Below are positions 1 to 41,092 of a stretch of 41,092 nt of DNA, in pieces. Position 1 is the first letter of the stretch; every line of letters starts with the position of its first letter. The position numbers and the translations under genes are program-made. The stretch spans positions 1-41,092 of the forward strand of contig JAOACK010000012.1 in the NCBI GenBank assembly GCA_026417875.1, in the 5' to 3' direction. Below the pieces are notes generated by a model that saw only the letters and a program-made list of their open reading frames with translations, searched no databases and had not been told where the DNA came from. The stretch is from Thermodesulfovibrionales bacterium. Lineage in GTDB: Bacteria; Nitrospirota; Thermodesulfovibrionia; Thermodesulfovibrionales; CALJEL01.

Positions 1-943
<943 letters not shown>

Positions 944-984
944 GTTTATTTATGGAATTAGCAGTGTTGCTGTAATGGCAAATT

Positions 985-2352
985 CTATTCCTTCTCTATT
1001 TCCCGAAGGACAAATTGTTCCATAATATTTCTTATCCGCTCCTCATCTATAGGTTCACCCCTGAGTTCTTCTCTCTGAGCTATCTGTCTCAGGATTGTTT
1101 CGAGGAATATTTTAAAGTGATTTAGGCGTTCAATGAATTTATGTAACAAGATATCTTCTTTCAATCCTCTCCTGAGATATCCTATAATTTCCTCTATAAA
1201 GCCTGAAAATTCTTCATAATCATCATATCTTAAAAGCCTGAATGTAAAACTCTGAAAATAGTGAATGTAATTTTTAAGACTCTCATGAAGACCCTCTCTC
1301 TTAGGATTATCAATCAAGAGGGAAACGATTCTGTGCATGACCATAATATCTTCTCTAAGTTTAAGTGAAAGCTGTTTCTTTGTAACAAAGGACGGAAAGA
1401 TATCTTCTCCCATTATATAAGGATTAAAGAGCTGTAGGGTCTGGACAACTGATTGAGTTACAAAATTTTTTATTATTCCTGAGCTATTCTCTATCCTGCC
1501 TCTCTGTCTCTTCTGTCCACCTTTTTTTGTTATATCCTTAAGCTCCTGGAAAAAGACCCTTTTCGTCTCCATAGATATCTGATAGGATAATCCTGAAAGA
1601 AAATTGCTTATATCAGGCCTCTGGATTTTCAGAACTGTTATCTCCAAAAGTCTTTTTAATTCCTCGAGCTCGCTTCTTATAAGAAAAAGAATTGCTATGC
1701 TCCTGTTAAGAACAGCCTGGTCAGAGGTATCTGTCACAACATACCTCAGATCTCTCAGTATTCTGAAAAAACTGACCATGATCAGGGAAATATATTTTTT
1801 TATTGTCCTGTCCTCTATGGTCTTCAAGGTTTTTGAGATCAAAGGATTATCAATCCTGTCCTCTTCAGAAATAGCTTTTGTAAAAGGGTTGAAATATTTA
1901 TTTTCCCTTATCTCCCTTGAGATGATATCTCCAATATCCTTATAACTTATATAGTGAATTGTCTGGTACTTCAGTAGATCAAATACCAAGGTTTTAATAT
2001 TAACAAAGCTATCGTAAAGAAGAAGCAGCCCCTTCTCTGGTGAATCCTGTCTGTAAAGTTCATTTCTCAGGGTATCCCTTGCAGGAATGGTCATGAATCT
2101 CTGCTCTGCATATTTTCTGAACCAGTAAGAATTTTTTTCATTCTCTGGCATTAGAAGCTCTATAAGATTTATTATCCTAAGTATAACATCCCTTAAGACA
2201 AGAAATTCCTCATAAAAATTTCTTGATGGATAGTCCTGGTCTGAGAGCGAGAGATTTTCTATGATAAAAAGGCGATCAACTGCTCTCAGAAAAACTGAGA
2301 GCTCAGAGAGCGTCTGAGGTCTTTCCTCTTTTATATTTTGAAACCATCCCAC
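985..2352 (-). CDS. Uncharacterised helical cytoplasmic protein (455 aa)
   Basis: I do not recognise the family. The protein starts at a GTG (2352) with no clear Shine-Dalgarno. It is rich in Leu, Ile, Arg and Glu, has no signal peptide or membrane segment, and looks almost entirely alpha-helical. Repeated amphipathic blocks such as LRDVILRIINLIELL and FRILRDLRYVV suggest a helical-repeat or scaffold protein. A basic GQKRQRGR patch falls near residues 285-295. It sits between lpdA (stop at 2428, 75-base gap) and eno on the same strand. Length and regular codon pattern support a real gene; no function can be assigned. Confidence 0.75.
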   Translation of the reverse strand: MGWFQNIKEERPQTLSELSVFLRAVDRLFIIENLSLSDQDYPSRNFYEEFLVLRDVILRIINLIELLMPENEKNSYWFRKYAEQRFMTIPARDTLRNELYRQDSPEKGLLLLYDSFVNIKTLVFDLLKYQTIHYISYKDIGDIISREIRENKYFNPFTKAISEEDRIDNPLISKTLKTIEDRTIKKYISLIMVSFFRILRDLRYVVTDTSDQAVLNRSIAILFLIRSELEELKRLLEITVLKIQRPDISNFLSGLSYQISMETKRVFFQELKDITKKGGQKRQRGRIENSSGIIKNFVTQSVVQTLQLFNPYIMGEDIFPSFVTKKQLSLKLREDIMVMHRIVSLLIDNPKREGLHESLKNYIHYFQSFTFRLLRYDDYEEFSGFIEEIIGYLRRGLKEDILLHKFIERLNHFKIFLETILRQIAQREELRGEPIDEERIRNIMEQFVLREIEKE

Positions 2353-2427
2353 AGTGTTTCAGAAGAGCTCAGTGAATCTTGTATTATGAATTTTGACTTA
2401 TACGGAATCACATTAAAATGACCTGTT

Positions 2428-3825
2428 TCACATATAACGATTTTTAGGTGGTAGGTGAATTGCCATGCTGTAGACATCCTCGGCAGCCTCCATGAGGCCT
2501 TCTGAAAGCGTTGGATGGGCATGAATCATATTGGCTATATCCTTAACCTTCAGTCCAGCCTTTATGGCAAGGGCTGCCTCATGGATTATATCTGAGGCAT
2601 GAGCACCAATAATGTGAACACCGAGCACCCTGTCTGTCTTGCCGTCTGCTACTATCTTAAAGATACCTGATATCTCACCCATTGCATGGGCCTTTCCGAG
2701 TGCCCTGTACGGAAATGTGCCAGTAACAACCGGAATACCTCGCTCTTTGGCCTGGTATTCCCTCAATCCTACAGAGGCTATCTCGGGCGATGTGTATATT
2801 GAGATGGGCACAACTGAATAATCAATGCTCTCATTACCACCGCAGGCATTGATTGCTGCTACAATCCCTTCCCTGGAGGCTACATGTGCAAGCAGCATGC
2901 CTCCGGTAACATCTCCCACAGCGTATATTCCCTTCTCAGATGTCTCCATCCTTTCATTAACCTTTATCTCACCCCTTGTACCCTTCTCTATGCCTGTTTT
3001 TTCCAGTCCTATATTTTCTGAGTTTAAGGCCCTCCCTATAGAAACAAGGAGCTTCTCTGCTCTGATCTCCTTTCCATCGGAAAGTTTTAATGAAACACCA
3101 GCCTCTGAGATGGAACATGATTCAACTTTTACCGATGTAAGAAGTTTAATCTTCTTTTTTTTCAGTTCCTTTTCCATTATATCTGATATTTCTTCATCTT
3201 CAGTTGAAAGGGCACGGTTCATGATTTCAACCATAGTAATATCTGTACCGAGCTCTCTGAATAGGCATGCAAACTGGCATCCTATAACACCAGCTCCAAT
3301 GATTACCATGCTCTTCGGTATCTCTGTGAGTTTCCAGACATCATCACTGGAAAGTATATTGATGCCATCAACTGGAAGGCCCGGAATCTTCGCTGGTCTT
3401 GAACCAGTTGCGATTATGATTCTATCCCCTTCAAAAAGCTCCTCACTACCATCCTTTCCTTTTACCCTTACTTTCAGGCCACCGGCTAGTTCACCTCTTC
3501 CTTCTACGAGTTTTATATTTCTGTGTTTAAAGAGTGACCTTATTCCTTTGACCTGGGTACTTATAATCCTGTCTTTTCTTTCCATTATCTTTTTAAAATC
3601 AGGTCTTATCTCTCCATTTATAATGACCCCGTATTCATCTGCCTTTCTTATGATAGAAAGAGCCTCTGCAGAAGCAACAAGTGCCTTTGATGGAATACAG
3701 CCAAGATTAAGGCATGTGCCTCCAACCTCTCTTTCTTCAATAACAATCACCTCTGTTCCGAGCTGGGCTGCCTTGATTGCTGCCACATAACCACCTGGTC
3801 CAGCACCAAGAATAATCAGCCTCAT
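2428..3825 (-). CDS. lpdA: Dihydrolipoyl dehydrogenase (E3)
   Basis: FAD/NAD-dependent oxidoreductase that reoxidises dihydrolipoamide on lipoylated carrier proteins such as GcvH or 2-oxoacid dehydrogenase E2. The N-terminal FAD Rossmann motif is GAGPGG at residues 7-12. The redox-active disulfide is Cys38/Cys43 in GGTCLNLGCIPSK. A second Rossmann motif (GAGVIGCQ) binds NAD. The FAD-ribityl motif YAVGDV precedes the dimerisation domain, which ends with the His437/Glu442 catalytic pair in HPTLSE. At 465 aa it has normal length. The ATG at 3825 has a GGGAGG Shine-Dalgarno. It lies 88 bases downstream of gcvH on the same strand, so it probably serves the glycine cleavage system here, although no gcvP or gcvT is in the window. 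Confidence 0.96.
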   Translation of the reverse strand: MRLIILGAGPGGYVAAIKAAQLGTEVIVIEEREVGGTCLNLGCIPSKALVASAEALSIIRKADEYGVIINGEIRPDFKKIMERKDRIISTQVKGIRSLFKHRNIKLVEGRGELAGGLKVRVKGKDGSEELFEGDRIIIATGSRPAKIPGLPVDGINILSSDDVWKLTEIPKSMVIIGAGVIGCQFACLFRELGTDITMVEIMNRALSTEDEEISDIMEKELKKKKIKLLTSVKVESCSISEAGVSLKLSDGKEIRAEKLLVSIGRALNSENIGLEKTGIEKGTRGEIKVNERMETSEKGIYAVGDVTGGMLLAHVASREGIVAAINACGGNESIDYSVVPISIYTSPEIASVGLREYQAKERGIPVVTGTFPYRALGKAHAMGEISGIFKIVADGKTDRVLGVHIIGAHASDIIHEAALAIKAGLKVKDIANMIHAHPTLSEGLMEAAEDVYSMAIHLPPKNRYM

Positions 3826-3913
3826 TGTCTTTTAACCTCCCCTTTATCCTTCGCCTTATCAGGAAATAATTTAAAAATTCCCAGACTCTGAACTATATAC
3901 CGAATTATAGCTA

Positions 3914-4309
3914 TTAGGCTGAACTACCTTCCTCTTCTATAAATCTGGCATATTCAGAGGCATCCATGAGCTCATCAAGCTCTGAAGGATCCTCTATTTC
4001 TATCTTTGCAATCCAACCTTTTCCGTAGGGATCCTCATTTATAATCTCAGGAGATTCTGCAAGATCTTCATTAACCTCAATGACAACTCCTGTAACAGGA
4101 GCTATAACAGAGGAAGTGGCTTTAGTTGATTCAATCTCCGCCATCTCTGTATTTGCCTCTACCTCTGAGTCAATCTCCGGAAGGTCAATATATACAATAT
4201 CACCTAGCTGGTCCTGGGCATAATCAGTAATGCCCACAATTGCCTTTTTACCGCTCAATTTCACCCATGTGTGCTCCTTATGATACTTGAGATCTTCTGG
4301 AATCTTCAT
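3914..4309 (-). CDS. gcvH: Glycine cleavage system H protein
   Basis: Small lipoyl carrier that shuttles the aminomethyl group between the P, T and L proteins of the glycine cleavage complex. The conserved N-terminus (HTWVKLSG), the YAQDQLGDIVYIDLP segment and the lipoylation site ESTKAT (Lys63) are all present. At 131 aa it has normal length. I place the start at the ATG at 4309, seven bases after AGGAGG; an in-frame GTG at 4312 is possible. It is followed by lpdA, its usual partner. A short inverted repeat lies in the leader at 4338-4354. No glycine riboswitch was recognised upstream. Confidence 0.95.
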   Translation of the reverse strand: MKIPEDLKYHKEHTWVKLSGKKAIVGITDYAQDQLGDIVYIDLPEIDSEVEANTEMAEIESTKATSSVIAPVTGVVIEVNEDLAESPEIINEDPYGKGWIAKIEIEDPSELDELMDASEYARFIEEEGSSA

Positions 4310-4637
4310 CACTCTTCCTCCTCATCATGATTTTTATAAAGGGCAAGGCCCTTTTAAATTGAGGCAAAGATTGCAACTCTTTAATATGCGATGAGCAAAA
4401 TTTTTATCCGATTTCAGTGATGGAAAAATTCATTAATCGGATCAACACTTACATTATAAATATGCATGCATTGAATTTCATATCATAGGTGATTGTACTT
4501 TGTCAATACTACTTTTTATTAATTATTGGAAGCTTCAGGTTTAAGAAATAGACCTGCCAAATTAGTTATTTTTAAATATATAACCGTAGCACCGTAACTC
4601 AAGTGAATTATATAAGACAGAAGAAGAAAAGATAATT
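4310..4637. other. AT-rich intergenic region with inverted repeats
   Basis: No gene is seen in these 328 bases between two minus-strand genes. Two inverted repeats are visible. AAAGGGC/GCCCTTT (4338-4344 and 4348-4354, three-base loop) would form a hairpin in the gcvH leader just before its Shine-Dalgarno. ATCCGATT/AATCGGAT (4406-4413 and 4435-4442) is a looser dyad that could be a regulator site. The gcvH promoter probably lies here but I cannot place it confidently. Confidence 0.5.
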
Positions 4638-4985
4638 TCAGGCTGATTTAAGAATATCTTCAAGCTCATCAAGTCTGAAAGGTTTTTTTAGAATACCTAT
4701 TCCTTTATCCTTTAGAATGGAGGTCAGTTCATTATTTATGTAAGCAGAACACACTATTACCCTTGTCCCCTGTGTAATTTCACCCATCCTGCCCAGTAAT
4801 TCTGTGCCATTTCCCCCAGGCATTCTGATATCTGTAAAAATAATATCAAATTTTTCTTTACTCAACTCTTCACAGGCATCCCTGATATTTCTCGCAATAA
4901 CAACTTCATAGCCTCTTTTCCTGAGAGCCTTTTCAAGAAACCACAGTATTAATTCTTCGTCATCCACCACTAAGACTTTCTTCAC
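4638..4985 (-). CDS. Single-domain response regulator (CheY-like receiver)
   Basis: Stand-alone phosphoacceptor receiver of 115 aa. The acidic pocket is Asp8/Asp9, the predicted phosphorylated aspartate is Asp52 in FTDIRMPG, the switch Ser is Ser80 and the conserved Lys is Lys101 in KKPF. No output domain follows. The start is a GTG (4985) without a clear Shine-Dalgarno, 31 bases after the upstream NtrC-like gene stops, so it is likely translated as the last gene of the resB-ccsA-kinase operon. It may be a phosphate sink or a second target of the neighbouring kinase. Confidence 0.9.
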   Translation of the reverse strand: MKKVLVVDDEELILWFLEKALRKRGYEVVIARNIRDACEELSKEKFDIIFTDIRMPGGNGTELLGRMGEITQGTRVIVCSAYINNELTSILKDKGIGILKKPFRLDELEDILKSA

Positions 4986-5016
4986 ATTTAAATTGAAAGC
5001 AATATTTATGCCAGCT

Positions 5017-6387
5017 TTATAAAAAACCGAATTTCTGCATTCTGTATCTTAACGCATCTCGTGAAAGATTAAGAAGTTTTGCTGCTTTTGTCTGATTATT
5101 TCCTGTCCTTTCCAGTGCCTGCCTTATTAGCTCCTTTTCTACCTCTTCTATATCTATACCTGACTCGGGGAGCCTGATGAAAAAGGAGTTTTTATTCTCC
5201 TTACTATATGCTGGATTAATTTCACAGGGAAGGTATTCAGGAAGTATTATGTCTCCTGATTCAAGTATCATTATTCGCTCAATCAGGTTCTTCAATTCCC
5301 TTACATTGCCCGGCCAGTGATAGTTCAGAAATTTTTCCTCAACTACAGGGTGGATACCCTTGACATTTTTCTTAAACTCCCGGTTATAGTGTTCAATGAA
5401 ATACCTTGCAAGGACAAGCACATCCTTATCCCTTTCCCTCAAAGGTGGAAGCCTTACAGGAATAACATTAAGTCTGTAATAAAGATCCTCCCTGAAGGAA
5501 CCTTCCTTTATAGCTTCTTCAAGGTTCTTATTTGTTGCAGCAATTATCCTCACATCTACAGTTATATCTCTGACACCACCTATCCTTTTAAAGGTCTTGT
5601 TCTCCAGTACCTTGAGGAGTTTTGTCTGAGTTCCGAGTTTCATATCACCTATTTCATCAAGATATACTGTCCCGCCATCTGCAAGTTCGAAAAGTCCCTT
5701 TTTGGTGGACTTCGCATCTGTGAATGCACCCTTTTCATAGCCGAAAAGTTCACTCTCTATAAGGCTTTCTGGAAGGGCTGTACAGTTTATCTCAAGAAAG
5801 GGTTTATCTGCCCTTTTTGATTGATAATGAATAACCTTTGCAAGAAGATCCTTGCCCGTTCCGCTCTCACCATGAAGCAGAATGGTTGTGGCATCAGAAT
5901 AGGCAATCTTCTTTGCGATCTCTATAACCTTCTTTATCTCAGCTGATTCCCCTATAATACTTGAAAAATTGTATCGTTCTGAAAGTATATGTCTGTAAGT
6001 TGATACATCCTTTCTGAGAGAAACCGTCTCTGCAGCCTTTGCAATAAGTATATTTAACTTATCCATATTAAAAGGCTTTTCTATGAAATCGTAGGCACCG
6101 AGCTTCACTGTCTTAACAGCAGTGGGCACATCACTGTACGCTGTTATCATGAATACTATTGCATCCCTGTTGATCTCCATAATCTGTTCAAGAACATTAA
6201 CTCCAGAAACATCAGGCAGATTTATATCCAGAAGAACAATGTCCGGCAACTCCTCCTTGAATATCTTCAAGCCCTCTGACCCTGTCTCAGCAGTAAAAAC
6301 TGTATATCCATCCTTTGAAAGGCTCTGCTGAAGAGACCATCTCAAAAGCTTCTCATCATCCACTATGAGTATCTTTGTCTCGCTCAT
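5017..6387 (-). CDS. NtrC-family sigma-54-dependent response regulator
   Basis: Transcription activator working with sigma-54 RNA polymerase, probably phosphorylated by the kinase encoded 11 bases upstream. Residues 1-120 are a receiver (Asp10/Asp11, phospho-Asp54, Lys104). Residues about 143-370 are an AAA+ domain with Walker A GESGTGKD (173-180), a sigma-54 contact loop reading GAFTDA (220-225) in place of GAFTGA, and Walker B VYLDEIGD (241-248). The C-terminus is a Fis-type helix-turn-helix (NQTKAAKLLNLSRDALRYRM). Length (456 aa) is normal. The changed loop keeps the key Phe-Thr pair, so sigma-54 activity is still likely. No sigma-54 promoter was recognised in the window. Confidence 0.94.
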   Translation of the reverse strand: MSETKILIVDDEKLLRWSLQQSLSKDGYTVFTAETGSEGLKIFKEELPDIVLLDINLPDVSGVNVLEQIMEINRDAIVFMITAYSDVPTAVKTVKLGAYDFIEKPFNMDKLNILIAKAAETVSLRKDVSTYRHILSERYNFSSIIGESAEIKKVIEIAKKIAYSDATTILLHGESGTGKDLLAKVIHYQSKRADKPFLEINCTALPESLIESELFGYEKGAFTDAKSTKKGLFELADGGTVYLDEIGDMKLGTQTKLLKVLENKTFKRIGGVRDITVDVRIIAATNKNLEEAIKEGSFREDLYYRLNVIPVRLPPLRERDKDVLVLARYFIEHYNREFKKNVKGIHPVVEEKFLNYHWPGNVRELKNLIERIMILESGDIILPEYLPCEINPAYSKENKNSFFIRLPESGIDIEEVEKELIRQALERTGNNQTKAAKLLNLSRDALRYRMQKFGFL

Positions 6388-6398
6388 ATGCGCTACAC

Positions 6399-7850
6399 CT
6401 ATGTAATTCTATAAGGAAGATAAACACTGAAAGTAGTACCCTTTCCTATTATGCTCTCAACCTCAATCCTTCCGCCGTGTTTTTCTATTATACCCCTGCT
6501 GATCGTAAGACCGAGGCTACTTGAACCTGATTGTCTTGTATAAAAAGGTTTAAAAAGGAGCTTAATCTCATCAGGTGGGATGCCAGGACCTGTATCGGAA
6601 AATAAGACAGCATGAAATCTTTCCTGAGTAATAAGCTCTATCTTCAGGGTTCCTCCTTCTGGCATATTCTGGATTGATGACTGAGCTATATTAAAAAAGG
6701 CCTGGTGTATATGGTCAGGGTCAACATAAAGCTCCTGATCCTCGGGTATTTGTAATACTATGTTAACATTACTCCTTTTTGCCTGGGGCTCTATGAATCT
6801 CACAAGCCTTTCAAAGATAAATTTTGCAGGTACATGTTTTAATGATAGATCCGGTGTTTTCGCAAATATTAAAAGATCTTTGACAGAGCGGTCAAGTCTT
6901 TCTACTTCATTGAGTATCTCCTTTATTATCGGCTGCCTCGGATCGGATGCAGGGAATTCCTCTGAAAGCACCTGGACTGCTCCACTTATACCTGCAAGAG
7001 GATTTCTTATCTCATGGGCGATAGCAGAAGCAAGTTCTCCCAGGGTTGCCATCTCCTGAACCCTTCTCATTTCAGCTAGGTGACAGAGTTCAAAGTCCTT
7101 TCTTGTTCTTTCAAGGTCTGATATAATTTCATTAATGCCTCTTGCCATATCTCCTATCTCGTCTAGCCTTTCTGTAATAATACGGGCTCTGAGATCATTT
7201 TTCTTCACCTTTTCAACTGTGCTAAGAATATCTCTGATAGGTTTTTCAAAAATAACTCCTGCAAGTAACCATATAATACCTGTTGATAGAACAACTAATA
7301 TTATAAAATTTAAAAAAGCTTTTCTCTTAATACCTGATGCTGCCTCAAAATACTTCATGGAGCTTATCTCTATTCCCAGTATGGCTCTTATCTTTTTGTT
7401 GTCAGTGTGACATCTCTGACAGAACATCTCGTTATAAAGTGGAATATAAAGGGAATAGACGCCTGCAGTATTGGTGGTATCTTCTATGATTTTTGAGAAT
7501 CTTTCTGCACTCTCGCCTGCTAATAGATGAATTTTTTCTTGAGGATAATAGGTATTTACTTCCGCCGGGCTGGATGAACCTATTACCAGTCCATCATCTC
7601 TTAGGAGCCTTATTGCTTTAATATCCCCGATGAGCTCAGATTCTATATACCTCTGAAAGTCCCTTCCCTTACCCTCAAGCATCAGGGCTACAAAGCCGTT
7701 CTTTATATGCTCTGATGAAAACCTTATCCTTTCTGAAAAATCCAGCTTGAACTGGCTGAGCGCTGCAACTGTGAAAAAAAGAGACTGTAACCCTAGCAGA
7801 ATGGAAAAAAAAATGCTGAACAAGAAAGTAATTTTTTTTCTTAAAGTCAA
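6399..7850 (-). CDS. Sensor histidine kinase with periplasmic c-type heme motif
   Basis: Membrane sensor kinase of 483 aa. TM1 is at about residues 8-30 and TM2 at about 178-200, enclosing a periplasmic sensor domain. That domain contains CQRCH (144-148), a CxxCH motif for covalent heme c, in the context PLYNEMFCQRCH just before ILGIEIS, a layout found in periplasmic heme sensors. A HAMP domain follows (about 200-250), then the H-box AIAHEIRNPL with phospho-accepting His279, and an HATPase domain with DTGPGIP and SLGLTIS. The start is a TTG at 7850, 29 bases after ccsA. It is encoded between the heme-ligation genes and its likely partner NtrC-like regulator. Heme attachment is inferred from the motif. 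Confidence 0.93.
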   Translation of the reverse strand: MTLRKKITFLFSIFFSILLGLQSLFFTVAALSQFKLDFSERIRFSSEHIKNGFVALMLEGKGRDFQRYIESELIGDIKAIRLLRDDGLVIGSSSPAEVNTYYPQEKIHLLAGESAERFSKIIEDTTNTAGVYSLYIPLYNEMFCQRCHTDNKKIRAILGIEISSMKYFEAASGIKRKAFLNFIILVVLSTGIIWLLAGVIFEKPIRDILSTVEKVKKNDLRARIITERLDEIGDMARGINEIISDLERTRKDFELCHLAEMRRVQEMATLGELASAIAHEIRNPLAGISGAVQVLSEEFPASDPRQPIIKEILNEVERLDRSVKDLLIFAKTPDLSLKHVPAKFIFERLVRFIEPQAKRSNVNIVLQIPEDQELYVDPDHIHQAFFNIAQSSIQNMPEGGTLKIELITQERFHAVLFSDTGPGIPPDEIKLLFKPFYTRQSGSSSLGLTISRGIIEKHGGRIEVESIIGKGTTFSVYLPYRIT

Positions 7851-7879
7851 GTTCAGAACCCGTTTTTTTTATTTAATAT

Positions 7880-8992
7880 TTACTTCAGACCTCCGTAAGC
7901 ATGGAGTCCGCTCAGAAGGAGATTCACACCGAGATAGGTAAATATAACAGCGAAAAATCCAATTGATGCAACAACCGCAATCTTCCTTCCTCGCCAGCCT
8001 CTTAAAAGCCTTGAATGAAGATAAAAGGCATAAACAAACCATGTAATAAGGGACCATGTCTCCTTTGGATCCCATGACCAGTAAACCCCCCATGCCTGGT
8101 CAGCCCATATAGCACCAAATATTAGTCCTCCAAGGGTAAAAATGGGAAAGCCAATTGCTATTGCCTTATAGGTTATCTCATCAAGGAGTTCTGGTGTAAT
8201 ATTAAAGGAAAGGATTATATTTTTTATTATATAACCGTATCTCCAGAGCCCAAAAAGTAAAAGCAATGCACCACTAAAACTCAGGATAGAGATAAAGATA
8301 TTATCATTGAGAAAGGTTGACTTTAAAAGATAGCCCTTCTTAAAAATTACATCAGGTCTTCCAGCTTTAAAGACAAAATAATCAATACCCATTGATATGA
8401 GTAAAATCAATGTAAGACCAAGGCTCATGACCCAGAAGATGTAGGAAGCCTCTTTTCTCTTATCCGTGGTAATTATTAGATACATAATGGCTGTGGCAAA
8501 AGATAGGGCAAAGAGTGCATAAGCTATAAAGCTCATCATTACATGGGCAAGAAGCCAGTTGCTCTGCAGTGCTGGTACAAGAGGCTGGATCTCCTTTGAT
8601 ACACCCGACATTTCTATAAAAGCCAGTGCGAGACCTGCTATAGGAGTAACAAAGGCTCCGAAAGACTTGTTCTTATATCTCCATTCAATAACAAGATAAG
8701 CAAGAATGAGACACCATACAAAGAATATGAGAGACTCGTAGAGATTTGTTACAGGTATTGACCTTATGATTCCCTGAAGAGGTGACCTGATAACACCAGT
8801 ATCCTCAAGAAGACGGTAAAAGTCACTCCACCTAATTAAAAAGGCGATGCTCTGGAAAGCAAAGCCTGCTGCTGTTAAGGTGGTTGCAATTGTTCCTACT
8901 GTCCTGTTTTTTATGGCAATATAGGCTATATAGCTAATCATTGCTAAAAAATAAAGGATTGTTGCTATTCCAAAAAATTGGGAAGAAGTCAT
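7880..8992 (-). CDS. ccsA: Cytochrome c biogenesis protein CcsA (System II, CcmC/CcsA family)
   Basis: Polytopic membrane protein that carries heme and, with ResB, ligates it to CxxCH motifs of apocytochromes on the outer face of the membrane. About eight hydrophobic segments span 370 aa. The tryptophan-rich WWD heme-handling motif is at about residues 296-315 (WGVYWSWDPKE). Candidate heme-ligand histidines include His150 (LLAH) and the His in FYLHSRLL. The start ATG (8992) is two bases after the resB stop, and its GGAGGT Shine-Dalgarno lies inside the end of resB, so the pair is translationally coupled. Some annotations call this protein CcsB, because naming varies between groups. Confidence 0.95.
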   Translation of the reverse strand: MTSSQFFGIATILYFLAMISYIAYIAIKNRTVGTIATTLTAAGFAFQSIAFLIRWSDFYRLLEDTGVIRSPLQGIIRSIPVTNLYESLIFFVWCLILAYLVIEWRYKNKSFGAFVTPIAGLALAFIEMSGVSKEIQPLVPALQSNWLLAHVMMSFIAYALFALSFATAIMYLIITTDKRKEASYIFWVMSLGLTLILLISMGIDYFVFKAGRPDVIFKKGYLLKSTFLNDNIFISILSFSGALLLLFGLWRYGYIIKNIILSFNITPELLDEITYKAIAIGFPIFTLGGLIFGAIWADQAWGVYWSWDPKETWSLITWFVYAFYLHSRLLRGWRGRKIAVVASIGFFAVIFTYLGVNLLLSGLHAYGGLK

Positions 8993-8994
8993 TT

Positions 8995-10512
8995 TTATTG
9001 TACCTCCTTGATTATCCTGTCAATCTGCCTCTCAAAGGCTTCTCTGTTGCGGTTCACAGAACCTCCTATAAACAATCGCGTGCCTCCTTTTTCAGGAAGA
9101 AGTCGCAACCAGAGCCTCCTGTGACTAGTAAAAAATGTGATGTAAAGTCCTGCTGCCATTATAATACAGCCAAGATAAACAAGCCACACACCAGGATCGC
9201 GCCTTACTTGAAGACCTGTATACTGGACTCCCCAGTAATCAACAAATTCAAGACTTGAACCATCAGGCAGGTGCCATGTCTGGGGATACCTTTTAAGAAT
9301 CCATCTGTTGAATTCCTTTTTATTAAACTCAACCAGGGCAGCTGGATTATTCATCTGCTCGGCATAGGTAAAGGGTCTTCCTGTTTCATCAAAGGCAATG
9401 GCAGGACTGAAATCTACAACCTTTGCCCTGAGACCACCAGGGAGGTCAAACTCTTCAAGGGGATGCACACTCTTTTCCAGGGCATGTCCATTTTTATCAA
9501 TAAATCTAAATTTAAATATTCCCCTCACGCCAGGCCATGTGCCGTAGCTTGATTGATAAAAAGTATATCCCTTATATTTTAAGGGAGCATTGACCTCAAT
9601 CCATTTCTCAAAGCTCAAGTCTTTATCCCTCACAGAAAGTAAACTCTTATAATCCTTAGGCATATCTGAATTTCCGTAGAATTCTACCTCAAAGTCCTCA
9701 CAGGAAATCTCAAATCCTAGAGGCTCTATTCCGAAATGTTTAAGGGTTCCTTTTAGCTCTCCAGGAGTTGTATTCATAAGCCTTGCAGCCTCTTCAATGC
9801 TTCCCTTTGCCCTGTTCATTACATTAATTAAGTTTTCTACCATTACTTCATCCTGATGGGTCCAGTTCATTCCACCCCTGAAGGCAACTGAATAAGCCAT
9901 GCCTTCTCTTATATTCAGAAAACCTTTAAATCCAAAAAATATTCCTATCAGAGCACCTGCAAGTATAATCAATATACTGAGGTGAGTAATATAAACTCCC
10001 AGCCTTGAAAAGGCACCCTTCTGGGAAAAAAGCTGTGATGAAGAATTATCTTCTTTGAGATTGAAACCGTGCTTTTTGAATACCTCTTTCAGGATTTCCT
10101 TCATGGTCTCGGGCTTTTTTGTTACCACAATCTCTCTTTTTACAGGCAGGGATAAAAATACCTCATCAGAAAGGGGTTTTATATCCTCCTTTACAAACTT
10201 GAGAACCTTTGGAAGCCTGTCAAGAGAGCATATAATGAGATTAGCAGCAAAAAGCATAAGCAGAGTGACAAACCACCAGGAACGATACATGTCTGTAAAG
10301 TGAAGTGCATCGAGTATCCTGTAAAGAGTTGGAGCAATCTCCGGATTAAAAAGTCGTGAAAGAAGCTCAATATTTTTCTGAGGTTCTGCTCTCTGTTCTA
10401 TTATCGTACCAACTATTGATGTAAGGGATATAAGAAGGAAAAGCACAATGGCCAGTTTAATAGATGTAAAGAAATCCCATATCCTGTCTACTACTGTCTT
10501 TTTCTGTTCCAT
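8995..10512 (-). CDS. resB: Cytochrome c biogenesis protein ResB (System II)
   Basis: Membrane partner of CcsA that holds reduced apocytochrome for heme attachment. The N-terminus (DRIWDFFTSIKLAIVLFLL) and the IGTIIEQ-like segment TSIVGTIIEQRAEPQ are typical of ResB. There are about four membrane segments (near residues 17-37, 75-95, 170-190 and 445-465) with a large extracytoplasmic domain, and the segment YKGYTFYQSSYG is a ResB hallmark. Length 505 aa is normal. An AAGGAG Shine-Dalgarno precedes the ATG. A TTGCAA-N18-TAAAAT promoter lies upstream, so it starts a transcription unit with ccsA, the heme-type kinase and two regulators. Confidence 0.95.
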   Translation of the reverse strand: MEQKKTVVDRIWDFFTSIKLAIVLFLLISLTSIVGTIIEQRAEPQKNIELLSRLFNPEIAPTLYRILDALHFTDMYRSWWFVTLLMLFAANLIICSLDRLPKVLKFVKEDIKPLSDEVFLSLPVKREIVVTKKPETMKEILKEVFKKHGFNLKEDNSSSQLFSQKGAFSRLGVYITHLSILIILAGALIGIFFGFKGFLNIREGMAYSVAFRGGMNWTHQDEVMVENLINVMNRAKGSIEEAARLMNTTPGELKGTLKHFGIEPLGFEISCEDFEVEFYGNSDMPKDYKSLLSVRDKDLSFEKWIEVNAPLKYKGYTFYQSSYGTWPGVRGIFKFRFIDKNGHALEKSVHPLEEFDLPGGLRAKVVDFSPAIAFDETGRPFTYAEQMNNPAALVEFNKKEFNRWILKRYPQTWHLPDGSSLEFVDYWGVQYTGLQVRRDPGVWLVYLGCIIMAAGLYITFFTSHRRLWLRLLPEKGGTRLFIGGSVNRNREAFERQIDRIIKEVQ

Positions 10513-10538
10513 ATCGCTCCTTAGATTTTTGATATATT

Positions 10539-10568
10539 ATTTTACAGATTAGTGAAAAAATATTGCAA
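10539..10568 (-). promoter_or_regulatory. Predicted resB operon promoter
   Basis: On the minus strand TTGCAA (10568-10563) is followed after 18 bases by TAAAAT (10544-10539), a good sigma-70 match. It lies between the trpD stop (10580) and the resB ATG (10512), with a strong Shine-Dalgarno downstream. The resB-ccsA-kinase-regulator genes can therefore be expressed separately from trpEGD. Confidence 0.6.
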
Positions 10569-10579
10569 CACCATTAAAA

Positions 10580-11590
10580 TTATATGCTATTGGTGAACTT
10601 GATGATCTCCTTAAGTTTTTTTTCTGCCTTTCCCGAATCAATTGTCTCTTCTATTATCTCCCTTGCCTCCTGGTAACCCTTTGCCCTGCCAGCCACTATG
10701 AGGGCTACTGCTGAATTCATTACAACTACATCTCTTTTTGGACCCTTATGTCCTGAAAGGATATGAAGAGTTATGTTCGCGTTGTACGCCTTATCACCGC
10801 CTTTTAATTCTTTTTCTAAAACTCTACTAAATCCAAATTCTTCCGGCTTTATGGTAAAGGTTTCGATCCTGCCATCAAGACACCTTGTTACCTTTGTCTC
10901 ATCAGTTAGCGTTATCTCATCCATGCCATCTCTACCGTGGACGGCCACGGCATACTCTGAACCCAGATTACATAATACCTGAGCAAGCGTCTCTGTGAGG
11001 TCGTCTCTAAATACTCCTATGAGCTGTCTTTTTGCATTCGCTGGATTTGTAAGGGGTCCAAGGATATTGAATATAGTTCTTATACCTATCTCTCTTCGTG
11101 GTCCTATTGCGAATTTCATAGCAGGATGGAACTGTGGTGCAAATAGAAAGCCAAAGCCTGTTTCAAAAAGACACCTCTCAACCTTTTCAGGTGTAAGATC
11201 TATTTTTATGCCGAGGGCCTCTGCAACATCTGCACTTCCAGCCTGGCTTGATACGCCTCTGTTTCCATGTTTTGCAACAGGAACCCCAGAAGCTGCAACC
11301 AATATGGCAGAGGTAGTTGATATATTGAATGTTCCTTTAATATCCCCTCCCGTTCCACAGGTATCAATTGTCCCCGGAGGTGATGATATTGTTATTGACT
11401 TTTTTCTCATAATAAGAGCTGCCTGTGTTATCTCGTCAACTGTCTCTCCCTTCATCCTGAGCGCCGTGAGAAAAGAGGCTATCTGACTATCTGTGCATTT
11501 GCCTTCCATTATCTCTGTCATGCATTCAGCCATCTCAGAAGGTGTGAGGTCTATTTTTTCAACAAGCTTCGCTATTGCTTCCTTGATCAT
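10580..11590 (-). CDS. trpD: Anthranilate phosphoribosyltransferase
   Basis: Second step of tryptophan synthesis: transfers phosphoribose from PRPP to anthranilate. The PRPP-binding GTGGD motif is followed by FNISTTSA and [21 protein letters not shown], all diagnostic. The later metal-site region DGMDEITLT is present. Length 336 aa is typical. The ATG (11590) has a GGGAGGT Shine-Dalgarno and overlaps the trpG end by 32 bases. The usual next genes (trpC, trpF, trpB, trpA) do not follow; instead cytochrome c maturation genes do, so the pathway is split in this genome. Confidence 0.97.
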
Positions 11591-12164
11591 ATAGACCTCC
11601 CTTTAGTTTTAAGAAATTTTTTAGGATCTCGTGGCCATATCTCGTCAATATTGATTCAGGATGAAACTGCACACCCTCTATAACAAACTTCCGGTGTCTT
11701 ACACCCATTATCTCTCCATCTTCGGTCCAGGCACTTATGATAAGTTCCTCAGGAAGGGATTCTCTTTCTATTACCAGAGAGTGGTATCTTGTTGCCTCAA
11801 AGGGGCTGGGTATGCCTTCAAAAATGGTCCTTCCATCATGGAATATCATTGATGTCTTTCCATGCATGAGATTTTTTGCCCGCACAATCCTTCCACCGAA
11901 GGCAGCACCTATTGCCTGATGGCCGAGACAGACTCCCAGAATAGGAATCTTCCCCTTGAAACGTTTTATAACATCTACTGAAATGCCGGCTTCCTTAGGG
12001 CTGCATGGTCCTGGAGATATGACTATCCTGTCAGGATTAATTTTTTCTATTTCAGGCAAGGTAATCCTGTCATTTCTGAATACTATTACATCCTCACCCA
12101 GTTCACCAAAGTACTGAACAAGATTGTATGTAAAGGAATCGTAATTATCTATCATGAGGAGCAT
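11559..12164 (-). CDS. trpG: Anthranilate synthase glutaminase subunit
   Basis: Class I glutamine amidotransferase that supplies ammonia to TrpE. It begins [18 protein letters not shown], typical of TrpG/PabA. The nucleophile Cys is in [10 protein letters not shown] and the catalytic His/Glu are in VQFHPES. Length 201 aa is normal. It overlaps trpE by 13 bases and trpD by 32 bases. A GGAGG Shine-Dalgarno sits seven bases before the ATG. It could also serve folate synthesis as PabA, as TrpG proteins often do, but the trpE/trpD context favours tryptophan. Confidence 0.96.
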
Positions 12165-13633
12165 CGTCCAGCCTCCGCAAGTTCCACAGCCTTCATCATG
12201 GCCATTGCTTTATTTACTGTTTCTTTGTATTCCAGTTCAGGAACTGAGTCCGCAACAATACCGGCTCCTGCCTGTACATAGACCATCCCTTTGTGTATTA
12301 TGAGAGTCCTTATAGTTATGCAGGTGTCCATATTTCCATTCAGACTGAAGTATCCTACAGCACCTGAGTAAGGACCCCTCCTTACCGGTTCAAGTTCATC
12401 AATGATCTCCATTGACCTCACCTTAGGTGCACCTGTTACAGTGCCGGCAGGAAAACAGGACTTAAGTACATCGAAGCAATCGAGCCCTTTTCTGAGTCTA
12501 CCCTCCACATTTGATACAATGTGCATTACATGACTGTAGCGCTCCACTGTCATGAATTCACTGACCCTTACGCTACCGATTTCTGCAACTCTTCCAACAT
12601 CATTCCTTCCGAGGTCAACAAGCATCAGGTGTTCTGCCCTTTCCTTTGGATCATTAAGAAGTTCTCTTTCTAATTCTAAATCTTCTTCTTCGGTTTTACC
12701 CCGCCTTCTCGTTCCAGCAATAGGTCTCAGAGTTATCCGGTCTCCTTCAAGTCTCACAAGTATTTCAGGTGATGAGCCAACAAGACAGGAACCACCTATA
12801 TCCAGAAAATACATATAGGGTGAAGGATTAATTAGTCTAAGGGCCCTGTAGATATCGAAGGCATCAACTCTGGTTCTCCTTTCAAATCTCTGAGAAAGAA
12901 CAACCTGTACCACATCACCAGACATTACATATTCCTTTGCCTTTGATACAGCTCTGAGAAAATCCTCTTTACTGACGTTAGAAAGAAAATCTTTTTTTCT
13001 CTTCGGCTCTGCCGTGCAGGGACTTATAAAGCGGAAGTTTATCTTTTTTGTGAGTTTTTTTTTGATTGAATCAATCCTCTGCACTGCTTTTTCATAGGCG
13101 CTTTCAGGTTTATTTCCGGGTTCCACAAGGTTTACTATCTTAATGCTCTGCCTAAGATTATCAAAAATAAGAAGGGTATCTGTAAACATCAAATACATTT
13201 CTGGAAGATTAAGAGCGGGTTTTGCAGATATATTTATTCTCTCGAAGAACCTGACCATGTCATAGCCAATATAACCTACCAGGCCACCAAAGAATCTCGG
13301 AAGCCCCTCAATTTCCGGTGTCCTGAACTGGTTGATAAAGTCCTTTATATATCCAATGGGGTCTTCAGTTTTTATGCTCATTCTGGTATTTTTTTTAGTC
13401 AAGGTTATCTTTCCATTCCGGTATGTTATTACTGCTGATGGTTCTGTGCCGGCAAAGGAATATCTTGCCCACTTTTCACCGCCGATCACACTCTCAAGAA
13501 GAAAAGAAGGAGAGCTTTTCAGTTTCAGAAAGGCACTGACAGGTGTCTCAAGGTCTGCCACAACCTCTTCATAAATAGGAATTAGATTTGATTCCCTGGA
13601 TAGGATTTTAAATGTCCTTAAGTCGGGATACAT
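12152..13633 (-). CDS. trpE: Anthranilate synthase component I
   Basis: Converts chorismate to anthranilate with ammonia from TrpG. The N-terminal segment contains [15 protein letters not shown], matching the tryptophan feedback-binding LLES motif. The C-terminal chorismate-binding domain has [18 protein letters not shown] and [18 protein letters not shown]. Length 493 aa is normal. There is no Shine-Dalgarno. A -10-like TATCAT lies five bases before the ATG, so the mRNA is probably leaderless. That leaves no room for a leader-peptide attenuator or T-box, so regulation is expected at initiation or by feedback inhibition. Confidence 0.97.
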
Positions 13634-13638
13634 TTTTT

Positions 13639-13668
13639 ATGATAGCTTAAAGGACATTCTAAGGGCAA
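13639..13668 (-). promoter_or_regulatory. Predicted leaderless promoter of trpEGD
   Basis: On the minus strand TTGCCC (13668-13663) and TATCAT (13644-13639) are separated by 18 bases, and the ATG of trpE follows TATCAT after five A residues. Transcription would begin at or next to the ATG. No Shine-Dalgarno is seen. Confidence 0.5.
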
Positions 13669-13682
13669 GATAATAAAATTCT

Positions 13683-13691
13683 TGATATAAT
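13683..13691 (+). promoter_or_regulatory. Predicted extended -10 promoter of the GGDEF-like gene
   Basis: TGATATAAT at 13683-13691 is a perfect extended -10 on the plus strand, about 30 bases before the ATG at 13722. No clear -35 is visible. It is divergent from the trpE promoter, with the -10 elements about 40 bases apart. Confidence 0.55.
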
Positions 13692-13721
13692 AAGTGTTTT
13701 CTGATAACCTATGTTTAGGAT

Positions 13722-15158
13722 ATGGCGGAGGACAAAAGGCCTTATAATGGTGCATATTCTCCTATGGCAAGGATAAGGGACTATTATCTCGGTCTTACCA
13801 TCTCAAAAAAGATTCTTCTCGGATATATGATAATGGCACTTCTTCTGATAATAACCTCTCTCTTTACTCTCTTCAGCTTAGGAAGACTCAATTCAATTCA
13901 GGAGGCAATTCTTAACAGAGATGTAAAGATAATTGAACTGACAGAGAGGCTTTCAGAGGTGCTTGTCAGGGAGGAGGTATATGGAAGGCGCTATACCATA
14001 CTCGGAAGTCCTGAGATGCTGGGGATATTCTGGAAGAGTGTTGATGAGGCAAAAGATTTAATCAAGACCCTTTCTGATATGGATAAATCAGCTGGAGGTC
14101 TTATAAAACTTCACGATGAATTTACAGAACTGTTTGTTAAATACTTCAGGCACTCAAGAGACCTTCTATCACCCGAGGCAAAAAGAAACGATCAGTTAAT
14201 TAAGAAAAAACATGAAGAGCTTTCAGAATTCATAACAAAAATAAATGAAAATGCAAGGAAGTCCCAGAGGGCAAAGATACTTGAGGGCTCAATGATAAGT
14301 TTAAGGGCATACAGGATAGCTGGCATACTCTGTATGATAGGATTAATTTTCGGGCTTGTCTCTGTGGTCTTTATTACCCATGATATCTCATCATCAGTAG
14401 ACAAACTGAAGAAGGCAACACAGGATATAGCAGAGGGCAGATTCGATTCTGTTCCTGACATTAAAAATAAAGATGAGCTTGGTGACCTTGCAAGGGCATT
14501 CACAGAAATGGCAAAAAGACTTAAGAAGCTTGAAGAGATGTATCTTGATGCAAGTCCTCTTACAAGGCTGCCAGGCGGCATAGCCATTGAGAATGTCCTC
14601 AGGAAAAGGATCAATTCAAAAACTCCACTGGCATTCTGTCTTGTTGATATGGATAACTTTAAGGCCTTTAATGATAGATATGGATATGCCAGAGGCAGTG
14701 AGGTCATAAAGGCACTGGGAAATATTATAGAGAAGGCAGTCAAGAAGCATGGCATGGAAGAAGATTTTATCGGACACATTGGTGGAGATGACTTTGTAAT
14801 CATAACCGTTCCTGAAAGGTATCCGAAGATATGTGGGGAGATAATATCTGAATTTGACAGAGTTATTGTAGATTTCTACGATCCCGAAGACAGGAAGCTC
14901 GGATATATTATAGGAAAGACCAGGCAGGGTGTTGAGATGAAATTTCCGATCATGACAGTTTCAATAGCTGTTGTGACAAATCAGCAGAGGGAACTTACAG
15001 ACCCTGTTCAGGTCGGTGAGATTGCAGCAGAGCTGAAGGAATATGCTAAAACAATCAAAGGCAGCCTCTATGTGGTGGACAAAAGAAGAAAAGATTCCCG
15101 ACAGGCCCTCAGTGAAGAAAATGTAATAAGATTTCCAAGGCAGGTTACAGATGCTTAG
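13722..15158 (+). CDS. Membrane HAMP-GGDEF-like protein with divergent GGDDF signature
   Basis: Inner-membrane signalling protein of 478 aa. TM1 is at about residues 30-53, followed by an extracytoplasmic helical bundle (about 54-195) resembling four-helix sensor domains, TM2 (198-219) and HAMP (220-272). The C-terminal domain has DASPLTRLPGG, DMDNFKAFND (Asp309/Asp311 region) and GHIGGDDF at 351-358. The canonical signature is GG(D/E)EF; here the fourth position is Asp rather than Glu, and no RxxD inhibitory site precedes it. Activity as a diguanylate cyclase is therefore doubtful; it may bind rather than make nucleotide. The ATG has only a poor, very close AGGA. It overlaps the following lipoprotein gene by eight bases. 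Confidence 0.88.
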   Translation: MAEDKRPYNGAYSPMARIRDYYLGLTISKKILLGYMIMALLLIITSLFTLFSLGRLNSIQEAILNRDVKIIELTERLSEVLVREEVYGRRYTILGSPEMLGIFWKSVDEAKDLIKTLSDMDKSAGGLIKLHDEFTELFVKYFRHSRDLLSPEAKRNDQLIKKKHEELSEFITKINENARKSQRAKILEGSMISLRAYRIAGILCMIGLIFGLVSVVFITHDISSSVDKLKKATQDIAEGRFDSVPDIKNKDELGDLARAFTEMAKRLKKLEEMYLDASPLTRLPGGIAIENVLRKRINSKTPLAFCLVDMDNFKAFNDRYGYARGSEVIKALGNIIEKAVKKHGMEEDFIGHIGGDDFVIITVPERYPKICGEIISEFDRVIVDFYDPEDRKLGYIIGKTRQGVEMKFPIMTVSIAVVTNQQRELTDPVQVGEIAAELKEYAKTIKGSLYVVDKRRKDSRQALSEENVIRFPRQVTDA

Positions 15159-15633
15159 GAAAAATATTTTTTATGTACTGCTAATTCTTCTTACAGGCTG
15201 TACTCCATCTTATGAGCCTCCTGTGATAGAACCAAAGAAGGAGTGTCCTGAGCATATTGAGCCTAATTTCCTGCTCATTTTTAGGGAATATGCCTTTATA
15301 CCTCCTGAGGAATTCGGACCAAAGGTTAAAGGACTGGAGGCCTTGCTTTCCAGAAAGAATCTTTCTGATAGTGATAAGGGGCTTTATCATCTACGCCTTT
15401 CGATTCTTTTCAGTCATTTTAAAAATCCAAAAGTGGATTATAACAGGGCTTTAAAAGAACTTGAGCTCTATCTCTTACTTTCAAAAGATGAAGATAAACT
15501 GGTCCAGTTTTACCTGGACCTTCTAAGGGAGATTGTCAGACTTGATAAGGAAGGAAAAGAGTTAAGACACAAGCTGGAACTTCTTAAAGGTCTTGATCTG
15601 GATATAGAAAAGAAAAGAATCAAGCCCAGATAA
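15151..15633 (+). CDS. Small outer-membrane-type lipoprotein
   Basis: A 160-aa protein with a type II signal peptide: charged LRK start, hydrophobic core and lipobox LTGC with Cys17. The residue after Cys is Thr, so retention in the inner membrane by an Asp+2 signal is not expected. The mature part is helical with a short charged coil at the end (KELRHKLELLKGLDLDIEKK). The start overlaps the upstream HAMP-GGDEF-like gene by eight bases, implying coupled translation and joint function. Size, lipobox and terminal coil recall QseG-type lipoproteins that accompany HAMP sensor kinases; that resemblance is by eye only. Confidence 0.8.
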   Translation: MLRKNIFYVLLILLTGCTPSYEPPVIEPKKECPEHIEPNFLLIFREYAFIPPEEFGPKVKGLEALLSRKNLSDSDKGLYHLRLSILFSHFKNPKVDYNRALKELELYLLLSKDEDKLVQFYLDLLREIVRLDKEGKELRHKLELLKGLDLDIEKKRIKPR

Positions 15634-15951
15634 TCAATAATTGCATAGTTGACTAAATTTACTGATAAAAAAATAGGTTTCACGGTCTTCACAGAGCTAC
15701 AGAATTTCTTATTCACTTAAAAGGTACGTTAGTTAATAAAGATATTCTTGATATTCCATATAATTTGTCGTAAGAGGTTACAAAAAGACTTTGGAGTAAA
15801 GTATTCCTTTTATAAGTATAAATTTTTCATCATTTCAAAATATTCAAAGTTGCGAAATTTATTGACAAATGATAAACCATTCTGATATTTTAAATGAAGC
15901 GTTGTATTCAGAGAATTTTAAAGAACTGTAATAAGTGTAGAGGTATAGATT
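15634..15951 (+). promoter_or_regulatory. Intergenic region with promoter of DsrE-like gene
   Basis: No gene is seen in these 318 AT-rich bases. A sigma-70 promoter is clear near the end: TTGACA at 15862-15867, an 18-base spacer, and TATTTT at 15886-15891 preceded by TG (15883-15884). Transcription would start near 15898, leaving a leader of about 54 bases that ends with an AGAGG Shine-Dalgarno. Nothing else was recognised. Confidence 0.6.
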
Positions 15952-16350
15952 ATGGAAAAGAAGAAGATGGCAATTGTTGCAGCAAGTGGTACCCTTGATA
16001 AGGCCTATGCTGCGCTTGTTATTGCTTCGACAGCTGCTACCCTTGATACAGATGTGAGGATATTCTTTGCCTTTGGTGGTATGAATATCATTCATAAGGA
16101 AATGAACAAAAAGATTCCACCTCCTCCCGGAATGGAAGGGCTTCCTGAACTTATTAAGAGCATAAAATGGGCATCTCTTCCTGAGATGCTTCAGATGGCA
16201 AAGGATGCTGGTGTAAAACTCATTGCATGCTCTGCAACAATGCAGATGCTGGGATACAAAAAGGAAGACTTTGTTGAAGGAGTGGAGATTGCTGATGCGG
16301 ACAAATTTGTAGAATTTGCCCTTGAGGCTCAAAGCAGCCTTTTCATATAA
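15952..16350 (+). CDS. DsrE/DsrF-like family protein (DrsE_2 type)
   Basis: Small cytoplasmic protein of 132 aa. It opens with KKMAIVAASGTLDKAYAALVIASTA and ends with IACSATMQMLGY and a VEGVEIADADKFVEFALEA tail, the pattern of the DsrE_2 family linked to sulfur-relay proteins and often annotated as peroxiredoxin-like. The single candidate sulfur-carrying residue is Cys93. The family is common in sulfur-metabolising anaerobes, but no sulfur gene is adjacent. It has its own promoter and a strong terminator, so it is monocistronic. The exact substrate is not known. Confidence 0.85.
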   Translation: MEKKKMAIVAASGTLDKAYAALVIASTAATLDTDVRIFFAFGGMNIIHKEMNKKIPPPPGMEGLPELIKSIKWASLPEMLQMAKDAGVKLIACSATMQMLGYKKEDFVEGVEIADADKFVEFALEAQSSLFI

Positions 16351-16365
16351 CCTCCCTTTTGAATT

Positions 16366-16412
16366 GAGGTTGAGGTCAGTTTTAATAATTATCTGCCTCA
16401 ACCTCTTTTTTT
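16366..16412 (+). terminator. Rho-independent terminator after the DsrE-like gene
   Basis: GAGGTTGAGG (16366-16375) pairs perfectly with CCTCAACCTC (16396-16405); an inner CAG/CTG extends the stem past a bulged T. A run of seven T follows (16406-16412). Confidence 0.92.
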
Positions 16413-16432
16413 ATACACAATTTTTGGTCCTC

Positions 16433-16441
16433 TGGTAAAAT
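16433..16441 (+). promoter_or_regulatory. Predicted leaderless extended -10 promoter of miaA
   Basis: TGGTAAAAT (16433-16441) is an extended -10. Exactly five bases separate it from the miaA ATG at 16447, and there is no Shine-Dalgarno, so the transcript should start at the start codon. It lies just after the terminator of the preceding gene. Confidence 0.55.
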
Positions 16442-16446
16442 TCTAT

Positions 16447-17397
16447 ATGAGCAAAGAGGTTATAATCCTTCTCGGTCCAACCTCTGTAGGAAAGACAGAG
16501 GTTTCGGTGATCCTTGCTGAGAGATTAAATACAGAGATAATTAGTGCAGATTCCATGCAGGTCTACAGGGGAATGGATATCGGAACTGCGAAACCATCAT
16601 TAGCATTGAGAAGTAAGATAAAGCATCATATGATAGATATTTGCGAGCCCTCTGAGGAATTCAGCACTGGTAGATACATAGAGGAGGTTAAAAAAATAAT
16701 AGATAGACTTCATGATGTAGGAAAGATTCCTATTGTAGTGGGCGGAACAGGTTTGTATATAAGGGCAATGACAAGGGGATTATTTTCAGGTGTCTCTGCA
16801 GACTGGGGTTTGCGTGAAGAGCTTAACAGAATGGAGGATGAGCAGCCAGGCTATCTCTATGAATATCTCAGAAATCTTGATCCTGAAGCCGCATCAAGGA
16901 TAATGGCGTCTGACAGAAGAAGACTGATAAGAGCAATTGAAGTGTGCCTTCTAATGAAGGGAAAGATATCAGAATTCCAGAGAGAACATACAAAACCCCT
17001 TCCCTATAATTTTATAAAAATCGGGTTAATGAGAGATAGAAAGGAGCTTTACAGGCTTATAGAAGAAAGGATTGATAGAATGATTGAGGCAGGGCTCGTT
17101 GGAGAGGTCAAGTGGCTTCTTGAGCAGACTCCTTCAAGAACAACCCTTCAGGCTATAGGATATAAAGAACTAATAGGTTATTTAAAGGGAGAGATCAGTC
17201 TTCAGGAGGCGATAAGATTAATTAAGAAGAGGACAAAGCTTTATGCAAAGAGACAGTTCACCTGGTTTAAAAAGGAGCCTGATATAACATGGATTGATGT
17301 AACAGGCATAAGAGAGCCCGAAGAGATTCTCGCAAGGATACTGCCATACATTGCCCTTAAAATATCCACCAGTGATCCTGGACATCAAGATTTGTGA
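16447..17397 (+). CDS. miaA: tRNA dimethylallyltransferase
   Basis: Transfers a dimethylallyl group to A37 of tRNAs that read UNN codons, the first step of the (ms2)i6A modification. The P-loop GPTSVGKT is at residues 10-17. Family motifs ISADSMQVYRGMDIGTAKP, VVGGTGLYIRA, the AIGYKEL segment and TKLYAKRQFTWFKK are present. Length 316 aa is normal. The usual neighbours mutL and hfq are absent. The start at 16447 is supported by the conserved N-terminus, which begins four residues later (VIILLGPT). Confidence 0.97.
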   Translation: MSKEVIILLGPTSVGKTEVSVILAERLNTEIISADSMQVYRGMDIGTAKPSLALRSKIKHHMIDICEPSEEFSTGRYIEEVKKIIDRLHDVGKIPIVVGGTGLYIRAMTRGLFSGVSADWGLREELNRMEDEQPGYLYEYLRNLDPEAASRIMASDRRRLIRAIEVCLLMKGKISEFQREHTKPLPYNFIKIGLMRDRKELYRLIEERIDRMIEAGLVGEVKWLLEQTPSRTTLQAIGYKELIGYLKGEISLQEAIRLIKKRTKLYAKRQFTWFKKEPDITWIDVTGIREPEEILARILPYIALKISTSDPGHQDL

Positions 17398-17615
17398 GTC
17401 CAGATTCCTTTGACTTATTCATAAATCTTACATATCTTATATTCCAATTAATTTCTTTAACTTGCATGCTTGCCAGAGGTATAAAGAAGGTCGCTACATC
17501 TGCAATTTGTAAAGAGGATAAATTATTTAATTGTTTATTCGAACAGATAATTAATAAGGTTAAAGAAAGTTTTCCTGATGCTAAGGTTGTAAGTTTGGAA
17601 TACCCTCAATATTAA
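17394..17615 (+). CDS. Doubtful small ORF or gene remnant
   Basis: An open frame of 73 codons overlaps the miaA stop by four bases; an internal ATG at 17466 would give 49 residues. The second half (ARGIKKVATSAICKEDK, then a charged helix ending in VSLEYPQY) reads like protein, while the first half does not. No Shine-Dalgarno stands before either start. I do not recognise it. It could be the tail of a decayed gene or a small protein. It is followed at once by a strong palindrome. Confidence 0.3.
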   Translation: MSPDSFDLFINLTYLIFQLISLTCMLARGIKKVATSAICKEDKLFNCLFEQIINKVKESFPDAKVVSLEYPQY

Positions 17616-17619
17616 TAAT

Positions 17620-17649
17620 TATCGTGAAGGGGTAAACCCCTTCACGATA
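17620..17649. terminator. Perfect 30-bp palindrome between convergent genes
   Basis: TATCGTGAAGGGGT (17620-17633) and its exact complement (17636-17649) enclose two A residues. It lies between the plus-strand miaA end and the minus-strand pdxA end, where a two-way terminator is expected. Neither side has a proper T-run, so it may instead act as an mRNA 3'-end stabiliser or a protein-binding dyad. Confidence 0.6.
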
Positions 17650-17681
17650 CACTATTTAGATTCAGTCACTTTCCTCAACTG

Positions 17682-18704
17682 TTAAATTCTTAATTTCAAC
17701 GCCACCTTTATTGCCTCTATCATGCTTGATGGATTTGCAATTCCTTTCCAGGCAATATCAGAGGCTGTGCCGTGGTCAGGAGAGGTTCTTATGATTGGAA
17801 GACCTACTGTAATATTTACTGCTCTTTCAAAGGCAATTAGTTTAAGTGGTGCAAGACCCTGGTCATGGTACATGGAAACCACTATGTCATATTCATCATG
17901 GAGGGCTTTATAAAATATAATATCAGGCGGCAGAGGACCAAAGACACGCAATCCCTGCTCTTTTGCCTTTCTGATTGCAGGTGCAATAACCTTTATCTCT
18001 TCATCTCCAAAAAGCCCTTCTTCGCCAGCATGAGGATTGAGACCAGCAACACCAATTCTCGGTAACATGAACCCGAACATCTCCATTCCCTTCTGTGCAA
18101 AGAGTATTGTTTTAAAAACTTTTTCCTCTGTAATAAAGCTTGGCACATCCTTCAATGCAACATGGATCGTGGCAAGGATTATCTTAAGGCCTTTATCTGA
18201 AGCTCCAACAGGTGGTGCATAAAAAAGCATAGCAACATCTTCTGCATTAGTAAGCTCTTTAAGCAACTCTGTGTGGCCAGGCCATGTGTAACCTGCTCTT
18301 TTAAGAGAGGTTTTCGAAATTGGTGCTGTGACAATTCCATGGACATAGCCTTTAATGGCAAGGTCTGTGGCAATTTTTATGTATTCAACTGAGGCATAGC
18401 CACCTTCAGAAGAAGGTATGGATTTTTTAAAATCCTTAAGCAATCCTGTATCAATGAAATAAATGGTAGAGGGACGATGAGCTAAGGCGATTACCTCTTC
18501 AGGTTTTGTATAAACTATATCTAAATTTTCACCTTTTAATAAACCTGATGCCTCTTCAATAACAATTCTATCACCTATTATTACGGGCACAAAGTCTTTC
18601 TCTAAGCCCTGACCTTCTTCAGCCTTCAGCCTAAGAACTGCCTTAAGCGTTACCTCTGGACCGATTCCACCAGGGTCTCCTATGGTTATTGCAAGCTTCC
18701 TCAT
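17682..18704 (-). CDS. pdxA: 4-hydroxythreonine-4-phosphate dehydrogenase
   Basis: NAD-dependent enzyme of the DXP-dependent pyridoxal phosphate pathway. It begins MRKLAITIGDPGGIGPEVTLKA, the diagnostic N-terminus, and carries the metal-site segments WPGHTELL and YHDQGLAPLK and the GLPIIRTSPDHGTA block. Length 340 aa is typical. Start at 18704, with no Shine-Dalgarno; a -10-like TATAAT lies eight bases upstream, so the leader would be one to three bases. The gene is divergent from tyrS across only 21 bases. The related PdxA2/DUF family is less likely given the close match. Confidence 0.95.
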   Translation of the reverse strand: MRKLAITIGDPGGIGPEVTLKAVLRLKAEEGQGLEKDFVPVIIGDRIVIEEASGLLKGENLDIVYTKPEEVIALAHRPSTIYFIDTGLLKDFKKSIPSSEGGYASVEYIKIATDLAIKGYVHGIVTAPISKTSLKRAGYTWPGHTELLKELTNAEDVAMLFYAPPVGASDKGLKIILATIHVALKDVPSFITEEKVFKTILFAQKGMEMFGFMLPRIGVAGLNPHAGEEGLFGDEEIKVIAPAIRKAKEQGLRVFGPLPPDIIFYKALHDEYDIVVSMYHDQGLAPLKLIAFERAVNITVGLPIIRTSPDHGTASDIAWKGIANPSSMIEAIKVALKLRI

Positions 18705-18710
18705 TATTAG

Positions 18711-18722
18711 TTATTATAATAA
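18711..18722. promoter_or_regulatory. Symmetrical bidirectional -10 for pdxA and tyrS
   Basis: TTATTATAATAA is its own reverse complement. It gives TATAAT on the plus strand (18715-18720), five bases before the tyrS ATG, and TATAAT on the minus strand (18718-18713), eight bases before the pdxA ATG. On the minus strand TTGTGG lies 16 bases upstream as a plausible -35; the plus-strand -35 is weak. The whole intergenic space is 21 bases, so both promoters must overlap here. Confidence 0.6.
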
Positions 18723-18725
18723 CCT

Positions 18726-19949
18726 ATGCTTACGCCACAAAGTCAGTTCGAGATCATTAAGAGGGGTACTGTGGAGATTATACTTGAAAAGGAGCTGCTC
18801 CATAAGCTAGAGCGTTCTTACAGGGAGAACAGACCCCTTACTGTAAAGGCTGGTTTTGACCCAACCGCACCCGATATCCATCTTGGCCATACAGTACTTC
18901 TTGAAAAAATGAGGCAGTTTCAGGAGCTCGGCCACAGAGTGGTATTTTTAATCGGAGATTTCACAGGAATGATAGGTGACCCTTCGGGCAAGAGTGAGAC
19001 AAGAAAACCTCTGACAAGAGAAGAGGTTATTGAGAATGCGAAGACCTATAAGGAACAGATATTCAAGATACTCGATCCTGAAAAAACAGTTGTTGAATTC
19101 AATTCAAGGTGGTTTTCAAGGATGACAGCTGAAGAGTTGATAAAGCTTGCATCTCATTATACTGTGGCCAGGATGCTTGAAAGGGATGATTTTAAACAGA
19201 GATTTTTAAGCCAGACACCTATCAGTATCCATGAGTTTATCTATCCTTTAATACAGGGTTATGACTCAGTTATGCTTGAGGCCGATATCGAGCTTGGAGG
19301 CACAGACCAGAAATTTAACCTTGTTGTAGGAAGGGAGCTTCAGAAAGAGTACGGCCAGGAGCCTCAGGTTATTATTACTATGCCCCTTCTTGAGGGCACA
19401 GATGGTGTAAAGAAGATGTCAAAGAGTCTTGGTAACTATATAGGAATAAATGAATCTCCTGAGGATATCTTTGGAAAAATCATGTCAGTAAATGATGAAC
19501 TTATGCTGAGATACTACGAACTCCTCAGCCGCATCTCCAATGAAGAACTGGAATCATTAAAAAGGGGAATAAAGGATGGCTCGATCCATCCGCTGGAGGC
19601 CAAGGAGAGACTTGCCCTTGAGATAGTGGAAAGATATCATGGTAGAGAAAATGCTCTCAGGGCAAAGGAGCATTTTGAAAGGGTAATAAGAAGAAAGGAA
19701 ACTCCTCAGGATGTACCTGTTTATGAGATAAAAGGAGAGGATGAGCTATGGATTCCCAAGATTCTTAAAGACTCGGGAATTGTAAAAAGCACATCAGAGG
19801 CAAGGAGACTGATAATCCAGGGAGCAGTAGATATAGATGGCAGGACTTTTACAGATCCTGAACAGAAACTGAAACCAGCAGATTATATTATCAGGATCGG
19901 TAAGAGGAGGTTTTTGAAGGTAAAAAAATCGTTTTCTATAAAACAGTAA
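18726..19949 (+). CDS. tyrS: Tyrosyl-tRNA synthetase
   Basis: Class I aminoacyl-tRNA synthetase charging tRNA-Tyr. The HIGH-type motif is HLGH (52-55) and the KMSKS motif is at residues 230-234. The tyrosine/ATP pocket segments ([22 protein letters not shown]) are clear. A C-terminal S4 RNA-binding domain (about 340-400) begins near [18 protein letters not shown]. Length 407 aa fits the TyrZ-like group in which HLGH replaces HIGH. No Shine-Dalgarno precedes the ATG, which stands five bases after TATAAT. No T-box is possible in the 21-base upstream gap. Confidence 0.96.
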
Positions 19950-20002
19950 GGAGATAAATCTTTAGGTAAGCCTTCAAAAAATTCCAGGGACAATTGAGAT
20001 AT

Positions 20003-20614
20003 TTATGAAAGATCCCCTGATTCTTTTTTTGCCATTCCTGATATGGCAATAGAATCGAGCTTATTTATTTTCTTTATATACAGCCCTGCATCTTGAAGGC
20101 TTTTCTTGAACTCCTCGAGGCTAAACATACCTCCATCAGGATGTCTTGTTAGCAACCTTACAGGAAGGCTTTTAAGAAAAGGTTTTAACGGTTCTTCAAA
20201 GAAAAAATCTCCTGAGGGCTTGAGGACCCTTGAAATTTCTTTAATCCCTTTCTTCCAGTCTTCAAGGTGATGCAGTACACCAATTGAGAAGACTGCATCA
20301 AAGGTATTCTCACGAAAATCAAGAGCCATAGCATCACCATGTATGAATTCAACCTTTCCCTTTAAATCCTCAACTATGAGACTCCTTGCTTTCTCAATGT
20401 TCCTCGGATCAATATCAATGGCAATAATCCTTTCAGGCTTAAATGTCTTAAAAATAGCAATCGCACCTGTACCGCTGCCAGCTCCAATCTCAAGACAGAG
20501 ACTGTAGCTTCCTTTATCAGACATTCTTTTGAGCATGGGTATTTCAAAATGCCTCTGAAAAAAGGACCTGAGAGGATTCATGACAATGAGTCTTTCAAAA
20601 AGATTAAGCTCCAT
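20003..20614 (-). CDS. Class I SAM-dependent methyltransferase
   Basis: Small soluble methyltransferase of 203 aa. Motif I is LEIGAGSGTGA (from residue 41), the acidic residue of motif II is in AIDIDP, and motif IV is FDAVFSIGVLHHLEDW, typical of UbiE/Methyltransf_11 enzymes. The substrate is not evident. I choose the ATG at 20614 rather than the longer ATG at 20629, because the latter lies inside an extended -10 (TGTTATACT) placed five bases before 20614. It is convergent with tyrS and divergent from purL. Confidence 0.85.
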   Translation of the reverse strand: MELNLFERLIVMNPLRSFFQRHFEIPMLKRMSDKGSYSLCLEIGAGSGTGAIAIFKTFKPERIIAIDIDPRNIEKARSLIVEDLKGKVEFIHGDAMALDFRENTFDAVFSIGVLHHLEDWKKGIKEISRVLKPSGDFFFEEPLKPFLKSLPVRLLTRHPDGGMFSLEEFKKSLQDAGLYIKKINKLDSIAISGMAKKESGDLS

Positions 20615-20619
20615 AATAA

Positions 20620-20628
20620 AGTATAACA
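20620..20628 (-). promoter_or_regulatory. Predicted leaderless extended -10 promoter of the methyltransferase gene
   Basis: On the minus strand TGTTATACT (20628-20620) is a near-consensus extended -10, followed by five bases and the ATG at 20614. No Shine-Dalgarno is present. Confidence 0.55.
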
Positions 20629-20706
20629 TTTTGATTAAGTTTCTTAATAAAAATCATTAAATCCAAAAAGTGATTCAAAATCAGGGAAATTTGAAGCGGC
20701 GAAATG

Positions 20707-20715
20707 TGTTAAAAT
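20707..20715 (+). promoter_or_regulatory. Predicted extended -10 promoter of purL-purF
   Basis: TGTTAAAAT at 20707-20715 is an extended -10 about 30 bases before the purL ATG at 20745. The leader would be some 23 bases with no Shine-Dalgarno and no room for a purine riboswitch. The same nonamer occurs before the rhomboid gene at 25195. Confidence 0.5.
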
Positions 20716-20744
20716 AAAAATAATTTCTCTATTAGAACTATTCG

Positions 20745-22958
20745 ATGAAAGAGCCTGAGATAACAGAAGAGCTGATTCGCGAGCACGGTTTAACTGAGGA
20801 GGAGTATGAGAAAATACTCGATATCCTCGGCAGGAAGCCTACATTTACTGAGCTAGGCATATTCTCTGTAATGTGGTCAGAACACTGTTCGTACAAGAGC
20901 TCGAGGATACATTTCAGACACTTTCCCACAGAGGCTCCATGGGTTATTCAGGGACCTGGTGAAAATGCTGGAGTGATAGACATAGGTGATGGTCTTGCAG
21001 CAGTTTTTAAAATGGAGTCTCACAATCATCCCTCCTACATAGAACCCTACCAAGGTGCTGCAACAGGAGTTGGAGGCATTCTCAGGGATATATTTACAAT
21101 GGGTGCAAGACCTGTGGCAAGTCTTAATTCCCTGAGATTTGGAGACCCGAAAGACCCCTATCAGAAACATCTCTTCCACGGTGTAGTTGGTGGAATTGCT
21201 GGCTACGGCAACTGTATAGGTGTCCCCACAGTTGGAGGCGAGATATATTTTCATACCTGCTATAATGGCAACATCCTTGTAAATGTCTTCAATCTAGGTA
21301 TCGCAAAAAAAGACAGGATATTTCGTGGCAGAGCAGAAGGAATAGGAAACCCTGTTATTTATGTAGGCTCAAAAACTGGAAGAGATGGTATACATGGTGT
21401 TACAATGGCATCAGAAGAATTCACCGATGATGCCCAGCAGAAGAAACCGAATGTTCAGGTAGGAGACCCCTTTACAGAAAAACTTCTTCTAGAGGCATGC
21501 CTTGAGGCAATGTCAAAAGACCTGATTGCTGGAATTCAGGATATGGGTGGAGCAGGATTGAGTTCCTCATCCTCAGAAATGGCCGGCCGGGCAGGAACAG
21601 GTATAGAGCTAGAGCTTGAAAAGGTACCCCTTAGAGAAGAGGGCATGATTCCCTATGAGATAATGCTCAGCGAGAGCCAGGAAAGGATGCTCATAGTTGC
21701 AAAGGCGGGAAAAGAAAAAGAACTCCTTGATATATTTAAAAAATGGGATCTCGATGCAGTCATTATAGGAAAAGTTACTGATGATGGAATGCTCAGAGTA
21801 AAGTGGCACGGAAAGGTTGTTGCTGAAATTCCGGCCAAAAAGATATCCGAAGATGCACCAAAATATGATAGACCCAGAAAAAGACCAGCCTGGCAGGATG
21901 AGCTTCAGCAGCTTAATCTCGAACATATCCCTATACCTAAGGAATTTAATTCTGTCCTTCTTAAACTTCTTTCATCCCCAAGTATTGCATCAAAAGAGCT
22001 CGTCTGGGAGCAGTATGACCATATGGTAAGAACAAATACAGTTGTAAGGCCTGGTGCTGATTCAGCAGTTATAAGAATAAAAGGTACCAGTAAAGCAATT
22101 GCCATCAGTGTTGATTGTAATTCTCGCTATTGCTATCTTGATCCTTACAGAGGAGCAATGCTTGCAGTTGCTGAGGCTGCAAGGAATGTTGCGTGCTCAG
22201 GTGCGAGGCCATTGGCTATAACTGATAATCTCAATTTTGGAAATCCTGAAAAACCTGAGGTTATGTGGCAGTTTGTTGAATCCATTAAGGGGATAGCAGA
22301 GGCATGCCGGGTGCTCGAGACACCTGTTGTTTCGGGGAATGTGAGTTTTTACAATGAAACAAAAGGAAGTGCTATCTATCCAACTCCCACCATTGCCATG
22401 GTCGGAATCCTTGAAGATGTAAAGAAGGCAAGGAATATAGGTTTTAAAGAAGGACTTGAGGTCTTTCTTCTAGGAGATACTTATAATGAACTGGGCGGCT
22501 CAGAATACCTCTACCTCATACACGGAATTGAGAGAGGACTTCCTCCGGTCATTGATCTTGAAAAAGAGAAAAGACTTATCAGACTTCTTGAGAAACTTGT
22601 AAAATTAGATGTCATCCATTCCTGTCATGATTGTTCTGAAGGAGGACTATCTGTATGTATTGCTGAATCTGCTATTTATGGAAACACGGGAGCTGAGATT
22701 GATCTCAGCATTATCTTAAAAAATAACACTCTCAGACCGGATAGCCTTCTTTTTGGAGAATCTTCTGGAAGAGCAGTAGTCACTGTTCACAGGTCTAAGA
22801 GCAGGGAACTGATCCAGATGGCAGATGAATACGGTATTTCCTGTCAGCTTATTGGCAGAACAGGCGGTGATAGGCTTCTATTAAAGGGGTATATTGATCT
22901 TTCAATCTCAGAAATAAGTAATTCCTATAAGAATTCACTGAAGGAATTATTTGGATGA
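20745..22958 (+). CDS. purL: Phosphoribosylformylglycinamidine synthase subunit PurL
   Basis: ATP-dependent amidotransferase subunit converting FGAR to FGAM in purine synthesis. This is the small-type PurL (737 aa), which needs separate PurS and PurQ; neither is in the window. Hallmarks are SEHCSYKSS with the catalytic His region, [30 protein letters not shown], the [16 protein letters not shown] block and [10 protein letters not shown] near the end. It overlaps purF by four bases (ATGA), so the two are translationally coupled. The N-terminus fits the ATG at 20745 although no Shine-Dalgarno is seen. Confidence 0.97.
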
Positions 22959-24370
22959 AAAAGAGACTTATCTATACACCGAAAGAAGAGTGCGGGATTT
23001 TTGGAATATACGGTCATCCCGAGGCAGCGAATCTTACATATCTGGGACTTTATGCCCTCCAGCACAGGGGTCAGGAAGGTTCAGGCATATGCTCTTCTGA
23101 TGGTAAACAGGTATATTATGAAAAGGCACTGGGGCTCGTTGCTGATATTTTCACTGAAAAGAGGTTAAAAAAACTTCCCGGTTTTATCGCTATAGGCCAT
23201 AATAGATATTCAACAGCAGGAGGCAGTTTCTTGAAAAATGTTCAGCCTATAGTTGCCAATTTCTCCCTTGGAACAATCTCCTTAGCCCATAATGGAAATC
23301 TTGTGAATGCCTATGAACTCAGGCAGAAACTTGAAAAAGATGGCGCCATATTCCAGTCAACTTCAGACAGTGAGGTAATAATCCATCTTATAGCCCATTC
23401 AAGGGATGGTTCTCTTCACGAAAGAGTAATCTCTGCTGTACAGAAGATATCAGGAGCATTCAGCCTTCTTCTGATGACAGAAAAGGAGCTCATTGCAATA
23501 AGAGATCCCTATGGTGTGAGACCGCTGAGCCTTGGTATATTTGATGGTGCCTATGTAGTGGCCTCGGAAACCTGTGCCTTTGACCTTATAGGTGCAAAAT
23601 ATATAAGGGATATTGAGCCGGGCGAGATGCTTGTTATAAACGAACATGGTCTAAGCTCAAGAAAGATTCTTTTCTCACCCAGAAGATCTTTCTGTATATT
23701 TGAATTCATCTATTTTTCAAGACCTGATAGCATGATCTTTGGATACCAGAGCGTTGACAGGGTCAGAAAAATACTTGGAAGAAATCTTGCAAAAGAATCC
23801 GAAACAGAGGCAGATATAGTGATACCTGTTCCTGATTCCGGTGTACCTGCAGCCCTGGGATTTGCTGAGGCAAGTGGCATTCCTTTTAATTTTGGCCTCG
23901 TAAGGAATCATTATGTAGGAAGGACATTCATAGAGCCAAAGCAATCCATAAGACATTTTGGTGTTAAGATCAAACTCAATCCCATCCGTGATGTTCTTGA
24001 AGGTAAAAGGGTAATAGTTGTTGATGACTCTATTGTAAGGGGAACGACGAGTAAGAAGATTGTCAAGATGCTCTTTGAAGGTGGTGGTGCAAAGGAGGTT
24101 CATATGAAGATAAGCTCACCACCAACCATCGGTCCGTGTTTCTATGGAATTGATACACCGACAAGACAGGAACTGATTGCATCAACCCATCTTGTTGAAG
24201 AGATAAGGAAATACATAACAGCCACAAGTCTTCAGTATCTCAGTATTAAAGGACTCCTATCGGCAGTTGATAAACCCGAGGATTACTGTACTGCCTGCTT
24301 TGATGGAAATTATCCAATAGAATTTCCAAGGGAAGAGACAGAACAGCTCGAGATGATATTCACTGCCTGA
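22955..24370 (+). CDS. purF: Amidophosphoribosyltransferase
   Basis: First committed step of purine synthesis, making phosphoribosylamine from PRPP and glutamine. The glutaminase nucleophile is Cys13 after a short propeptide ([10 protein letters not shown]), as in Bacillus-type enzymes that mature by cleavage. GHNRYSTAG and NGNLVNA form the glutaminase pocket. The PRPP loop is [14 protein letters not shown]-terminal cysteines (DYCTACFDG) together with upstream Cys residues are consistent with the [4Fe-4S] type. Length 471 aa is normal. It overlaps purL and is followed after 10 bases by a tRNA methyltransferase gene. Confidence 0.97.
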
Positions 24371-24380
24371 GGAAAAAACA

Positions 24381-25175
24381 GTGTGGAAGGATAATATCTC
24401 CTTTATCCTTGTTGAACCAAGAGAACCCGGCAATATCGGTGCTTCTGCAAGGGCTATAAAGAATATGGGATTTTTGAATCTGGAACTTGTTAATCCCTTC
24501 AGAGAAAAAATATTTAATGAAAAGGAAATTAAAAAAAGACTTGAAGATTCAGAGGCAAGGTGGTTTGCAACTGATGCTATTGATATTTTAAGAAAGGTAA
24601 GGATCCACAGAACACTCCATGATGCAATATCTGATAAATCTCTGGTTGTCGGTACAACAAGACGCATTGGAAAAAGAAGGGGAGTAATCTTATCAGTGAA
24701 GGAAGGAATAAAAAGGATACTTGAGGTGGCATCATCTAACAGAGTTGCCATACTCTTTGGAAGGGAGGATAAAGGTCTTTTTAATGAAGAGGTAAAGGAA
24801 TGCGGTTTTTTAATGACCATACCCACCTCAAAAAGGTCTCCTTCACTTAATCTTGCCCAGGCCGTACTTATAATCGCCTACGAACTACATTGCCAGGTAA
24901 CAGAATTCTCTAATGAAAAAGAGATAATTGAAATGCCCTTAATAAAATTTGTAAACCATGAAGATATAGATGATCTCCTTAAAAGAATCAGGGAGGCCCT
25001 GAAGACCCTCGGCTATATTCCAAGGGGTGACAGAGATCTTGAAGAGAAGGTCATGAATAACCTTGGTTTTCTCCTCAGGAGAGCAGGTCTTACAGACTGG
25101 GAGCTTAATATGCTTCACGGTATATGCACAGCAGTGATTAGAGCTAGGGAGGATATGCAATCAGTAATGAGTTAA
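24381..25175 (+). CDS. TrmH-family RNA 2'-O-methyltransferase (TrmJ-like)
   Basis: SPOUT-fold methyltransferase of 264 aa, most like TrmJ, which methylates the ribose at position 32 of tRNAs. The N-terminal signature LVEPREPGNIGASARAIKNM, the central ILFGREDKGL and the LNLAQAV motif near residue 155 are all present. A C-terminal helical extension carries RRAGLTDWELNMLHGI, also seen in TrmJ. The start is a GTG with GAGG upstream, 10 bases after purF, so it belongs to the purL-purF unit. The position methylated cannot be told from sequence alone. Confidence 0.9.
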   Translation: MWKDNISFILVEPREPGNIGASARAIKNMGFLNLELVNPFREKIFNEKEIKKRLEDSEARWFATDAIDILRKVRIHRTLHDAISDKSLVVGTTRRIGKRRGVILSVKEGIKRILEVASSNRVAILFGREDKGLFNEEVKECGFLMTIPTSKRSPSLNLAQAVLIIAYELHCQVTEFSNEKEIIEMPLIKFVNHEDIDDLLKRIREALKTLGYIPRGDRDLEEKVMNNLGFLLRRAGLTDWELNMLHGICTAVIRAREDMQSVMS

Positions 25176-25194
25176 AAACCCTTATATTTACTTA

Positions 25195-25203
25195 TGTTAA
25201 AAT
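25195..25203 (+). promoter_or_regulatory. Predicted extended -10 promoter of rhomboid gene
   Basis: TGTTAAAAT at 25195-25203, in the 50-base gap after the methyltransferase gene, followed by an AAGGAG Shine-Dalgarno and a GTG start at 25226. No clear -35 is visible. Confidence 0.45.
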
Positions 25204-25225
25204 AACACACTGAAAGGAGCCTTTT

Positions 25226-25903
25226 GTGATACCTTATAAAGATGACAATCCAACACACACTTTTCCCTTTTTTACTGTTACAATCATTTGCCTGAATGTG
25301 GGAATATACCTTTTGCAGGTAATCACCTCCAGCACCGAAAGATTTGCCCTGCTTTATGGTGCCATACCTTCAGCAATACTTACCTTTGAGTCCAATCAGC
25401 CGATTCACCCTGTAGTAACACTATTGACCTCCATGTTTCTTCACGGCGGATTGTTTCACCTTGCAGGAAACATGCTTTATCTCTGGATATTCGGCAACAA
25501 TATTGAAGATACCCTCGGTCATATAAAATTTCTATTATTCTATCTTCTTGCTGGAGTTTTTGCTGCCTACAGTCACGCAATTGTTGAAGGTCCCTCATCA
25601 AATATTCCCATGATCGGTGCAAGCGGTGCAATCTCTGGAATACTTGGTGGCTATCTTATCCTTTATCCCCATGCCAGAGTCCACACATTAATGATCTTCG
25701 GATTCTTTGTCCAGGTGGTTAGAATTCCAGCCTTGATAGTTATAGGATTTTGGGCTATTATACAGATATTGAATGGTCTCATTACAGCAGGTATTGGAGG
25801 CCAGGGTGGAGTTGCCTGGTTTGCCCATATAGGAGGATTTCTGTTTGGGTTGTTTACAATAAAATTATGGAGACCAAAGAGGAGGTATTATTATAGATGG
25901 TAG
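25226..25903 (+). CDS. Rhomboid-family intramembrane serine protease
   Basis: Polytopic membrane protease of 225 aa with about six hydrophobic segments. The catalytic Ser133 is in GASG (131-134) and the catalytic His201 in FAHIGGF. The HGG-LFHLAGNMLYLWIFG stretch in TM2 (about 73-90) supplies the conserved His and Asn of the oxyanion region. The GTG start (25226) has a good AAGGAG Shine-Dalgarno. The gene overlaps the next one by seven bases, suggesting that the protease and the zinc-ribbon/receiver protein are made together. Confidence 0.93.
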   Translation: MIPYKDDNPTHTFPFFTVTIICLNVGIYLLQVITSSTERFALLYGAIPSAILTFESNQPIHPVVTLLTSMFLHGGLFHLAGNMLYLWIFGNNIEDTLGHIKFLLFYLLAGVFAAYSHAIVEGPSSNIPMIGASGAISGILGGYLILYPHARVHTLMIFGFFVQVVRIPALIVIGFWAIIQILNGLITAGIGGQGGVAWFAHIGGFLFGLFTIKLWRPKRRYYYRW

Positions 25904-26913
25904 TGACATGTCCCCAGTGCAAGGTAAAATTGAAGGTTGATGATGCAAAGATTCCCGCCCAGGGTGCAAGATTCAAATGTCCTAAGTGCTCTACTGCAAT
26001 TTTTGTAAAACCACCAGAGCAAACAAAGGTTGAATCCACACCCGCTTTTACAGGGAAAAAAGAAGATATTACTCAGGTATCAAGCGGACTTGATATGAAA
26101 AAGGTACTAATTGCACATGGAGATGAGCAGTTGCTTAAAGAGATGGAAAGACTTGTACGTGAGGCAGGATATATACCTGTAGTTTCACAGGATGGAATTG
26201 AGGCTATCGTGAAGGCATCAAAGGAATTGCCTTTTGTGGCAGTTCTTGATGTTGCCCTTCCTAAGGAATACGGTTTTGATGTATGCAGGAAGCTTAAAGA
26301 GATTGAATATACAAAGGATATTAAGGTAATACTCATTACATCTGTCTACGACAAAACAAGGTATAAAAGGCCTCCTGTATCTCTTTACGGTGCAGATGAT
26401 TATATTGAAGAGCATGAGGTAAAAGAAGCGCTTATAAAAAAAATAAAGGCTATAAAATCAAGTCCTGCAGATGAAAGGGCTTCACCTGATACACAGAAAG
26501 ACATAACTCCTCCTGAAAAGAAAGAAAGGCTCTTACCAAAAGGCCTTGATAGCTTTATCCCGCCCGGTGAGACAGAAAAGGTAAAAAGTGAGCCCTCCAA
26601 GGTGCAGCCTCGGGAGGTTATTTCAGAAAAAGCCATAGAACCAGAGGCCAGAGTATCTATTGGGGCTGAAGCAACTGATGAGATGGCAGAAAAGGCAAGA
26701 AGGCTTGCAAGGACAATTATATCTGACATATATTTTTACAATCCCCAGAAATTTGAGGATGCTGTAAAAAAAGGCACATTTTATGAAACCTTTCAGGAGG
26801 AGCTCAAGGAAGGCCTTAAATTATATGAAAGCCGTATCCCGTACGAGGTCAGAAAAAGGGCTGATTATTTTAAAGAGCAGATAGAGGCCTTTATAGAAAG
26901 CAAGAAAAAATAA
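25897..26913 (+). CDS. MJ0042 zinc-ribbon protein with receiver-like domain
   Basis: A 338-aa soluble protein in three parts. Residues 1-38 are an MJ0042-type zinc ribbon with Cys5, Cys8, Cys28 and Cys31 (CPQC/CPKC). Residues about 67-185 are a receiver domain with acidic pocket Asp76/Glu77 and predicted phospho-Asp118 in AVLDVALP. The conserved Lys-Pro near the end of receivers is replaced by IEEHE, so phosphorylation chemistry may be altered. A Pro/Lys/Glu-rich linker (about 188-255) leads to a helical C-terminus (about 260-338). No output enzyme or helix-turn-helix is seen. It may act as an adaptor. Confidence 0.87.
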   Translation: MVVTCPQCKVKLKVDDAKIPAQGARFKCPKCSTAIFVKPPEQTKVESTPAFTGKKEDITQVSSGLDMKKVLIAHGDEQLLKEMERLVREAGYIPVVSQDGIEAIVKASKELPFVAVLDVALPKEYGFDVCRKLKEIEYTKDIKVILITSVYDKTRYKRPPVSLYGADDYIEEHEVKEALIKKIKAIKSSPADERASPDTQKDITPPEKKERLLPKGLDSFIPPGETEKVKSEPSKVQPREVISEKAIEPEARVSIGAEATDEMAEKARRLARTIISDIYFYNPQKFEDAVKKGTFYETFQEELKEGLKLYESRIPYEVRKRADYFKEQIEAFIESKKK

Positions 26914-26992
26914 AAAATTAAGAAAAAGCGAGAAAAAACCAAAAAAAACTACGAATCAGCTAAAAATTCCTTTATCATATCCTTATTTAACC

Positions 26993-27022
26993 TTGCTTAA
27001 AGATCGTAAGGCTTAATATATT
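26993..27022 (+). promoter_or_regulatory. groESL sigma-70 promoter
   Basis: TTGCTT (26993-26998), an 18-base spacer and TATATT (27017-27022). The CIRCE operator begins two bases after the -10 and covers the expected start of transcription. Confidence 0.7.
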
Positions 27023-27023
27023 A

Positions 27024-27050
27024 TTAGCACTCTCATTAATTGAGTGCTAA
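27024..27050 (+). promoter_or_regulatory. CIRCE operator (HrcA binding site)
   Basis: Exact consensus TTAGCACTC-N9-GAGTGCTAA (27024-27032 and 27042-27050). CIRCE is the operator of the heat-shock repressor HrcA, so groESL should be released when HrcA is inactivated by stress. hrcA itself is not in the window. Confidence 0.97.
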
Positions 27051-27063
27051 TAATATTTTTCTT

Positions 27064-27080
27064 TGCTCACTTTGTGAGCA
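27064..27080 (+). promoter_or_regulatory. Hairpin in the groES leader
   Basis: TGCTCAC (27064-27070), loop TTT, GTGAGCA (27074-27080). This seven-pair hairpin sits in the 5' untranslated region between CIRCE and the groES Shine-Dalgarno. It could stabilise the mRNA. It does not hide the Shine-Dalgarno, so a simple RNA thermometer is not evident. Confidence 0.5.
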
Positions 27081-27119
27081 GAAATTTAATTAATGGATAG
27101 AGAAAGGAGTGAAGCGCCT

Positions 27120-27383
27120 ATGAAGTTTAAACCTTTGAAGGAAAGAGTATTTATTAAGTATTCAGAGGAAATGGAAAAGACGCCTGGCGGTCTTTATGTG
27201 CCAGATACGGCAAAGGAGAAACCCCAGAAGGGTGTGGTCGAGGCAGTAGGTCCTGAGGTTAAAGAGGTAAAGGTTGGTAATACCGTGCTATTTGATAAGT
27301 ACTCCGGTACCAAAATAAACCTTGATAATCAGGAATACCTGATTATAAAAGAAGAAGATATCCTTGGGATATTAGAAGAATAA
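27120..27383 (+). CDS. groES: Co-chaperonin GroES
   Basis: Ten-kDa lid of the GroEL chamber. The protein from the ATG at 27120 reads MKFKPLKERVFIKY, has the mobile-loop segment EKTPGGLYVPDTAKEKPQ and ends EEDILGILEE, which is complete at 87 aa. An earlier in-frame ATG at 27093 would add nine residues, but the AAAGGAG Shine-Dalgarno at about 27103 fits 27120. The gene is under CIRCE control, and groEL follows 15 bases later. Confidence 0.96.
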   Translation: MKFKPLKERVFIKYSEEMEKTPGGLYVPDTAKEKPQKGVVEAVGPEVKEVKVGNTVLFDKYSGTKINLDNQEYLIIKEEDILGILEE

Positions 27384-27398
27384 AGGAGGTTGAAGCTT

Positions 27399-29024
27399 AT
27401 GGCAGCAAAACAGCTTATATTCAATGAACATGCAAGACAGAAGATACTTGATGGTGTGACAATTCTCACAAACGCTGTAAAGGCAACACTTGGGCCTCAG
27501 GGAAGGAATGTAATAATTGACAGAAAATTCGGTTCCCCTCTTATTACAAAGGATGGTGTTACTGTTGCAAAAGAGATAGAGCTGAAGGATCCCTTTGAGA
27601 ACATGGGAGCCCAGCTCGTAAGAGAAGTGGCAAGCAAGACATCAGATACAGCCGGTGATGGGACAACAACAGCAACTGTTCTTGCCTATGCCATCTATAA
27701 AGAAGGGATGAAACATGTAGTTGCTGGTGCGAATCCAATGGAGCTCAAGAGGGGCATAGAGAAGGCTGTCGAGACAGTTGTTGAAGAGCTAAAAAAACTC
27801 AGCAAGCCAGTTCAGGATAAAAAAGAGATTGCCCAGGTTGGAACTATCTCAGCAAATAATGATCCTGAGATAGGAAATCTAATAGCCGATGCAATGGATA
27901 AGGTTGGCAAGGATGGAGTAATAACAGTGGAAGAGGCAAAAGGTTTAGCTACAACCCTTGATGTTGTTGAGGGAATGCAGTTTGACCGTGGATATATCTC
28001 TCCCTACTTCATCACTGATCCCGAAAGGATGGAGTGCGTCTATGAGGATGTCTTTATACTGATTCATGAAAAGAAGATCTCCTCAATGAAAGACCTTATC
28101 CCTCTGCTTGAAAACATAGCAAAAATGGGGAAGCCACTTCTAATCATTGCAGAGGATGTTGAGGGTGAAGCCCTTGCAACACTTGTTGTTAACAAACTCA
28201 GGGGAACACTTCAGGTCTGTGCAGTGAAGGCACCGGGCTTTGGTGAGAGAAGAAAGGCAATGCTTGAGGATATCGCAATCCTTACAGGTGGTACAGCAAT
28301 AACCGAAGACCTGGGCATAAAGCTTGAGAATATAAAAATGTCTGACCTCGGAAGGGCAAAAAAGATTGTTGTTGACAAAGAGAATACCACAATAGTTGAG
28401 GGTGCAGGAGATCACCAGAAGATACAGGGAAGAATAAAGCAGATAAAGACACAGATTGAAGAGACAACCTCTGATTATGACAGGGAAAAGCTACAGGAAC
28501 GCCTTGCAAAACTCGCAGGAGGTGTTGCAGTAATCAGGGTTGGTGCTGCTACAGAGACAGAGATGAAGGAGAAGAAGGCAAGGGTTGAGGATGCCCTTCA
28601 TGCAACAAGGGCTGCTGTAGAGGAAGGAATAGTCCCAGGTGGTGGAGTGGCCCTTTTAAGATGCATACCAGCTCTTGAGAAACTTAAACTCGAGGGTGAC
28701 AGACAGGTCGGTGTGGAGATTGTGAAGAAGGCCCTTGAGGAGCCTATTAAGAACATTGTCCAGAATGCAGGCCTTGAGGGTGCTGTGGTTGTTGAGAAGG
28801 TCAAGGCTTCAAAGGATGTAAACTACGGCTTTGATGCACAGAAAGAGGAATTTACTGATATGATGAAGGCTGGTATAATTGACCCCACAAAGGTTACAAG
28901 GCTTGCACTTGTTAATGCAGCCTCAGTGGCAGGCCTGATGCTCACAACAGAGGTAATGGTGACGGAGATACCTGAGGAAGAAAAGTCTAAGATGCCTCAT
29001 CCGGGCATGGGAGATATGTACTAA
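27399..29024 (+). CDS. groEL: Chaperonin GroEL
   Basis: Sixty-kDa ATP-driven folding chamber. From the ATG at 27399 the protein is 541 aa, beginning [17 protein letters not shown], with the ATP motif [13 protein letters not shown], the apical [17 protein letters not shown] block and the GIVPGGG loop. An in-frame TTG at 27390 overlaps the AAAGGAGG Shine-Dalgarno and is not the start. The C-terminus ends HPGMGDMY and lacks the Gly-Gly-Met repeat tail of many GroELs. Strong codon regularity is consistent with high expression. A long terminator follows. Confidence 0.97.
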
Positions 29025-29025
29025 G

Positions 29026-29062
29026 AATTTAAGCCGGGCAGAAATTCTGCCCGGCTTAAATT
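29026..29062. terminator. Strong bidirectional terminator after groEL
   Basis: A perfect 16-bp stem: AATTTAAGCCGGGCAG (29026-29041), loop AAATT, and its complement (29047-29062). It begins two bases after the groEL stop and seven bases before the end of the minus-strand cyclase gene, so it can serve both. A/T ends give U-rich tails in each direction. Confidence 0.92.
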
Positions 29063-29069
29063 TTATCTA

Positions 29070-31157
29070 TTACTTCTGTACTGCAGTATAAACTCCATCC
29101 CAGTCTTCAGGTGGTGGATTCAGGATATAATTTTTGCATCTTTCCATAAATACCATTGATGCCCTGTCATTAAATTTATTGAAAATTTCTCTGAATATTA
29201 CTTCTGCCTCAATGAATCTCCTTTTACTGTAAAGATAAAGGGCTTCTTCAAATCTCCGGATCATGTGGGAAATGGAAGACTCAGGTGATAGCACCTCATA
29301 GATATTAACAGGCTCCTTCCTGCCTTTTACCCTTATTAGGTCGAGCTCCCTGATAAGGAATTCACCTTCAGGAAGATTTTGGTATGTGAAGGAGCTTATG
29401 ATTATCTCTGTTCCATAAAATTTATTCAGTCCTTCAAGCCTCGAGGCAAGATTAACTGTATCTCCAACCGCTGTGTAATCAAACCTTATATCGGTTCCCA
29501 TGTTTCCAATTATGGCCTCACCTGTGTTAATTCCTATACCTATCCTTAGCTCAGGGTATCCTTCATTTTTTAGCCTTTCATTAAGGACTCTTAGTTCCCT
29601 TATCATTTCTAAAGCAGTGTAAACTGCTTTTTTTGCATGCTGGGGTAGCTCAAGCGGTACATTATAGATTGCCATTATAGCATCACCAATATACTTGTCA
29701 AGCATACCGCCGTTTTTAAGGACAATCCTTGTCATTGGATCAAGATATTTATTAAGAAGGCCTACAAGCCTTTCAGGCTCAAGGGCTTCTGAGATTGCTG
29801 TAAAGTCCCTTATATCAGAAAAGAGCACTGTTATAACCCTTTTTTCTCCACCGAGCTTCATGGCATCAGGATTCTTGATTATGATATTTACCAGCTCTGG
29901 TGATACATAGCTTGAGAAAGCCTTTTTGAGAAAGCGACTCCTCTTCTCTGTTATTAGATTTCTGTAGGCCTCTGAAACTGTATAAAAAAGAAAAAGGGAC
30001 ACAAAGGGATAGAGTACAGAGAGATCAAGAAAGTAGTTTTTAAAGATCATTATATTAAAGCTCAAGGAAAGTATAGTTATAAAAATGAAGAGACCAAGGG
30101 AGAAGAGGGTTTTAGAAGTTCTTGCTGAAAGTATGGCTAAGAGAAGGACTGGCATGCAGATAAAAAATATATCGAGCAAGGCTACCCAGGAATTATAAAT
30201 AAGATAATGGCCTTTAAGGATATTTGATGCCACCGTTGCATGGATCTCCACACCCGGCATTACTGGATCAAAGGGTGTATTGCGGACATCAGCAATGCCT
30301 ATCTCAGTGGCTCCTATAAAGACTAAGGAGCCCCTGAATTCTTCAGGTTCTATTCTTGACTTTATTAAATCAACAGCAGGGATTGTTTTAAATGAGCCAC
30401 CTTTACCATAGTAATTAATTGAAAGTGCACCGCTTTCATCAGAAGGTATAACTTCCTTTCCAAGAAGAAGCCTTGAAATGCCGAATTCTTCAATCTCTAC
30501 TATGATTTGTTCGTCTCTGTAACGCCTTATTGCCTGAAGTGCAAGGGATGGATATATATCACCGTTATAGATAAATAATAGATTTGCCTTTCTGATAAGA
30601 CCATCTTTATCTGGCAGAATATTAAAAAAACCTGTCTCTGCCTTTATGGACGGAATATTGAGCTCAGCATGGGGAAATTCCCTCAAAGGAAGGACTTTTA
30701 TGTCACCTTTTGTCTTTATGAGTTTTATCCTTGAATTTCTCAAAACTGAGAGACTTTTATCTGAAATGAATGTCTCTTCATCCCTCAGATAGTATCCTGT
30801 GATAACCTTTGAGGATTTATTGATTCTATCTGACAGGATTCTGTCAGACTCAGGATTTGATGGCTCTGAAAATACCATGTCAAGGCATATAACCTCTGCA
30901 TACCTTAGATTTTCAATTAATCTTGCAATAATCCTCCTGTCCCATGGCCATCTTCCCAGCTCATCTATGCTTTTTGAGTCAATGGCTACAATAAGTATTC
31001 TACCGTCAGGTTCAATCTCACCTCTAAGCCTGAATCTTGCATCTTTCAGTTTTAGTTCAATAGAATTCAGAAAATCAGGTTTAAAAAAATAAAGAAGAGA
31101 GGTCAGGATAATTGCTATTAAGGCTAAAAGAAGATAAAAAAGGCCCTTTGCCTTCAT
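29070..31157 (-). CDS. CHASE2-domain adenylate/guanylate cyclase
   Basis: Inner-membrane class III nucleotide cyclase of 695 aa. TM1 is at about residues 6-25. The extracytoplasmic CHASE2 sensor domain follows (about 30-320; RILIVAIDSKSIDELGRWPWDR is typical). Three TM helices (about 325-395) lead to a cyclase domain (about 435-610) with metal-binding Asp448 (LFSDIRDF) and Asp492 (DKYIGDAIMA) and the IGINTGEAIIGNMG and DYTAVGDTVNLASRLE motifs. The last 70 residues look like a helical repeat. The ATG at 31157 stands five bases after an extended -10, with no Shine-Dalgarno. FecR-like and ferredoxin genes lie nearby. Confidence 0.94.
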   Translation of the reverse strand: MKAKGLFYLLLALIAIILTSLLYFFKPDFLNSIELKLKDARFRLRGEIEPDGRILIVAIDSKSIDELGRWPWDRRIIARLIENLRYAEVICLDMVFSEPSNPESDRILSDRINKSSKVITGYYLRDEETFISDKSLSVLRNSRIKLIKTKGDIKVLPLREFPHAELNIPSIKAETGFFNILPDKDGLIRKANLLFIYNGDIYPSLALQAIRRYRDEQIIVEIEEFGISRLLLGKEVIPSDESGALSINYYGKGGSFKTIPAVDLIKSRIEPEEFRGSLVFIGATEIGIADVRNTPFDPVMPGVEIHATVASNILKGHYLIYNSWVALLDIFFICMPVLLLAILSARTSKTLFSLGLFIFITILSLSFNIMIFKNYFLDLSVLYPFVSLFLFYTVSEAYRNLITEKRSRFLKKAFSSYVSPELVNIIIKNPDAMKLGGEKRVITVLFSDIRDFTAISEALEPERLVGLLNKYLDPMTRIVLKNGGMLDKYIGDAIMAIYNVPLELPQHAKKAVYTALEMIRELRVLNERLKNEGYPELRIGIGINTGEAIIGNMGTDIRFDYTAVGDTVNLASRLEGLNKFYGTEIIISSFTYQNLPEGEFLIRELDLIRVKGRKEPVNIYEVLSPESSISHMIRRFEEALYLYSKRRFIEAEVIFREIFNKFNDRASMVFMERCKNYILNPPPEDWDGVYTAVQK

Positions 31158-31162
31158 GCATT

Positions 31163-31171
31163 ATTATGACA
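31163..31171 (-). promoter_or_regulatory. Predicted leaderless extended -10 promoter of the cyclase gene
   Basis: On the minus strand TGTCATAAT (31171-31163) is an extended -10, followed by AATGC and the ATG at 31157. The dyad at 31165-31180 overlaps it, so a bound regulator would block this promoter. Confidence 0.5.
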
Positions 31172-31180
31172 CAGGTCATA
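31165..31180. promoter_or_regulatory. CRP/FNR-superfamily-like dyad between cyclase and ferredoxin genes
   Basis: TATGAC-ACAG-GTCATA is a perfect inverted repeat with the TGA-N6-TCA spacing of CRP/FNR-family operators and a TGAC-N4-GTCA core like DNR-type sites. Its centre (31172.5) is about 42 bases upstream of the transcription start expected for the ferredoxin gene from TAAAAT at 31203-31208, the class II activator position. It also overlaps the cyclase -10. The identity of the regulator is not shown. Confidence 0.5.
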
Positions 31181-31215
31181 GAGCAGAATACAGTTCTGAG
31201 ATTAAAATTAAAATC

Positions 31216-32193
31216 ATGAATATTAGAACACTCAGATACCTTATTCAGTGGGGTATCCTTTCTGTTGTCCTTTACGGAGGATATAAGTTTTACCTCTTTG
31301 TGGATAGTCTTGAAAAAGGTCTTGTCCCCTCTTTTGAGAGACCATCCATTGTTGATGGCTTTCTGCCTATAGGTGGGCTAATGGCAATTAAGCTCTGGTT
31401 TATGGAAGGAATTTTTGACCCAGTTCATCCAGCTGCAATTGTTATACTCGGTAGTGCACTTTTGTTAGCACTGGTTCTTAGAAAATCCTTCTGTGGATGG
31501 ATATGCCCTGTAGGAACTCTATCTGAGCTTCTTTATAAAGGAGGCAGCAGACTTTTTGGAAAGAATTTCAGACTGCCCGTTTATCTTGACTATCCCTTGA
31601 GATCTATTAAGTATTTAATTATGGCTTTCTTTATTTATGTGATTATCTTTAAAATGAATTCACAGGCAATAGCTACATTCCTTTCAACCCCTTACTGGAA
31701 GGTTGCAGATATAAAGATGCTGAAGTTTTTTATAAATCCCTCTACAACAACTGTTATAGTACTATCAGCACTTTTTGTTCTCTCCTTTCTTTATAAAAAC
31801 TTCTGGTGCAGATATCTCTGTCCCTATGGAGCACTTCTTGGACTCCTTGCCCTTATCAGTCCTTCAAGGATTAGAAGGGACAAATATAAATGTATTTCCT
31901 GTAAACTCTGCTCAAAGAACTGTCCTTCAATGTTGCCTGTTGATAGAAAAAAATATATCCACTCACCTGAATGTACAGGCTGTTTAACCTGTGTGAGTTA
32001 CTGCCCTTCTGACTGTCTTGCCATAACCTTCGGAGGCAGGACCTTGAACCCCTTTTTATTTACTGCTGGAGTTTTGTGTTTATTTTTCGGATTGATTCTC
32101 CTTGCCAAGATTATAGGGAAATGGAAATCTCATATATATCCTCATGAGCTCCTTTCCCTCATGCCTTTCATTGATAAATTCTCCCATCCCTGA
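31216..32193 (+). CDS. NapH/YccM-type membrane 4Fe-4S ferredoxin
   Basis: Membrane iron-sulfur protein of 325 aa that probably passes electrons between the quinone pool and a periplasmic or cytoplasmic partner. Two CxxxCP-type motifs of the NapH/NosR/RdxA group (CGWICPVG, CRYLCPYG) flank hydrophobic helices. Two ferredoxin clusters follow: CISCKLCSKNCP and CTGCLTCVSYCP. A last TM is near the C-terminus. I choose the ATG at 31216 (MNIRTLRYLIQWG); an earlier in-frame ATG at 31156 would run through the regulatory dyad. It has no Shine-Dalgarno, and a TAAAAT lies seven bases upstream. It ends two bases from the convergent FecR gene. Confidence 0.9.
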   Translation: MNIRTLRYLIQWGILSVVLYGGYKFYLFVDSLEKGLVPSFERPSIVDGFLPIGGLMAIKLWFMEGIFDPVHPAAIVILGSALLLALVLRKSFCGWICPVGTLSELLYKGGSRLFGKNFRLPVYLDYPLRSIKYLIMAFFIYVIIFKMNSQAIATFLSTPYWKVADIKMLKFFINPSTTTVIVLSALFVLSFLYKNFWCRYLCPYGALLGLLALISPSRIRRDKYKCISCKLCSKNCPSMLPVDRKKYIHSPECTGCLTCVSYCPSDCLAITFGGRTLNPFLFTAGVLCLFFGLILLAKIIGKWKSHIYPHELLSLMPFIDKFSHP

Positions 32194-32195
32194 TT

Positions 32196-33245
32196 TTATT
32201 CTGTAAGTTTCAGCAGTGTCTCAACATTCATAATATGTTTGCCCTCCGGATATTCCCTTTTATACTGAAACAACCTCTCCCTTGCCTGCCTTTTAAAACC
32301 CAGTTCATAAAGGGTCATGGCTGTAAGATAAAGGGCTGTTTCCCTCTGGGGTACCTCTGGATACTCCTCCAGTATAAGTAAATATTCTGCAAGGGCTGCT
32401 TCAGGATTTCTTAAAAATCTTGAATACACTGCTCCCCTCTCTAGTCTTGCATCAGATCTTATTTCAGGGTTATCTGAAAGGTCAAGGGCAATCTGATATA
32501 TATAAAGTGCCTCATCGTATTTTCCGCTATCAGCAAGATAATGGCCATAGTTTATATTCCATCTCGCAATTATATGGGGAAGGGCACCTGATATCTCCCA
32601 GTCCCTTGGTGGTTTCGGGCCTGTTATCTCAGAAAGTCCTGTCTTCGCTCTTTCAAGAGCCGTGCCTGGTTCAACCTTTACAGGATCAGCAGGAACATAA
32701 CCACGGGTATTCTGGACCATGGTATCTGGTTTGAGTGCCTTTTCTCCCTTCTCATAACCAGAAATGGATACCACATCCTCATTTCCAAAGAATACATTTG
32801 CCTGCCCCTGTGTGAGCATCATGAACTCTGTGCCTTTGATACCAGCAACTGCAGTGGGACTTTTCACCCGGTAATTGACAGTCTGACCTGTGAATCTAGT
32901 AATCGTTGCCCTTAGCTTTCCCTGTGTAATAGAAAATAATCCGTCCTTTCTTCCATCGCCAATTATGTATTCATTTATCTCAAACTCTGTATTCTCTGAA
33001 AGGGTGAAGGTGCTACCATCACTGAGTTTAATTAAAGCCCAGCTTTTTTGTTCTGTCTTTATCCAGTAACCTTTTTCAAGAGAAAGACCCCTTTTTGCCT
33101 TTTTATAAGGTATGCCAGCCTTTTCCCTGTAAAACACTGACCCATCAGTCTTTTCGATCTCACCGATTGAAGCAAAGGCAGTATGGAAGGTTAAAAAAAT
33201 AAAGACAACCATAAAGTAATATTTCATTTTCTTTATCTCTTTCAT
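32196..33245 (-). CDS. Exported FecR-domain protein with C-terminal TPRs
   Basis: A 349-aa periplasmic protein with an N-terminal signal peptide (cleavage likely after TAFA, about residue 25). Residues about 28-165 form a FecR domain (GEIEKTDGSVFYRE, WIKTEQKSWALIKLSDGSTFTLSENTEF, KSPTAVAGIKGTEF). This is the stand-alone form found beside CHASE2 cyclases, not the iron-citrate anti-sigma type. Residues about 220-345 are TPR-like helices (YGHYLADSGKYDEALYIYQ). The ATG has a strong GGGAGG Shine-Dalgarno. It is divergent from the envelope gene at 33340. Confidence 0.88.
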   Translation of the reverse strand: MKEIKKMKYYFMVVFIFLTFHTAFASIGEIEKTDGSVFYREKAGIPYKKAKRGLSLEKGYWIKTEQKSWALIKLSDGSTFTLSENTEFEINEYIIGDGRKDGLFSITQGKLRATITRFTGQTVNYRVKSPTAVAGIKGTEFMMLTQGQANVFFGNEDVVSISGYEKGEKALKPDTMVQNTRGYVPADPVKVEPGTALERAKTGLSEITGPKPPRDWEISGALPHIIARWNINYGHYLADSGKYDEALYIYQIALDLSDNPEIRSDARLERGAVYSRFLRNPEAALAEYLLILEEYPEVPQRETALYLTAMTLYELGFKRQARERLFQYKREYPEGKHIMNVETLLKLTE

Positions 33246-33297
33246 ATCCGCACCTCCCTAATTCAAGAGGAATGTGAAAATTCCCTTGACAGGAGTT

Positions 33298-33307
33298 ATT
33301 ATATAAT
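33298..33307. promoter_or_regulatory. Symmetrical -10-like element between FecR and FlgT-like genes
   Basis: ATTATATAAT is self-complementary and offers TATAAT to both strands (plus 33302-33307, minus 33303-33298). TTGACA at 33286-33291 is nearby but only 10 bases from the plus-strand hexamer, too close for a standard pair. The divergent genes at 33245 and 33340 both have Shine-Dalgarno-like sites, so both would have ordinary leaders. Confidence 0.35.
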
Positions 33308-33339
33308 GATAGCTCTAAAACAAGAAAGGTAAAATTCAC

Positions 33340-34791
33340 ATGGGGGTAATTTATATGAGGAAATTAGCTCTAATCGCTACAATTAGCTTAAGCATGGCTT
33401 TTTGCTCTATCTTGTATGCTCATACAATTGGCTTTAAAAAGGACATTGAAGTAGGGATAATAAAAAAAGATGGTATGAGGCTGAGTGGCATCTTAAAAGA
33501 ATTTCATGATGCAACTGGCATAATTATTCCAGAACCCAATGATAGAAACATCGAGCCCATTCCTCCAGAGTTTGAGGCCTTTCCAAAAAGTCTGACTGTA
33601 AAACCTCAGGAACCACCAAAGCTCCCTCAGCCAGTTCTTAAACTATCTCAAACAAAGGTGACAAAGGGTATTAAGTGTATTGATTCAGAAGGAGAGGCAG
33701 CTATAATTAATAATGATATCCCCTCTGCAAAGGCAGAGGCTATAGCAAGGGCAAAGTGGAATGCCATTGAACAGGTAGCGGGAGTGCAGGTAAGAGCTCA
33801 GACAGTTGTTCAGAACATGGCACTTGTTGATGATATGGTCACCAAACAGATAAAGGGTCTTGTAACAGGATACACATTAAAAAAGGGATGGCAGGAAGAT
33901 GGTGTTTATAAAGTGATTGCTAATGTGTGTATTGAGACTTCTCTGGCAGATGATGCAGCAAGTATGCTCGGCCTGAATAATTCTATTGCAGTATTCATAC
34001 CTGCAAGAAAGCCAAGGCTTGTGAGTGAGACCGAGGAGAGACAGATAAAAGGAACAGGAAAAAGAGAGACCTATGGCTTTAAGACAGAGGATGAATATGA
34101 GGAAAGTAATATTTTAAGCGAGACCATTATTGGAAGGTTAACAGAAAAGGGGTTAACAGTTATTGATATAGCACCCGGTAATATTACAGAGGCAAGGCAG
34201 GTTGAGGATGCTATAAGGAGTGGAAATTATCTCATCCTCAAGAGCTACATGTATCAATACCTTTCCAATATACTTCTGATAGGAAAGGTGGATTACACCA
34301 TATCCACAAAAAAGGGACAGGACATTGGCTATGGAATCTCTATGCCCTTTAATAATGTGACCACAAGACTTACTTACAGGATTGTAGCAAGGGATCCTGA
34401 AACAGGTCGGATAAGAGTGCTTGCCGCTGGTGAAGAAGAAGGAAAGGGACTTGCCCCCAATATAGAGGATGCAGCAGCCAGGAGCATGAAGGACCTTGCT
34501 GAGAAATTCACACCTGTTGTATTTGATAAACTCAGTCAATACATCCAGGGTATAACAAAGAGGGTCAGGATAAGGGTTCTCGATATAAAGGACACAGGAA
34601 CCAGTTTTGCTATTAAAGAGATCATTCAGAACACAGCCTGGGTTACAGAGGTAGAGGAAAAGGGGCTTGGCGAATTTATGATTGCCTATCCAGAAAACAC
34701 AGTCTATCTTGCAAACAGTCTCAGCCAGAAGGGATTTGAGGTGGTGGATTTTTCTAATTATTCTCTCACCCTGAGATACAGGGGCTTATAA
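33340..34791 (+). CDS. Exported protein with FlgT N-terminal-like domain
   Basis: A 483-aa exported protein with a signal peptide (about 1-27, cleavage after LYA). A proline-rich linker (about 64-108) precedes a domain at about 112-200 that matches the FlgT N-terminal fold by eye: SEGEAAIINNDIPSAKAEAIARAKWNAI, then AQTVVQNMALVDD, GLVTGYTLKKGW and GVYKVIANV. A middle domain (about 210-400) opens with NSIAVFIPA, and a C-terminal domain ends LTLRYRGL. In Vibrio, FlgT forms the H ring at the flagellar outer-membrane base; no flagellar gene is present here. An alternative ATG at 33355 has GGGGGT upstream. It heads the plus-strand envelope locus. Confidence 0.82.
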   Translation: MGVIYMRKLALIATISLSMAFCSILYAHTIGFKKDIEVGIIKKDGMRLSGILKEFHDATGIIIPEPNDRNIEPIPPEFEAFPKSLTVKPQEPPKLPQPVLKLSQTKVTKGIKCIDSEGEAAIINNDIPSAKAEAIARAKWNAIEQVAGVQVRAQTVVQNMALVDDMVTKQIKGLVTGYTLKKGWQEDGVYKVIANVCIETSLADDAASMLGLNNSIAVFIPARKPRLVSETEERQIKGTGKRETYGFKTEDEYEESNILSETIIGRLTEKGLTVIDIAPGNITEARQVEDAIRSGNYLILKSYMYQYLSNILLIGKVDYTISTKKGQDIGYGISMPFNNVTTRLTYRIVARDPETGRIRVLAAGEEEGKGLAPNIEDAAARSMKDLAEKFTPVVFDKLSQYIQGITKRVRIRVLDIKDTGTSFAIKEIIQNTAWVTEVEEKGLGEFMIAYPENTVYLANSLSQKGFEVVDFSNYSLTLRYRGL

Positions 34792-34792
34792 A

Positions 34793-35526
34793 ATGGAACT
34801 CTATGAGCAGATAAATAAATTAAGGGACTATCTATTGAGTCTACCTACCGGAAGATACATAGGTAAGATTATCCTTTTCGGAAGCCATGCAAAGGGATAT
34901 GCTACCAGGGATTCAGATATTGATATTCTTCTTATTACCATAAATGGTAAAGCTCTAAGGGAGGAGCTATTAGATAGTATTTATGATTTTATGACAGAAG
35001 AGGGCATTCCCATTGAGGTGGTGTTTGGAAATGTAAATGACATTTATTTTTCAAAAGACCCTTTTATATCAAATGTGCTCAGATACGGCGTGGAGGTATA
35101 TTCAATGAATGAATCAGAACTCAAAAGATCGGTCATAGAAGGTCTGTTAGGTCTTGCTGAAGAGTATCTTAAAGGAGCAGAAGAGATAGCAAACAGTGGT
35201 CATTTGAGGATAGCAATAGATGCAGGTTACAACGCAGCAGAACTGGCAGTAAAGGCCCTTATTCTTTTAAAGCAGGATGATTTGCCAGGTAGCCATGGTG
35301 GCATTGCAAGCCTTTTTGGGCCAGCTTTACATAAAGACTGCTGAAATAGAGAGAGCTTGGAAGGGCTCTAAACAGAGCACTTGAATTGAGAAACAGGGCA
35401 AGATACAGGATAGATGCTTCCATTAACAAAGAGGAAGTTTTTTCTGTGCTTGAGCTTGCAAAAAAGTTACTTTATTTTGCTACCTTAAAAAAGGACTCCT
35501 TTTTTGGAGGAGAACAAAAAATGTAA
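34793..35526 (+). pseudogene. MNT-HEPN nucleotidyltransferase fusion, broken by two frameshifts
   Basis: The first 183 codons encode a minimal nucleotidyltransferase (GSHAKGYATRDSDIDILL with the GS...DxD signature) and the first half of a HEPN domain (LRIAIDAGYNAAELAVKALIL, PGSHGGIASLFG). The frame then stops at 35344. HEPN sequence resumes in the next frame (QLYIKTAEIER) and, after a second single-base shift near 35355, in a third frame (GRALNRALELRNRARY..., to the stop at 35526). Both changes are consistent with one extra base each, the first at a T5G3 run. Either the gene is decayed or the assembly has indels. Its role beside envelope genes is unexplained. Confidence 0.83.
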
Positions 35527-35538
35527 AGGAGGTTATTG

Positions 35539-36729
35539 ATGGTAAAAAGAGCATTTATAATTTTCTTCCTTTTTCTTGGCTGTGCACCTATGGTAGTGAA
35601 GATTGATCCAACCACCTTTATTGTAGATACAGGTCCAAAAGAAAATATTCCTCCAGTATGCAGGTCTGCCTATGAATCCGTAACCCCAAAGGTAGCTGTA
35701 GCAAATTTTACAAACAATACCACCTTTGAATATGCAAGGGTTGTCCAGGAAAATGTGCGAGGAGCATCCCAGAGAACAGCAGTAGGTGGTGCTGCAGCAG
35801 GAGTGGCTCCTGGTGCAGCAGGCATTGTATGGGGCGTAAAGGAGAGAGCACAGTTTGAGAGAGAATCCCAGAGGATAGAGCGAGAATTTAATGCGAAACT
35901 TTCAGAGAGTGTTGAAGATGGAATAACCGATGAGATAGTTAATATGGGCGGTGCAAAGGTTTATACAAGGAGTGAGATGAAGAAGGTGCTTGAGGAGCAT
36001 AAATTCCAGGCATCAGGTCTCGTTGATGAATCCACACTTGTTCAGTTAGGAAGGATTGCTGGAGTTAGATACATTATCACGGGTTCAGTAAATAATGTGG
36101 ACCTTAAGTGGGTTACCCTTGAGGAGGCAAGGGCAGCGGCAAAGGATATATTTGGAAAGGTTGGCATGGTAATGGCAGCTGGCATGGAGGCACAGGAGGG
36201 CTGGAATATTAATGCTGAGATTTCCATAAGAATAATCGATGTTGAGACAGGAGAGATACTTTTTTCAAAGATTGTCCGCGGCAGGCATGTAATTGGAAAG
36301 ATGGCCTATCCGAATTTTGATGCGATGATAGGTGGAATAAAAAAGGCTGCATCAAATGCTATTGCTGATGCAAGACCAGAACTGTCAAAATGGTTTACTG
36401 TTAAGGGTTATATCCTCCAGACCAGAACCTCTCCTGATGGCAGACAGAGGGCTGCACTCGTGAGCATAGGTGAGAAGCATGGCCTGAAACCTAATTCTGA
36501 GCTTATAGTTTATACCTTCCAGGAGATTCAGGATCCCTTTACAGGAAAGCCATCCTGTGACACAGTCAGACTTCCGGTAAGGCTCATTGTTACAGAACAG
36601 CTTCAGGCAGACAAGGCCTGGACAATAATAGAGGGCAATCCAGACCAGGTCAAGCGTGTGAGGATGGGCCAGCTTGTAGAAAGGGCACCTCTAAGAGGAA
36701 AGGGTTTCTTCCAGACTATAGGTCATTGA
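35539..36729 (+). CDS. CsgG-like outer-membrane lipoprotein with FlgT C-terminal-like domain
   Basis: A 396-aa lipoprotein with a very short signal and lipobox FLGC (Cys15); Ala at +2 fits sorting to the outer membrane. Residues about 45-290 resemble CsgG/HfaB-type domains: KVAVANFTNNT, a Gly/Ala-rich hydrophobic insertion (GGAAAGVAPGAAGIVWG), a helix ending GAKVYTRSEMKKVLEEH, GVRYIITGSVN and IRIIDVETGEILFSK. The last 90 residues match the FlgT C-terminal pattern (LVSIGEKHGLKPNSELIVYT, DPFTGKP). The start is the ATG at 35539, six bases after AAGGAGG, not the TTG at 35536. It may form a pore or ring in the outer membrane; oligomer formation is inferred. Confidence 0.84.
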   Translation: MVKRAFIIFFLFLGCAPMVVKIDPTTFIVDTGPKENIPPVCRSAYESVTPKVAVANFTNNTTFEYARVVQENVRGASQRTAVGGAAAGVAPGAAGIVWGVKERAQFERESQRIEREFNAKLSESVEDGITDEIVNMGGAKVYTRSEMKKVLEEHKFQASGLVDESTLVQLGRIAGVRYIITGSVNNVDLKWVTLEEARAAAKDIFGKVGMVMAAGMEAQEGWNINAEISIRIIDVETGEILFSKIVRGRHVIGKMAYPNFDAMIGGIKKAASNAIADARPELSKWFTVKGYILQTRTSPDGRQRAALVSIGEKHGLKPNSELIVYTFQEIQDPFTGKPSCDTVRLPVRLIVTEQLQADKAWTIIEGNPDQVKRVRMGQLVERAPLRGKGFFQTIGH

Positions 36730-36807
36730 TGTGAAAATTACCTTTACAACTGAGAGAGCTCATTATATTATAAGTTGAGAATATGAGCTATCTTTAAGGA
36801 GGTCTTT

Positions 36808-38022
36808 ATGAAAAAGCTTTCTTTAATAACACTTCTTCAAATGGTAATCTTACTTTTTATTTCAGGATGTGCAAAAAAGCCTGTTGAAAAATGCCTTGCT
36901 CCAGAAGATAATGCTCCACACCATTATCTAATGGGTATGGAAGCCCTTGAAAGAGGAAAGACAGATACAGCAATAGAGAAATTTGAAAGGGCGCTATACT
37001 GTGATGAAAAATTCTCAATGGCACAATCTGCTATGGCAATAGCCCTTGCTGAGAAGACAAGGCTGCAGAAGGATCCAAAATTCAGGCAGATTGAGCTGGA
37101 GAGAATAGAGGAAAGGCTTAAGAAGGCAAGAAAGCTTATGAGGAGTCCAGAGGATCAATTTGACTACAATTTGGCAGTAATGAGAGTGAATACTATATTA
37201 AAAATTGATGACTGGCTTAATAAGGTAGAGGATGCCTACAGGGACACAATGAAGCTCAAGGTAGATGAAAGGAAGATGATCTATTATCAGGGAACAGAGG
37301 CAGGCCATTACTTTATGGGTATTGCCTATCTCGATGCCCTCGAATTTCAGAAGGCAAGGGACAGGTTTGCCGATGTACTAAATGCAAGGCGTGAAGGAAA
37401 GTGGCATGCACCTGCTGATAGGGCCTGGAAAAAGACAGATAAGATTGTCAGGGCAATGGCAGGTATCACTATTGGAGATGTTGGTAAAAAGATTGCCATT
37501 AAGGATGCTATAACAAGGGGAGATCTCGCAGCCCTTTTAATTGATGAGCTGAAACTTGATAAACTCTTTGCTGGCAGGATCCCTGTCCGTACAGAGGTGG
37601 AAAAACTCAGGCCAGAGTTTGTCCCTGCTGATATAATGGATCATCCCTTTAAGGAAGAGATAATCACTATTCTTAAATGGAAGGTTAGGGGTCTTGAGCC
37701 AAAGTATGATGAGACCACAAAGGCCTATCTCTTCAAGCCAGAGGATTTAGTAAAACGTGGTGAGATGGCATTCATCCTTGAGGATGTGCTTATAAAAATA
37801 ACAGGTGATGAAAGGATTGCTACTGCCTATTTCGGTCATGAGAGGTCACCATTTCCTGATGTGAGACCGACATCACCTCTTTACAATGCAGTTATGAACA
37901 TGACAACCCGCGGCATAATGGAGCCGGAGCTTTCTGGTGAATTTAGAATAGATGATCCGGTTGATGGTGCAGAGGCACTCCTTGCAATAAGGGTCTTAAA
38001 ACAGAGAATGAATATTTATTAA
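36808..38022 (+). CDS. TPR and S-layer-homology lipoprotein
   Basis: A 404-aa lipoprotein (lipobox ISGC, Cys21; Ala at +2). Residues about 40-90 form a TPR (YLMGMEALERGKTDTAIEKFERALYCDE), and more helical repeat follows to about 215 (YFMGIAYLDALEFQKARDRF). The C-terminal third has SLH-like segments: ITRGDLAALLIDEL, FVPADIMDHPFKEEIITILKWKVRGL, VKRGEMAFILEDVL and FPDVRPTSPLYNAVMNMTTRGIM. SLH domains usually bind cell-wall polymers, here from a lipid anchor. A strong AAGGAGG precedes the ATG. It is followed after 14 bases by the LPP20-like gene. Confidence 0.87.
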   Translation: MKKLSLITLLQMVILLFISGCAKKPVEKCLAPEDNAPHHYLMGMEALERGKTDTAIEKFERALYCDEKFSMAQSAMAIALAEKTRLQKDPKFRQIELERIEERLKKARKLMRSPEDQFDYNLAVMRVNTILKIDDWLNKVEDAYRDTMKLKVDERKMIYYQGTEAGHYFMGIAYLDALEFQKARDRFADVLNARREGKWHAPADRAWKKTDKIVRAMAGITIGDVGKKIAIKDAITRGDLAALLIDELKLDKLFAGRIPVRTEVEKLRPEFVPADIMDHPFKEEIITILKWKVRGLEPKYDETTKAYLFKPEDLVKRGEMAFILEDVLIKITGDERIATAYFGHERSPFPDVRPTSPLYNAVMNMTTRGIMEPELSGEFRIDDPVDGAEALLAIRVLKQRMNIY

Positions 38023-38036
38023 TCAGGAGGTTAAAA

Positions 38037-38969
38037 ATGAAAAGAGTTATAGTACTTATTTTTTCAATCCTTCTAATGGCATGCCTTGCCCTTGCCCAGC
38101 AGGACATACACCAGCATACGGCTGAGCCATCTCCACAGATATCAGCCACATTCCAGCTTGCAAATCAGTGGCTCCAGCAGAATAATCTCTCTATCACAAC
38201 AACACCTGAACAGGCATTTGTAAATGATTATCTTCTTGTTGCAGCAGAGGGACTTCCCTCACCTACAGCAAGGACACCAGGACAGAGAAGGATCACTGCT
38301 GAGCGTGCTGCAACTGCACTTGCATACAGACAGCTTGCTGAGATACTTGAAGGAGTTGCTGTTGTTGGCGACACCCTTGTTAAGGATGCAGAGCTCCAGT
38401 ATGATGTTGTAAGGACAGCAGTTGCTGGTTTTATAAAAGGTGCAGAGATTGTTTATAAAGAATGGAACCCCCAGGAAGAGGTTGCCCTTGTAATAGTAAA
38501 AGTAGGAATGTCAGGACCGAAGGGTTTTGGCAGCCTGATGTATGAAAAGATAATGGGCGACCCGAATATAAAAAAAGACCTACTTAAACCAGAACCCTCT
38601 TTTAAAACAAAGCCTGTTACTCTTGAAGAGAATTATGATGGTCTTATAATTGATGCCACAGAGGTGAATTTCAGGCCTGCTCTTATTAACAGGATATTCA
38701 CACCAAAAGGAGATATCCTTTATGACCCATCAAAGGTGAGTCAGAAGGTCCTTGTAGAACAGGGCTGTGGTGAATATACAAACAGTATAGAGAAGGCAAA
38801 GGCAGCCCTTGAGAAGAGGGGGGTAAAAAATCCCCTTATTGTGAAGGCAGCTGGGACAGTCACTCCTTCAGACCTGCAGGTCTCTGAGGAAGATGCAGTG
38901 AGAATCTATTCAGCAAACCAGAAAGCCAATTTCTTTGCCTCTGCAAAGGTAGCCTTTGTCCTGAGATAA
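38037..38969 (+). CDS. Exported LPP20/FlgP-like protein
   Basis: A 310-aa exported protein. The signal peptide could be cleaved after ALA (about residue 20) or processed as a lipoprotein at Cys16 (LMAC, an imperfect lipobox). Residues about 80-160 have the LPP20 pattern: RRITAERAATALAYRQLAEILEGVAVVGDTLVKDAELQYDVV, GFIKGAEIVYKEW and VALVIVKVGM. FlgP of Vibrio and Campylobacter belongs to this family. The C-terminal half (YDGLIIDATEVNFRPALINRIF) resembles a second domain often found with it. The ATG has an AGGAGG Shine-Dalgarno. Confidence 0.83.
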   Translation: MKRVIVLIFSILLMACLALAQQDIHQHTAEPSPQISATFQLANQWLQQNNLSITTTPEQAFVNDYLLVAAEGLPSPTARTPGQRRITAERAATALAYRQLAEILEGVAVVGDTLVKDAELQYDVVRTAVAGFIKGAEIVYKEWNPQEEVALVIVKVGMSGPKGFGSLMYEKIMGDPNIKKDLLKPEPSFKTKPVTLEENYDGLIIDATEVNFRPALINRIFTPKGDILYDPSKVSQKVLVEQGCGEYTNSIEKAKAALEKRGVKNPLIVKAAGTVTPSDLQVSEEDAVRIYSANQKANFFASAKVAFVLR

Positions 38970-38982
38970 AAAGGAGTTGGGG

Positions 38983-39441
38983 TTGAGGAAGAGAGATAGA
39001 TTAAAGGTTTTAAAACTCAGCCCCAACATTTTATTTTTTCTTATACTGATATGTGCAGTTCATGTAATTACAAACCGCGCCTCTTCAGCAGAACTCTCAA
39101 GGGATCAGGAGCAGAAGATAGAAAAGATAGCCCTGATTCTTTCAGAAGAGCTTGCCAGCAGAAATATAAAAGGTGTAACCCTAAAAAACTTTTTTGACCT
39201 GAGGGGCAGGACAGGCTCCTTTGAGAAGATACTCTCTGAAAAACTCAGAAAGGCCCTCATAAAATTCAGTAAAAGAAGATTTAAGGTTTTCACAAAGGAT
39301 TCCGAATTTATTATAAAAGGCACAGTTATACCATATTCTGAAAAAAACAGATTTGACCTGAAGATAGAACTCATTAAGATAAAGACACAATCACAAGATG
39401 AAGAGGTTCTTTTTACATATACAGGAATTTTTAAAAGATGA
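38983..39441 (+). CDS. Exported FlgO-like small protein
   Basis: About 152 aa, with a hydrophobic segment (about 13-32, ILFFLILICAVHVI) acting as a signal peptide or anchor. The rest (EKIALILSEELASRNIKGVTLKNFFDLRGRTGSFEKILSEKLRKALI, then FEFIIKG-type beta strands) has the layout of FlgO/CsgG-like domains, where a helix pair precedes beta strands. I place the start at the TTG at 38983, six bases after AAGGAG; another TTG at 38977 abuts the Shine-Dalgarno and cannot be used. The similarity to FlgO is weak by eye. Confidence 0.65.
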   Translation: MRKRDRLKVLKLSPNILFFLILICAVHVITNRASSAELSRDQEQKIEKIALILSEELASRNIKGVTLKNFFDLRGRTGSFEKILSEKLRKALIKFSKRRFKVFTKDSEFIIKGTVIPYSEKNRFDLKIELIKIKTQSQDEEVLFTYTGIFKR

Positions 39442-39466
39442 GTGATGATTTAAAGGAGGAATTGAC

Positions 39467-39682
39467 ATGGTGGTTGGAGCATCTGAGATATTTGTCCTTT
39501 TTATTCTGTTGATTTTTATAGGTATCTTTGCGGTCTGGCTTTTTGCTCTGATTGACATCTTAAAGAGTGAGTTTACCGGCTACAATAAGATTATCTGGAT
39601 ACTTGTTGTACTCTTTATCCCACTTGTTGGCGCAGTATTGTATTTTATCATCGGAAGAAAGCAGAAACTTAATCAGCGCTGA
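39467..39682 (+). CDS. Small PLDc_N-type membrane protein
   Basis: A 71-aa protein of two membrane helices (about 7-29 and 41-63) separated by DILKSEFTGYNKIIW. The pattern, ending LVGAVLYFIIGRKQK, is that of the phospholipase D N-terminal (PLDc_N) domain found alone as a small membrane protein. No catalytic domain is attached. The ATG has a perfect AAAGGAGG. It lies in the same plus-strand run as the envelope genes, 25 bases after the FlgO-like gene. Function unknown. Confidence 0.82.
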   Translation: MVVGASEIFVLFILLIFIGIFAVWLFALIDILKSEFTGYNKIIWILVVLFIPLVGAVLYFIIGRKQKLNQR

Positions 39683-39696
39683 AAAGGAGATTTGTA

Positions 39697-40152
39697 ATGG
39701 GTTATTTATTTTTCCTCTTTGCACTTGGCAATCCTGTTTATACTGCTCATGACCCTAGATATACTGCATGGAGACCAGGTAGAAAAGAGACAACTCTTTC
39801 AGGCTCAAATCAGTATGCCTTTAGAGGACTTGCAATAAAGGCAAAATGGAGAGCAGTCACAGAGGATGTCAAAAACCATAAAAAGGCTCCAATCACTGAT
39901 AAAAGGGTTTTGCTTGGCATTGCAATCTTTTTAATAATCATAGGAGTGATGGCATTAAACCCCGCATTAAGTCTTTTGCTTTTTATAATTTCTGGTGTAA
40001 TTTCAATAGTGGCAATAATTAAAGGTAAGGGATGGGTTAGAGTCATAGCTTTAGTTATATGTATTCTTTCAGTTATATTGATAATATCAGTAATGACAAA
40101 GGCAAAAAGTCACATGGATATATACAGAAAGAGCATTGAAGAGTTGAAATGA
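39697..40152 (+). CDS. Uncharacterised membrane protein (151 aa)
   Basis: I do not recognise the family. The N-terminus is short and hydrophobic (MGYLFFLFALGNPVY), followed by a polar stretch (about 16-68) and two strong membrane helices (about 70-105 and 112-132), then a charged tail. A good AAGGAG Shine-Dalgarno precedes the ATG. Its stop overlaps the start of the next gene (ATGA), indicating coupled translation. Confidence 0.72.
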   Translation: MGYLFFLFALGNPVYTAHDPRYTAWRPGRKETTLSGSNQYAFRGLAIKAKWRAVTEDVKNHKKAPITDKRVLLGIAIFLIIIGVMALNPALSLLLFIISGVISIVAIIKGKGWVRVIALVICILSVILIISVMTKAKSHMDIYRKSIEELK

Positions 40153-41092
40153 CAATAATAAAAAGTTATGTATTGAGCAATCTTACTGATGTGAAAAAAA
40201 TAATATTGATATTGTTTCTGCCGATTTTATTTTTACCCAATCTTGCCTATGCTGAGGAGGTTGAAAAATACAGATGCATAGAGGTAAGGACTGATCTTAT
40301 AAAAAAAGATATTCAATACAGCATAAAAAAGGAAAACACTGCTGAGTTTATACTGAAGGATTGTATTCCTGAAAATCTGAAAATCAGTATAGGAGAGCTC
40401 AAGTTTACATATCAACAATCAAAAAGACTTGTAGAAGATGGCAGGATTGAAAAAAATGATCTTTTTATAATTGAGTGTTCTCAACCGTTCTTTGAAGATG
40501 AATTAAATATTTATAAAGTTAATCCCATAGAATTTGATAAATACATGAGACAAAGAAGGATAAAATATAATGTTTCAAAGATTTCACCTATTATTACTCC
40601 TGAGTATCCACTTTATCCAACTTTAAAACAGGTTGCAGAAAGGCTAAATCTTGAAATACCCCATAGAACATTTATTATTTTCAGTGGTTTTGGTGGTTCC
40701 TATGAATTTTTCTGCTACATTGATGGAAAACCAAAAAAGCCCTTAAAGGATAAATGCACATATACCTTTGATGAGGTCCTTGATATTCATGCAAAGAATG
40801 GAAATACTTCAGCAATTAGGGATTTAGTTGAAAAGTATCTTAAGAGATTTGACTATGAAAAGGCAGAAAGGGCTTACAGGAAGTTAATGGAATTATCTGG
40901 AAGTATTGCCTATGAAGGACTTGCGCAATTTTACCTTGCTACAGGTCAATATAACAGAGCAAAGGAAGAGATGCTTAAACAACTTCAAAACTCTCCCTAT
41001 GATGCTCAATTATATATTTCGCTGGCAAAAATTTATCTATACGAGAAGGAGTATGAAAAGGCAAAATCACTCATTAATAAAGCCTTAAAACT
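40149..41092 (+). CDS. Exported TPR protein, 3' end outside window
   Basis: The frame starts at the ATG that overlaps the upstream stop (ATGA) and runs 314 codons to the window edge without a stop. A signal peptide is clear (KKIILILFLPILFLPNLAYA, cleavage about residue 35); a GTG just before that KK (codon 15) would give a tighter signal. The middle region (about 36-225) is unrecognised and contains Cys pairs (FFCYIDG, DKCTYTF). TPR-like helices begin near 238 (YEKAERAYRKLMELSG, LATGQYNRAKEEM, LYEKEYEKAKSLINKAL). It continues the envelope locus. Confidence 0.82.
   Translation, partial: MTIIKSYVLSNLTDVKKIILILFLPILFLPNLAYAEEVEKYRCIEVRTDLIKKDIQYSIKKENTAEFILKDCIPENLKISIGELKFTYQQSKRLVEDGRIEKNDLFIIECSQPFFEDELNIYKVNPIEFDKYMRQRRIKYNVSKISPIITPEYPLYPTLKQVAERLNLEIPHRTFIIFSGFGGSYEFFCYIDGKPKKPLKDKCTYTFDEVLDIHAKNGNTSAIRDLVEKYLKRFDYEKAERAYRKLMELSGSIAYEGLAQFYLATGQYNRAKEEMLKQLQNSPYDAQLYISLAKIYLYEKEYEKAKSLINKALK

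Follow-up and report, generated by a model that had tools for sequence, protein, structure and literature searches.

A conserved Nitrospirota gene cluster joining FlgP-, FlgT- and CsgG-like proteins to an SLH lipoprotein: a candidate flagellum-independent scaffold of the outer membrane

FlgO, FlgP and FlgT have been studied as accessories of the flagellum: the three together form the H-ring of Vibrio, and FlgP makes up the basal disc of Campylobacter and Helicobacter. Some proteins with the FlgP fold, for example Lpp20, are not known to form rings. An insert between the SHS2 helix and the second strand correlates with ring formation (PMC12222027). CsgG, PelC and GNA1162 are ring lipoproteins that share a domain fold; in the PelC ring, twelve lipoproteins sit on a barrel distinct from them (PMC12141448). 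Elsewhere, outer-membrane proteins use SLH regions to fasten the membrane to the cell wall, and one such tether, OmpM, is reported to be absent from Gracilicutes (PMC10628300). FecR and CHASE2 genes of Burkholderia constitute a biofilm-regulating operon. A partial literature search found no paper that joined FlgP, FlgT and CsgG, and none that named two of FlgP, the SLH domain and 'Nitrospir-'.

The window analysed here is the whole of contig JAOACK010000012.1 (41,092 nt). As the original prediction had it, five genes for exported proteins run in one direction: open reading frames starting at 33340, 35536, 36808, 38037 and 38977 were all found on the plus strand (Table 1), and each product begins with a hydrophobic export signal. 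A cysteine lipobox could be recognized by eye in the 35536 and 36808 products. The last four genes are separated by 78, 14 and 7 bases, in that order. Like the H-ring of Vibrio, the cluster groups a FlgP homologue with FlgT_N, FlgT-M/C-like and FlgO-like parts, but it places the FlgT-like domains on two genes and adds an SLH lipoprotein. We put the chances about evenly that it specifies a flagellum-independent, cell-wall-tethered ring or disc scaffold of the outer membrane, possibly regulated by cAMP.

Table 1. Features of the cluster and its surroundings (positions in the window).
Feature	Position	Strand	Basis or context
CHASE2-adenylate/guanylate cyclase, likely associated cyclic-nucleotide sensor	29070..31157	-	Pfam CHASE2 5.3e-62, Guanylate_cyc 3.9e-26
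Exported FecR-TPR protein, encoded divergently next to the cluster; likely associated	32196..33245	-	Pfam FecR 2.1e-11
FlgT_N-like exported protein, 483 aa	33340..34791	+	Pfam, structure model, relatives
MNT-HEPN (nucleotidyltransferase + HEPN) gene, broken by frameshifts	34793..35526	+	Between FlgT-like and CsgG-like genes
CsgG/PelC/FlgT-M-like outer-membrane lipoprotein, FlgT-C-like tail	35536..36729 (ATG at 35539)	+	Pfam, model
TPR lipoprotein, C-terminal SLH region; candidate outer-membrane/cell-wall tether	36808..38022	+	Pfam, lipobox ISGC
FlgP homologue with extra, highly conserved C-terminal domain	38037..38969	+	Profile against PDB
Small exported FlgO-like protein	38977..39441	+	Family members only
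Chimeric ORF, probable relic	39697..40152	+	phmmer
TPR protein, truncated by contig end	40149..41090	+	Counterpart ends same cluster in related genomes

The 38037 product, which falls into no Pfam family, is homologous in sequence to solved FlgP chains over the SHS2-like domain (profile E values of 1.5e-11 to 8.6e-5, with 1.5e-11 for C. jejuni 9hmf_C and 5e-8 for Vibrio 8z5n), and it is 55-72% identical to eight relatives. Its sequence alignment with C. jejuni FlgP runs gap-free over 81 positions, across the stretch in which the ring insert would lie. The FlgP domain is common to this protein and the Campylobacter and Helicobacter disc, from which the cluster differs in the additional conserved C-terminal domain, in not being tied to flagella, and in that the disc partners FlgQ and PflA were not seen in it.

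The 33340 product (48-72% identity among 15 relatives) has a FlgP/SHS2-like domain at about residues 112-205, a CsgG/FlgT-M-like middle and a small alpha/beta C-terminal domain. It matches Pfam FlgT_N at 7.8e-4, under the family cut-off, which a paralogue in a related cluster exceeds. Its structure model, with a pTM of only 0.42, was best matched by FlgT (3w1e, 5e-9), then by CsgG (1e-6) and Lpp20 (6.5e-4), the low TM-score to FlgT of 0.22 indicating local domain similarity only. Over the FlgP ring-insert stretch, which was modelled with low confidence, it aligns weakly (E 0.027); the alignment of its family likewise gave weak profile-profile matches to the FlgP and CsgG alignments, and the Leptospira lipoprotein LipL46 is matched weakly too (4.7e-4, far under family cut-offs).

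The 35536 product matches Pfam CsgG above cut-off (2.1e-11) as well as LpoB (7e-6), and a relative's gene at the equivalent place matches CsgG (7.9e-36) and, above cut-off, FlgT_C (1.2e-8). Its model is of moderate confidence (pTM 0.67) and was best matched over its length by Vibrio FlgT (Foldseek 1.6e-13), the TM-score of only 0.29 again pointing to local domain similarity, followed by CsgG, PelC and GNA1162. It shares the domain fold of these ring lipoproteins in an outer-membrane lipoprotein, but has a FlgT-C-like tail, and the two membrane hairpins with which each CsgG subunit contributes to the pore are absent from the model: a helix at residues 195-220 replaces the first and the second is missing. 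By eye, the CsgG-like proteins of some relatives may retain the first hairpin.

The identification of the 38977 product as FlgO is weak, the least secure of the five. The protein itself had no significant match, to Pfam FlgO or otherwise; among ten members of its family, two hit Pfam FlgO (1.6e-4 at best), and the FlgO-like profile found nothing in the CsgG-like alignment. Its counterpart follows the FlgP gene in a sister genome (G001) and lies elsewhere in the cluster in others. Three of the four profiles named in the original prediction match. The predicted division of FlgT-like domains between two genes was also borne out, with FlgT_N-like sequence in 33340 and the CsgG/FlgT-M and FlgT-C parts in 35536 or its relatives; no single protein of the window combines FlgT_N, FlgT_M and FlgT_C.

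Conserved at 64-73% identity among nine relatives, the 36808 product matches Pfam SLH above cut-off (1.1e-13) together with TPR. Three SLH-like repeats were discerned by eye; the arginine of the TRAE-type motif is kept everywhere in repeat 1, is R or K in repeat 2 and is missing from repeat 3. As in OmpM-type tethers, an SLH region is borne by an outer-membrane-anchored protein and makes a plausible wall tether, although this protein is a lipoprotein with TPRs and not a beta-barrel. It adds an SLH-bearing outer-membrane lipoprotein in Nitrospirota, a phylum that we take to belong to Gracilicutes, where OmpM is reported absent. Within a sample of 41 genomes, carriers (genomes with the SLH lipoprotein gene) encode one detectable SLH protein each, the window's genome having a single SLH place, and no recognizable pyruvyltransferase (PF04230) was found in them; we therefore rejected S-layer anchoring. 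OmpA-type domains occur in every genome checked, so that, with no pyruvyltransferase detected for the usual SLH ligand, the SLH region need not bind the wall or be the main tether.

In a census of 396 genomes of the phylum, the SLH lipoprotein was present in 45. The flagellar P-ring gene flgI occurs in 19 of these carriers and in 220 of the 351 non-carriers; as it is missing from most carriers (26 of 45) and kept in many non-carriers, the module does not seem bound to flagella, and a purely flagellar role was rejected. Full clusters, with further FlgT-, FlgO- and CsgG-like genes and a transglutaminase, are found in flgI-less genomes at least 96% complete. By our count the SLH and FlgP genes are adjacent in every one of the class's 27 genomes whose contig includes a following gene; in the distant families f25 and f29, as in Syntrophaceae MAGs, the two lie near each other. 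This conservation of gene order across families excludes a chance association. The expectation that the locus would not be confined to flagellated relatives was thus upheld, as was, so far as the window is annotated, the claim that it holds no flagellar gene; the window's own genome does have flgI, on another contig (G000:C1) and unlinked to the cluster. In this respect too the cluster departs from the Vibrio H-ring, since no flagellar genes lie near it and it is retained in genomes without flgI. Conserved relatives of FlgO, FlgP and FlgT in so many such genomes suggest roles beyond motility, and non-flagellated carriers allow the membrane role of these parts to be examined without a motor.

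On the reading that we prefer, a scaffold independent of the flagellum, the FlgP homologue and the FlgP-like domain of the 33340 product would form ring- or disc-shaped polymers under the outer membrane, much like FlgP in the basal discs of flagella. The 35536 lipoprotein would make an acylated periplasmic ring at the inner leaflet, with no membrane barrel of its own, while the lipid of the 36808 product would anchor in the outer membrane, its TPRs hold the FlgP layer and its SLH region grip the cell wall. Synthesis might be switched on through the CHASE2-cyclase/FecR sensor and a Crp-type regulator, and the likely role would be local reinforcement or organization of the envelope. More tentatively, and at somewhat less than even probability, we suggest a free-standing, non-flagellar ring or disc of FlgP/FlgT polymer under the outer membrane, tethered by the SLH lipoprotein, distributed across Nitrospirota and some Desulfobacterota, and perhaps the ancestral source of flagellar outer-membrane rings.

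The regulatory neighbours, which also speak for the preferred reading, bear on a different and unlikely one, envelope surveillance. Here the lipoproteins and FlgP/FlgT-like proteins would sense the state of the outer membrane or cell wall, the response would come from the CHASE2 cyclase, FecR, the Crp regulator and, in related clusters, exported proteins with a caspase fold (CHAT or C14), and no ring machine would be needed. The cyclase and FecR genes adjoin the cluster in three genomes (G000, G001, G030), the FecR gene lying beside it in G001 and G030 as in the window, and weak FecR matches occur near distant clusters. A Crp-like gene is immediately upstream in 15 loci, and exported TPR-CHAT and WD40-caspase proteins are encoded in or near related clusters, with a CHAT relic in the window. 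The pairing of a FecR-domain protein with a CHASE2 sensor is common to the window and the biofilm-regulating operon of Burkholderia, from which the window differs in having a cyclase instead of a histidine kinase and in adjoining FlgP and SLH genes. Yet the most constant pair, SLH and FlgP, is structural, the signalling genes vary between families, the five core proteins have no signalling domain, and Crp-type genes are common. The FecR protein also matches the Leptospira lipoproteins Lsa33/LipL45 weakly (about 1e-10), far under family cut-offs.

The original prediction had offered an outer-membrane ring or export complex; homology to parts of the H-ring and basal disc and the envelope location were supported, the export channel was not. 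For export, protein or polysaccharide would be passed across the outer membrane by the CsgG-like protein, either by itself or encircling a distinct barrel, and the remaining components would serve as its periplasmic collar. The CsgG match above cut-off, the structural matches to PelC, GNA1162 and CsgG, and a conserved gene for a putative barrel of about 250 aa upstream in several loci speak for it, but we think it quite improbable: the 35536 model has no membrane hairpins, some clusters that retain SLH and FlgP have no CsgG-like gene, and in the window the barrel gene was not seen and neither a secreted substrate, a synthase gene nor Pel genes were recognized. Curli export was rejected, carriers in the 41-genome sample having no curlin repeats. 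Slighter still is the probability that the cluster builds an H-ring or basal disc in flagellated carriers and has been retained for another use elsewhere. That the window's genome has flgI and no FlgP-like protein besides 38037 at E<1, and that FlgO, FlgP and FlgT act jointly in Vibrio, would fit; the census counts, the fuller clusters of flgI-less genomes and the separation of cluster and flgI in this very genome tell against it.

Several further features surround the core. The MNT-HEPN gene, whose reading frame is interrupted in the window, is intact (240 aa) in a sister genome (L031); we set it aside as a module member, regarding it as an insertion. A viral origin was likewise discounted, the SLH protein having no relatives in viral contigs. 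Residues 7-62 of the 39697 ORF correspond to the interior of an exported TPR-CHAT protein (phmmer 3.6e-23 to residues 818-873 of L083_14 and 3e-19 to L037_2) and residues 65-145 to a small membrane protein; in related loci a TPR-CHAT gene lies downstream of the FlgP gene. The counterpart of the truncated 40149 protein (L113:852-2771) combines TPR with a PDZ domain.

All five ORFs of the original prediction (starting at 33340, 35536, 36808, 38037 and 38977) are present on the + strand of the window, which is one entire contig (C12) of a 2.0-Mb draft genome. In Pfam, 36808 matched SLH and TPR, 35536 matched CsgG, and 33340 gave a sub-threshold match to FlgT_N. Profile searches of solved structures identified 38037 as a FlgP homologue; the FlgO likeness of 38977 is weak. 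The predicted structure of 35536 was best matched by Vibrio FlgT, followed by CsgG, PelC and GNA1162, and that of 33340 by FlgT, with CsgG and Lpp20 lower; because TM-scores were low, we limit the FlgT claim to domains. Among relatives, the gene in the 35536 position of genome G012 exceeded the cut-offs of CsgG and of FlgT_C, and a FlgT-like gene of a related cluster exceeded that of FlgT_N. Given these matches, a FlgT 'split' over two genes is a reasonable description at the domain level. This one position is held by either of two strongly diverged CsgG-like proteins, about 60% and about 25% identical to that of the window (35536-36729; loci L032, L037, L043 and others), and the window type also occurs in Syntrophaceae MAGs, which suggests that the gene may have been exchanged.

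A close homologue of 33340 was found in 10 of the 41 genomes of the relatives set, four with and six without the flagellar P-ring gene flgI. The SLH lipoprotein (E <= 1e-30) was carried by 45 of 396 genomes sampled across the phylum; flgI, a mere proxy for a flagellum, was present in 19 carriers and absent in 26, versus present in 220 of 351 non-carriers, a comparison confounded by kinship. Several flgI-less carriers combine a genome completeness of 96% or more with a fuller cluster; in G002, an example without flgI, consecutive genes encode Crp, putative barrel, FlgT, CsgG, SLH, FlgP, CsgG, transglutaminase, FlgO and beta-helix proteins. The flgI-less carriers and their fuller clusters support the predicted flagellum-independent envelope module.

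Within the class, the SLH gene was followed by a FlgP gene in all 27 genomes whose contig includes the next gene, once a tandem duplication of SLH in G140 (locus L100; second copy longer, 655 aa) is taken into account. The order in family f25 is FlgP, SLH, transglutaminase, FlgP, in many cases accompanied by CsgG-like and FecR genes; family f29 has FlgP genes on both flanks of SLH. The FlgT-CsgG pair also lies amid unrelated genes in MAGs titled Syntrophaceae or Deltaproteobacteria, titles that may be wrong (L004, titled delta proteobacterium, resembles the Nitrospirota version). Five of six such MAGs encode elsewhere an SLH lipoprotein (39-41% identical), with a FlgP gene nearby in both that have enough flanking sequence. 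The pair has no adjacent SLH or FlgP at loci L005, L006, L007, L008, L009 and L010; at L005, the genes upstream resemble, by eye, yidC, jag and mnmE.

Within the FlgP family, a correlation is reported between forming rings and having an insert that separates the SHS2 helix from the second strand (PMC12222027). Through this stretch 38037 aligns gap-free with Campylobacter jejuni FlgP, and 33340 aligns weakly. Because of this alignment and the PelC-like ring lipoproteins, the cluster is best read as encoding a ring- or disc-shaped scaffold at the outer membrane, tethered by the SLH lipoprotein; we infer its oligomerisation, contacts, wall binding and function. The FlgP homologue 38037, the FlgP-like domain of 33340 and a PelC-like ring lipoprotein would build the scaffold at the outer membrane, and 36808 would hold it to the cell wall. 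A flagellar ring remains a rival in flagellated carriers; flgI is present in the window's genome, where no second FlgP-like protein was detected. An export complex and a surveillance role also remain as rivals. The original interpretation was partly right. A flagellum-independent envelope module is supported, but the export channel is not: the 35536 model has a helix in place of the first CsgG membrane hairpin and lacks the second, so that the window version probably forms no barrel. Known relatives exist for every part, but no description of their combination, of the SLH tether or of the lack of dependence on flagella was apparent in the literature searched.

Each carrier among the 41 relatives has a single SLH-family member, in every case the 36808-type gene; the one exception is a weak match in a non-carrier. 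No pyruvyltransferase was detectable in any carrier of this set, so the usual pyruvylated ligand is unlikely. OmpA-type domains occur in all genomes checked, and the SLH lipoprotein is therefore not the sole possible tether. Gracilicutes are reported to lack OmpM, the known SLH tether (PMC10628300).

A Crp-like gene (cNMP_binding and HTH_Crp_2) lies directly upstream of the cluster in 15 loci, CHASE2-cyclase and FecR genes adjoin it in the window's genome, G001 and G030, and several clusters have exported TPR-CHAT or WD40-caspase proteins inside or nearby. The 39697 ORF looks like a deletion relic, and the CHAT piece at its start suggests that a CHAT-type gene may once have stood here. The frameshifts in the MNT-HEPN gene may reflect either genuine decay or a fault of the assembly.

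Coordinates of additional features in the window, its genome and related clusters
Feature	Position	Description
MNT-HEPN gene	window 34793-35526	inserted between FlgT-like and CsgG-like genes; frameshifted here, intact in sister genome (L031:1160-1882)
Chimeric ORF	window 39697-40152	56 residues from interior of exported TPR-CHAT protein, joined to small membrane protein
Transglutaminase-like homologue	G000:C69:6394-8004	59% identity to the clusters' protein; separate contig of the window's genome
Further exported proteins (TPR, PDZ-TPR, SIMPL)	L112:1759-3747, L113:852-2771, L083:10896-11603	in clusters of family f9 genomes

At L032 and similar loci of family f12, MlaE/MlaD lipid-transport genes lie just upstream of the cluster and are transcribed divergently.
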